Shown piece after piece: positions 1 to 34,740 of a stretch of 34,740 nt of DNA. The stretch lies in contig JANWHA010000119.1 in the NCBI GenBank assembly GCA_025450635.1, positions 1 to 34,740 of the forward strand, read 5' to 3'. The notes beneath the pieces were generated by a model, which had not been told where the DNA came from, did not search any database, and saw nothing but the letters and a program-made list of their open reading frames with translations. The first letter of the stretch is position 1; every line of letters starts with the position of its first letter. The translations under genes were made by a program, and so were the position numbers. This DNA comes from Croceibacterium sp. (GTDB lineage Bacteria > Pseudomonadota > Alphaproteobacteria > Sphingomonadales > Sphingomonadaceae).

Positions 1-684
1 GACTCCAAGCCGCTCACGCCGGTCGGCGGCGTGCCCCTGATCGAGCATGTCATCCGCCGCGCGACAGCCGGCGGCGCGTACCGGTTTGTCGTCGTCACCG
101 GCTATCTGGCGGAACGATTGGAGCCATTCCTAGTCGGACTCGGCGAGCGCCTCGCTCTGCCGATATCGTTCACACGCGCCGAGGACTGGACGCGTCCCAA
201 CGGCTTTTCGGTGCTGGCAGGAAGCGCGCGAATCGAGGGCGACTACCTGCTGCTGATGTCGGATCACCTGTTCGATCCTGAAATCGCCAGGCGTCTCATC
301 GGTGCGCCGAGTCAGATGGCCGACGTCGTCCTCGCCGTGGACCGCCATGTCGACGGGGAACTGGTCGACCCGGCCGATGCGACCAAGGTCGAGGTCGCGC
401 CAGATGGAACAATCGTTCGCATCGGCAAGGAGCTCGAGCGATACAACGCCATCGATACCGGCCTGTTCAGGGCCGGTCCAGAGCTGGCCGAAGCGATTCG
501 GGCCGTTATCGCCGCGGGCGGCTCGGGCAGCCTGTCCGCCGGAGTGCAGCGCCTGGCGGATGCCGGCCTGGCGCGGACGATGGATGTCGACGCGGCGCGC
601 TGGATCGATGTCGACGATGCGCGGATGCTGGCGTTGGCCGAGGGGCTGGTCGCCAGCGACGCGCTTATGGGTAGCGCAGCCTGA
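1..684 (+). CDS. Nucleotidyltransferase, inositol-1-phosphate cytidylyltransferase-like (5' partial)
   Basis: The reading frame is open from the first base of the window, so the N-terminus with the nucleotide-binding loop lies upstream; 227 residues are visible. The remaining part has the GT-A-like nucleotidyltransferase pattern: an early PLTPVGGVPLIEHVI segment, W-x-x-PNG followed by a strand, an acidic strand end (LLLMSDHLF) that should hold the metal-binding Asp, and DATKVEVAPDG...IGKEL...YNAIDTGLF. This last block resembles the cytidylyltransferase half of inositol-phosphate cytidylyltransferase/DIPP synthase enzymes as I recall them, which activate inositol phosphate with CTP. Other sugar- or choline-phosphate nucleotidyltransferases stay possible. 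It converges on the DUF2141 gene, overlapping its 3' end by 20 bases. The nearby flippase and glycosyltransferases suggest a lipid or polysaccharide head-group role (inference). Confidence 0.75.
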   Translation, partial: DSKPLTPVGGVPLIEHVIRRATAGGAYRFVVVTGYLAERLEPFLVGLGERLALPISFTRAEDWTRPNGFSVLAGSARIEGDYLLLMSDHLFDPEIARRLIGAPSQMADVVLAVDRHVDGELVDPADATKVEVAPDGTIVRIGKELERYNAIDTGLFRAGPELAEAIRAVIAAGGSGSLSAGVQRLADAGLARTMDVDAARWIDVDDARMLALAEGLVASDALMGSAA

Positions 685-1132
685 TCGCCGTGTGAGTGCC
701 CGTCTTGGGGACCTCCAGCCTGACCGATTTCCACGCCGGCATGCCCAGGAATACCTTGGGATTGTTCGAGAAGCCGTAGCCCTCGGCAGGCAATCCGACC
801 CCGGTACGGTCATAATGCCGGTTGGCATTGGCGTCGTGGTACACCGCCAGCGCGTAAATTCCCGGACGGGGGACATGAATGCAGACCGAGGTCGCGCCGC
901 TGTGAGCCGGGACGCGACCGACGTAGAGAGAACCGTGGTGGGCGAGAAACTTGCTCGAATCGTCGGCGTAAAGCGTAACCGCGATCAGTCCATCCGATGA
1001 GCGGATTCCCTCCACGTCGACGAATAGCTTGACCGGGCTTTGCGGCCCCGTGCACGCCGGTTCTTCGGCGGATGCATTGGCCGCCCAAAGGAGCGCCAGC
1101 GCGGACGGCAGGTAGCGAAGAAAGTGCTTCAT
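665..1132 (-). CDS. Secreted DUF2141 domain protein
   Basis: A 155-residue protein with a clear Sec signal peptide: MKH, a hydrophobic stretch at about residues 5-18, then ANASA with predicted cleavage near residue 22. The mature part is a small beta-rich domain of the DUF2141 type, recognisable from VDVEGIRSSDGLIAVTLY near its start and from IYALAVYHDANANRHYD...GVGLPAEGYGFSNN. The Asp/Asn-rich DANANRHYD segment is typical of this family and may bind a metal, but that is not established. Two cysteines (in ACTGP and SVCIHV) could form a disulfide in the periplasm. The gene converges on the cytidylyltransferase-like gene. Its biochemical function is unknown. Confidence 0.8.
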   Translation of the reverse strand: MKHFLRYLPSALALLWAANASAEEPACTGPQSPVKLFVDVEGIRSSDGLIAVTLYADDSSKFLAHHGSLYVGRVPAHSGATSVCIHVPRPGIYALAVYHDANANRHYDRTGVGLPAEGYGFSNNPKVFLGMPAWKSVRLEVPKTGTHTAIRLRYP

Positions 1133-1183
1133 GGGGTGGCGATTAACAGCCCGCGCTGAACGCTTGATTGACGAAATTGCGGT

Positions 1184-2662
1184 TCAGGCGACCCGAAATC
1201 CGACCAGTTGCAAGGATTCGCCGGTGGCGCGCTGCCAGGCCAGGATCGCCCCGCCATAGACGGCGAGAACCGCGCCCAGCAACGCCAACTGGATCGGCAG
1301 CGGGGCGAGCGCCGGCACGTAGCGATGGCCGACGAGGGCCACGACCGCCGCCGCCGCGCCCGCCAGCAAAGGTCCGCCGCTGTGCAGCAACGGCGTTGCC
1401 ACCCCGAAGCGCGTCCGCAGCAGGGCGCGCCGCAGCATCGCGCCGGCGACGAACGCGATCAGCACCGACATGGCGGCTCCGCCGATGCCATAGAAGGCTA
1501 TCAGCGGCAGCGCGGCGGCGACGTTGACGATGCTCATCACCAGCGTGACGAGCAGCGCCAGGCGCGCCCGCAGGTAAAGCAGCAGCAAGTCGGTGATGCT
1601 GAAGGCCCCCTGGATCGTCTCGGCCGCGCCAAGCAGCACGGTGGCGACATATCCGCCGACGAACTCCGGCCCGAACCACCCGAGCACGGTCTGGCCGATG
1701 GCGATCAGCGCCAGCACCAATGCCAGCTGGATGGCGAGAATCATGCGCGTTGCCGAGGCGATCGCGTTGGCCGTCGTCTTGGGCCCGTCGGCGCTGAGCG
1801 TTTTGGCCACGATCGGCGTCAACAAGCTGTCGAACGCTTGCCGGGTTTGCCGGATGGGCGTGCGGAATTGCCTGGCCATCGCATAGATGCCGGCCGGCGC
1901 TTCGCCCAGGAACGCACCGACGAGGTAGAGATCGATCCGGTAGAACAGCGCCGCCGCCGAATCGGTCGCGGTCGGCATGGCGGATTCCCGCAGCGTGCCC
2001 AGCAGCCGGGCTGCACGAGGGCGATAGCTGGGCAGGCCGAGGCTGCCAAAGCACAGCCGGGTGCCAACCGCGGTGTAGGCCAGCGCCCCCAGAGTGCCGG
2101 CCGCATAGCCGAGCAGCAGGCCGGTCGAATCGAATCCCGCCAGATAGGCTACGATGGCACCCGCCGTGCCGACGTAGGGCTCTACCAGACTGCGCGAGAC
2201 GACCTCGTAGCGCATCCGATGTTTCCAGCGTGTCGCGGCGCCCAACAGGTCGATCAGAGCCTGCCCGCCGACCATCGGCGCCGCCCACAGCATGCCGGCG
2301 GCGGTTTGCTCGGCGAGCACGCCGCGGGGGATCGCGACAGCTGCCAGCGCAATACCCGTGCTGAGCACAAGGCTGGCCAGGCCCACGAGAAGGATCGAAT
2401 CGAGCAAGACATGCCCGGGCGGGCGCTCGCCGCGGTCCTCGAGCAGCTTGAACAAATAGCGCTTCATGCCGAGCCCGCTGATGGCCACGGCCAGCTCGAC
2501 GGTGGCCACCGCCAGGCTGTAGGCGCCGAAGGCGGCCGCGCCGAACAGCCGCGCGGCCATGAACATGAACACGAGCCGCGCGCCGAGGCGGAAGACCAGG
2601 CCAAGGCCGGCCGATGCCCCGCCGCGCAGAATGAGTCCTTGCGCGGCGCCGCTATCGCTCAT
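1184..2662 (-). CDS. Polysaccharide/lipid flippase (Wzx/MATE-like, MVF superfamily)
   Basis: A 492-residue, very hydrophobic protein with about 12-14 predicted membrane helices. The opening (GLILRGGASAGLGLVFRLG, then a helix with MFMAARLFGAAAFG) matches the start of O-antigen and exopolysaccharide flippases, which carry lipid-linked saccharides from the cytoplasmic to the periplasmic face of the inner membrane. I chose the ATG at 2662 (MSDSG) because GGGGAT lies about 9 bases upstream; an in-frame ATG at 2683 would add seven residues. The gene is divergent from the first glycosyltransferase with only about 80 bases between them, so both promoters must lie in that gap. Substrate unknown; its place beside two GT4 enzymes and a cytidylyltransferase-like gene suggests a glycan or glycolipid. 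Confidence 0.8.
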   Translation of the reverse strand: MSDSGAAQGLILRGGASAGLGLVFRLGARLVFMFMAARLFGAAAFGAYSLAVATVELAVAISGLGMKRYLFKLLEDRGERPPGHVLLDSILLVGLASLVLSTGIALAAVAIPRGVLAEQTAAGMLWAAPMVGGQALIDLLGAATRWKHRMRYEVVSRSLVEPYVGTAGAIVAYLAGFDSTGLLLGYAAGTLGALAYTAVGTRLCFGSLGLPSYRPRAARLLGTLRESAMPTATDSAAALFYRIDLYLVGAFLGEAPAGIYAMARQFRTPIRQTRQAFDSLLTPIVAKTLSADGPKTTANAIASATRMILAIQLALVLALIAIGQTVLGWFGPEFVGGYVATVLLGAAETIQGAFSITDLLLLYLRARLALLVTLVMSIVNVAAALPLIAFYGIGGAAMSVLIAFVAGAMLRRALLRTRFGVATPLLHSGGPLLAGAAAAVVALVGHRYVPALAPLPIQLALLGAVLAVYGGAILAWQRATGESLQLVGFRVA

Positions 2663-2739
2663 CGGCTCATCCCCGAACGGCATCGGATCAACAACTTGCA
2701 GAGCCAGGTCATTCCTCGCTTGTATCGCCGGCTCCGGCG

Positions 2740-3927
2740 ATGGACAAACGCTGGATGCAACGCGCGCCTCACGGTGACCAACCCGCCGACCAGCGGCCCG
2801 CGGTGGTCATCTACCGGGCCCCGCTGTTCAATCCTTCCGAAACGTTCGTCCGCGCCCACGGACCGGCGCTGAAGCGGTACCGGCCTCTGCTCGCGGGACT
2901 GGAGGATAAGGGTAACATTGAGCCCGCACTGGCCTTCCTCCCTCGGAACCGTGGCGAGCGTCTTCGCGCGCGACTGGGCAACCTCGATTGGCTTGCCGAG
3001 CGCCTGAGGCCGGAGCAACCGCGGCTCATCCATGCCCATTTTGGCCCCGACGGGCTTGCGGCCCTCGACCTCGCCCAACGGCTGCGCATCCCCCTGGTGA
3101 CCACGCTGCACGGATACGACGTCTCGCGAACCAGGGCCGCCTTGCTCCTGTCAGGAAAGCTGTCCTGGATGCGCTATGCGCTCGGCCGCGAAAGGCTGGC
3201 TCGCCACGGCGATCTGTTTCTGGCCGTGTCGGAGGCGCTGCGCTCGATGGCCATCCGGGCCGGCTATCCCGCCGATCGGACGATGACGCACTATATCGGC
3301 GCCGACCTGAAAGCCTTTCCCGCCAGCGATGGCGATGACGGGGAAACAATCCTTCACGTCGGGCGGCTCGTCGAAAAGAAGGGCACTGCTTTGCTGCTCG
3401 CAGCCTTCGAGCGGTTGAAGGCGGTGCATCCCGCCGCGACGCTGGTGATTATCGGCGATGGGCCGCTTCGCCCGTTGCTCGAACGTCGAGCGATGCAATT
3501 GGGCCTCGCGGAAGGGGTTCGCTTCATGGGTTCCCAGCCCGCGCGCGTGGTCGCGGAATGGATGCGCCGGTCTGCCGTGCTCGCGGTCCCGAGCCTGACG
3601 GCGCGCGATGGCGACGCCGAAGGGTTGCCGACGGTGATTCCAGAGGCGGCGGCCTCGGGCCTCGCCGTCGTCGGTTCGGATCACAGCGGTATCCCGGAGG
3701 CGATCATCGACGGGCGCAGCGGGTTCGTGGTGCCCGAAGGCCAGGTCGAAGCCTTGTCCGCTCGGCTGATCGAGCTCATGCGGTCGCCGGACCTGCGCCG
3801 TTCGATGGGCGCCGCCGCGCGCGAACTCGCGGAGACGCGATTCGATCGGGAGGCGCAAGCCGAGAGGCTCGAGCGCCTCTACGATGCTGTGTCGGACAGC
3901 ACACCGTTGACGGCAAGCGAGCTTTAA
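2740..3927 (+). CDS. Glycosyltransferase family 4 (first of pair)
   Basis: A 395-residue GT-B fold enzyme of the GT4 type, which adds a sugar from a nucleotide-sugar donor with retention of configuration. The N-terminal acceptor half shows the HAHFGPDG and LVTTLHGYDV signatures of colanic-acid WcaL-like transferases. The C-terminal donor half shows ILHVGRLVEKKG at about residue 205 and the E-x7-E motif in the block GLPTVIPEAAASGLAVVGSD followed by HSGIPEAI. The first 20 residues are not conserved in style, so a later start (ATG at 2755) is possible; no good ribosome site distinguishes them. It is followed after three bases by a second GT4 gene, so the two are very likely cotranscribed. Donor and acceptor cannot be read from sequence. 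Confidence 0.85.
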   Translation: MDKRWMQRAPHGDQPADQRPAVVIYRAPLFNPSETFVRAHGPALKRYRPLLAGLEDKGNIEPALAFLPRNRGERLRARLGNLDWLAERLRPEQPRLIHAHFGPDGLAALDLAQRLRIPLVTTLHGYDVSRTRAALLLSGKLSWMRYALGRERLARHGDLFLAVSEALRSMAIRAGYPADRTMTHYIGADLKAFPASDGDDGETILHVGRLVEKKGTALLLAAFERLKAVHPAATLVIIGDGPLRPLLERRAMQLGLAEGVRFMGSQPARVVAEWMRRSAVLAVPSLTARDGDAEGLPTVIPEAAASGLAVVGSDHSGIPEAIIDGRSGFVVPEGQVEALSARLIELMRSPDLRRSMGAAARELAETRFDREAQAERLERLYDAVSDSTPLTASEL

Positions 3928-3942
3928 CCGATGGGCGCGGCC

Positions 3943-5154
3943 ATGCGCATCCTCTACCCGGTGCTGTGGGCGCGACCGGGGCGGCACGCGTCGCAGGCCC
4001 AGACGGCCGCCACCGCCGCCGCCCTCGGTCGAGCCGGGCATCAGGTGACCTTGCTTGTGCCGCAAGGAAGACGCGATCCCTCGCTCACCGCCGACGACTT
4101 GCGTGACTGGTTTGCCGTCGAGGGAGACTTCCGCGTTATCCAGCGGCCAAGCCGCTGGCAGGGTGATTTTGTGCTGCGGACGCTGATGTGGTTGCGGCAG
4201 GTGTTCCGCGATCCGGAGGTCGGCGAGGCCGACATTCTTTATTCCCGCGTTCCGGCGATGGTCGGGATCGGGGGATTCGCGCCGCTACCTTTTGCGACGG
4301 ACCACTATCGGCCGTGGCCCGACATCTACCCGGCGATCCGCCCCACCGTTCGGCGAACCGCGAGGCAACCGCACTGCCTGGGCTATGTCATTCATTCCCA
4401 CTACGCGGCCGATGCCTACGTGCGCTCGGGTGTTCCGGCCGATCGGCTGCTGGTCGCGCACAACGGGTTCGAGTGTGTGGGCGCCTTGCTGCAAAAGGCT
4501 GCGGCCCGGGCTCGGCTGGAATTGCCCGGGGCCCGGCCGACGGCAGTCTATGCCGGGCGGATCAACGCGGAAAAGGGCCTCGACACAGTGCTCGCTCTCG
4601 CGGACCGCCGGCCCGAGGTGCTGTTCGTGCTGGTAGGTTCGGAGGGGCATGGCCAGATAGAGCAGGCGGCGGCGCGGAGAGAGAACGTCCGCGTCGTACC
4701 CTGGGTTGCGCCCGAAGCGCTCGCGCCATGGCTTTGCGCGGCCGATGTTCTCCTGATCCCGCCGTCGAGCGAGCCCTTGCGACGATTCCGCAGCTGCGTG
4801 CTGCCAATCAAGCTGTTTACTTACCTCGCCGCCGGGCGGCCGATCCTCGCTCCCGACGCACCCGACACGCGCGAATTGCTGGTGCACGAGGAAACCGCGC
4901 TGCTGGTCGAGCCGGATCGGCCGGACGCGGCGGCGGCGGCGCTGGATCGGCTGCTGGGGGATTCTCGTCTCGCCGGCTCGTTAGCGCAGAATGCGCTCGA
5001 ATTGGCGGAGGGGCTCAGCTGGGATAATCGGGCCGAAAAGATCACGGCTTTTTTGCGCCAGCGCTACAAGCAGATGGCTTCCGGCGGCGAAAGGCCCACA
5101 TACGGGGGCGGCGCTCCGGCGTTCTCCGCCCCGCGGAACGCTTTGGATCCCTGA
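3943..5154 (+). CDS. Glycosyltransferase family 4 (second of pair)
   Basis: A 403-residue GT4-like protein starting at ATG 3943 (MRILYPVLWARPG); an in-frame ATG at 3931 would add MGAA. The N-terminus shows the usual Rossmann opening with SQAQTAATAAALGRAGHQV. The donor half contains VYAGRINAEKGLDTVLALA and, further on, LLIPPSSEP...SCVLPIKLFTYLAAGRPIL, where the family's second-domain nucleotide-sugar site is expected. The normal EG-x-x-E-A form of the E-x7-E motif is replaced by a K-L-F-T-Y-L-A-A-G version, which is common in GT4 members with different donors. It lies directly behind the first GT4 gene and about 45 bases ahead of psd. Likely cytoplasmic face of the inner membrane; substrate unknown. 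Confidence 0.82.
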   Translation: MRILYPVLWARPGRHASQAQTAATAAALGRAGHQVTLLVPQGRRDPSLTADDLRDWFAVEGDFRVIQRPSRWQGDFVLRTLMWLRQVFRDPEVGEADILYSRVPAMVGIGGFAPLPFATDHYRPWPDIYPAIRPTVRRTARQPHCLGYVIHSHYAADAYVRSGVPADRLLVAHNGFECVGALLQKAAARARLELPGARPTAVYAGRINAEKGLDTVLALADRRPEVLFVLVGSEGHGQIEQAAARRENVRVVPWVAPEALAPWLCAADVLLIPPSSEPLRRFRSCVLPIKLFTYLAAGRPILAPDAPDTRELLVHEETALLVEPDRPDAAAAALDRLLGDSRLAGSLAQNALELAEGLSWDNRAEKITAFLRQRYKQMASGGERPTYGGGAPAFSAPRNALDP

Positions 5155-5200
5155 TCGGCCCTTTCCGCCGTGGCTTGTTCCGCGTCGCTCAACTCCCTAG

Positions 5201-5962
5201 ATGCACGCCATGGCCGGTGACCTTCTCGACAACCGCGGCCGGGGCGATGCCCAATGGGGCTGGCCTCCGATCCATCCCGAAGGGCGCAAGTTCGGCCTGG
5301 GCGCGGTCGCCATCTCGCTGATCGTCCTGCTCGGCTTGGGCATCGGCTGGCTTGGATGGCCGATGCTGCTGGCGTCGCTGGGCGTGTTCGCATTCTTCCG
5401 CGACCCGGAACGGGTTGTGCCGCAGGGCCGCGAGCTGATCGTCGCGCCGGCCGACGGGCTGGTCACGCTGATCGGACAAGTGCCGCCACCCGCCGAGCTG
5501 CAGGTGGCCGATGCCGACGGTTCGCCGGGTCTTTCGCCCGAACCGGTCACGCGGATATCCATCTTCATGTCGGTGTTCGACGTGCACATCAACCGCGCGC
5601 CGATCGGCGGGACGATCAAGCGGGTGGTCTATATCCCCGGACGCTTCGTGAACGCCGACCTCGACAAGGCGAGCGACGAGAACGAGCGCCAGCAGGTGCT
5701 GATCGAGCGGGCCGACGGGGTGCAGATCGCCTTCACCCAGATCGCTGGTCTGGTCGCGCGTCGGATCGTGCCGTTCATCAAGCCAGGGGACATCGTCGCC
5801 GCCGGGCAACGCGTGGGGCTGATCCGGTTCGGCAGCCGGGTCGACGTCTACCTGCCACGCGGGACAGATTCGAAAGTTCTGCTTGGTCAGAAGGTGATCG
5901 GCGGCGAGACCGTGCTGGCCGAGATCGGCAAGCAAGCGTTGATTGAAGGGGTCAGCCAGTGA
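5201..5962 (+). CDS. psd: Phosphatidylserine decarboxylase proenzyme
   Basis: A 253-residue protein of the short (archaeal/alphaproteobacterial) Psd class, which converts phosphatidylserine to phosphatidylethanolamine at the inner membrane. Two hydrophobic segments lie at residues 33-66 before [10 protein letters not shown]. The core shows VAPADGLV, the [12 protein letters not shown] block, and [10 protein letters not shown] at residues 210-219. Gly211-Ser212 is the expected self-cleavage site, where Ser212 becomes the pyruvoyl cofactor of the small subunit. The start could be the ATG at 5201 or that at 5210 (MAGDLL); neither has a clear ribosome site. It overlaps pssA by four bases (GTGA), so the enzyme making its substrate is translationally coupled to it. 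Confidence 0.95.
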
Positions 5963-6867
5963 ACGGTGCCGAGGACGATCCGCCGATCGAACCAGGCCCG
6001 GCGCGGCTGGGACCGAAGGCGAGCGAGGACGAGCTTCCGGTGATGCGCCGGTTCGGCGGCGGGCTGACCTTGCGCGCCGTGCTGCCGAACGCGATCACCG
6101 CGGCGGCGCTGTGCTCGGGGCTGACCGGCGTGCGCTTCGCCATCGGTGCGGCTTATGGCGATGGAGGCGGCTGGCAAAAGGCGCTGTTCGCGATCCTTCT
6201 CGCCGGGCTGCTCGACGGGATCGACGGGCGCATCGCGCGCCTGCTCAAGGCGCAATCGCGTTTTGGCGCCGAGCTCGACAGCCTGGCGGACTCGCTCAGC
6301 TTCGGCATGGCGCCGGCGCTGGTCCTGTTCCTGTGGTCGTTGCAGGGGCTGCCGCGGATCGGCTGGTTCGCCTCGCTCGCGTTCGCCATCTGCTGCGCGT
6401 TGCGTCTCGCCCGGTTCAACGCGCGGATCGATGTGGACGAACAGCCGCACAAGTCGGCGGGGTTTCTCACCGGCGTGCCGGCGCCCGTCGGGGCGGGACT
6501 CGCCTTCCTGCCGATGTACCTGTGGATCGCCACCGGCGAGCCGCTGTTCCGCGAACCGTGGCTGGTCGCGATCTGGCTGGCGGCGATCGCCTTCCTGATG
6601 ATCTCGAACCTCGCGACGCTGAGCTGGAAATCGATCCGGCCGCGGCGTTCGATCAGGCTCGCAGCGATCGCGCTGGCGGGGCTGCTGTTCGCCGCGCTGC
6701 TGACCGAGCCATGGTGGACGCTGGCCGCGATCTGTGTGGTTTACCTGGCGCTGATGCCGCTGGCGGTCGCCAACTATGCCAAGGTCAGGCGGCTGCGCGC
6801 CGCGCCGGCCGATGGAGCAGGGGAGCGGCCGATCGAACCGGCCGCTGCGATACCCGGGCCGAAATGA
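5959..6867 (+). CDS. pssA: CDP-diacylglycerol--serine O-phosphatidyltransferase
   Basis: A 302-residue integral membrane enzyme that joins CDP-diacylglycerol and L-serine to form phosphatidylserine, the substrate of the Psd encoded just upstream. The CDP-alcohol phosphatidyltransferase signature D-G-x2-A-R-x8-G-x3-D-x3-D is complete: D89, G90, A93, R94, G103, D107 and D111. Several hydrophobic helices follow. The N-terminus carries about 35 extra hydrophilic residues before the first helix. It starts with GTG at 5959, overlapping the psd stop. Its 3' end (from 6785) overlaps a possible gene on the opposite strand. CDP-diacylglycerol would be supplied by the CdsA encoded at 11.6 kb in this window. 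Confidence 0.95.
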
Positions 6868-7165
6868 CTCCGCTGATGCTGGTCGCGCGTTGATGCCTGA
6901 CCGTCACCAGCCGCTCGTCGCCGCAAACGGCCAGTTGCCGCCGCAGGAAGGATGCAGCCGCGAAGCCCTTGGCCAGGGCTGCGGCGATCACCGCGGCCGC
7001 GAGTCCGGTGGCGGCGAGAAAGGCGAAGGTCATAAGCGTTGCGAGCATAGCGATGAACCCTGCGATGTGCCCCTCCACCCATGCGCGGTTGGACAAGGCG
7101 ATTGATAAAGCTACATAATCAAAATTTGTTCCCGCTCTGTCCGACCGGGTTGGGTCAATGTTCAC
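6785..7165 (-). CDS. Possible small membrane protein, antisense overlap with pssA
   Basis: A 126-residue frame in what would otherwise be a 527-base gap. It starts with GTG at 7165; AGGAAC lies about 8 bases upstream, a plausible ribosome site. Residues about 33-75 form one long or two short hydrophobic helices (HIAGFIAMLATLMTFAFLAA, then GLAAAVIAAALAKGFAAASF), followed by a basic RR segment. The last 25-30 codons run antisense through the pssA end and read as low-complexity Arg/Ala, so the true protein may be less conserved there. I do not recognise the family. It could be a real small membrane protein or a chance open frame in GC-rich DNA; the hydrophobic core and ribosome site tip me slightly to real. 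Confidence 0.45.
   Translation of the reverse strand: MNIDPTRSDRAGTNFDYVALSIALSNRAWVEGHIAGFIAMLATLMTFAFLAATGLAAAVIAAALAKGFAAASFLRRQLAVCGDERLVTVRHQRATSISGVISARVSQRPVRSAAPLLHRPARRAAA
7089..7117 (+). promoter_or_regulatory. Possible sigma-70 promoter upstream of rpsB
   Basis: TTGGAC at 7089-7094 and TACATA at 7112-7117 are separated by 17 bases, in the most AT-rich stretch between pssA and rpsB. If used it would give a leader of about 270 bases before rpsB. It lies inside the 5' part of the possible minus-strand gene. Prediction from pattern only. Confidence 0.35.
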
Positions 7166-7272
7166 TGTTTGTTCCTAACCGTCAAGCGGAAATCGCGACA
7201 AAGCGAATCCGGCACGCGGTGAATTGAGGATGGATTTCCGCGCCGTTCGCCGCTAAGGGCCCGCTCTGCCCA

Positions 7273-7292
7273 GGGTCCGGCCTCCCGGACCT
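7273..7292 (+). promoter_or_regulatory. Hairpin in the rpsB leader
   Basis: GGTCCGG at 7274-7280 pairs perfectly with CCGGACC at 7285-7291 around a four-base loop. It is not followed by a T-run, so it is unlikely to be a terminator. S2 is known to repress its own mRNA through leader structure in other bacteria; this hairpin, about 100 bases before the start codon, is a candidate element (inference). Confidence 0.35.
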
Positions 7293-7394
7293 GGCGGCAA
7301 ATTCACATGGAAGGCACACAGCTCCGGTGCCCCGGCGGGATGCTCCGCAAGGGTTCCAGCGCTTTCCAGAGGCAGAACCGGAAAGGAATTATCT

Positions 7395-8177
7395 ATGGCG
7401 GCTCCGACCGTCACCATGCAGCAATTGATCGAGGCCGGGGCCCACTTCGGCCACCAGACCCACCGCTGGAACCCGCGGATGAAGCCGTACATCTTCGGCG
7501 CCCGCAACGGGGTTCACATCATCGACCTGTCGCAGACCGTGCCGCTGTTCGCGCGCGCGCTCGACTTCATCCAGGATAGCGTCCGCGCGGGCGGCAAGGT
7601 GCTGTTCGTCGGCACCAAGCGCCAGGCGCAGGAGCCGATCGCCGAAGCCGCGCGCCGAAGCGGCCAGCACTTCGTCAACCACCGCTGGCTCGGCGGCATG
7701 CTGACCAACTGGAAGACCATCAGCCAGTCGATCAAGCGGCTCAAGAGCCTGGAAGAGCAGCTCGCCGGCGATACCGAGGGCCTGACCAAGAAGGAAGTGC
7801 TCCAGCTCACGCGTGAGCGGGACAAGCTCGAGATGTCGCTCGGCGGCATCCGCGACATGGGCGGCATTCCCGCGGTGATGTTCGTGATCGACGCCAACAA
7901 GGAAGAGCTGGCGATCAAGGAAGCCAACGTACTCGGCATCCCGGTCGTCGCGGTGCTTGATTCGAACGTCGATCCGAACGGCATCGCCTTCCCGATCCCG
8001 GGCAACGACGACGCCAGCCGCGCGGTGCGCCTTTATTGCGACGCGGTGGCCCAGGCGGCGATGACCGGGCGCGGCGAAGGCGTGGTCGATTCGGGCGCGG
8101 ATGTCGGGGCGATGGCCGAACCGCCCGCCGAAGCGGCTGCCGAGCCGGCCGCCGAAGAGGCTCCCGCCGAAGCCTGA
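7395..8177 (+). CDS. rpsB: 30S ribosomal protein S2
   Basis: A 260-residue protein with the classical S2 sequence: [20 protein letters not shown] near the start, [25 protein letters not shown] and a late [17 protein letters not shown]...PGNDDASRA block. S2 binds late to the 30S subunit together with S1 and is essential for initiation. After about residue 235 there is an Ala/Glu/Pro-rich acidic tail typical of alphaproteobacterial S2. AAAGGAATT just upstream of ATG 7395 is a strong ribosome site. It is followed 92 bases later by tsf, the usual bacterial pairing. Confidence 0.98.
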
Positions 8178-8269
8178 GCTCACGCTCGCCCCTAGCGATC
8201 GGTGCGCCGGGCCCCCACTTAGCGAGGTCCGGCGCCGACCCCCATTCAATTTCGAGAAGGTACGAGACC

Positions 8270-9193
8270 ATGGCTTACACAGCCGCTGACGTGAAGAACC
8301 TGCGCGAGCGCACCGGCGCCGGCATGATGGACTGCAAGAAGGCGCTCGACGAGAACGGCGGCGACTTCGAATCCGCGGTCGATTCGCTGAAGGCCAAGGG
8401 CCTCGCCGCGGCGGCCAAGAAGTCGAGCCGCACGGCGGCCGAAGGGCTGGTCGGCGTGGCCGTCAACGGCACCACCGGGGTCGCCGTCGAGGTCAACTCC
8501 GAGACCGACTTCGTGGCCAAGAACGAGCAGTTCCAGGACTTCGTGCGCAAGACCACCGAGGTCGCGCTCGCCCTGCCATCAGACGACGTCGAGGCGCTCA
8601 AGTCGGCGGCTTATCCGGGCGGCGGCACGGTGGCCGAGAAGCTGACCGGCAATGTCGCCACCATCGGCGAGAACCAGCAGGTCCGGCGGATGAAGCACGT
8701 TGCCGTCGGGCAGGGCGCGATCGTGCCCTACATGCACAACGCGCAAGCGGCCAATCTGGGGAAGATCGGCGTGCTGGTCGCGCTCGAGAGCGCGGCGCCG
8801 CGCGAGGTGCTCGAGCCGCTCGGCAAGCAGCTGGCGATGCACATCGCCGCGGCCTTCCCGCAGGCGCTCGATGCCGAGGGGCTCGACCCCGAAGTCATCG
8901 CCCGCGAGCGCAAGGTCGCCGAGGAGAAGGCGTCGGAGAGCGGCAAGCCGGCCGAGGTCCAGGCCAAGATGGTCGACGGCGCGGTCAAGAAGTTCGCCAA
9001 GGAGAACGCGCTCCTCAGCCAGCTGTCGGTGTTCGACAACAAGACGCCGATCGCCGATTTCGTCGCCAAGGCGGCCAAGGACGCGGGGGCCGAGATCGTG
9101 CTCAAGGACTACGTCCGCTTCCAGCTCGGCGAAGGCATCGAGAAGGAAGCCAGCGACTTCGCCGCCGAGGTTGCCGCGGCCGTGAAGGGCTGA
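8270..9193 (+). CDS. tsf: Elongation factor Ts
   Basis: A 307-residue EF-Ts, the guanine-nucleotide exchange factor for EF-Tu. The N-terminal UBA-like domain is plain ([20 protein letters not shown]), followed by [15 protein letters not shown], the core signature that contacts EF-Tu. The frame stays open far upstream, but the ATG at 8270 (MAYTAADV) is the correct start by family length and has GAGAAGG about 10 bases before it. It forms a two-gene unit with rpsB and is closed by a strong hairpin terminator 22 bases after the stop. Confidence 0.98.
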
Positions 9194-9214
9194 TCGCTCT
9201 GACCGTTTCGAGAG

Positions 9215-9246
9215 GGCCGCCGGATGCAAGTTCGGCGGCCTTTTCT
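9215..9246 (+). terminator. Intrinsic terminator after tsf
   Basis: GGCCGCCG (9215-9222) and CGGCGGCC (9233-9240) form an 8-base perfect GC stem with a 10-base loop, followed at once by TTTTCTT. It separates the rpsB-tsf unit from the pyrH promoter. Confidence 0.9.
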
Positions 9247-9252
9247 TCGCCC

Positions 9253-9280
9253 TTGGCACTGTGCCGGCGCGCTCTATAAG
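9253..9280 (+). promoter_or_regulatory. Sigma-70 type promoter of the pyrH operon
   Basis: TTGGCA (9253-9258) and TATAAG (9275-9280) with a 16-base spacer lie between the tsf terminator and pyrH. Transcription would begin near 9287, giving a leader of about 28 bases. The position makes this the likely start of the pyrH-to-fabZ transcription unit. Confidence 0.65.
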
Positions 9281-9314
9281 GGCCGCAAATCGCCCTGGAG
9301 AGGTCTGTCGCCCG

Positions 9315-10037
9315 ATGCCCATGCCGCCCGCCAAACGCGTCCTGCTGAAGCTGTCGGGCGAGGTGCTGATGGGCGATCAGGCGTTCGGGCTCGATCCGGC
9401 GGTGGTATCCGAGCTGGCCCGCGAAGTGAAGGCAGCCAAGGATGGCGGCCTCGAGATCTGCCTCGTCATCGGTGGCGGCAACATCTTTCGCGGAATGGCC
9501 GGCGCGGCGCAAGGCATGGACCGGGCACAGGCCGATTACATGGGCATGCTGGCGACGGTGATGAACGCGCTGGCGATGCAGAACGCGCTCGAGCAGGTCG
9601 GTGTGGAGACGCGCGTGCAGTCGGCGATCCAGATGGACGAAGTGTGCGAGCCGGTGATCCGCCGCCGCGCCGAGCGGCACCTGGAGAAGGGCCGGGTGGT
9701 GATCTTCGCCGCCGGGGTGGGCAGCCCCTACTTCACGACCGACAGCGGCGCCGCCCTGCGCGCCGCCGAAATGAAGTGCGACGCGTTGCTCAAGGGCACC
9801 AGCGTCGACGGGGTGTATGATTCCGATCCCAAGAAAAATCCCAACGCCAAGCGTTTCGAAACAGTCAGTTACGACAAGGTGCTGGCAGACAACCTCAAAG
9901 TGATGGACGCCTCCGCCGTGGCCTTGTGCCGCGACAACAGCATCCCGATCGTGGTCTTCTCGATCCGCGAGAACGGCAACCTCGCGCGGGTGCTCGCGGG
10001 CGAAGGGGTGCAGACGATAGTGCAGAAGGAGGCCTGA
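9315..10037 (+). CDS. pyrH: UMP kinase
   Basis: A 240-residue hexameric amino-acid-kinase-fold enzyme that phosphorylates UMP to UDP, feeding pyrimidine nucleotide and UDP-sugar synthesis. Visible signatures are [15 protein letters not shown] at the start, [29 protein letters not shown], and the late [17 protein letters not shown] and NNSIPI-like (DNSIPIVVF) segments. Start chosen at ATG 9315, with GGAGAGG about 11 bases upstream; ATG 9321 and an earlier in-frame start are alternatives. It is the first gene after a new promoter and is followed two bases after its stop by frr, a near-universal bacterial neighbour. Confidence 0.97.
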
Positions 10038-10039
10038 GC

Positions 10040-10597
10040 ATGGCCAAGTACGACAAGGCCGATATCGAACGGCGGATGCACGGCGCGGTCGAGGCACTGA
10101 AGCATGACTTGTCCGGCCTGCGCACGGGCCGCGCCAACGTCGCGCTGCTCGAGCCGGTGCATGTCGAAGTTTACGGCGCGATGATGCCGCTGAACCAGGT
10201 GGCGACAATCTCGGCCCCCGAGCCGCGCATGCTCAGCGTGCAGGTGTGGGACAAGGCCAACGTGATCCCGGTCGAGAAGGGCATCGCCCACGCCAACCTG
10301 GGCCTCAACCCGATGATCGACGGCCAGACGATCCGCCTGCCATTGCCCGACCTGACCGAGGAACGCCGGCGCGAGCTGGCCAAGCTGTGCGGCAAGTATT
10401 CCGAAAACGCCAAGATCGCCATCCGCAACGTCCGCCGCGACGGGATGGAGGCGCTCAAGGAAGACGAGAAACGCAAGGACATTTCCGAGGACGAGCGCAA
10501 GCGCGCGGAGGACGATGTCCAGAAGGCGACCGACAAGCACGTCGCCGAGGTGGACGCGGTGGCCGCCGCGAAGGAAAAGGAAATCATGACGCAGTGA
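10040..10597 (+). CDS. frr: Ribosome recycling factor
   Basis: A 185-residue protein, the exact usual length of RRF, which splits post-termination ribosomes together with EF-G. Signatures: a three-helix-bundle opening MAKYDKADIERRMHGAVEAL, LRTGRANVALLEPV (the conserved tip loop), GLNPMIDGQTIRLPLPDLTEERR, and RNVRRDGMEALK. The frame is open upstream, but ATG 10040, with GGAGG 9 bases before it inside the pyrH end, gives the family N-terminus. It is followed by a palindromic repeat element rather than directly by uppS. Confidence 0.98.
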   Translation: MAKYDKADIERRMHGAVEALKHDLSGLRTGRANVALLEPVHVEVYGAMMPLNQVATISAPEPRMLSVQVWDKANVIPVEKGIAHANLGLNPMIDGQTIRLPLPDLTEERRRELAKLCGKYSENAKIAIRNVRRDGMEALKEDEKRKDISEDERKRAEDDVQKATDKHVAEVDAVAAAKEKEIMTQ

Positions 10598-10613
10598 GGA
10601 GGTCCCCCTCCAC

Positions 10614-10703
10614 CGTCCGCCCTGAGCTTGTCGAAGGGCAGTTTTTCCTTTCAGCGCCGCACTCGAAGAAAAGAGCGGTCCTTCGACAAGCTCAGGACGG
10701 ACG
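10614..10703. repeat. Palindromic repeat element upstream of uppS
   Basis: The two 25-base arms (10614-10638 and 10679-10703) are inverted copies matching at 23 of 25 positions, with a 40-base interior. The arm core CCTGAGCTTGTCGAAGG resembles a dispersed intergenic repeat that I recall from sphingomonad genomes. It sits between frr and uppS inside an operon and ends only 12 bases before the uppS ATG, so it can fold in the mRNA and may influence uppS translation. Confidence 0.85.
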
Positions 10704-10715
10704 GGTTTCTTGACC

Positions 10716-11399
10716 ATGGGCTCCGAGCCAACCAAAGCCCGCCACGTCGCGATCATCATGGACGGCAACGGGCGGTGGGCGAAGCGGCACCATGTGCCGC
10801 GGGCGATGGGGCACCAGCGCGGGGTCGAGGCGGTGCGCCGGCTAGTCCGCGCGCTGGAGGCGACCGGGCTCGAATGCCTGACGCTCTACGCGTTCTCGAG
10901 CGAGAACTGGAACCGCTCCGAGGAGGAGATTGGCGACCTGATGAACCTGATGCGGCGGTTCATCAAATCCGACCTGCCGGAATTCGTCGCCAACGACGTA
11001 AAGCTGAAAATCATTGGCGATTGGAAGGGCTTGGCGGCCGATATTGTCGCAATGCTCGAGGATGCGCTGGCGCAGACCGCCAAGGGCAAGCGCACGCTGG
11101 CGGTGGCGCTGAACTACGGCTCGCAGCAGGAAATCGCCCGCGCGGCGGCCAAGGCGGCTGAGGAAGGCGAGGTGACAGTCGAATCCCTCGCCGCCAACCT
11201 CGACACCGCCGACCTGCCGCCGCTCGACCTGCTAATCCGCACCAGCGGCGAGCAGCGGCTGTCGAATTTCCTCCTGTGGCAGGCAGCCTACGCCGAGTTC
11301 TGGTTCACCGATGTGCTGTGGCCCGATTTCACCCCCGAACACCTCGGCGAGGCGCTCGACCAATTCGCCCGGCGGGAGCGGCGCTATGGCGGGCGGTGA
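10716..11399 (+). CDS. uppS: Isoprenyl transferase / undecaprenyl diphosphate synthase
   Basis: A 227-residue cis-prenyltransferase that extends farnesyl diphosphate with isopentenyl units to the C55 carrier needed for peptidoglycan and surface glycans. The catalytic loop MDGNGRWAKR places the essential Asp at residue 16. Also visible: LTLYAFSSENWNR, LNYGSQQEI and RTSGEQRLSNFLLWQ...AEFWFTDVLWPDF. I prefer ATG 10716; a TTG six bases earlier is in frame. There is no standard ribosome site: the purine-rich end of the upstream repeat arm (AGGACGGACGGG) occupies that place. The gene is bracketed by two different palindromic elements. Confidence 0.96.
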   Translation: MGSEPTKARHVAIIMDGNGRWAKRHHVPRAMGHQRGVEAVRRLVRALEATGLECLTLYAFSSENWNRSEEEIGDLMNLMRRFIKSDLPEFVANDVKLKIIGDWKGLAADIVAMLEDALAQTAKGKRTLAVALNYGSQQEIARAAAKAAEEGEVTVESLAANLDTADLPPLDLLIRTSGEQRLSNFLLWQAAYAEFWFTDVLWPDFTPEHLGEALDQFARRERRYGGR

Positions 11400-11427
11400 C
11401 GTGACAAGCCACGCGCCCATCCAAGCC

Positions 11428-11572
11428 CGTCACCCTGAACTTGTTTCAGGGTCCATTTCTCGACCGTCTCGGACGTGGCGCTGGCGCACCGAAGCTATCG
11501 GCAAGGGCGTGTCAGGCGCGCAGGCTTCAGGATTCGCGGCACGATGGACCCTGAAACAAGTTCAGGGTGACG
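11428..11572. repeat. Palindromic repeat element between uppS and cdsA
   Basis: Two perfect 29-base inverted arms (11428-11456 and 11544-11572) enclose an 87-base interior. The arm core CCCTGAACTTGTTTCAGGG is itself partly palindromic and differs from the element before uppS. It looks like another dispersed sphingomonad intergenic repeat. The right arm ends about 16 bases before the cdsA ATG, so the hairpin abuts the ribosome site (AAAGGGA). Confidence 0.9.
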
Positions 11573-11588
11573 ATAAAGGGACTGGGTG

Positions 11589-12395
11589 ATGAGCGAACCG
11601 GCTGCCAGGAAGTCCGACCTCGGCGTGCGCACCGTGTCGGCGGTCGTCATGCTCGCGGTGACGGGCGCGGCGCTGTGGCTCGGGGGCTGGTGGTGGACGG
11701 TGCTGGTCGTGGCGGTGGCGGCGGGCGTTCTCTACGAATGGCGCGCGCTGGTGCGGGAGTTCGCTTCGGGATTTGGCGCCCAGGCGCTCTGGACGCTAGC
11801 CGGAGTTCTTTATCTGGGCGTGGCAGCCTCAATGCTGATGTTCGTGCGGGAGCAGGATGGGCTCGCCACCGTGCTGACCATACTGCTCATGGTGATCGCA
11901 ACAGACGTGGGCGCCTATTTCGCGGGGCGGACTTTTGGCGGACCGAAGATCGCACCAAAGATCAGCCCGTCAAAAACCTGGGCCGGCCTCGTAGGCGGCA
12001 TCATCGGGGCCGGCGTCGCGCTTCTGCTAGCCCATGACGCGATGCACCGGTTTTATGCCACGCCGCTATGTCAGTGGTACTACGACAGGGTCGACTCGTT
12101 TGGACCGCCAATGCCGCCTGGCACCGCCCCGTTCGATGATCGATGCCATTTCTGGTCGCCCGAGATCGATCTTACAGTGGTCTGGCAATCGCTTTTGGGC
12201 GGAGCCGTCGTCGCTATCGTCGCCCAGGCGGGCGACTTCTTCGAAAGCTGGATGAAGCGGCGGGCCGGAGTGAAGGATTCTGGCCATCTCATCCCCGGCC
12301 ACGGCGGCCTGTTCGACCGTGTCGACGGCCTACTGGCGGTCAGCTTCGTGCTCGGCGTCCTGTTCATCGTCGAACAGCTGATCGCACAGCAATGA
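11589..12395 (+). CDS. cdsA: Phosphatidate cytidylyltransferase
   Basis: A 268-residue polytopic membrane enzyme making CDP-diacylglycerol from phosphatidate and CTP, the precursor for PssA and PgsA, both encoded in this window. The CdsA signature is near the C-terminus: SWMKRRAGVKDSGHLIPGHG followed by G-L-F-D-R-x-D. DVGAYFAGRTFGG and PKISPSKTWAG are also typical. About seven hydrophobic helices are seen. Start at ATG 11589 (a GTG three bases earlier is in frame) with AAAGGGA about 8 bases upstream, directly after the repeat arm. It overlaps dxr by four bases (ATGA). Confidence 0.96.
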   Translation: MSEPAARKSDLGVRTVSAVVMLAVTGAALWLGGWWWTVLVVAVAAGVLYEWRALVREFASGFGAQALWTLAGVLYLGVAASMLMFVREQDGLATVLTILLMVIATDVGAYFAGRTFGGPKIAPKISPSKTWAGLVGGIIGAGVALLLAHDAMHRFYATPLCQWYYDRVDSFGPPMPPGTAPFDDRCHFWSPEIDLTVVWQSLLGGAVVAIVAQAGDFFESWMKRRAGVKDSGHLIPGHGGLFDRVDGLLAVSFVLGVLFIVEQLIAQQ

Positions 12396-13549
12396 GCGCC
12401 CGTTCGATCTCCATCCTCGGCGCGACAGGCTCGGTCGGCGCTTCGACGCTCGATCTTGTGCGGAGCAATCCCGACGAATGGCGCGTCGAGGCGCTGACCG
12501 CCAATAGCAACGTCGCGGAGTTGGCGCAGCTGGCGCAGGAGTTCGGCGCGAAGCTGGCGGTGGTGGCCGATGAGCGCTGCCTGCCCGACTTGCGCGATGC
12601 GTTGGCCCGCTCGGGAATCGAAGCCGCCGGCGGCTCCGCCGCCCTGTGCGAAGCCGCCTCGCGTGGCGCGGACCTCACCGTCGCCGCGATTGTCGGCTGC
12701 GCCGGGCTCGGGCCGACGATGGCGGCGATCGAGCAGGGCGGGGTGGTCGCGCTGGCCAACAAGGAAGCGCTGGTCTCGGCGGGCGAGGTGATGACTGCTG
12801 CCGTGGCGAAGCACGGCGCGACACTGCTGCCGGTGGATTCCGAGCACAACGCGATCTTCCAGTGCCTCCACGGCGAGGATCCGAGCGACGTGCGCTGGAT
12901 CACGCTCACCGCGAGCGGCGGGCCGCTGCGCACCTGGGCCGCCGAGCAGATCGCGCTCGCCACGCCGGCGCAGGCGGTCGCCCATCCGAACTGGAACATG
13001 GGCGCCAAGATCAGCGTCGATTCGGCGACGATGATGAACAAGGGCCTCGAGGTGATCGAGGCACATCATCTGTTCCCGGTCGGCCTCGATAAGATCCGCA
13101 TCGTCGTCCACCCGCAAAGCGTGATCCATTCGCTGGTCGAATATCGCGACGGCTCGACCCTGGCGCAGCTCGGCCCGAGCGACATGCGGGTGCCGATCGC
13201 CTCGTGCCTCGCCTGGCCACGGCGCATGAAGACCGCGCTGCAACCGCTTGATTTGCCGGCCATCGGCACGCTCAGCTTCTTCGCCCCGGACGAGGAGCGC
13301 TTCCCCGCCACCCGTCTCGCCCGCGAGGCGGCGCAGGCGGGCGGCGCGGCCCCGGCGGTGCTCAACGCGGCGAACGAGGTGGCGGTCGCTGCCTTCCTCG
13401 CCGGTCAGATCGCGTTCACCGATATTTGTGCATTGGTGGCGCAGACGCTTTCCGGCACATTACCGAGCGCGCCCGGGACCCTCGACGAGGTACTCGCCGT
13501 TGACCGGGAAGCGCGCGCGAAGGCCGCGGAAGCCTTGGAGACCGTATAA
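12392..13549 (+). CDS. dxr: 1-deoxy-D-xylulose 5-phosphate reductoisomerase
   Basis: A 385-residue cytosolic enzyme, the first committed step of the MEP isoprenoid pathway, converting DXP to MEP with NADPH. Features in order: the NADPH-binding ILGATGSVGASTLDL at residues 8-22, ALANKEALVSAGE, the metal-binding VDSEHNAIFQCL, SGGPLRTW (the active-site loop), and KISVDSATMMNKGLEVIEAHHLF. Its product feeds the farnesyl and undecaprenyl synthesis that UppS completes. It overlaps cdsA by four bases and is followed after one base by rseP. Confidence 0.97.
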   Translation: MSARSISILGATGSVGASTLDLVRSNPDEWRVEALTANSNVAELAQLAQEFGAKLAVVADERCLPDLRDALARSGIEAAGGSAALCEAASRGADLTVAAIVGCAGLGPTMAAIEQGGVVALANKEALVSAGEVMTAAVAKHGATLLPVDSEHNAIFQCLHGEDPSDVRWITLTASGGPLRTWAAEQIALATPAQAVAHPNWNMGAKISVDSATMMNKGLEVIEAHHLFPVGLDKIRIVVHPQSVIHSLVEYRDGSTLAQLGPSDMRVPIASCLAWPRRMKTALQPLDLPAIGTLSFFAPDEERFPATRLAREAAQAGGAAPAVLNAANEVAVAAFLAGQIAFTDICALVAQTLSGTLPSAPGTLDEVLAVDREARAKAAEALETV

Positions 13550-13550
13550 G

Positions 13551-14672
13551 TTGTTCCAGACCGTGCCATGGTGGATGTGGATCGTCGGCTTCCTGCTGGT
13601 GCTCGGGCCGTTGGTGACGCTGCACGAGCTCGGCCATTACCTGGTCGGCCGCGCGTTCGGGGTGAAGGCGGACTCATTCTCGATCGGCTTCGGCAAGGAG
13701 CTGGCCGGGTGGACCGACAAGCGCGGCACCCGCTGGAAGCTCTCGCTGCTCCCGCTCGGCGGCTACGTCCAGTTCGCCGGCGACATGAACCCGGCGAGCC
13801 AGCCAAGCCAGGAATGGCTCGACCTGCCGCGCGAGGAGCGCGAGAAGACTTTCCAGGCCAAGGCGCTGTGGCAGCGCGCGCTGATCGTTTTCGCCGGGCC
13901 GTTCACCAATTTCCTCATCGCCGTCGCCATCCTCTCGGCGTTCAACTTTGCTTACGGCAAGCTGGTGATCCCGCCGGTGGTTGCCGCGGTCGAACGCGGC
14001 AGCGCGGCCGCCAAGCTGGGCATCGCGCCGGGCGACCGCTTCGTGAAAGTCGACGGCACGCGGATCGACAACTTCGATCAGCTGCATGACATCATCGCGC
14101 CCAATCCCGGCGCGACTTTGCACCTGCTGATGGAGCACAAGGGGATCCAGCGCGCGCTGACATTCGTGGTGCCGACGGTGGTCGAGCACGACAATTTCGG
14201 CAACGCCTTCCGCGTCGGCCTGCTCGGCGTCGGCCCCGATCCGAAGGCAGTCGAAATCCGCCCCGTCGGCCCGTTCGAGGCGGTCGGGCTGGGGGTGCAG
14301 CAGACCGGCCAGACAGTCGTCCTGATGGTCAACGGCGTATGGCAGATCGTCGTGGGTCGCCGTTCGGTGGACGAGCTTGGCGGTCCCCTGAAGATCGCCA
14401 AGTATTCGGGCGAACAGCTGAGCCTCGGGTGGCGCAATTTTGTCGGATTTGTCGCGCTGATCTCGATTAACTTGGCATTCATTAACCTGTTGCCAATCCC
14501 TGCCCTCGACGGCGGGCATCTGGCTTTCTACGCGGCCGAGGCGGTCCGTCGGAAGCCGGCCAGTCCGCGCAGTCAGGAATGGGCGTTCAGGACCGGCATA
14601 GCCTTCGTGCTTGCGCTGATGCTGTTCGTCACGATCAACGATATCGTCTCGCTTCCCATCTTTGGAAGCTAA
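13551..14672 (+). CDS. rseP: Site-2 zinc metalloprotease RseP
   Basis: A 373-residue intramembrane protease that cleaves anti-sigma factors and signal-peptide remnants. The zinc motif HELGH is at residues 25-29 in the first helix. GGYVQFAGDMNPAS follows, then one PDZ-like domain (about residues 140-210, with GDRFVKVDGTRIDNFDQL), and the second active-site motif LLPIPALDGGHLAF near the end. The start appears to be TTG at 13551, one base after the dxr stop, with GGAG ten bases upstream inside dxr; no ATG or GTG fits before the zinc helix except an in-frame ATG at 13575. Only one PDZ copy is apparent, whereas E. coli RseP has two. Confidence 0.94.
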   Translation: MFQTVPWWMWIVGFLLVLGPLVTLHELGHYLVGRAFGVKADSFSIGFGKELAGWTDKRGTRWKLSLLPLGGYVQFAGDMNPASQPSQEWLDLPREEREKTFQAKALWQRALIVFAGPFTNFLIAVAILSAFNFAYGKLVIPPVVAAVERGSAAAKLGIAPGDRFVKVDGTRIDNFDQLHDIIAPNPGATLHLLMEHKGIQRALTFVVPTVVEHDNFGNAFRVGLLGVGPDPKAVEIRPVGPFEAVGLGVQQTGQTVVLMVNGVWQIVVGRRSVDELGGPLKIAKYSGEQLSLGWRNFVGFVALISINLAFINLLPIPALDGGHLAFYAAEAVRRKPASPRSQEWAFRTGIAFVLALMLFVTINDIVSLPIFGS

Positions 14673-14847
14673 GGCGGGGAAAAGGGATTACCGGCGCTGC
14701 GTTTGGCGGCATGATCGCTTGATTGGCCTTGCCGCTTCGGGCAATGGCGCGGTTTGCGCGCCAGCGGCCGGACGGACCCTTGCTTCAGGGCAGGCGCCCA
14801 GGTTGTCGTGACACGGTTGCGCGGTGTCGAACGAATGGACGGGTGGA

Positions 14848-17592
14848 ATGAGCCGCAGGGCCAAGACGATCGCAACTACGCAATTCGCCGCGGCCCTGAT
14901 GGCGGGGACGATTCTGGCTGGCCTGCCCGCCGGCGCCGCGGCCCAGGATAACCAGGCGCCCGCTCCGGCCCAGGCTACTCCCGCTCCGGCCGCTACGCCG
15001 GCCCCGGCGCCCGCGCCGCAAGAACCCCAGATCATCAAGACGATCGCCGTCGCCGGCGCGCAGCGGCTCGAGCCGCAGACGATCGTCAGCTACATCCAGT
15101 TGCGCCCGGGCCAGGTGTGGACCGCCGAGGCGGGCGACCAGGCGCTCAAGGACCTCAACGCCACTGACCTGTTCTCCGACGCCCGGATCGATTTCAACAA
15201 TGGCAACGTGGTCATCACGGTGACCGAGAACCCGGTGATCAACCGCGTCATCCTCGAAGGCAACAAGCGGATCAAGGACGACAAGATCACCAAGGAGATC
15301 AAGCTCGCCCCGCGGCAGATCTTCACCCGCGCGAAAGTGCGCGCCGACGTCGCCCGCATCATCGAGCTGTACAAGCGCCAGGGCCGCTTCGCGGCGACCG
15401 TCGAGCCGAAGATGGTGGCGCTCAGCCAGAACCGCGTCGACGTGGTGTTCGAGATCAACGAAGGCTCGAAGTCCAAGGTCCGCGCGATCAACATCATCGG
15501 CAACAAGGAGTTCTCGGACAGCAAGCTCAAGGGCCAGATGCTGACCAAGGAGGCCGGGCTCACCAAGATCTTCAGCTCGGGCACCAGCTACGATCCCGAC
15601 CGGATGGCTTACGACCAGCAGAAGCTGCGCCAGTTCTACCTGACGCAGGGCTACGCCGATTTCCGAGTGGTGTCCGCGGTGGCCGAGCTGACGCCGGACA
15701 AGAAGGACTTCATCATCACTTACGTGGTCGAGGAAGGGAAGCGCTACAAGTTCGGCGACGTGAAGGTCGACAGCCAGATCCGCGATCTCGACAGCGGCTT
15801 CCTCACCAAGTCGCTGCCGGAGCACAAGGGAGACTGGTACAACGCCAAGGAGATCGAAGACACCATCGATGGATTGACCCAGACCGCCGGCACCGTCGGT
15901 TACGCGTTCGCCAAGGTCGACGCGCAATTCGACCGCGATCCCGACACCCTGACGATGAACGTGACTTTCAAGATCACGCAGACCCCGCGCACTTATGTCG
16001 AGCGGGTCAACATCAACGGCAACACGCTGACCAAGGACAAGGTCGTCCGCCGCGAATTCCGCGTTGCGGAAGGCGATGCCTTCAACTCGCTCGCGGTCAA
16101 GCGCACCACCAATCGGATCAAGTCGCTCGGCTATTTCCAGGAGAACTTCGAGGTCAAGCAATCGGAAGGCAGCGCGCCCGACCGGATCGTCCTCGACGCC
16201 GACGTGGAAGAGCAGCCGACCGGCCAGCTGACACTGTCGGCCGGCTATTCGAGCCTCGAGGGCCTGATCTTCGAAGGCTCGGTCCAGCAGAAGAACTTCC
16301 GCGGCGCGGGGCAGACGGTCGGTCTTTCGGCGAACTGGTCGAACTATTCCCGCGGCGGCTCCATCGACTTCGTCGAGCCCTACCTGTTCGACAAGAACAT
16401 CTCGGCGGGCGTCGAAATCTACCACACCGACTACAACGACGGGTATTTCAACGCCGCCACCACCACCTATCGACAAGCGACCACCGGCACTCGCCTGACG
16501 CTCGGTGTGCCGCTGACCGAGTACACCTCGGTGCTTGCGCGCTACACGTTCAACTACGACAGCGTGTCGGTCGCCCAGGGATCATATTTCTCCACCGACA
16601 CCACGGGGAAATCGACCTGCAACCCGCTGCTGGCCGGTCGCTACCTGTGCGATGCGCTCGGCAAGCACACGACCTCGATGGTCAGCTTGTCGCTGGCATA
16701 CCAGAACCTCGATAACGCGATTCACCCCACCCGCGGCCGCACCGCCAGCGCGACAGTCGATTTCGCCGGCCTCGGCGGCAGCGAGCGCTACGTCCGGCTG
16801 ACCAGCAACGCGGCGGAATACTGGCCGATCGGCAGCGGCTTCATACTCTCGGTGTCCGGCGAGGCAGGGGTCATCAAGGGGCTGCGCAACCGCGGCCCGA
16901 ACAACGACGACGTGCTGCTGACCAACCGGTTCTTCCTCGGCCAGGGACAGATTCGCGGGTTCGATTACCGTGGTGTCGGCCCGCGCGTCATCCGGCAGTT
17001 CTACAGCACGACCGCGGCCGGCGTCTCGACCCTTTATCCGCTCACCGATCAGAAGAACAACACCGTCGATGCGCTCGGGGGCGACGGGTACTATCTCGGC
17101 AAGATCGAGCTCGAGATTCCGCTCGGATCGGGCGCCAAGGAAATGGGCCTTCGCCCGTCGGTGTTCCTGGATGTCGGCTCGGTGTTCGGGCTCAAGCCGC
17201 CCTTGCTAAATCCGCCGACGACGCCGGCTCATCCGCCTTTCATTCCGACGCGGAACAGCCAGGGGCAGGACCTTTACACGCAGATCGATACCGCCACCAC
17301 CAATACCGATGGCACCTGCAAGATCACCGCTAGTTCGACCGTGACGAACGCGGTCAACCCGCATCCGCCGGCGTGCCTGACGAGCCCGAACAACACGGCG
17401 ATCGGAACAACCCTGCCGGCCTTCGTCGAAGGCTTCTACGGCAACTCGGCGCTTCCGCGCGTGGCGATCGGCGTCGGCGTCAACTGGAACTCTCCGTTTG
17501 GTCCGCTGCGGATCGACGTCGCCTATCCGCTTCTCAAGCGGAAGGGTGACGATACCAAGATCGTCTCTTTCAACGTAGGAACCCAATTCTGA
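14848..17592 (+). CDS. bamA: Outer membrane protein assembly factor BamA
   Basis: A 914-residue Omp85 protein that inserts beta-barrel proteins in the outer membrane. It has a signal peptide (cleavage near residue 32, after GAAA), then an unusual Pro/Ala-rich linker (about 37-60), then five POTRA domains from about residue 61 (IKTIAVAGAQRLEPQTI), and a 16-strand barrel. The IRGFDYRGVGPR block matches the conserved L6 (V)RGF/Y motif, and the chain ends in the beta-signal VSFNVGTQF with terminal Phe. The last external loop is long and holds two Cys about 40 residues apart; another Cys pair sits in STCNPLLAGRYLCDALG. ATG 14848 is chosen; GTG 14824 would add eight residues before the signal peptide. 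Confidence 0.96.
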   Translation: MSRRAKTIATTQFAAALMAGTILAGLPAGAAAQDNQAPAPAQATPAPAATPAPAPAPQEPQIIKTIAVAGAQRLEPQTIVSYIQLRPGQVWTAEAGDQALKDLNATDLFSDARIDFNNGNVVITVTENPVINRVILEGNKRIKDDKITKEIKLAPRQIFTRAKVRADVARIIELYKRQGRFAATVEPKMVALSQNRVDVVFEINEGSKSKVRAINIIGNKEFSDSKLKGQMLTKEAGLTKIFSSGTSYDPDRMAYDQQKLRQFYLTQGYADFRVVSAVAELTPDKKDFIITYVVEEGKRYKFGDVKVDSQIRDLDSGFLTKSLPEHKGDWYNAKEIEDTIDGLTQTAGTVGYAFAKVDAQFDRDPDTLTMNVTFKITQTPRTYVERVNINGNTLTKDKVVRREFRVAEGDAFNSLAVKRTTNRIKSLGYFQENFEVKQSEGSAPDRIVLDADVEEQPTGQLTLSAGYSSLEGLIFEGSVQQKNFRGAGQTVGLSANWSNYSRGGSIDFVEPYLFDKNISAGVEIYHTDYNDGYFNAATTTYRQATTGTRLTLGVPLTEYTSVLARYTFNYDSVSVAQGSYFSTDTTGKSTCNPLLAGRYLCDALGKHTTSMVSLSLAYQNLDNAIHPTRGRTASATVDFAGLGGSERYVRLTSNAAEYWPIGSGFILSVSGEAGVIKGLRNRGPNNDDVLLTNRFFLGQGQIRGFDYRGVGPRVIRQFYSTTAAGVSTLYPLTDQKNNTVDALGGDGYYLGKIELEIPLGSGAKEMGLRPSVFLDVGSVFGLKPPLLNPPTTPAHPPFIPTRNSQGQDLYTQIDTATTNTDGTCKITASSTVTNAVNPHPPACLTSPNNTAIGTTLPAFVEGFYGNSALPRVAIGVGVNWNSPFGPLRIDVAYPLLKRKGDDTKIVSFNVGTQF

Positions 17593-18299
17593 TGAAAACC
17601 ATTCTTTGCACCACTGCGGCGCTGGCCCTGGCGGCCACCCTGGCCGTACCCGCTTCCGCCCAGGTCAGCGGGATCGGCGTCGCCGATCCGGCCGTCGTCA
17701 TCGCCGGCTCCAAGGCCCTTCAGGCGGCCTATACGCAAATGACCACCACGTTCCAGGCCCAGCGCACGCAGCTCGAGCAACTCGACCAGCAACGCATCGC
17801 GATCCTGAAGAAATTCGATACCAACAACGACGGCAAGCTGGATCCGGCCGAGCAAAAGGCCGCCCAGGTCACGACCAACCCGAACCACAAGCAGCTCGAG
17901 GCGGTAGAGGACCAGATCACCAAGGTGCAGGCTCCAGTCAATCTTGCCGGCGCTTACGCCGTCCAGGAGATCGCGCAACAGCTCAGTCCGGCCGTTCAGC
18001 AGGTCGTCTCGCAGGGCAGCGTGCAGCTGATCCTCCCGTCCAACGGCGTTCTCTACGCGTCCGATTCCGCCAACATCACCGCGAAGATCATCGCCGCGCT
18101 CGACCAGCGCCTGCCGTCGGTGTCGATCACACCGCCGGCCGGGTGGCAGCCCGATCAGGGCACGATCCAGCTGTTCCAGGACGTGCAGCAGGTCCGCATT
18201 GCGGCTGCTCAACGCCAGCAGCAGGCTCAGCAGCAGGCGGCTCCCGCCGCGCAGCCGCAAGCCAAGCCCGGCGCTGCCGCCCCGGTCAAGGGCCGCTGA
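17592..18299 (+). CDS. OmpH/Skp-family periplasmic chaperone with EF-hand-like loop
   Basis: A 235-residue secreted protein starting on the last base of the bamA stop (TGATG), in the position usually held by skp/ompH. The signal peptide ends in ASA at residue 23. The opening [20 protein letters not shown] and a Gln-rich coiled-coil arm (residues 45-72) fit the Skp family, which holds unfolded outer-membrane proteins for BamA. At residues 76-87 lies [12 protein letters not shown], a canonical EF-hand calcium loop, in the middle of the coiled-coil arm. A Gln/Ala/Pro-rich tail follows residue 205. At 235 residues it is longer than typical Skp (about 160). Calcium binding is an inference from the loop. 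Confidence 0.85.
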
Positions 18300-18318
18300 G
18301 GAAAGCGCACGGCAGGGC

Positions 18319-18774
18319 ATGAGCGAAGCGAGATCCCTCGATATCGCGGCGATTCTCAAGGCCCTGCCGCATCGCTACCCGCTGCTGCTGGTCGACCGTG
18401 TCGCCAGCCTCGAGCTGGGCGAGCGGATCCACGCGATAAAAGCGGTCAGCTTCAACGAGCAATTCTTTCAGGGCCATTTTCCCGGCCGGCCGATCATGCC
18501 CGGCGTGCTCCAGGTCGAGGCCCTGGCCCAGGCCGCGGCGATCCTCGGGATCGAGAGCTTCGAACTGTCCGGCACCGGCAAGCTGGTCTATTTCATGGGC
18601 ATCGAGCGGGCGAAATTCCGCGCCCCCGTGGAGCCTGGCTGCCTGCTGGACCTGAAGGTCGAGTTCACCCAGAAGCGCAGCCGGGTGTCCAAGTTCACCG
18701 GCGCCGCCAGCGTCGAGGGCAAGGTCACCTGTGAGTGCGAGTTCACGGCGATGATCGCGGACCCGCCAAACTGA
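18319..18774 (+). CDS. fabZ: 3-hydroxyacyl-[ACP] dehydratase FabZ
   Basis: A 151-residue hot-dog fold enzyme of type II fatty acid synthesis, removing water from 3-hydroxyacyl-ACP. The active-site block is complete: [20 protein letters not shown] with His53 and Glu67; [13 protein letters not shown] precedes it. The start at ATG 18319 gives the normal length; the frame is open upstream through the skp-like gene. In most proteobacteria lpxD precedes and lpxA follows fabZ, because both LPS and fatty acid synthesis use its substrate pool. Here both lpx genes are missing from the site. Confidence 0.97.
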
Positions 18775-18806
18775 TCCGGCTGGCTGGGCAACGGAGGGGA
18801 AATCTT

Positions 18807-19046
18807 ATGAGACCGCGTGACTTCTTCGAGGCTCTTCTGCGTGTCGTCGGCGTGATGTTCATCTTCGTAGCTATAGCCGATTTCGTAGACGCGGCGGTAC
18901 GACTGACCAGCCTGCCGGTGTCCCCCGGATATACCCCCGGCATGGTCGTAACAGCAGCTGTCCTCTATTTGGTTTTGGGTGTTGTGATGATCTTAACCAC
19001 ACCTCGAATCTCCCGAATGTTTTATGGGCGAAGTGATCCAGACTGA
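18807..19046 (+). CDS. Small two-helix membrane protein, unknown function
   Basis: A 79-residue protein starting at ATG 18807, with an excellent ribosome site (GGAGGGG 8-9 bases upstream), 32 bases after fabZ. It has two hydrophobic helices, roughly residues 11-29 ([19 protein letters not shown]) and 46-64 ([17 protein letters not shown]), joined by a Pro/Gly-rich loop, and ends with [14 protein letters not shown] do not recognise the family. Position suggests cotranscription with fabZ; the rpmE promoter region follows. Confidence 0.75.
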
Positions 19047-19070
19047 CCGGTCCTTCGCCAACCGCTTCGC

Positions 19071-19099
19071 TTGAAATTCGAAGCGCGCCATTCTATGGG
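19071..19099 (+). promoter_or_regulatory. Possible promoter of rpmE
   Basis: TTGAAA (19071-19076) and TATGGG (19094-19099) with a 17-base spacer lie 61 bases before rpmE. The -10 is weak, so this is tentative. Confidence 0.4.
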
Positions 19100-19120
19100 G
19101 CGCCCTTTCCCGACATAGCA

Positions 19121-19138
19121 GGCCGGTCGGAACCGGCC
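19121..19138 (+). promoter_or_regulatory. Hairpin in the rpmE leader
   Basis: GGCCGGT (19121-19127) pairs perfectly with ACCGGCC (19132-19138) around a CGGA loop, 21 bases before the rpmE ATG and with no T-run. It may be a regulatory leader structure; leader control is known for rpmE in some bacteria, but this one is not demonstrated. Confidence 0.35.
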
Positions 19139-19159
19139 AAACGCACGAAGGACCATGCC

Positions 19160-19387
19160 ATGAAGGCCGATACGCATCCCGATTACCACATGATCAAGGT
19201 CAAGATGACCGACGGCACTGAATTCCAGACGCGCTCGACCTGGGGCAACGAGGGCGACACGCTGTCGCTCGAAATCGATCCGACCACCCACCCGGCGTGG
19301 ACCGGCGGCAAGCAGCAGCTCCACGAAGGCGGCCGCGTCGCCCAGTTCAACAAGCGCTTCGGCGGGCTGTCGCTCAAGAAGAGCTGA
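19160..19387 (+). CDS. rpmE: 50S ribosomal protein L31 (zinc-free form)
   Basis: A 75-residue L31, recognised by [30 protein letters not shown] and [12 protein letters not shown]31 bridges the two ribosomal subunits. It has no cysteine at all, so it is the C-minus (non-zinc) form; in many bacteria that form is a zinc-starvation paralogue, while in alphaproteobacteria it can be the only copy. It is closed by a hairpin terminator 25 bases after the stop. Confidence 0.95.
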
Positions 19388-19411
19388 GCGGGTATCGGCA
19401 ACGGTCAACGG

Positions 19412-19441
19412 AAGGGCGGTCCCGCGGGGCCGCCCTTTTCG
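19412..19441. terminator. Bidirectional terminator between rpmE and the GFA gene
   Basis: AAGGGCGG (19412-19419) pairs with CCGCCCTT (19430-19437), followed by TTCGTTT. The A-run ahead of the stem means it can also end the convergent minus-strand GFA transcript, whose stop is at 19443. Confidence 0.85.
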
Positions 19442-19442
19442 T

Positions 19443-19865
19443 TTAATCGTCGGTGGCCTCGAACCGCAGCGTCCCGGCGCGGCGTAATTGGCCGCCGTTA
19501 TCGAGCGGGTGGTGGGCGCCGTCCATCACCGGCACTTCGGCGAAATCGTACGGGCTCACGCCGTCAAGGCAGGCGGCGTTGACGCCGATCTGGCTCGGGT
19601 CGGCGCGGCGCCGATGGAACACGTGGATGCCGCACCGCGAGCAGAAATGATGCTGCGCCGCCATCGTGTTGAAGCGATAGACGCTCAGCTGGTCCTCGCC
19701 CGCGGTGATCGTCAACGCTTCGCCGGGTGCGGCGATCATGACCACCCCCTTCATCGCGCAGATCGAGCAATTGCAGCGGGCGCCGCGCAGCTCCCGCGGC
19801 AGCTCCACCGTGAAGCGGACGCCGCCGCAGTGGCAGGTGCCGGTGCGCGGCGCGGAGCCGCTCAT
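19443..19865 (-). CDS. GFA-family zinc-binding protein
   Basis: A 140-residue protein of the GFA (glutathione-dependent formaldehyde-activating enzyme / CENP-V) fold. The metal ligands are all present: Cys11 and Cys13 in TCHCGGVRF, Cys31/Cys33/Cys36 in CNCSIC, and Cys75/Cys78 in FCSRCGIHVF. Family members bind two zinc ions; only some act in formaldehyde detoxification, so no substrate is assigned. The start at ATG 19865 overlaps the end of the upstream dioxygenase gene by four bases, so the two are translationally coupled. Confidence 0.85.
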   Translation of the reverse strand: MSGSAPRTGTCHCGGVRFTVELPRELRGARCNCSICAMKGVVMIAAPGEALTITAGEDQLSVYRFNTMAAQHHFCSRCGIHVFHRRRADPSQIGVNAACLDGVSPYDFAEVPVMDGAHHPLDNGGQLRRAGTLRFEATDD

Positions 19866-20494
19866 CCCCACGGCCTTTCGCGATACCACTTCGTGATAAC
19901 GTATTTGAGGCCTTTCCTGACTCTCATGGCATGGTGCAGCGTATCTGCGTTGAGGCTGCCGTCGGGCCGGCGGTTGTTCCAGCCGACCAGCATCCCGCGG
20001 CGCGGCTGGAAGATCTTGTCGATCAGCTTGAAACGGGTCGCTCCGCCGGCGGCAACGTCGTTGAGATAGGCCATGAAAGTCCAGGTGCGCTGCCCCGAGA
20101 CCGTGCAGTAGCGGGAAAAGTCCTGTCCATCCGGCTCGAAATAATCGGTGTGGGCCTTGAACTCCTGGCCGGCCTGGTAGCGCTGGCCCTGGAGCGGCTC
20201 GCCATGGGCGGGGTCGATTGCGGTCAGCGTCAGCAGGCGCGCTTCGACATCGCGCACGGCCGGTTCCCCGGGATCGAGGTCGCATGTCTCGCTGGTCCGG
20301 AAATTCGCGTCGCCGTTGGGATCGGCGATCGTCGATGGGCGGCGGTTGGCCTCGATCAGCACGATCAGCGCGTCGCACAAGTCGCCCGAGAGGAAGTTCG
20401 GCACCGCGAACATCTCGACCCTCGGGTTCGGCACCCGGCGCACGCCCGGCTGGGCGAGGAGGCGCTCGGTCGAGGTTTCGCCCGGAGTCGTCAT
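19862..20494 (-). CDS. 2-oxoglutarate/Fe(II) dioxygenase, prolyl 4-hydroxylase type
   Basis: A 210-residue protein with the P4Hc fold. The iron ligands are visible: His115 and Asp117 in KAHTDYFEP and a distal His187 in TLHHAMRV, with Lys197 as the expected 2-oxoglutarate anchor (KGLKYVITKW). GGATRF and the MLVGWNN strand complete the jelly-roll core. The residues after the distal His (HHAMRV) differ from the usual H-x-G-x-P-V. Such bacterial enzymes hydroxylate prolines in proteins such as EF-Tu or in peptides; the target here is unknown. It is first in a two-gene unit with the GFA protein. Confidence 0.87.
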   Translation of the reverse strand: MTTPGETSTERLLAQPGVRRVPNPRVEMFAVPNFLSGDLCDALIVLIEANRRPSTIADPNGDANFRTSETCDLDPGEPAVRDVEARLLTLTAIDPAHGEPLQGQRYQAGQEFKAHTDYFEPDGQDFSRYCTVSGQRTWTFMAYLNDVAAGGATRFKLIDKIFQPRRGMLVGWNNRRPDGSLNADTLHHAMRVRKGLKYVITKWYRERPWG

Positions 20495-20635
20495 CGCCGG
20501 GTGATAACCTTTGCCCGGGGCACGAGAAAGGGCGACCGCTCGCGCAATTTTGTTGCGCGGGCGGGGTGCGGCGGCACATTTCCCTTTGCAATTTTGGGCC
20601 GCTGTGCAACAGGCGCCGCCGCGCGCATTCGCCGC

Positions 20636-20663
20636 TTGACGGCCATGCGCGACGGCCTAACTG
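20636..20663 (+). promoter_or_regulatory. Promoter of tRNA-His
   Basis: TTGACG (20636-20641) and TAACTG (20658-20663) with a 16-base spacer lie 35 bases before the tRNA. The stretch from 20495 to 20635 holds nothing else that I can identify beyond the minus-strand dioxygenase start region. Confidence 0.55.
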
Positions 20664-20697
20664 CGCCCCAACTACAGGTTTGGCGGCACGGGCTTGT

Positions 20698-20775
20698 GGC
20701 GAATGTAGCTCAGTTGGTTAGAGCGCCGGTTTGTGGTACCGGAGGTCGCGGGTTCGGATCCCGTCATTCGCCCCA
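20698..20775 (+). tRNA. tRNA-His (GTG anticodon)
   Basis: The cloverleaf is complete. The acceptor stem GCGAATG (from 20699) pairs with CATTCGC (20765-20771). A D-arm is present. The anticodon stem CCGGT/ACCGG encloses GTG at 20733-20735, and the T-arm reads CGGGTTCGGATCCCG. The discriminator base is C73 (20772), CCA is encoded (20773-20775), and the base before the acceptor stem is G (20698), which would give the classical G-1:C73 identity pair. The gene ends 50 bases before the next coding start, so the dehydrogenase may share its transcript. Confidence 0.96.
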
Positions 20776-20825
20776 TTTCCCTGCCTTTTCCGCCTTCAGA
20801 ACAACGGGTTGAACAGGCGCGCGCG

Positions 20826-21887
20826 ATGGCATTCTGGACCAAGGCCGACTTCGACGAGCACGAACTGGTCGAATTCGTGCATGATCGCAAATCGGGCCTC
20901 AGCGCGATCATCGCCATCCATTCGTCGCACCTCGGGCCCGCTGCCGGCGGCACGCGCTTCTGGCACTACCCGCAGGCCGACGAAGCGATGGTCGACGCCC
21001 TGCGCCTGAGCCGCGGGATGAGCTACAAGAACGCGATGGCCGGGCTGCCGATGGGCGGCGGCAAGGCGGTCGTGCTGCTCGGCGCGGACGGCGGCAAGAC
21101 GCCGGACATGCTCGCCGCGTTCGGGGACGCGATCGACACGCTCGGCGGCCGCTACGTCACCGCCGAGGACGTCGGCGCCACGGAAGCGGACATGGTCGCC
21201 ATCTCGAAACGCACGCCGCACGTCTGCGGCCTGCCGGCCGAGGACGGCACGGTCGGCGGCGATCCGGGGCCGTTCACGGCGATGGGCATCTATCACGGCA
21301 TCAAGGCCGCCGTGGCGCACAAGCTGGGCAAGGACGGCGTCAAGGACGTGCGCATCGCCGTGCAGGGCTGCGGCAGCGTCGGCGGCGGCGTGGCCCGGCT
21401 GCTCGCCAAGGACGGCGCGCGGCTGATCGTCTCGGACATCGACGCCGTCCGCGCCAGGACGCTCGCGCGCGATCTCGGCGGCGAAGCGGTGGCGGCCGAA
21501 CGGATCATGGGCATCGCCTGCGACGTGTTCAGCCCCAACGCGCTCGGCGCGATCCTCGACGAGGAGGGCATCGCCCGGCTCGATTGCGCGGTGGTCGCGG
21601 GCGGCGCCAACAACCAGCTGGCCCGTGAAGGCGACGGCGCGCTGCTCGCCCAGCGGAGCATCCTCTATGCGCCGGACTATGTGATCAACGCCGGCGGGAT
21701 CATCAACGTCGGCCTCGAATATCTCTGTCGCCAGCACGGCAGCCCGTGCGACATCAACGAAGTGCGCCGGAGGATCGCCCAGATTCCCGAGCGGCTCGAG
21801 GCGATCTGGCGCGAGAGCGACGAGACCGGGCAATCGCCCGACGTCGTTGCCGACGCCATGGCCCGGCGGCTGATCGGCCGGGGCTGA
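20826..21887 (+). CDS. Leucine/phenylalanine-type amino acid dehydrogenase
   Basis: A 353-residue NAD-dependent dehydrogenase of the Glu/Leu/Phe/Val family, which deaminates an amino acid to its 2-oxo acid. The substrate domain shows GPAAGGTRFW and GLPMGGGKAVVLL, with catalytic Lys80 and a second conserved Lys68 in MSYKNAMAG. The NAD domain has VQGCGSVGGGVARLLAKDGA. The GPA-x-GG-x-R opening is that of leucine and phenylalanine dehydrogenases rather than the larger glutamate enzymes. ATG 20826 is chosen by family alignment, since the frame continues upstream through the tRNA. The exact substrate cannot be read; leucine or another branched or aromatic amino acid is likely. Confidence 0.88.
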   Translation: MAFWTKADFDEHELVEFVHDRKSGLSAIIAIHSSHLGPAAGGTRFWHYPQADEAMVDALRLSRGMSYKNAMAGLPMGGGKAVVLLGADGGKTPDMLAAFGDAIDTLGGRYVTAEDVGATEADMVAISKRTPHVCGLPAEDGTVGGDPGPFTAMGIYHGIKAAVAHKLGKDGVKDVRIAVQGCGSVGGGVARLLAKDGARLIVSDIDAVRARTLARDLGGEAVAAERIMGIACDVFSPNALGAILDEEGIARLDCAVVAGGANNQLAREGDGALLAQRSILYAPDYVINAGGIINVGLEYLCRQHGSPCDINEVRRRIAQIPERLEAIWRESDETGQSPDVVADAMARRLIGRG

Positions 21888-21980
21888 GACAGGTCGGAGT
21901 CGCGCAATTGCGGCGGACTCGTGCCGCTGCTAAGCGCCACCGCTCATGCGCAAGAGTCGCACCCAGGGGCGTTCAAACAA

Positions 21981-23882
21981 ATGAGCGCGGTTCAGACCGA
22001 CGAGGGGCGCCGCGCGGCGAAGCTGAAGCTCGCCTTCGGCGCCATCGGAATCGTCTTCGGGGATATCGGCACCAGCCCGATCTACGCCTTCCGCGAAACC
22101 TTCGTCGGGACGCACAAGCTGGCGATCGACGATGTCCACATCCTCGGCGTCGTCAGCCTGATCTTCTGGTCGATGACCATCGTCGTCTCGCTGCAATACG
22201 TGACGATTCTGCTGCGGGCCGACAACAAGGGCGAAGGCGGCACCCTGGCGCTGGTGGCGATGATCGGCCGCTACATCGGCGGCTCCAAGTGGAGCTGGCT
22301 GACGGTGCTGCTCGCCGTGGCCGCCACGTCGCTGTTCTACGGCGACAGCATGATCACGCCGGCGATCTCGGTGCTTTCGGCGGTCGAGGGCCTGGAAGTC
22401 GTCGAAGCCGGCTTCGCGCGATGGGTGGTGCCGATCGCGCTGGTGCTGCTGATCGGCCTGTTCTTCCTGCAAAAGCGCGGGACGACCAGGGTCGGGGCGC
22501 TGTTCGCCCCGGTGATGCTGCTCTACTTCACGACGCTGGCCGTGCTCGGCGTGGCTCACATCTTCGACCACCCACAAATCCTGTACGCGCTCAATCCCTG
22601 GTACGCGGTGCGTTTCTTCGTCGTCGACAAGGGGCTGGCCTTTCTGGCTCTCGGCTCGGTCGTTCTGGCGGTGACGGGCGGCGAGGCGCTGTATTCGGAC
22701 ATGGGCCACTTCGGGCGCGGGCCGATGCGCCTTTCGTGGTTCGGCTTCGTCATGCCGTGCCTGCTGCTCAACTACTTCGGGCAAGGTGCAATGATCATCT
22801 CGCTGGGGGATGCTTCGGCGGCCCAGGCGATCACCAATCCGTTCTTCTACATGGCTCCGGACACCTTGCGCCTGCCGCTGGTGCTGCTGGCGACGGCCGC
22901 GACCTTCATCGCCAGCCAGGCGGTGATTTCAGGCGCCTTTTCGGTCACCCACCAGGCGATCCAGCTCGGATTCATTCCCCGCCTGTCGATCCTGCATACG
23001 AGCGACGAGCACCACGGGCAGATCTACATCCCGCTGGTCAACTGGACGCTGATGGTCGCGGTGATCCTGCTGGTGCTGTTCTTCCAGACTTCCTCCAACC
23101 TCGCCGCGGCCTATGGCATCGCGGTGACCGGGGCGATGACCATCGACACCTGCCTGATGTGCGTGCTGTTGATCGCGGTGTGGAAATGGAAGTGGTGGCT
23201 GGCGCTGCCGGTGACGCTGGTGTTCTTCTTCGTCGACGGAGCTTACTTCACCTCGAACATGACCAAGGTGCCCGAGGGCGGCTGGTTTCCGCTGCTGGTC
23301 GCCGCGTTCGCCTTCACCTTGCTGACCACCTGGGCCAAGGGGCGCCGGCTGATGCGCGAACGGATGGCCGAGGTGAGCCTGCCGCTTGACATCTTCGCCA
23401 GGTCGGGGCGCAACAGCACGGCAAAAGTCCCCGGAACCGCGATCTTCATGAACTCGGGCTCCAGCGGCACTCCCTCGGCGCTGCTGCACAACATCAAGCA
23501 CAACAAGGTGCTGCACGAGCGGGTGGTGGTGCTGACCGTGTCGATCGCCGACGTGCCCTACGTCGACGAGATCGATCGCACCGAAGTGAAGGATATGGGA
23601 GACGGGTTCTACCGCGTGACGTTGCGCTATGGGTTCATGGAAGAAACCGACGTGCCGTCGGCGTTGAAGCGGCTCGACAACATCTGCAGCGGGCCGTTCG
23701 AGATGATGCAGACGAGCTTCTTCCTCTCGCGCCAGACGCTGCTGACCGCGGAAAAGCCGGGCATGGCCATCTGGCGCGAGAAGCTGTTCGCCTGGATGAT
23801 GCGCAACGCCGCGACGCCGATGGAATTCTTCCGCCTGCCGACCAACCGCGTGGTCGAGCTGGGGAGTCAGGTGGAGATCTAG
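21981..23882 (+). CDS. kup: Low-affinity potassium transporter Kup
   Basis: A 633-residue KUP/HAK/KT-family K+ uptake protein of the inner membrane, probably proton-coupled. The family hallmark [17 protein letters not shown] is near residues 27-43. About 12 membrane helices follow, including the GGTLALVAM and [17 protein letters not shown] segments. The C-terminal cytoplasmic region of about 170 residues begins after residue 460 and includes [19 protein letters not shown]. The start at ATG 21981 is favoured; a GTG at 21921 would add 20 residues without membrane character. It is convergent with the small H-box gene, only 15 bases apart. Confidence 0.96.
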
Positions 23883-23897
23883 GAGCGCGAGCGCGGC

Positions 23898-24134
23898 TCA
23901 GCGCGGCCGAGGGGCAGCATTGCCGTTCAAATCGTCGGCCAATTCGGTCAGCTGCTGGGCAGCCAGCTGGGCGTTGCGGATATAGCCGCGCAGGCGATCG
24001 TCCTCGACCCGCGTTTCGAGCAGCTCGAGGTTGCCGTTGATGACCTGCAGCAGGTTGTTGAGGGTATGGGCCAGCGACTGCGCGAACTCGGTCGCGTCCT
24101 CGGCGTCGCGCCTGGCATGCCGTTCCGTTATCAT
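23898..24134 (-). CDS. Stand-alone histidine-kinase H-box (HisKA-like) protein
   Basis: A 78-residue protein starting at ATG 24134, with a very good ribosome site (GGGAGG six bases upstream). Nearly the whole chain looks like one dimerisation and phosphoacceptor helical hairpin: FAQSLAHTLNNLLQVINGNL with candidate phospho-His23, followed by a second helix (GYIRNAQLAAQQLTELADDL). This matches the H-box of hybrid kinases (H-x-x-N-N-L-L-x-V-I-x-G-N-L-E-L). There is no ATP-binding domain before the stop, and the next sequence is the end of kup, so this is not a kinase cut by a simple frameshift that I can see. It may be a phosphotransfer or regulatory partner, or a remnant. Confidence 0.7.
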   Translation of the reverse strand: MITERHARRDAEDATEFAQSLAHTLNNLLQVINGNLELLETRVEDDRLRGYIRNAQLAAQQLTELADDLNGNAAPRPR

Positions 24135-24206
24135 CGGCGACCTCCCGTCGCAACAACGCAACCCCGGTGCAATAAACATACGTTAGAAAGACCCCGGAAC
24201 AGGCTC

Positions 24207-24231
24207 AACCGCCCGTGAAGCGGAAGGTTCC
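24207..24231 (-). promoter_or_regulatory. Possible EcfG-type promoter of the H-box gene
   Basis: Read on the minus strand, GGAAC (24231-24227) is followed after 16 bases by GGTT (24210-24207), one base off the CGTT -10 of the alphaproteobacterial general stress sigma factor EcfG. It lies about 73 bases before the start codon. Weaker than the site before the CsbD gene. Confidence 0.4.
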
Positions 24232-24251
24232 CCCTAAGGGTTATTACGTAG

Positions 24252-24917
24252 TCACTCCGGTGGCGGGTTCTCGACCACTTCGTCCTCGGCGGCGGCGGCG
24301 AGGCCGTGGCGCAGCAACATCGGCAGCTGGGTGAACGTAAACAGGAACGACAGCGGCATGAACACCCACAGCTTGGCCGCCAGCCAGTCGCCGAACGACA
24401 GCATTTGCCGCAGCGTTTCATTGAGCGCGGCGAGGAAAAAGAAGAAGAATCCCCAGTTGCGCGAAAGCTTGAGCCAGCCTTCTTCGTCGAGCCCTTCGAA
24501 GGCGGCTTCGAGCAGCCACTGCAGCAGCGCCTTGCCGCGCAGCCAGCCGACGATCAGGGCGATGCCGCAGATAAGGTAGACGATGGTCGGCTTGAGCTGG
24601 ATGACCCACTGTTCGCCCGACCAGATGGTTATCGCGCCGAAGACCACGATCAGCCCTGTGGAAAGCCACAGCATCGGCGATATGCGTCCGAGCTTGACCT
24701 TCGAGAAAATCAGCGCGGCGATCGCGGCGATGACGAAGGCAGAGGTGCTGTGGATCACCGCGTCGAGCGTGCCGAACGCGTCGTTCTTGTCCTTCGGCGC
24801 GTAGAGCCAGTAGACGACGAAGAACACCAGCAGCGGGCCGTAGTCGACCAGCAGGTTGAGCCACCCGGACGATTGCTTCTTCGGCGCTTTCGGGTGCGTG
24901 TTGGGCTTATCGGTCAT
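24252..24917 (-). CDS. Inner membrane protein YciB / septation protein A
   Basis: A 221-residue protein with about five membrane helices, recognised by LLVDYGPLLVFFVVYW near the start, KLKPTIVY-like (QLKPTIVYLICG), and RNWGFFFFFLAALNETL...FGDWLAAKLWVFMPLSFLFTFTQ. YciB/IspZ-family proteins affect cell envelope synthesis and division, and often sit next to ftsY in alphaproteobacteria. The start at ATG 24917 (MTDKPNTHP) overlaps the ftsY stop by one base (TGATG) and has GGGGGTGG upstream. It is the last gene of the dapF-mtaB-ftsY-yciB unit. Confidence 0.92.
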   Translation of the reverse strand: MTDKPNTHPKAPKKQSSGWLNLLVDYGPLLVFFVVYWLYAPKDKNDAFGTLDAVIHSTSAFVIAAIAALIFSKVKLGRISPMLWLSTGLIVVFGAITIWSGEQWVIQLKPTIVYLICGIALIVGWLRGKALLQWLLEAAFEGLDEEGWLKLSRNWGFFFFFLAALNETLRQMLSFGDWLAAKLWVFMPLSFLFTFTQLPMLLRHGLAAAAEDEVVENPPPE

Positions 24918-25837
24918 CACGCCACCCCCGCGATCACCCGCGCGACCAGATCGGGATCGAACGGGCGCAAGTCGTCGATTTTCTCGCCGACGCCGATCGC
25001 GTGGATCGGCAGGCCGTACTGCTCGGCCGCGGCCACCAGCACGCCGCCGCGGGCGGTCCCGTCGAGCTTGGTCATGATTAGCCCGGTCACGCCGGCCACC
25101 TCCTTGAAGACATCGATCTGGGAAAGCGCGTTCTGGCCGTTGGTGGCATCGAGCACCAGCACAACGTCGTGCGGCGCCTCCGGGTTGAGGCGGCCGAGCA
25201 CGCGGCGGATCTTGGCCAGCTCGTCCATCAGCTCGCGCTTGTTCTGCAGCCGCCCGGCGGTGTCGACGATCAGCGCGTCGATGCCGGTGGCGGTCGCCTG
25301 CTTGACCGCGTCGAACACGACGCTCGCCGGATCGCCGCCTTCCGGCCCCGTGACTACGGCCACGCCGATGCGCTCGGCCCACACCTTGAGCTGGCCGATG
25401 GCGGCAGCCCGGAAGGTGTCGCCGGCGGCGAGCAAGACGCCGTAATCCTGTTCCTGGAACAAGTGCGCCAGCTTGGCGATGGTGGTCGTCTTGCCGCTGC
25501 CGTTGACCCCGATCACCAGGATCACTTGCGGGCGCGGGAAGGCGACGATCTCGAGTGGTTTGGCGACCGGCCGCAGGATCGCGGCGATCTCCTCGGCGAC
25601 CGCTTCCTTGAGCTCGCGCTCGGTCATCGTCAGGCCGAAGCGCTTCTCCGCCAGCCGGTCGCAGATGCGCGAGGCGGCGCTCGGGCCGAGGTCGGAGAGG
25701 ACCAGCGCATCCTCGACGTCATCGAGCGTGGCCTGGTCGAGCCGGGCGGTGGAGACCACGGCGAGGTTCTCCGCCAGCCGTTCGGACGTCTTGCGGAAGC
25801 CGCCGAACAGGCGCTCGCGCCAGGTCGGATCGCTCAC
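24917..25837 (-). CDS. ftsY: Signal recognition particle receptor FtsY
   Basis: A 306-residue SRP-family GTPase that docks SRP-ribosome complexes at the SecYEG translocon. The N domain occupies about residues 1-95. The G domain has the P-loop GVNGSGKTTT at 110-119, DTFRAAAIGQLKVWAER, DTAGRLQNKRELMDEL and TKLDGTARGG. The acidic A domain of E. coli FtsY is absent, as is common in alphaproteobacteria. Its start overlaps the mtaB stop by four bases. Confidence 0.97.
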   Translation of the reverse strand: MSDPTWRERLFGGFRKTSERLAENLAVVSTARLDQATLDDVEDALVLSDLGPSAASRICDRLAEKRFGLTMTERELKEAVAEEIAAILRPVAKPLEIVAFPRPQVILVIGVNGSGKTTTIAKLAHLFQEQDYGVLLAAGDTFRAAAIGQLKVWAERIGVAVVTGPEGGDPASVVFDAVKQATATGIDALIVDTAGRLQNKRELMDELAKIRRVLGRLNPEAPHDVVLVLDATNGQNALSQIDVFKEVAGVTGLIMTKLDGTARGGVLVAAAEQYGLPIHAIGVGEKIDDLRPFDPDLVARVIAGVA

Positions 25838-27111
25838 TGCAGCAATCCTTCCACGAGCTTCGTCGGGGTGATGGTCAGGATGGCCCCCGCGCCGGTTCCC
25901 TTCGGCACGGCTACGCGGGCGAAGCTCGCCGCATGGCCGGTGCCGTCATTTTCGGCGAGGACCGATTGCGGGGTTCCGACGAGCGTGCGCAGCCAGCCCT
26001 GGCGGACTTCGGCGGCCGTCTTGCGCAGCTCCGCCGCGCGGCGCTTGATCGTCGCCGTGTCGACCTGCGGCATGCGTGCGGCCGGGGTGCGCGGGCGCGG
26101 GGAATAGGGAAAGACGTGGCCGTGCACGATGCCGAGCTCGCGGACGATCCTCAGGTTGGCCCGGTGCATCGCCTCGTCCTCGGTCGGGAAGCCGGCGATG
26201 AGGTCCGCGCCGACGGTGATGTCGGGGCGACGGGCGCGCAGGCGCTGCACCAGCGAAATCGCGTCGGCCCTCAAGTGCCGGCGCTTCATGCGCTTGAGGA
26301 TCAGGTCGTCGCCGTGCTGTAGCGACAGGTGCAGGTGCGGCATCAGGCGGGGCTCGCCGGCGAACAATTCGAACAGCGCGGCATCCACCTCGATCCCGTC
26401 GAGCGAGGACATGCGCAGGCGCGTAAGGCGGGGAAAGGCATCGAGGATCGCGCGGACAAGCGCGCCCAGGCGGGGGTGGTTCGGAAGATCGTGGCCCCAG
26501 CTGGTCACGTCGACGCCCGTCAGCACCACTTCCTGCGCGCCTTGCCCCAAATGAAGCTCGACCTCGCGCAGCACGTCCGCGACCGACAGCGACCTGCTCG
26601 GCCCGCGGCCTTGCGGGATCACGCAGAAGGTGCAGGCGTGATCGCAGCCGTTCTGCACCGCGACGAAGGCGCGCGTGTGGGACACAGTTCCCCTCCCGCT
26701 TGCGGGAGGGGTTAGGGGAGGGTGAGTGTGATCAGGCGCAGCATTGGCGGCGACTGACCCTCCCCCGACCGCTCCCGCAAGCGGGAGGGGGGAAGAATTG
26801 CCGTGATCCTTCGCCTCGCGCCACACCCGCGCGTCGAGCTTGGCCGCGTTCGGCACCAGCCCGTCGATCTCCGGCATCGCCGCCAACTGGTCGCGCTCGA
26901 TCTCGGTCGCGCAGCCGGTGACCAGCAGCCGCGCGTCCGGCCGGGCCCGCCGCGCCTTGCGGATCGCCTGGCGAGTTTGGCGCACGGCTTCGGCGGTGAC
27001 CGCGCAGCTGTTGATCACCACTACGTCGGCGGTCGCGCCCAGCAGCGCGCGGATGCGTTCGCTTTCGGCGATGTTGAGCCGGCAGCCGAGCGAGATCACT
27101 TCCGCGTTCAA
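25834..27111 (-). CDS. mtaB: tRNA t6A37 methylthiotransferase MtaB with in-frame repeat insertion
   Basis: A 425-residue radical-SAM methylthiotransferase that converts t6A37 to ms2t6A37 in tRNAs reading ANN codons. The N-terminal UPF0004 domain keeps its three cluster cysteines (Cys10, Cys36, Cys67). The radical-SAM motif CDHACTFC has Cys156, Cys160 and Cys163, then IPQGRGPSRS, and a TRAM-like C-terminus. Between them, at about residues 104-142, lies a Pro/Gly-rich segment (SPLPLAGAVGGG...HPPLTPPASGRG) encoded by a palindromic repeat element at 26690-26790. The frame is kept through it, so the gene appears functional with an extra linker between the two domains. It overlaps dapF by four bases. 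Confidence 0.93.
   Translation of the reverse strand: MNAEVISLGCRLNIAESERIRALLGATADVVVINSCAVTAEAVRQTRQAIRKARRARPDARLLVTGCATEIERDQLAAMPEIDGLVPNAAKLDARVWREAKDHGNSSPLPLAGAVGGGSVAANAAPDHTHPPLTPPASGRGTVSHTRAFVAVQNGCDHACTFCVIPQGRGPSRSLSVADVLREVELHLGQGAQEVVLTGVDVTSWGHDLPNHPRLGALVRAILDAFPRLTRLRMSSLDGIEVDAALFELFAGEPRLMPHLHLSLQHGDDLILKRMKRRHLRADAISLVQRLRARRPDITVGADLIAGFPTEDEAMHRANLRIVRELGIVHGHVFPYSPRPRTPAARMPQVDTATIKRRAAELRKTAAEVRQGWLRTLVGTPQSVLAENDGTGHAASFARVAVPKGTGAGAILTITPTKLVEGLLQ
26690..26790. repeat. Palindromic repeat element inside mtaB, translated in frame
   Basis: The left half starts with a perfect hairpin: CCCCTCCCGC (26690-26699), TT, GCGGGAGGGG (26702-26711). The right half has CTCCCGC (26772-26778), AA, GCGGGAG (26781-26787). 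The halves are inverted copies of each other over 35 bases (26691-26725 and 26755-26789) with four mismatches. The element is open in the mtaB frame and encodes most of a linker of about 39 residues. It resembles dispersed sphingomonad repeats that read CTCCCGCTTGCGGGAG, which I recall as normally intergenic. Confidence 0.9.
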
Positions 27112-27917
27112 GCGAACTGCCCCCAGTCGAACGTCCCGCGAAAGCTTTCGGCGGCTGGGCCGGTCATGGTGATACGGTTATCCTCGCCCCAGCCGATCAG
27201 CAGCCTGCCGCCGGGGAGCGTCACCATCACCTCGCGCTCGACCAGCTTGCGCCGCATCGCCGCGACCGCGGTGGCGCAAGCGCCGGTCCCGCAGGCCTGG
27301 GTCAGGCCCGCACCCCGCTCCCACACTCGCAAGCGAATTTCTCCGCGGTTCTCCACCGTCGCCACGTTGACGTTGACGCCCTCGGGGAACAGCGGGTCGG
27401 TCTCGATCGCCGGACCGAGCCGCTGCAGCGGCACCTTGTCGCAATCACGCACGAAGAACACGACGTGCGGATTGCCCACATTGACCGCGCTCGGGCGCTC
27501 GAGGTCGTCCCACGCGACCGGCATGTCGAGCGTGTCCATCGCGTGCGACAGCGGGATCGCCTCCCACTCGAAGCGCGGCTCGCCCATGTCGACCGACACG
27601 CCGCCGTTGTCCGGCCGCACCTCCAAGATGCCGCCGGCGGTCTCGATCCGCGCGGGCTGGCCATTGAGCAGCGCGACCGCGCGGGTGGCGTTGCCGCACG
27701 CCTCCACCTCGCCGCCGTCGGAATTGTGGATGCGCATGCGGAAATCGGCGGCTTCGGAGGGTTCGAGCACGATCAGCTGGTCGCAGCCGATGCCGGTGCG
27801 GCGGTCGGCCAGCGCGCGGGCGAAGCCGTTGGTCACCGGCGGCAGCTTGTTTTCGCGCCCATCGAGCACGACGAAATCGTTGCCGAGGCCGTGCATCTTG
27901 ATGAAGGGGACGCGCAT
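27108..27917 (-). CDS. dapF: Diaminopimelate epimerase
   Basis: A 269-residue cofactor-independent racemase that turns LL- into meso-diaminopimelate for lysine and peptidoglycan. Both active-site cysteines are visible, in VEACGNATRA and in TQACGTGACATAVA, together with FIKMHGLGNDFVV at the start and RIHNSDGGE. It is the first gene of the minus-strand dapF-mtaB-ftsY-yciB unit, with overlaps of 4, 4 and 1 bases down the line. A weak TAGGTG ribosome site lies before ATG 27917. Confidence 0.97.
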   Translation of the reverse strand: MRVPFIKMHGLGNDFVVLDGRENKLPPVTNGFARALADRRTGIGCDQLIVLEPSEAADFRMRIHNSDGGEVEACGNATRAVALLNGQPARIETAGGILEVRPDNGGVSVDMGEPRFEWEAIPLSHAMDTLDMPVAWDDLERPSAVNVGNPHVVFFVRDCDKVPLQRLGPAIETDPLFPEGVNVNVATVENRGEIRLRVWERGAGLTQACGTGACATAVAAMRRKLVEREVMVTLPGGRLLIGWGEDNRITMTGPAAESFRGTFDWGQFA

Positions 27918-27959
27918 CGCGTCGCACCTAGGGACGCGCGCTAATTACTGCAATGCCGC

Positions 27960-29624
27960 TCAGCCGGCGGCGCGCTTGGCCGCAGCCTTGGAACGGCCGC
28001 CGTGCGGAACCTCGCGCGCCGCCTGCCCCATGAGGCGCTGGAGCGTCGCCTCGGCATCTTCGGGCCTGCCGTAGTGATAGCCCTGGCCCTTGAGATCGCC
28101 GAGCTTGAGCAGCACCGCCAGCGCCTCGTCGTTTTCGATCCCTTCGGCGACGATCGGCAGGCCGAGACCGCGGCCGAGCGCGACGATCGCCGCCACCAGC
28201 TCGGTGTTGGCGCCTTCCCGGGCCAGCTCGGTGACGAAGCTGCGGTCGATCTTGAGCCGGTCGAACGGCAGCGCGCGCAGCTGCGCCAGGCTCGAATAGC
28301 CGGTCCCGAAGTCGTCGAGGCTGATCTTCACGCCCTGGTTCTTGAGGCTGGTGATGATCGAGCGGACGACCGCGATGTTTTCGTGCAGGCAGCTTTCGGT
28401 AATCTCGATCTCGAACCGGTGCGGGGGGAACCCGGCTTCGGTCAGCAGCCGCAACAGCTTTTGCGCGAACCACGGATCGCGCAGCTGGATCGGCGAGATG
28501 TTGACCGACAGGGTCAGCTCGTCGTCCCAGATCTGGGCGTCCTGCAGCGCCTTGCGGATCAGGCTTTCGGACAGTTCCCCGATCACCCCGATTTCCTCGG
28601 CCAGCGGGATGAACATCTCGGGCGTGACGACGCCGAAATCGGGCGAAATCCACCGTGCAAGCATTTCGAAGCCGACCAGCTTGCCGGTCTGGATGTCGAT
28701 CTGCTGCTCGTAATACGGCACGAACTCGCCGGCGGCGACGCCGCGCCGGAGACCGCTTTCGAGCGCGTTGCGGAAGCGGATATCGCTTTCCATCTGGGGT
28801 TCGAACCACGCGTGGCGATCGCGCCCGTGCTTTTTCGCGTGATACATCGCGATGTCGGCCCAATGGATCAGCATCTCGGCGTCGGGCGAGGCTACCGCCG
28901 CGCCCGGTTGGTGGCTCGAGGCGAGGCCGACCGAAACGGTTACGTCGATCGTCAGGTCCGCGAACTGGATCGGCGCCGAGATGGCCCCGAGGAACTCCGC
29001 GGCGATCCGGTCCGCGCGCGCGCGGTCGCCGGCATCGAACGGGAAGGCGCAGGCGAACTCGTCGCCGCCCATGCGGGCGCAGACTCCGTCCCGCGGCAGC
29101 AACTGCTGGACGCGCCGGCCCGTTTCGACCAGCACGGCGTCGCCCGCGCTGTGGCCGCAGCGGTCGTTGATGGCCTTGAAGTTATCGAGATCGATCAGGA
29201 ACAGCGCCACTTCCTGATCCTGCCCGCGCGCCGCGTCGAGCATCTGCCCGATGGCCGGAGTGACGCCGCGGCGATTGAGGCACCCGGTCAGCGGGTCCGT
29301 CTCGGCGAGGGTGCGGGCGGTTTGCTCGGCCTGGCGACGGACGCCGACCTCGCGCCGCAGCTCCTCGTAACGGCGCCAGCCGAAGATGACCAAGGCGATG
29401 TTCAGCAGCAGGGCGTTCGTCAGCAGCATGTCCGGTCTGTGCGCAAGCCCCATCCAGCTGCGCACGACTTGCGGCATCACGCGCCCGGCCACGCCCACGA
29501 ACAGGATGATCGACGCGACCGCGATTCCGAGCGCGACGACGTCGCGTTGGGCGCGCTCGAGCGGCTCGCCGGTCGCGGTGGACACTTCGGGGTGATCAGG
29601 ACCAGGGCGCGTCGAACCTGCCAT
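27960..29624 (-). CDS. Membrane GGDEF-EAL c-di-GMP signalling protein
   Basis: A 554-residue protein with two membrane helices (about 29-49 and 66-84) on a short periplasmic loop, then GGDEF and EAL domains. The GGDEF motif is intact (residues 186-190), with DLDNFKAIND before it. The inhibitory RxxD site is not present five residues ahead. In the EAL domain the motif reads EML (320-322), while Asn375, Glu in EITES, DDFGTG (437-442), KID (458-460) and AEGIE are kept, so phosphodiesterase activity is plausible. Start 29624 is chosen because AGGAAAT lies nearby; ATG 29648 has a purine run directly against it. It could make, break or both c-di-GMP. Lys/Ala-rich C-terminal tail. Confidence 0.92.
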   Translation of the reverse strand: MAGSTRPGPDHPEVSTATGEPLERAQRDVVALGIAVASIILFVGVAGRVMPQVVRSWMGLAHRPDMLLTNALLLNIALVIFGWRRYEELRREVGVRRQAEQTARTLAETDPLTGCLNRRGVTPAIGQMLDAARGQDQEVALFLIDLDNFKAINDRCGHSAGDAVLVETGRRVQQLLPRDGVCARMGGDEFACAFPFDAGDRARADRIAAEFLGAISAPIQFADLTIDVTVSVGLASSHQPGAAVASPDAEMLIHWADIAMYHAKKHGRDRHAWFEPQMESDIRFRNALESGLRRGVAAGEFVPYYEQQIDIQTGKLVGFEMLARWISPDFGVVTPEMFIPLAEEIGVIGELSESLIRKALQDAQIWDDELTLSVNISPIQLRDPWFAQKLLRLLTEAGFPPHRFEIEITESCLHENIAVVRSIITSLKNQGVKISLDDFGTGYSSLAQLRALPFDRLKIDRSFVTELAREGANTELVAAIVALGRGLGLPIVAEGIENDEALAVLLKLGDLKGQGYHYGRPEDAEATLQRLMGQAAREVPHGGRSKAAAKRAAG

Positions 29625-29701
29625 CGGACGATTTCCTAGCCCCTTCATCCTTCCCGTTTGGTTAATTGCCTCGTGCGGCGGCGGCGGTTACGAGAGGCTC
29701 C

Positions 29702-30115
29702 ATGAGCGAGCGCTATTGGCTGATGAAGAGCGAGCCGGAATCGTATGGCTGGGACCGGCTGGTGGCCGACGGCGGAACGCTGTGGGACGGGGTGCGCAAC
29801 CACCGCGCCAAGCTCAACCTGCAAGCGATGAAAGCGGGGGACCAGGCATTCTTCTATCACTCGGTGACCGGCAAGGAGATCGTCGGCATCGTCGAGGTTA
29901 CCCGCGCCGGTCTGAACGATCCGAAGGACGAGACCGGCACCTGGGCGGCGGTGGAGATCAAGCCCGTCAGCAAGCTCGAACGGCCGGTGACGCTGGCCGA
30001 GATCAAGGCCGATCCGTCGCTCGCGGACATCGAGCTGCTGCGGCAGTCACGCCTGTCCGTGGCCGAGATACGCCCGGGGGAGTGGGAGAAAATCCTCTCG
30101 ATGGCAAAGGTTTAG
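29702..30115 (+). CDS. EVE domain protein
   Basis: A 137-residue single-domain protein: YWLMKSEPESYGWDRL, TLWDGVRNHRAKLNL, GDQAFFYHSVTGKEIVGIVEV and the late RQSRLSVAEI are the hallmarks of the EVE family, a PUA-like fold that binds modified bases in nucleic acids. In bacteria these are mostly of unknown role, some linked to restriction or tRNA modification. It is divergent from the GGDEF-EAL gene and followed after 56 bases by the CsbD gene, which has its own stress-type promoter. Confidence 0.9.
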   Translation: MSERYWLMKSEPESYGWDRLVADGGTLWDGVRNHRAKLNLQAMKAGDQAFFYHSVTGKEIVGIVEVTRAGLNDPKDETGTWAAVEIKPVSKLERPVTLAEIKADPSLADIELLRQSRLSVAEIRPGEWEKILSMAKV

Positions 30116-30119
30116 CCCG

Positions 30120-30145
30120 GGAACCGAGCCCTTTCGCCGCCCGTT
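30120..30145 (+). promoter_or_regulatory. EcfG-type general stress promoter of the CsbD gene
   Basis: GGAAC (30120-30124) and CGTT (30142-30145) with a 17-base spacer match the EcfG (sigma-EcfG/RpoE2) consensus perfectly. The -35 lies just past the EVE stop, and transcription would start about 20 bases before the ATG, close to the strong ribosome site. Confidence 0.75.
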
Positions 30146-30171
30146 TGTGGGGCAACGAAAGGAGAATTCCC

Positions 30172-30342
30172 ATGGGTGAACTGAAAGACAAGGCAAAAGG
30201 CCTGGCGAACGAAGCCGCCGGCGACCTGAAGCAGCATTCCGACGATCCCGACACCCGCGCAGAAGGCGATGCGCAGGAAACCAAGGGCCAGGCGCAGAAC
30301 CTCAAGGGCAAGGTCGAAGGCGCGTTCGGCAACAAGATCTGA
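30172..30342 (+). CDS. CsbD family stress protein
   Basis: A 56-residue hydrophilic protein, MGELKDKAKGLANEAAGDL then a second half with ETKGQAQNLKGKVEGAFG. The GxxKxxxGxxxxxxG-like repeats are those of CsbD/YjbJ proteins, abundant small stress-induced proteins of unclear mechanism. AAAGGAG lies 8 bases before ATG 30172. The EcfG-type promoter predicts induction in stationary phase and in osmotic, heat or oxidative stress. A hairpin terminator follows. Confidence 0.92.
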   Translation: MGELKDKAKGLANEAAGDLKQHSDDPDTRAEGDAQETKGQAQNLKGKVEGAFGNKI

Positions 30343-30363
30343 TCGCGGCGTCACGCGTGAACG

Positions 30364-30393
30364 AAGGGCCGTCCGTCGCGGGCGGCCCTTCTC
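30364..30393. terminator. Bidirectional terminator between the CsbD and ThDP-enzyme genes
   Basis: AAGGGCCG (30364-30371) pairs with CGGCCCTT (30383-30390), followed by CTC, with only a short T-run. The minus-strand gene ends at 30397, so the hairpin can serve both converging transcripts. Confidence 0.7.
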
Positions 30394-30396
30394 GTG

Positions 30397-32082
30397 TCAG
30401 CGCCTCGCGCGCAGCGCCGTCACGGTCGTGCCGGCGGCGTTGAGCCGTTCGATGTCGCTCACGCAGTGCAGCATTCGGATGCCCGTGCGGCCGAGCGCCT
30501 CGTCCAGCGCGGCGGCGAATTGGTCGGCGGTCTCGAACCGTGCCGCCCAGCCGCCGAACGCCCGGGCGAGCGCGGCGAAGTCGGGATTGGCGAGGTCGGT
30601 CGCGCTGACCCGGCCGGGGAACTCGCGCTCCTGGTGCATGCGGATCGTGCCGTACGAGCCGTTGTCGATCACGATCACGATCAGATCGAGCCCGTATTGC
30701 GCTGCGGTCGCCAGTTCCTGCCCATTCATCAGGAAGTCGCCGTCGCCCGCCACGGCGACCACGCAGCGCTCGGGCAGGCGCAGCTTGGCGGCGATGGCGG
30801 CGGGCAGGCCATAGCCCATCGCGCCGCTCGTCGGCGCGAGCTGCGAGGGCCAGCCGGCGTAAGGCCAATAGCGATGCCACCAGCCCGAGAAGTTGCCGGC
30901 GCCATTGCAGATCACCGCATCGGCGGGAAGCTTCGCCCGCGCGGCGGCGAGGCAGGCCGCGAGGTCGAGCTTTGTCCCATCGCTGCCCGGCGTGGCCCAC
31001 TCGAGCCACTCGCGATGGGCCTCGGCGCCGCAGTCGAACGAGATGATCGAGCCGTCGTCCCACATCAACGCGCTTTCGGCGAACTCGGCCATGTCCGAAC
31101 AAATCGCGAGATCGGCGCGGTATACCCGGTTGAGCTCGTTCGGGTCGGGATGGACGTGAACCAGCAACTGGCCGGGATGATCGGGCGTGACGAGGGTGTA
31201 GCCGTCGGTCGTCGCCTCGCCGAGCCGGGCGCCGACCGCCAGGATCAGGTCCGCCGCCTTGATACGCTCGACCAGCTTCGGGTTCGGGCCGTAGCCGAGA
31301 TTGCCGGCATAGACCGGAGATGAAGGCGCGATCGCGTCTTGCCGCCTGAACGCCGTGGCGACGGGGACGCCGAGCCGCTCGGCGAACATCTGGAAATAGG
31401 TTCGCGCCTTGGTGTCCCATCCGGCGCCCCCGACGATCGCGACCGGCGCGGCCGCGTCGGCGAGCATCGCGCGCAGCGCTGTGAGCGCGTCGGGGCAGGG
31501 GGCTTGCGCCGGTCGATGCACGTATGGCCGTGGCGCGGCCTCCCCGGCCGGGTCCGACAACATGTCTTCGGGCAGCGCGAGGACCACCGGGCCGGGGCGG
31601 CCGGAGATGGCGGTGGCGTAAGCGCGAGCGACGAATTCGGGAATGCGCTCCGCCTCGTCGATCCGCGTGGCCCATTTGGCTACGGGCGCGAAGAACGCGG
31701 GAAAGTCGATCTCCTGGAACCCTTCGCGCCCGCGCATGCCGCGGGCCACGTCGCCGACGAACAGGATCAGCGGCTGCGAATCCTGGAACGCGACGTGGAC
31801 GCCGATGCTGGCGTTGGTCGCGCCCGGGCCGCGGGTGACGAAGGCCACGCCAGGGCGTCCGGTGACCGCCCCATCGGCGCAGGCCATGAAGGCCGCGCCG
31901 CCTTCCTGCCGGCAGGTCACGGTCTCGATCGCCGGGTGGCCGTGGAGCGCGTCGAGGACGGGCAGGAAGCTTTCGCCCGGCACCGTGAACACCCTGCTGC
32001 ATTCCTGCTCGGCGAGGCAGGCGACGAGGAGCTCGGCGGCGCTGGCGGTCATCGCCGCGAGGTAAGCTGCCGTCTTGCGCAT
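30397..32082 (-). CDS. Thiamine diphosphate-dependent enzyme, acetolactate synthase-like
   Basis: A 561-residue protein with the three-domain layout of the ThDP decarboxylase/acetolactate synthase superfamily. The catalytic Glu is Glu60 (TCRQEGGAAFMACADG). The central Rossmann-like domain is about residues 190-330. The ThDP/Mg motif is GDGDFLMNGQELATAAQYG...VIDNGSYGT. It has no partner small subunit beside it, so it is unlikely to be the main IlvB; unassigned paralogues like this may act on other 2-oxo acids. The ATG at 32082 is used; ATG 32052 (MTASAAELL) would start closer to the conserved fold. The gene is divergent from a small membrane protein. Confidence 0.87.
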   Translation of the reverse strand: MRKTAAYLAAMTASAAELLVACLAEQECSRVFTVPGESFLPVLDALHGHPAIETVTCRQEGGAAFMACADGAVTGRPGVAFVTRGPGATNASIGVHVAFQDSQPLILFVGDVARGMRGREGFQEIDFPAFFAPVAKWATRIDEAERIPEFVARAYATAISGRPGPVVLALPEDMLSDPAGEAAPRPYVHRPAQAPCPDALTALRAMLADAAAPVAIVGGAGWDTKARTYFQMFAERLGVPVATAFRRQDAIAPSSPVYAGNLGYGPNPKLVERIKAADLILAVGARLGEATTDGYTLVTPDHPGQLLVHVHPDPNELNRVYRADLAICSDMAEFAESALMWDDGSIISFDCGAEAHREWLEWATPGSDGTKLDLAACLAAARAKLPADAVICNGAGNFSGWWHRYWPYAGWPSQLAPTSGAMGYGLPAAIAAKLRLPERCVVAVAGDGDFLMNGQELATAAQYGLDLIVIVIDNGSYGTIRMHQEREFPGRVSATDLANPDFAALARAFGGWAARFETADQFAAALDEALGRTGIRMLHCVSDIERLNAAGTTVTALRARR

Positions 32083-32159
32083 GGCAACCGTGTCCCGCCT
32101 GTGGACAGCGGTCGATTGGCCGGGTGCCGAATGGTTAGTTGCGCGTTAACAGGACGATG

Positions 32160-32354
32160 ATGCGCCGCTACCTGGTCCTGACCGACGAACGCGCCCGCCA
32201 CCCGTTCCTGGCGAGCCTTCCGCCCCACATTCGCCGGGTCGATCCCGAGCCCCAGCCGCAATGGCGCCCGTTCCCGGTGAGCGGGGAGGACGTGCGCCAG
32301 TTCCTGCTGGCCTACTTCGCCTGCCTGGTGGCCGCGGTGACTTACATTTGGTGA
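32160..32354 (+). CDS. Very small protein with one C-terminal membrane helix
   Basis: A 64-residue protein starting at ATG 32160 (MRRYLVLTDERARHPFLASL), five bases after AGGA; an ATG three bases earlier also fits. It has a basic, aromatic N-terminus, a Pro-rich middle (VDPEPQPQWRPFPV), and a single helix at the end (QFLLAYFACLVAAVTYIW). I do not recognise a family. It converges with the LplT-like gene, whose stop lies 6 bases away. Confidence 0.65.
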   Translation: MRRYLVLTDERARHPFLASLPPHIRRVDPEPQPQWRPFPVSGEDVRQFLLAYFACLVAAVTYIW

Positions 32355-32360
32355 AGGGCG

Positions 32361-33689
32361 TTACTCGGCCGCCGCTGCGGCGGTTGCCGCCGCTTCCCGC
32401 TCCGCCCGATGGAGCATCCAGCCGAGCCAGGCCGATACCAGGCACATCGCGGCGCTGAGCAGCACTTGCTCGGTCAGCGGCACTCCCACCGCGCTGAGCC
32501 CGCCGGCGACCCCCGCGCCGATCACCATCGCCCCCGAATTGACGATGTTGTTCGCCGCCACGGTCCGCGCCGCCTGCCCCGGATCCACCTTGGTGGTCAG
32601 GAAAGCATAGAGCGGCACCACGAACATGCCGCCGGTAACGGCGATCATCAGCAGGGCCATGAGAATCGGGATCGCCAGCGGCTGGCCGATGAACTCGCCG
32701 ACGCCCATGAGCGCGCCCGAATGGTGCGCGGTCCACACCCGGCAGAGGAGGTAGAAGCAGGCCACGAACAGGCCCATCGCCAGCACCGAGGCCGGGGCAT
32801 AGCGGGCGGAGACCACGCCCTTGAGCAGCGCGTTCACGGCCACCGACCCGATCGCCACGCCGATCGAGAACACCACCAGGAACAGGCTGGCGACCTGCTT
32901 GTCGGCCAGCAGCACGTTCTTGGCCAGCGGCGGAAACTGGATGAACAGGACCGCGCCGATGGTCCAGAAGAAGCTGATCGCCAGGATCGCATAGAACACC
33001 TCGGCGTCGTGCATGGTGTTCCTGACCAGCGCGATCGACGAGCGGATCACGTGCCAGTCGAGCGGCTGGCCCTTGGCCGGTGGCGGCGCCGGCGGCACGC
33101 TCAGGCTGGTGAGATAGCCGAGCGCGGCGGTGACGACCACGCCGCCGGCCGCCCACGGGACCGAGACCCAGCCGCCGAGGATGGTGCCCGCGAGGATCGC
33201 CAGGTAGGTCCCGGCCTCGACCAGCCCGGTGCCGGCGAGGACTTCATCCTTGTTCAGGTGCTGCGGCAGGATCGCGTACTTGATCGGCCCGAAGAAGGTC
33301 GAATGCACGCCCATCGCCAGCAGCGCCAGCAGCATCAGCGGGATCGCCACGGTGGCCGTGAGATGCCCCGACCAGCCGAGCAACAAGCCTGCCCCGCCGC
33401 ACAGCATGATGCCGATCTCGGCCAGCTTGATCCAGCGGATGATCTTGGCCTTGTCGCGCATGTCGGCAAGCAGGCCCGAGAGCGCCGAGAGGACGAAGAA
33501 CGGCAGGATGAACAGGCCCGAGGCGATCGCGGAGAATTGCGCTTCGGCCTTCTCGGAGTTGTACACTCCATAAACCACGAACAGCACCATCGCAGTCTTG
33601 TAGAAATTGTCGTTGAAGGCGTTGAACAACTGGGTGGCGAACAACGGCAGGAAGCGGCGCTGGCGCAACAGGTAAGTCGATGTCAGCAT
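32361..33689 (-). CDS. MFS transporter, lysophospholipid transporter (LplT)-like
   Basis: A 442-residue protein with about 12 membrane helices. The start FLPLFATQLFNAFNDNFYKTAM is the signature opening of the LplT family and of the transporter half of LplT-Aas fusions, which flip lysophospholipids inward for re-acylation. Other marks are GLLADMRDKAKIIRWIKLAE and HSTFFGPIKYAILPQHL. No acyltransferase/acyl-ACP synthetase (Aas) domain follows; the C-terminus is an Ala/Glu-rich tail. ATG 33689 is the best start. It is divergent from pgsA, with a 113-base gap. The LplT role is by family resemblance. Confidence 0.85.
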   Translation of the reverse strand: MLTSTYLLRQRRFLPLFATQLFNAFNDNFYKTAMVLFVVYGVYNSEKAEAQFSAIASGLFILPFFVLSALSGLLADMRDKAKIIRWIKLAEIGIMLCGGAGLLLGWSGHLTATVAIPLMLLALLAMGVHSTFFGPIKYAILPQHLNKDEVLAGTGLVEAGTYLAILAGTILGGWVSVPWAAGGVVVTAALGYLTSLSVPPAPPPAKGQPLDWHVIRSSIALVRNTMHDAEVFYAILAISFFWTIGAVLFIQFPPLAKNVLLADKQVASLFLVVFSIGVAIGSVAVNALLKGVVSARYAPASVLAMGLFVACFYLLCRVWTAHHSGALMGVGEFIGQPLAIPILMALLMIAVTGGMFVVPLYAFLTTKVDPGQAARTVAANNIVNSGAMVIGAGVAGGLSAVGVPLTEQVLLSAAMCLVSAWLGWMLHRAEREAAATAAAAAE

Positions 33690-33802
33690 GCCTCGCCCTG
33701 GGGCCCTCGTGCCAGTTTCGCGCGACCCTAACCAGCTTCGCGCCGCTCGCAAGGGACAACCGGGTTTTTCGCCGCGTTGTTCCGCGCTAGGGCGGGCGGC
33801 GC

Positions 33803-34411
33803 ATGCTCAGCCTGCCGAACATCCTGACGCTGTCGCGCATTTTCACGGTGCCGCTGCTGGCGTTCCTGCTGTGGTGGCCGGAATGGAAGCTGGGCTACGC
33901 GCTGGCCTTCGCGCTGTACTGCCTGATGGGCGTGACCGACTATTTCGACGGCTATCTCGCCCGGGCCAGCGGCACGGTCTCGAAGCTTGGCATTTTCCTC
34001 GATCCGATCGCCGACAAGATCATGGTCGCCGCGGTGATCCTGGTGCTGACGGCGCAAGGCTATCTGCGCGGGCCCTACGTCGGTGACGCGCACGTCATCG
34101 CCGGGCTGATCATCCTGATGCGCGAGATCGCGGTCTCCGGACTGAGGGAGTTTCTCGGCGCGCTGCAGGTTTCGGTCCCGGTGAGCCGCCTGGCCAAGTG
34201 GAAGACGACCGCGCAGTTGATGTCGCTCGGCGCGCTGATCCTCGGCGGCGCGGTGGAGGGCGAGCCGTGCCATTCGCGGCTCGAATACTGCGGCACCCTG
34301 GGGCACCAGTGGATCCACCTCGTCGGCCTGACCAGCCTGTGGGCCGCGGCGATCCTCACGCTGATTACCGGCTGGGACTACCTGCGGGTCGGCCTCAAGC
34401 ACATGGATTGA
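33803..34411 (+). CDS. pgsA: CDP-diacylglycerol--glycerol-3-phosphate 3-phosphatidyltransferase
   Basis: A 202-residue membrane enzyme making phosphatidylglycerol phosphate, the first step to phosphatidylglycerol and cardiolipin. The CDP-alcohol phosphatidyltransferase motif is complete in DYFDGYLARASGTVSKLG with two Asp in IFLDPIADK. SLPNILTLSRIFTVPLLA is the typical start, and MREIAVSGLREFL is typical of PgsA. A loop near residue 155 carries two Cys (EPCHSRLEYCG). The GGCGGGCGGCGC run before ATG 33803 is GC-rich without a clear ribosome site. Confidence 0.96.
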   Translation: MLSLPNILTLSRIFTVPLLAFLLWWPEWKLGYALAFALYCLMGVTDYFDGYLARASGTVSKLGIFLDPIADKIMVAAVILVLTAQGYLRGPYVGDAHVIAGLIILMREIAVSGLREFLGALQVSVPVSRLAKWKTTAQLMSLGALILGGAVEGEPCHSRLEYCGTLGHQWIHLVGLTSLWAAAILTLITGWDYLRVGLKHMD

Positions 34412-34425
34412 CGAGCGGGCAGGGC

Positions 34426-34740
34426 TTACCCCCGCGCCGCCGGAGGGCCGCCGGCCATGAAGATCGCCTGGACCTCGATCTTGCCGTCCTTCGTCACGAA
34501 CTCCTCGGTCGCGTGCATCGCGCCCATGTGCCAGTTGACGAAGCCGACGTTGCCTTCCTGCCAGACTTTGTCGACGGTCATCTTCGGCGGACCGGCCTGG
34601 CCCGCACTCGGGGTCGCGGCCGCAGCCGGCGCCGGCGGAGGCCCGGCGCGGCGGCCGCCGAACATCGTCTCGAACAGCTGGCGGATCGCCGCCTTGCCCT
34701 GGATCGCGCGGCCGTTCTGCAGCACCACCGCGTCGTCGGC
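34426..34740 (-). CDS. NTF2/SnoaL-like domain protein (5' partial)
   Basis: The minus-strand frame is open to the window edge, so the N-terminus is missing; 104 residues are visible. It begins ADDAVVLQNGRAIQGKAAIRQLF, a segment typical of NTF2-like/DUF4440 cone-shaped domains, and ends with strands (GNVGFVNWHMGAMHATEEFV, KIEVQAIFMAGG). Between them is an Ala/Pro-rich stretch (PPPAPAAAATPSAGQAGPP) that looks like a low-complexity loop insertion. Such proteins may be enzymes or ligand binders; function unknown. Confidence 0.7.
   Translation of the reverse strand, partial: ADDAVVLQNGRAIQGKAAIRQLFETMFGGRRAGPPPAPAAAATPSAGQAGPPKMTVDKVWQEGNVGFVNWHMGAMHATEEFVTKDGKIEVQAIFMAGGPPAARG

Follow-up and report, generated by a model that had tools for sequence, protein, structure and literature searches.

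A REPIN-like palindromic repeat lies in frame in the interdomain linker of mtaB and inside other enzyme genes of Sphingomonadaceae

Several kinds of palindromic repeat are known from bacterial genomes, and some of them are found inside genes. The Rickettsia palindromic elements (RPE) are about 150 bp long, and nearly half of them are inserted into open reading frames (Ogata et al. 2000, 2002, as summarized in PMC10969869). A second class, the REPINs, consists of two inverted REPs and a spacer that together form one hairpin. REPINs occur many times per genome; the main text of Bertels and Rainey (2011, PMC3116915) analyses them in extragenic space and ties them to RAYT genes. The GTAG and CGTC REPs are often dimers located between tandem or convergent genes (Di Nocera et al. 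2013, PMC3733652). According to the main text of the same paper, intragenic REPs are known in alphaproteobacteria: genic GTAG/CGTC REPs include copies in uvrA, dnaE2 and tRNA synthetase genes, also in S. alaskensis, and such insertions may be neutral when they fall in linkers or loops. The CGTC repeats are described there as having no dedicated transposase, and in two Xanthomonas recB is reported to carry different REPs at nearly the same position (PMC3733652).

The DNA analysed here, which we call the window, is a stretch of 34,740 nucleotides from Croceibacterium sp. It is contig C119 of a draft assembly that is 74% complete and comprises 2.31 Mb in 141 contigs. The window carries mtaB, the gene for the tRNA t6A37 methylthiotransferase, on the minus strand at 25834..27111 (425 amino acids including the insert). 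The original prediction, made from the letters of the window, held that an element of roughly 100 bases made of two hairpins lies within this gene. What we find at 26690..26790 is a REPIN-like palindrome dimer of 101 bp, whose in-frame reading is SPLPLAGAVGGGS...HPPLTPPASGRG. It begins with a 22-bp palindrome (CCCCTCCCGCTTGCGGGAGGGG, 26690..26711), followed by the G-rich inner part of the first arm (26712..26727), a spacer that varies among the listed copies (26728..26752), the C-rich inner part of the second arm (26753..26768) and a second palindrome, the inverted copy (26769..26790). The inverted repeat (26690-26727 and 26753-26790) has 38-nt arms that are 89% complementary and 25 nt apart, close enough to the 31 of 35 positions counted at first. 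Describing it as two hairpins inverted to each other is correct, because each arm holds a 22-bp palindrome (one of them with an edge mismatch). Folded in the mRNA sense, the element reaches -81.2 kcal/mol, compared with -44.0 ± 3.6 kcal/mol for dinucleotide shuffles (z = -10.5), and 0 of 200 shuffles match its RNA fold. Folded as DNA, it gives z = -9.0.

The mtaB reading frame, 25834-27111 on the minus strand, passes through the whole of 26690-26790 without a stop, as had been claimed. Its product passes the NCBIfam MtaB equivalog TIGR01579 despite the insert, at 364.4 bits against a cut-off of 357.05. The UPF0004 domain matches residues 5-83 (26863..27099, minus strand) and the Radical_SAM domain residues 152-314 (26170..26658, minus strand); sequence and alignment place the radical-SAM CxxxCxxC motif, C156/C160/C163, at 26623..26646 on the minus strand. 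Because the insert covers approximately residues 107-141, it falls between these domains, and its predicted site between UPF0004 and the CxxxCxxC motif is borne out. Six cysteines, C10, C36, C67, C156, C160 and C163, are invariant in 38 of 38 aligned MtaB sequences (37 of these were picked from 80 named loci). We take them to be the cluster ligands, all of which are retained, as expected.

How much has the insert added to the protein? The linker, measured from KLDARVW to HTRAFVAVQ, is 63 residues long in the window's MtaB versus 28-29 in four congeners (G001-G004). We compared 85 linkers: that of the window, those of the 80 best named MtaB relatives, which are mostly Sphingomonadales (Novosphingobium, Erythrobacter, Qipengyuania and others), and those of the four congeners. 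The linker is 28-34 residues long in 79 of the 85 aligned rows, which gives the gap at the insert point that the insertion reading calls for; the others measure 38, 40, 46, 46, 51 and 63. The insert had been said to add about 39 Pro/Gly-rich residues. Its composition is as described (Pro/Gly/Ala-rich), but the size was overestimated, the net gain over the four congeners being 34-35 residues. The linkers of 40 and 38 residues belong to loci L367 and L366, and a fold test of the L367 linker gives no palindrome signal (z = -0.4). An AlphaFold2 model based on a 38-sequence alignment has a mean pLDDT of 83.2 and a pTM of 0.82; the segments with pLDDT below 50 are residues 106-108 and 110-141. In this model the enzyme folds with confidence, and the mtaB insert is predicted to form a disordered linker.

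The same repeat is found at 41 places in the window's own genome (G000), two of them adjacent, as sorted by hand from the 100 similarity matches listed. An exact 14-mer search adds at least one further copy, on contig C73. The 14-mer core occurs 47 times in this genome (reversed control, 0), and a 16-mer core has 43 exact occurrences. Among sampled genomes of Sphingomonadaceae, the 16-mer core is present in 67 of 149, representing 52 of 96 genera (control, 0), and the copy number of the repeat is patchy, ranging from 0 to 51 per genome. We collected 201 elements from eight genomes, of which 108 are doublets of 75-140 bp; like REPINs, these are multi-copy inverted doublets, and the window's copy shows the strong hairpin fold given above. 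Pooling the 216 arms of these 108 doublets yields the consensus unit CCCCTCCCGC-TT-GCGGGAGGGG, followed by about three variable bases and GGGGwGGG, arranged as an inverted doublet.

How does this family compare with those already described? It resembles RPE in being palindromic, repeated and located in frame in unrelated protein genes (PMC10969869). It differs in that the elements are about 100 bp long, 10 of 201 sampled copies are internal to genes and the hosts are GC-rich Sphingomonadales. The likeness to RPE proposed at the outset is apt in the sense of 'works like', as a likeness of behaviour. With REPINs the repeat shares the inverted doublet with a spacer, the hairpin and the many copies per genome (PMC3116915), but no RAYT locus carrying it was found in its own genome or at the 20 loci inspected. 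CGTC REPs are defined by an unpaired CGTC/TGTC end tag, an 8-9 bp stem starting with A/T pairs and a 4-5 nt loop (PMC3733652), whereas the present repeat has a longer, 10-bp stem, CCCCTCCCGC, and a 2-nt loop. Neither tag marks the family: in the stretches about 8 nt outside and 15 nt inside the palindrome, GTAG is found in 8 of 216 arms and CGTC or TGTC in 11 of 216. The CCTC variant of the CGTC tag lies inside the paired stem here and is left out of this count; a weak 'tgtc' consensus appears further inward, after GGGGwGGG. The repeat is not met in the passages of Di Nocera et al. (2013, PMC3733652) that we consulted, and our searches of the open-access literature on REPs, REPINs, in-frame palindromes and same-site insertions listed no description of the family or of its peptides. 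In-frame genic repeats are already known from RPE and from the GTAG/CGTC REPs; the present repeat adds another family.

A search for the Y1 transposase (PF01797) gives no match in the window's genome (74% complete) and 28 matches in 24 of the 149 sampled genomes. At the 20 loci examined among these 28 matches, no palindrome lies within up to 1.5 kb of the transposase. The transposase is present in 14 of 32 genomes with at least five core copies versus 10 of 117 with fewer, an association with a Fisher p of 1.4e-5, uncorrected for relatedness. Five of the eight genomes with at least 30 core copies have no Y1 transposase. These searches do not demonstrate a RAYT-driven mechanism.

We classed the 201 elements with a codon model pooled from two genomes (G000 and G106). 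Ten are internal to coding stretches, 24 convergent, 5 divergent and 78 between tandem coding stretches; for 84, one side is not clearly coding. The genome-wide search thus finds what had been anticipated, a repeat scattered through the genome and, by codon sorting, mostly outside genes. All 10 internal elements have the same frame on both sides and are free of stops. In the window's genome they lie in mtaB, valS, mutS and a methyltransferase gene; in G084, in carA and ileS; in G106, in a biotin-carboxylase gene (propionyl/acetyl-CoA carboxylase type), the gene of an ABC-F ATPase near Uup, and uvrA; and in G149, in dnaE2. The pooled model places no internal copy in G004, G035, G094 or G114.

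Codon scores served only to sort the elements; what places a copy inside a gene is a family match, joined by an alignment for the four genes of the window's genome. In ValS, MutS, UvrA, DnaE2, CarA and IleS, a single continuous NCBIfam match that exceeds its cut-off spans the insert. The Pfam match Biotin_carb_C (352-487) spans the insert of the biotin carboxylase (375-408). The biotin carboxylase and the ABC-F protein are below the NCBIfam equivalog cut-offs shown, and the ABC-F protein has a second, more decayed insert that begins 242 residues past the first. The methyltransferase bears a tentative name because its family matches are weak (the best reaches 40.8 bits, far under the equivalog cut-off, and Pfam is just under cut-off); its orthologues in the congeners are 77-87% identical over the matched parts. 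An earlier sort with per-genome codon models had given 11 in-frame cases and was replaced, since the models for G004 and G084 were mistrained on the antisense strand. L151, the plus strand of L168, and L169, which have no match in either family library, came from these models; the pooled model dropped all three and added CarA (L158) and IleS (L168, minus strand). As with RPE, then, in-frame palindromes occur in 10 genes, and this repeat is absent from the orthologues compared, those of the four genes in the window's genome. The idea that a normally intergenic repeat can supply protein linkers is strengthened by these further copies in other genes, which would be translated in frame.

The inserted peptides use several frames of the repeat (SPLPLAGG, SRLREG, TPPASGRG, PSRKREG and PLPQAGG). 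Is the element built for translation? It has 3.65 of 6 frames open, versus 3.61 in dinucleotide-matched shuffles. Because it is no more stop-poor than shuffled sequence, we see no sign of such a design and reject the idea that it is tuned for translation; translation of the repeat looks incidental. Element length modulo 3 was also considered as frame evidence and is uninformative, the boundaries being arbitrary.

We then asked whether the repeat breaks genes. Judged by stop positions and, for 10 cases, by Pfam scans, no split gene was seen among the 78 same-strand tandem copies. A stop occurs in a flank or in the element in 57 of the 78, and in every one of these 57 the upstream frame ends before or at the element start. 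The upstream frame ends there in 11 of the remaining 21 as well. The last 10 have different Pfam families on each side (8) or a family match on one side only (2). Conditional on the codon sort and with 84 places unclassed, the tally is 10 in-frame internal copies, with no out-of-frame copy seen.

These counts bear on a different reading, in which the ribosome skips the hairpin and the insert is absent from the protein. Programmed bypassing of this kind is known from phage T4 gene 60 and the yeast mitochondrial byp elements, and the mRNA hairpin here, at -81 kcal/mol, is very stable. Bypassing, however, needs neither a kept frame nor open reading, yet the 10 internal copies are in frame and free of stops. 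No tandem copy among the 78 had the look of a split gene, and the inserts use several repeat frames, so that no fixed pair of take-off and landing sites is seen. We consider bypassing very improbable.

The reading we prefer, to which we assign a probability of roughly 0.87, is that the mtaB unit is a REPIN-like dimer, probably mobile, that was inserted in frame in an interdomain linker, is read through and is tolerated, with selection sorting the copies. In this model, a non-autonomous palindromic unit moves, and many of its copies settle between genes. One copy would have entered mtaB in the linker between its two domains, in a phase that preserves the reading frame and brings in no stop. The ribosome would read through it, adding about 34 Pro/Gly/Ala-rich residues that are unstructured and tolerated. 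Genic copies would survive only if they are in frame, stop-free and in a loop or linker; copies out of frame or in folded parts would be removed by selection. Because selection would remove the others, surviving intragenic copies would mark permissive sites. Movement by transposition, translation, retained enzyme activity and sorting by selection are steps that we infer from sequence.

A more mundane explanation is that the repeat was misjoined in assembly. The genome is a 74%-complete draft in 141 contigs, and the repeat occupies about 40 places in it. At four loci, nevertheless, the two flanks are parts of one gene and agree in frame, and the pattern recurs in other genes of the more complete genomes G084, G106 and G149. 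An artefact is hardly credible.

The nearest empty sites are in relatives at the genus level only. In all four congeners, mtaB and mutS are short and without the repeat. The repeat is absent from valS in all four as well: G003 joins residues 435 and 467 directly, and other extra residues occupy the site in G001 (21) and G004 (about a dozen). The methyltransferase is short in G002 and G003 and carries other inserts in G001 and G004. By eye, the G001 inserts in the methyltransferase and valS look like decayed or single palindromes (z = -1.8 and -0.3, respectively, for DNA folds against single-base shuffles). We also noted more lineage-specific inserts at L124 (G003 valS, ~248), L141 (G004 methyltransferase, ~303) and L122/L125 (valS, ~250). 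Some such inserts in valS and the methyltransferase resemble, as we read them, other repeat peptides (QPPFASSEVE..., LRQAQGNR).

An insertion in mtaB would be doubtful if relatives carried an equally long, non-homologous segment at the same point. Three of the 80 named relatives do have inserts there, but shorter ones (linkers of 46, 46 and 51 residues), and the insertion reading survives because these are palindrome dimers of another family, with a GCCTTCGC core. They occur in Novosphingobium sp. 28-62-57 (L354, z = -7.9), a Sphingomonadaceae MAG (L326, z = -7.1) and N. subterraneum (L360, z = -2.4, weaker than the others); these scores compare the DNA energy of each insert with 100 single-base shuffles, which is less strict than the control used for the window's copy. 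Exact copies of the GCCTTCGC core number 123, 12 and 12 in the genomes of L354, L326 and L360, including places inside their mtaB loci, against 1 in the window's genome. The mtaB linker, it follows, takes such elements more than once. The insert of G004 at the same point of the methyltransferase belongs to a third family, GTCCCGGACTTGATCCGGGAC (place G004:C9:339187). Counted at up to two mismatches, this family numbers 52 copies in G004 itself against 3 in the window's genome. The copy counts imply that the family that is multi-copy in a given genome supplies the insert. L354 and L360 both come from Novosphingobium, and a single insertion may account for the two, so the independent events in mtaB are perhaps three, not four. 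We estimate the chance of three independent events in one linker of about 12 residues at about 0.001 (even spread over about 390 residues), the first event being taken as given and independence assumed, not proved.

On balance we lean towards the view that in Sphingomonadaceae several palindrome families insert independently and in frame at the same few linkers (mtaB, the rRNA-methyltransferase-like gene and possibly valS), each insert coming from whichever family is abundant in that genome. Such reuse of a linker by different families extends the remark on recB printed in Di Nocera et al. (PMC3733652). If this view is true, these repeats are natural linker-scanning mutagens that lengthen linkers repeatedly, and genome sequences reveal where enzymes are permissive.

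That mtaB and the methyltransferase gene each hold different inserts in one short stretch might also reflect a DNA target preference of the inserting machinery instead of permissiveness of the protein. We judge this unlikely: among the 8 nt outside the element no base exceeds 45% in the 216 pooled arms (G035 alone has a partial consensus), and the families at a shared site differ in sequence. In the absence of a flanking consensus, permissiveness of the protein explains the reuse better. Slightly less likely again, in our opinion, is that the in-frame copies were selected because a linker is useful beyond being tolerated, for example in tuning MtaB or in tethering. The linkers of mtaB and the methyltransferase do hold inserts of different families in different genomes, but 79 of 85 MtaB linkers are short, the peptides vary in sequence and frame, the targets are unrelated enzymes and permissiveness alone accounts for the reuse.

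These results place a widespread repeat family inside conserved enzymes (ValS, IleS, CarA, UvrA and MutS) beyond Rickettsia. They offer an example, open to testing, of new protein segments arising from repeated DNA that is mostly non-coding, and the occurrence of different families in one linker makes it possible to distinguish tolerance from a preference in insertion. Those who build domain models or annotate genomes should be prepared for peptides such as SPLPLAGG..., TPPASGRG and PSRKREG in ordinary proteins. The insert sites are also natural points for engineered insertions.

The copies between tandem genes have features of their own. In 20 of the 21 tandem cases that remain beside the 57 above, the downstream frame offers an ATG, GTG or TTG between -14 and +42 nt relative to where the element ends; in the exception, L163, the start comes after a stop just beyond the element. 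Start codons are often a few nucleotides past the GGGAGGGG that ends the element, and this end might act like a Shine-Dalgarno sequence for the gene downstream. In 8 of the 21 (L065, L083, L158 at 3642-3668, L171, L184, L195, L207 and L255), the upstream frame stays open up to the element and terminates at it or just beyond; judging from the reading frames, the element would encode the C-terminal tail of the upstream gene. L065 and L255 are the same gene pair in two genera (Peripla_BP_2 before FecCD). At L089, L169 and L228 the repeat lies between the same gene pair, which we take to be hslV and hslU, in three genera (G000, G084 and G114), and this intergenic site is likewise shared or reused across the three.

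The window itself holds two further palindrome dimers of other sequence, at 10613-10704 and 11428-11572, bringing the palindrome types in it to three. They are of a CTTCGACAAGCTCAGGAC type and a CACCCTGAACTTGTTTCAGGGTCCAT type, the latter with 29-nt arms that are 100% complementary, and the open reading frames that flank them are presumably frr, uppS and cdsA.
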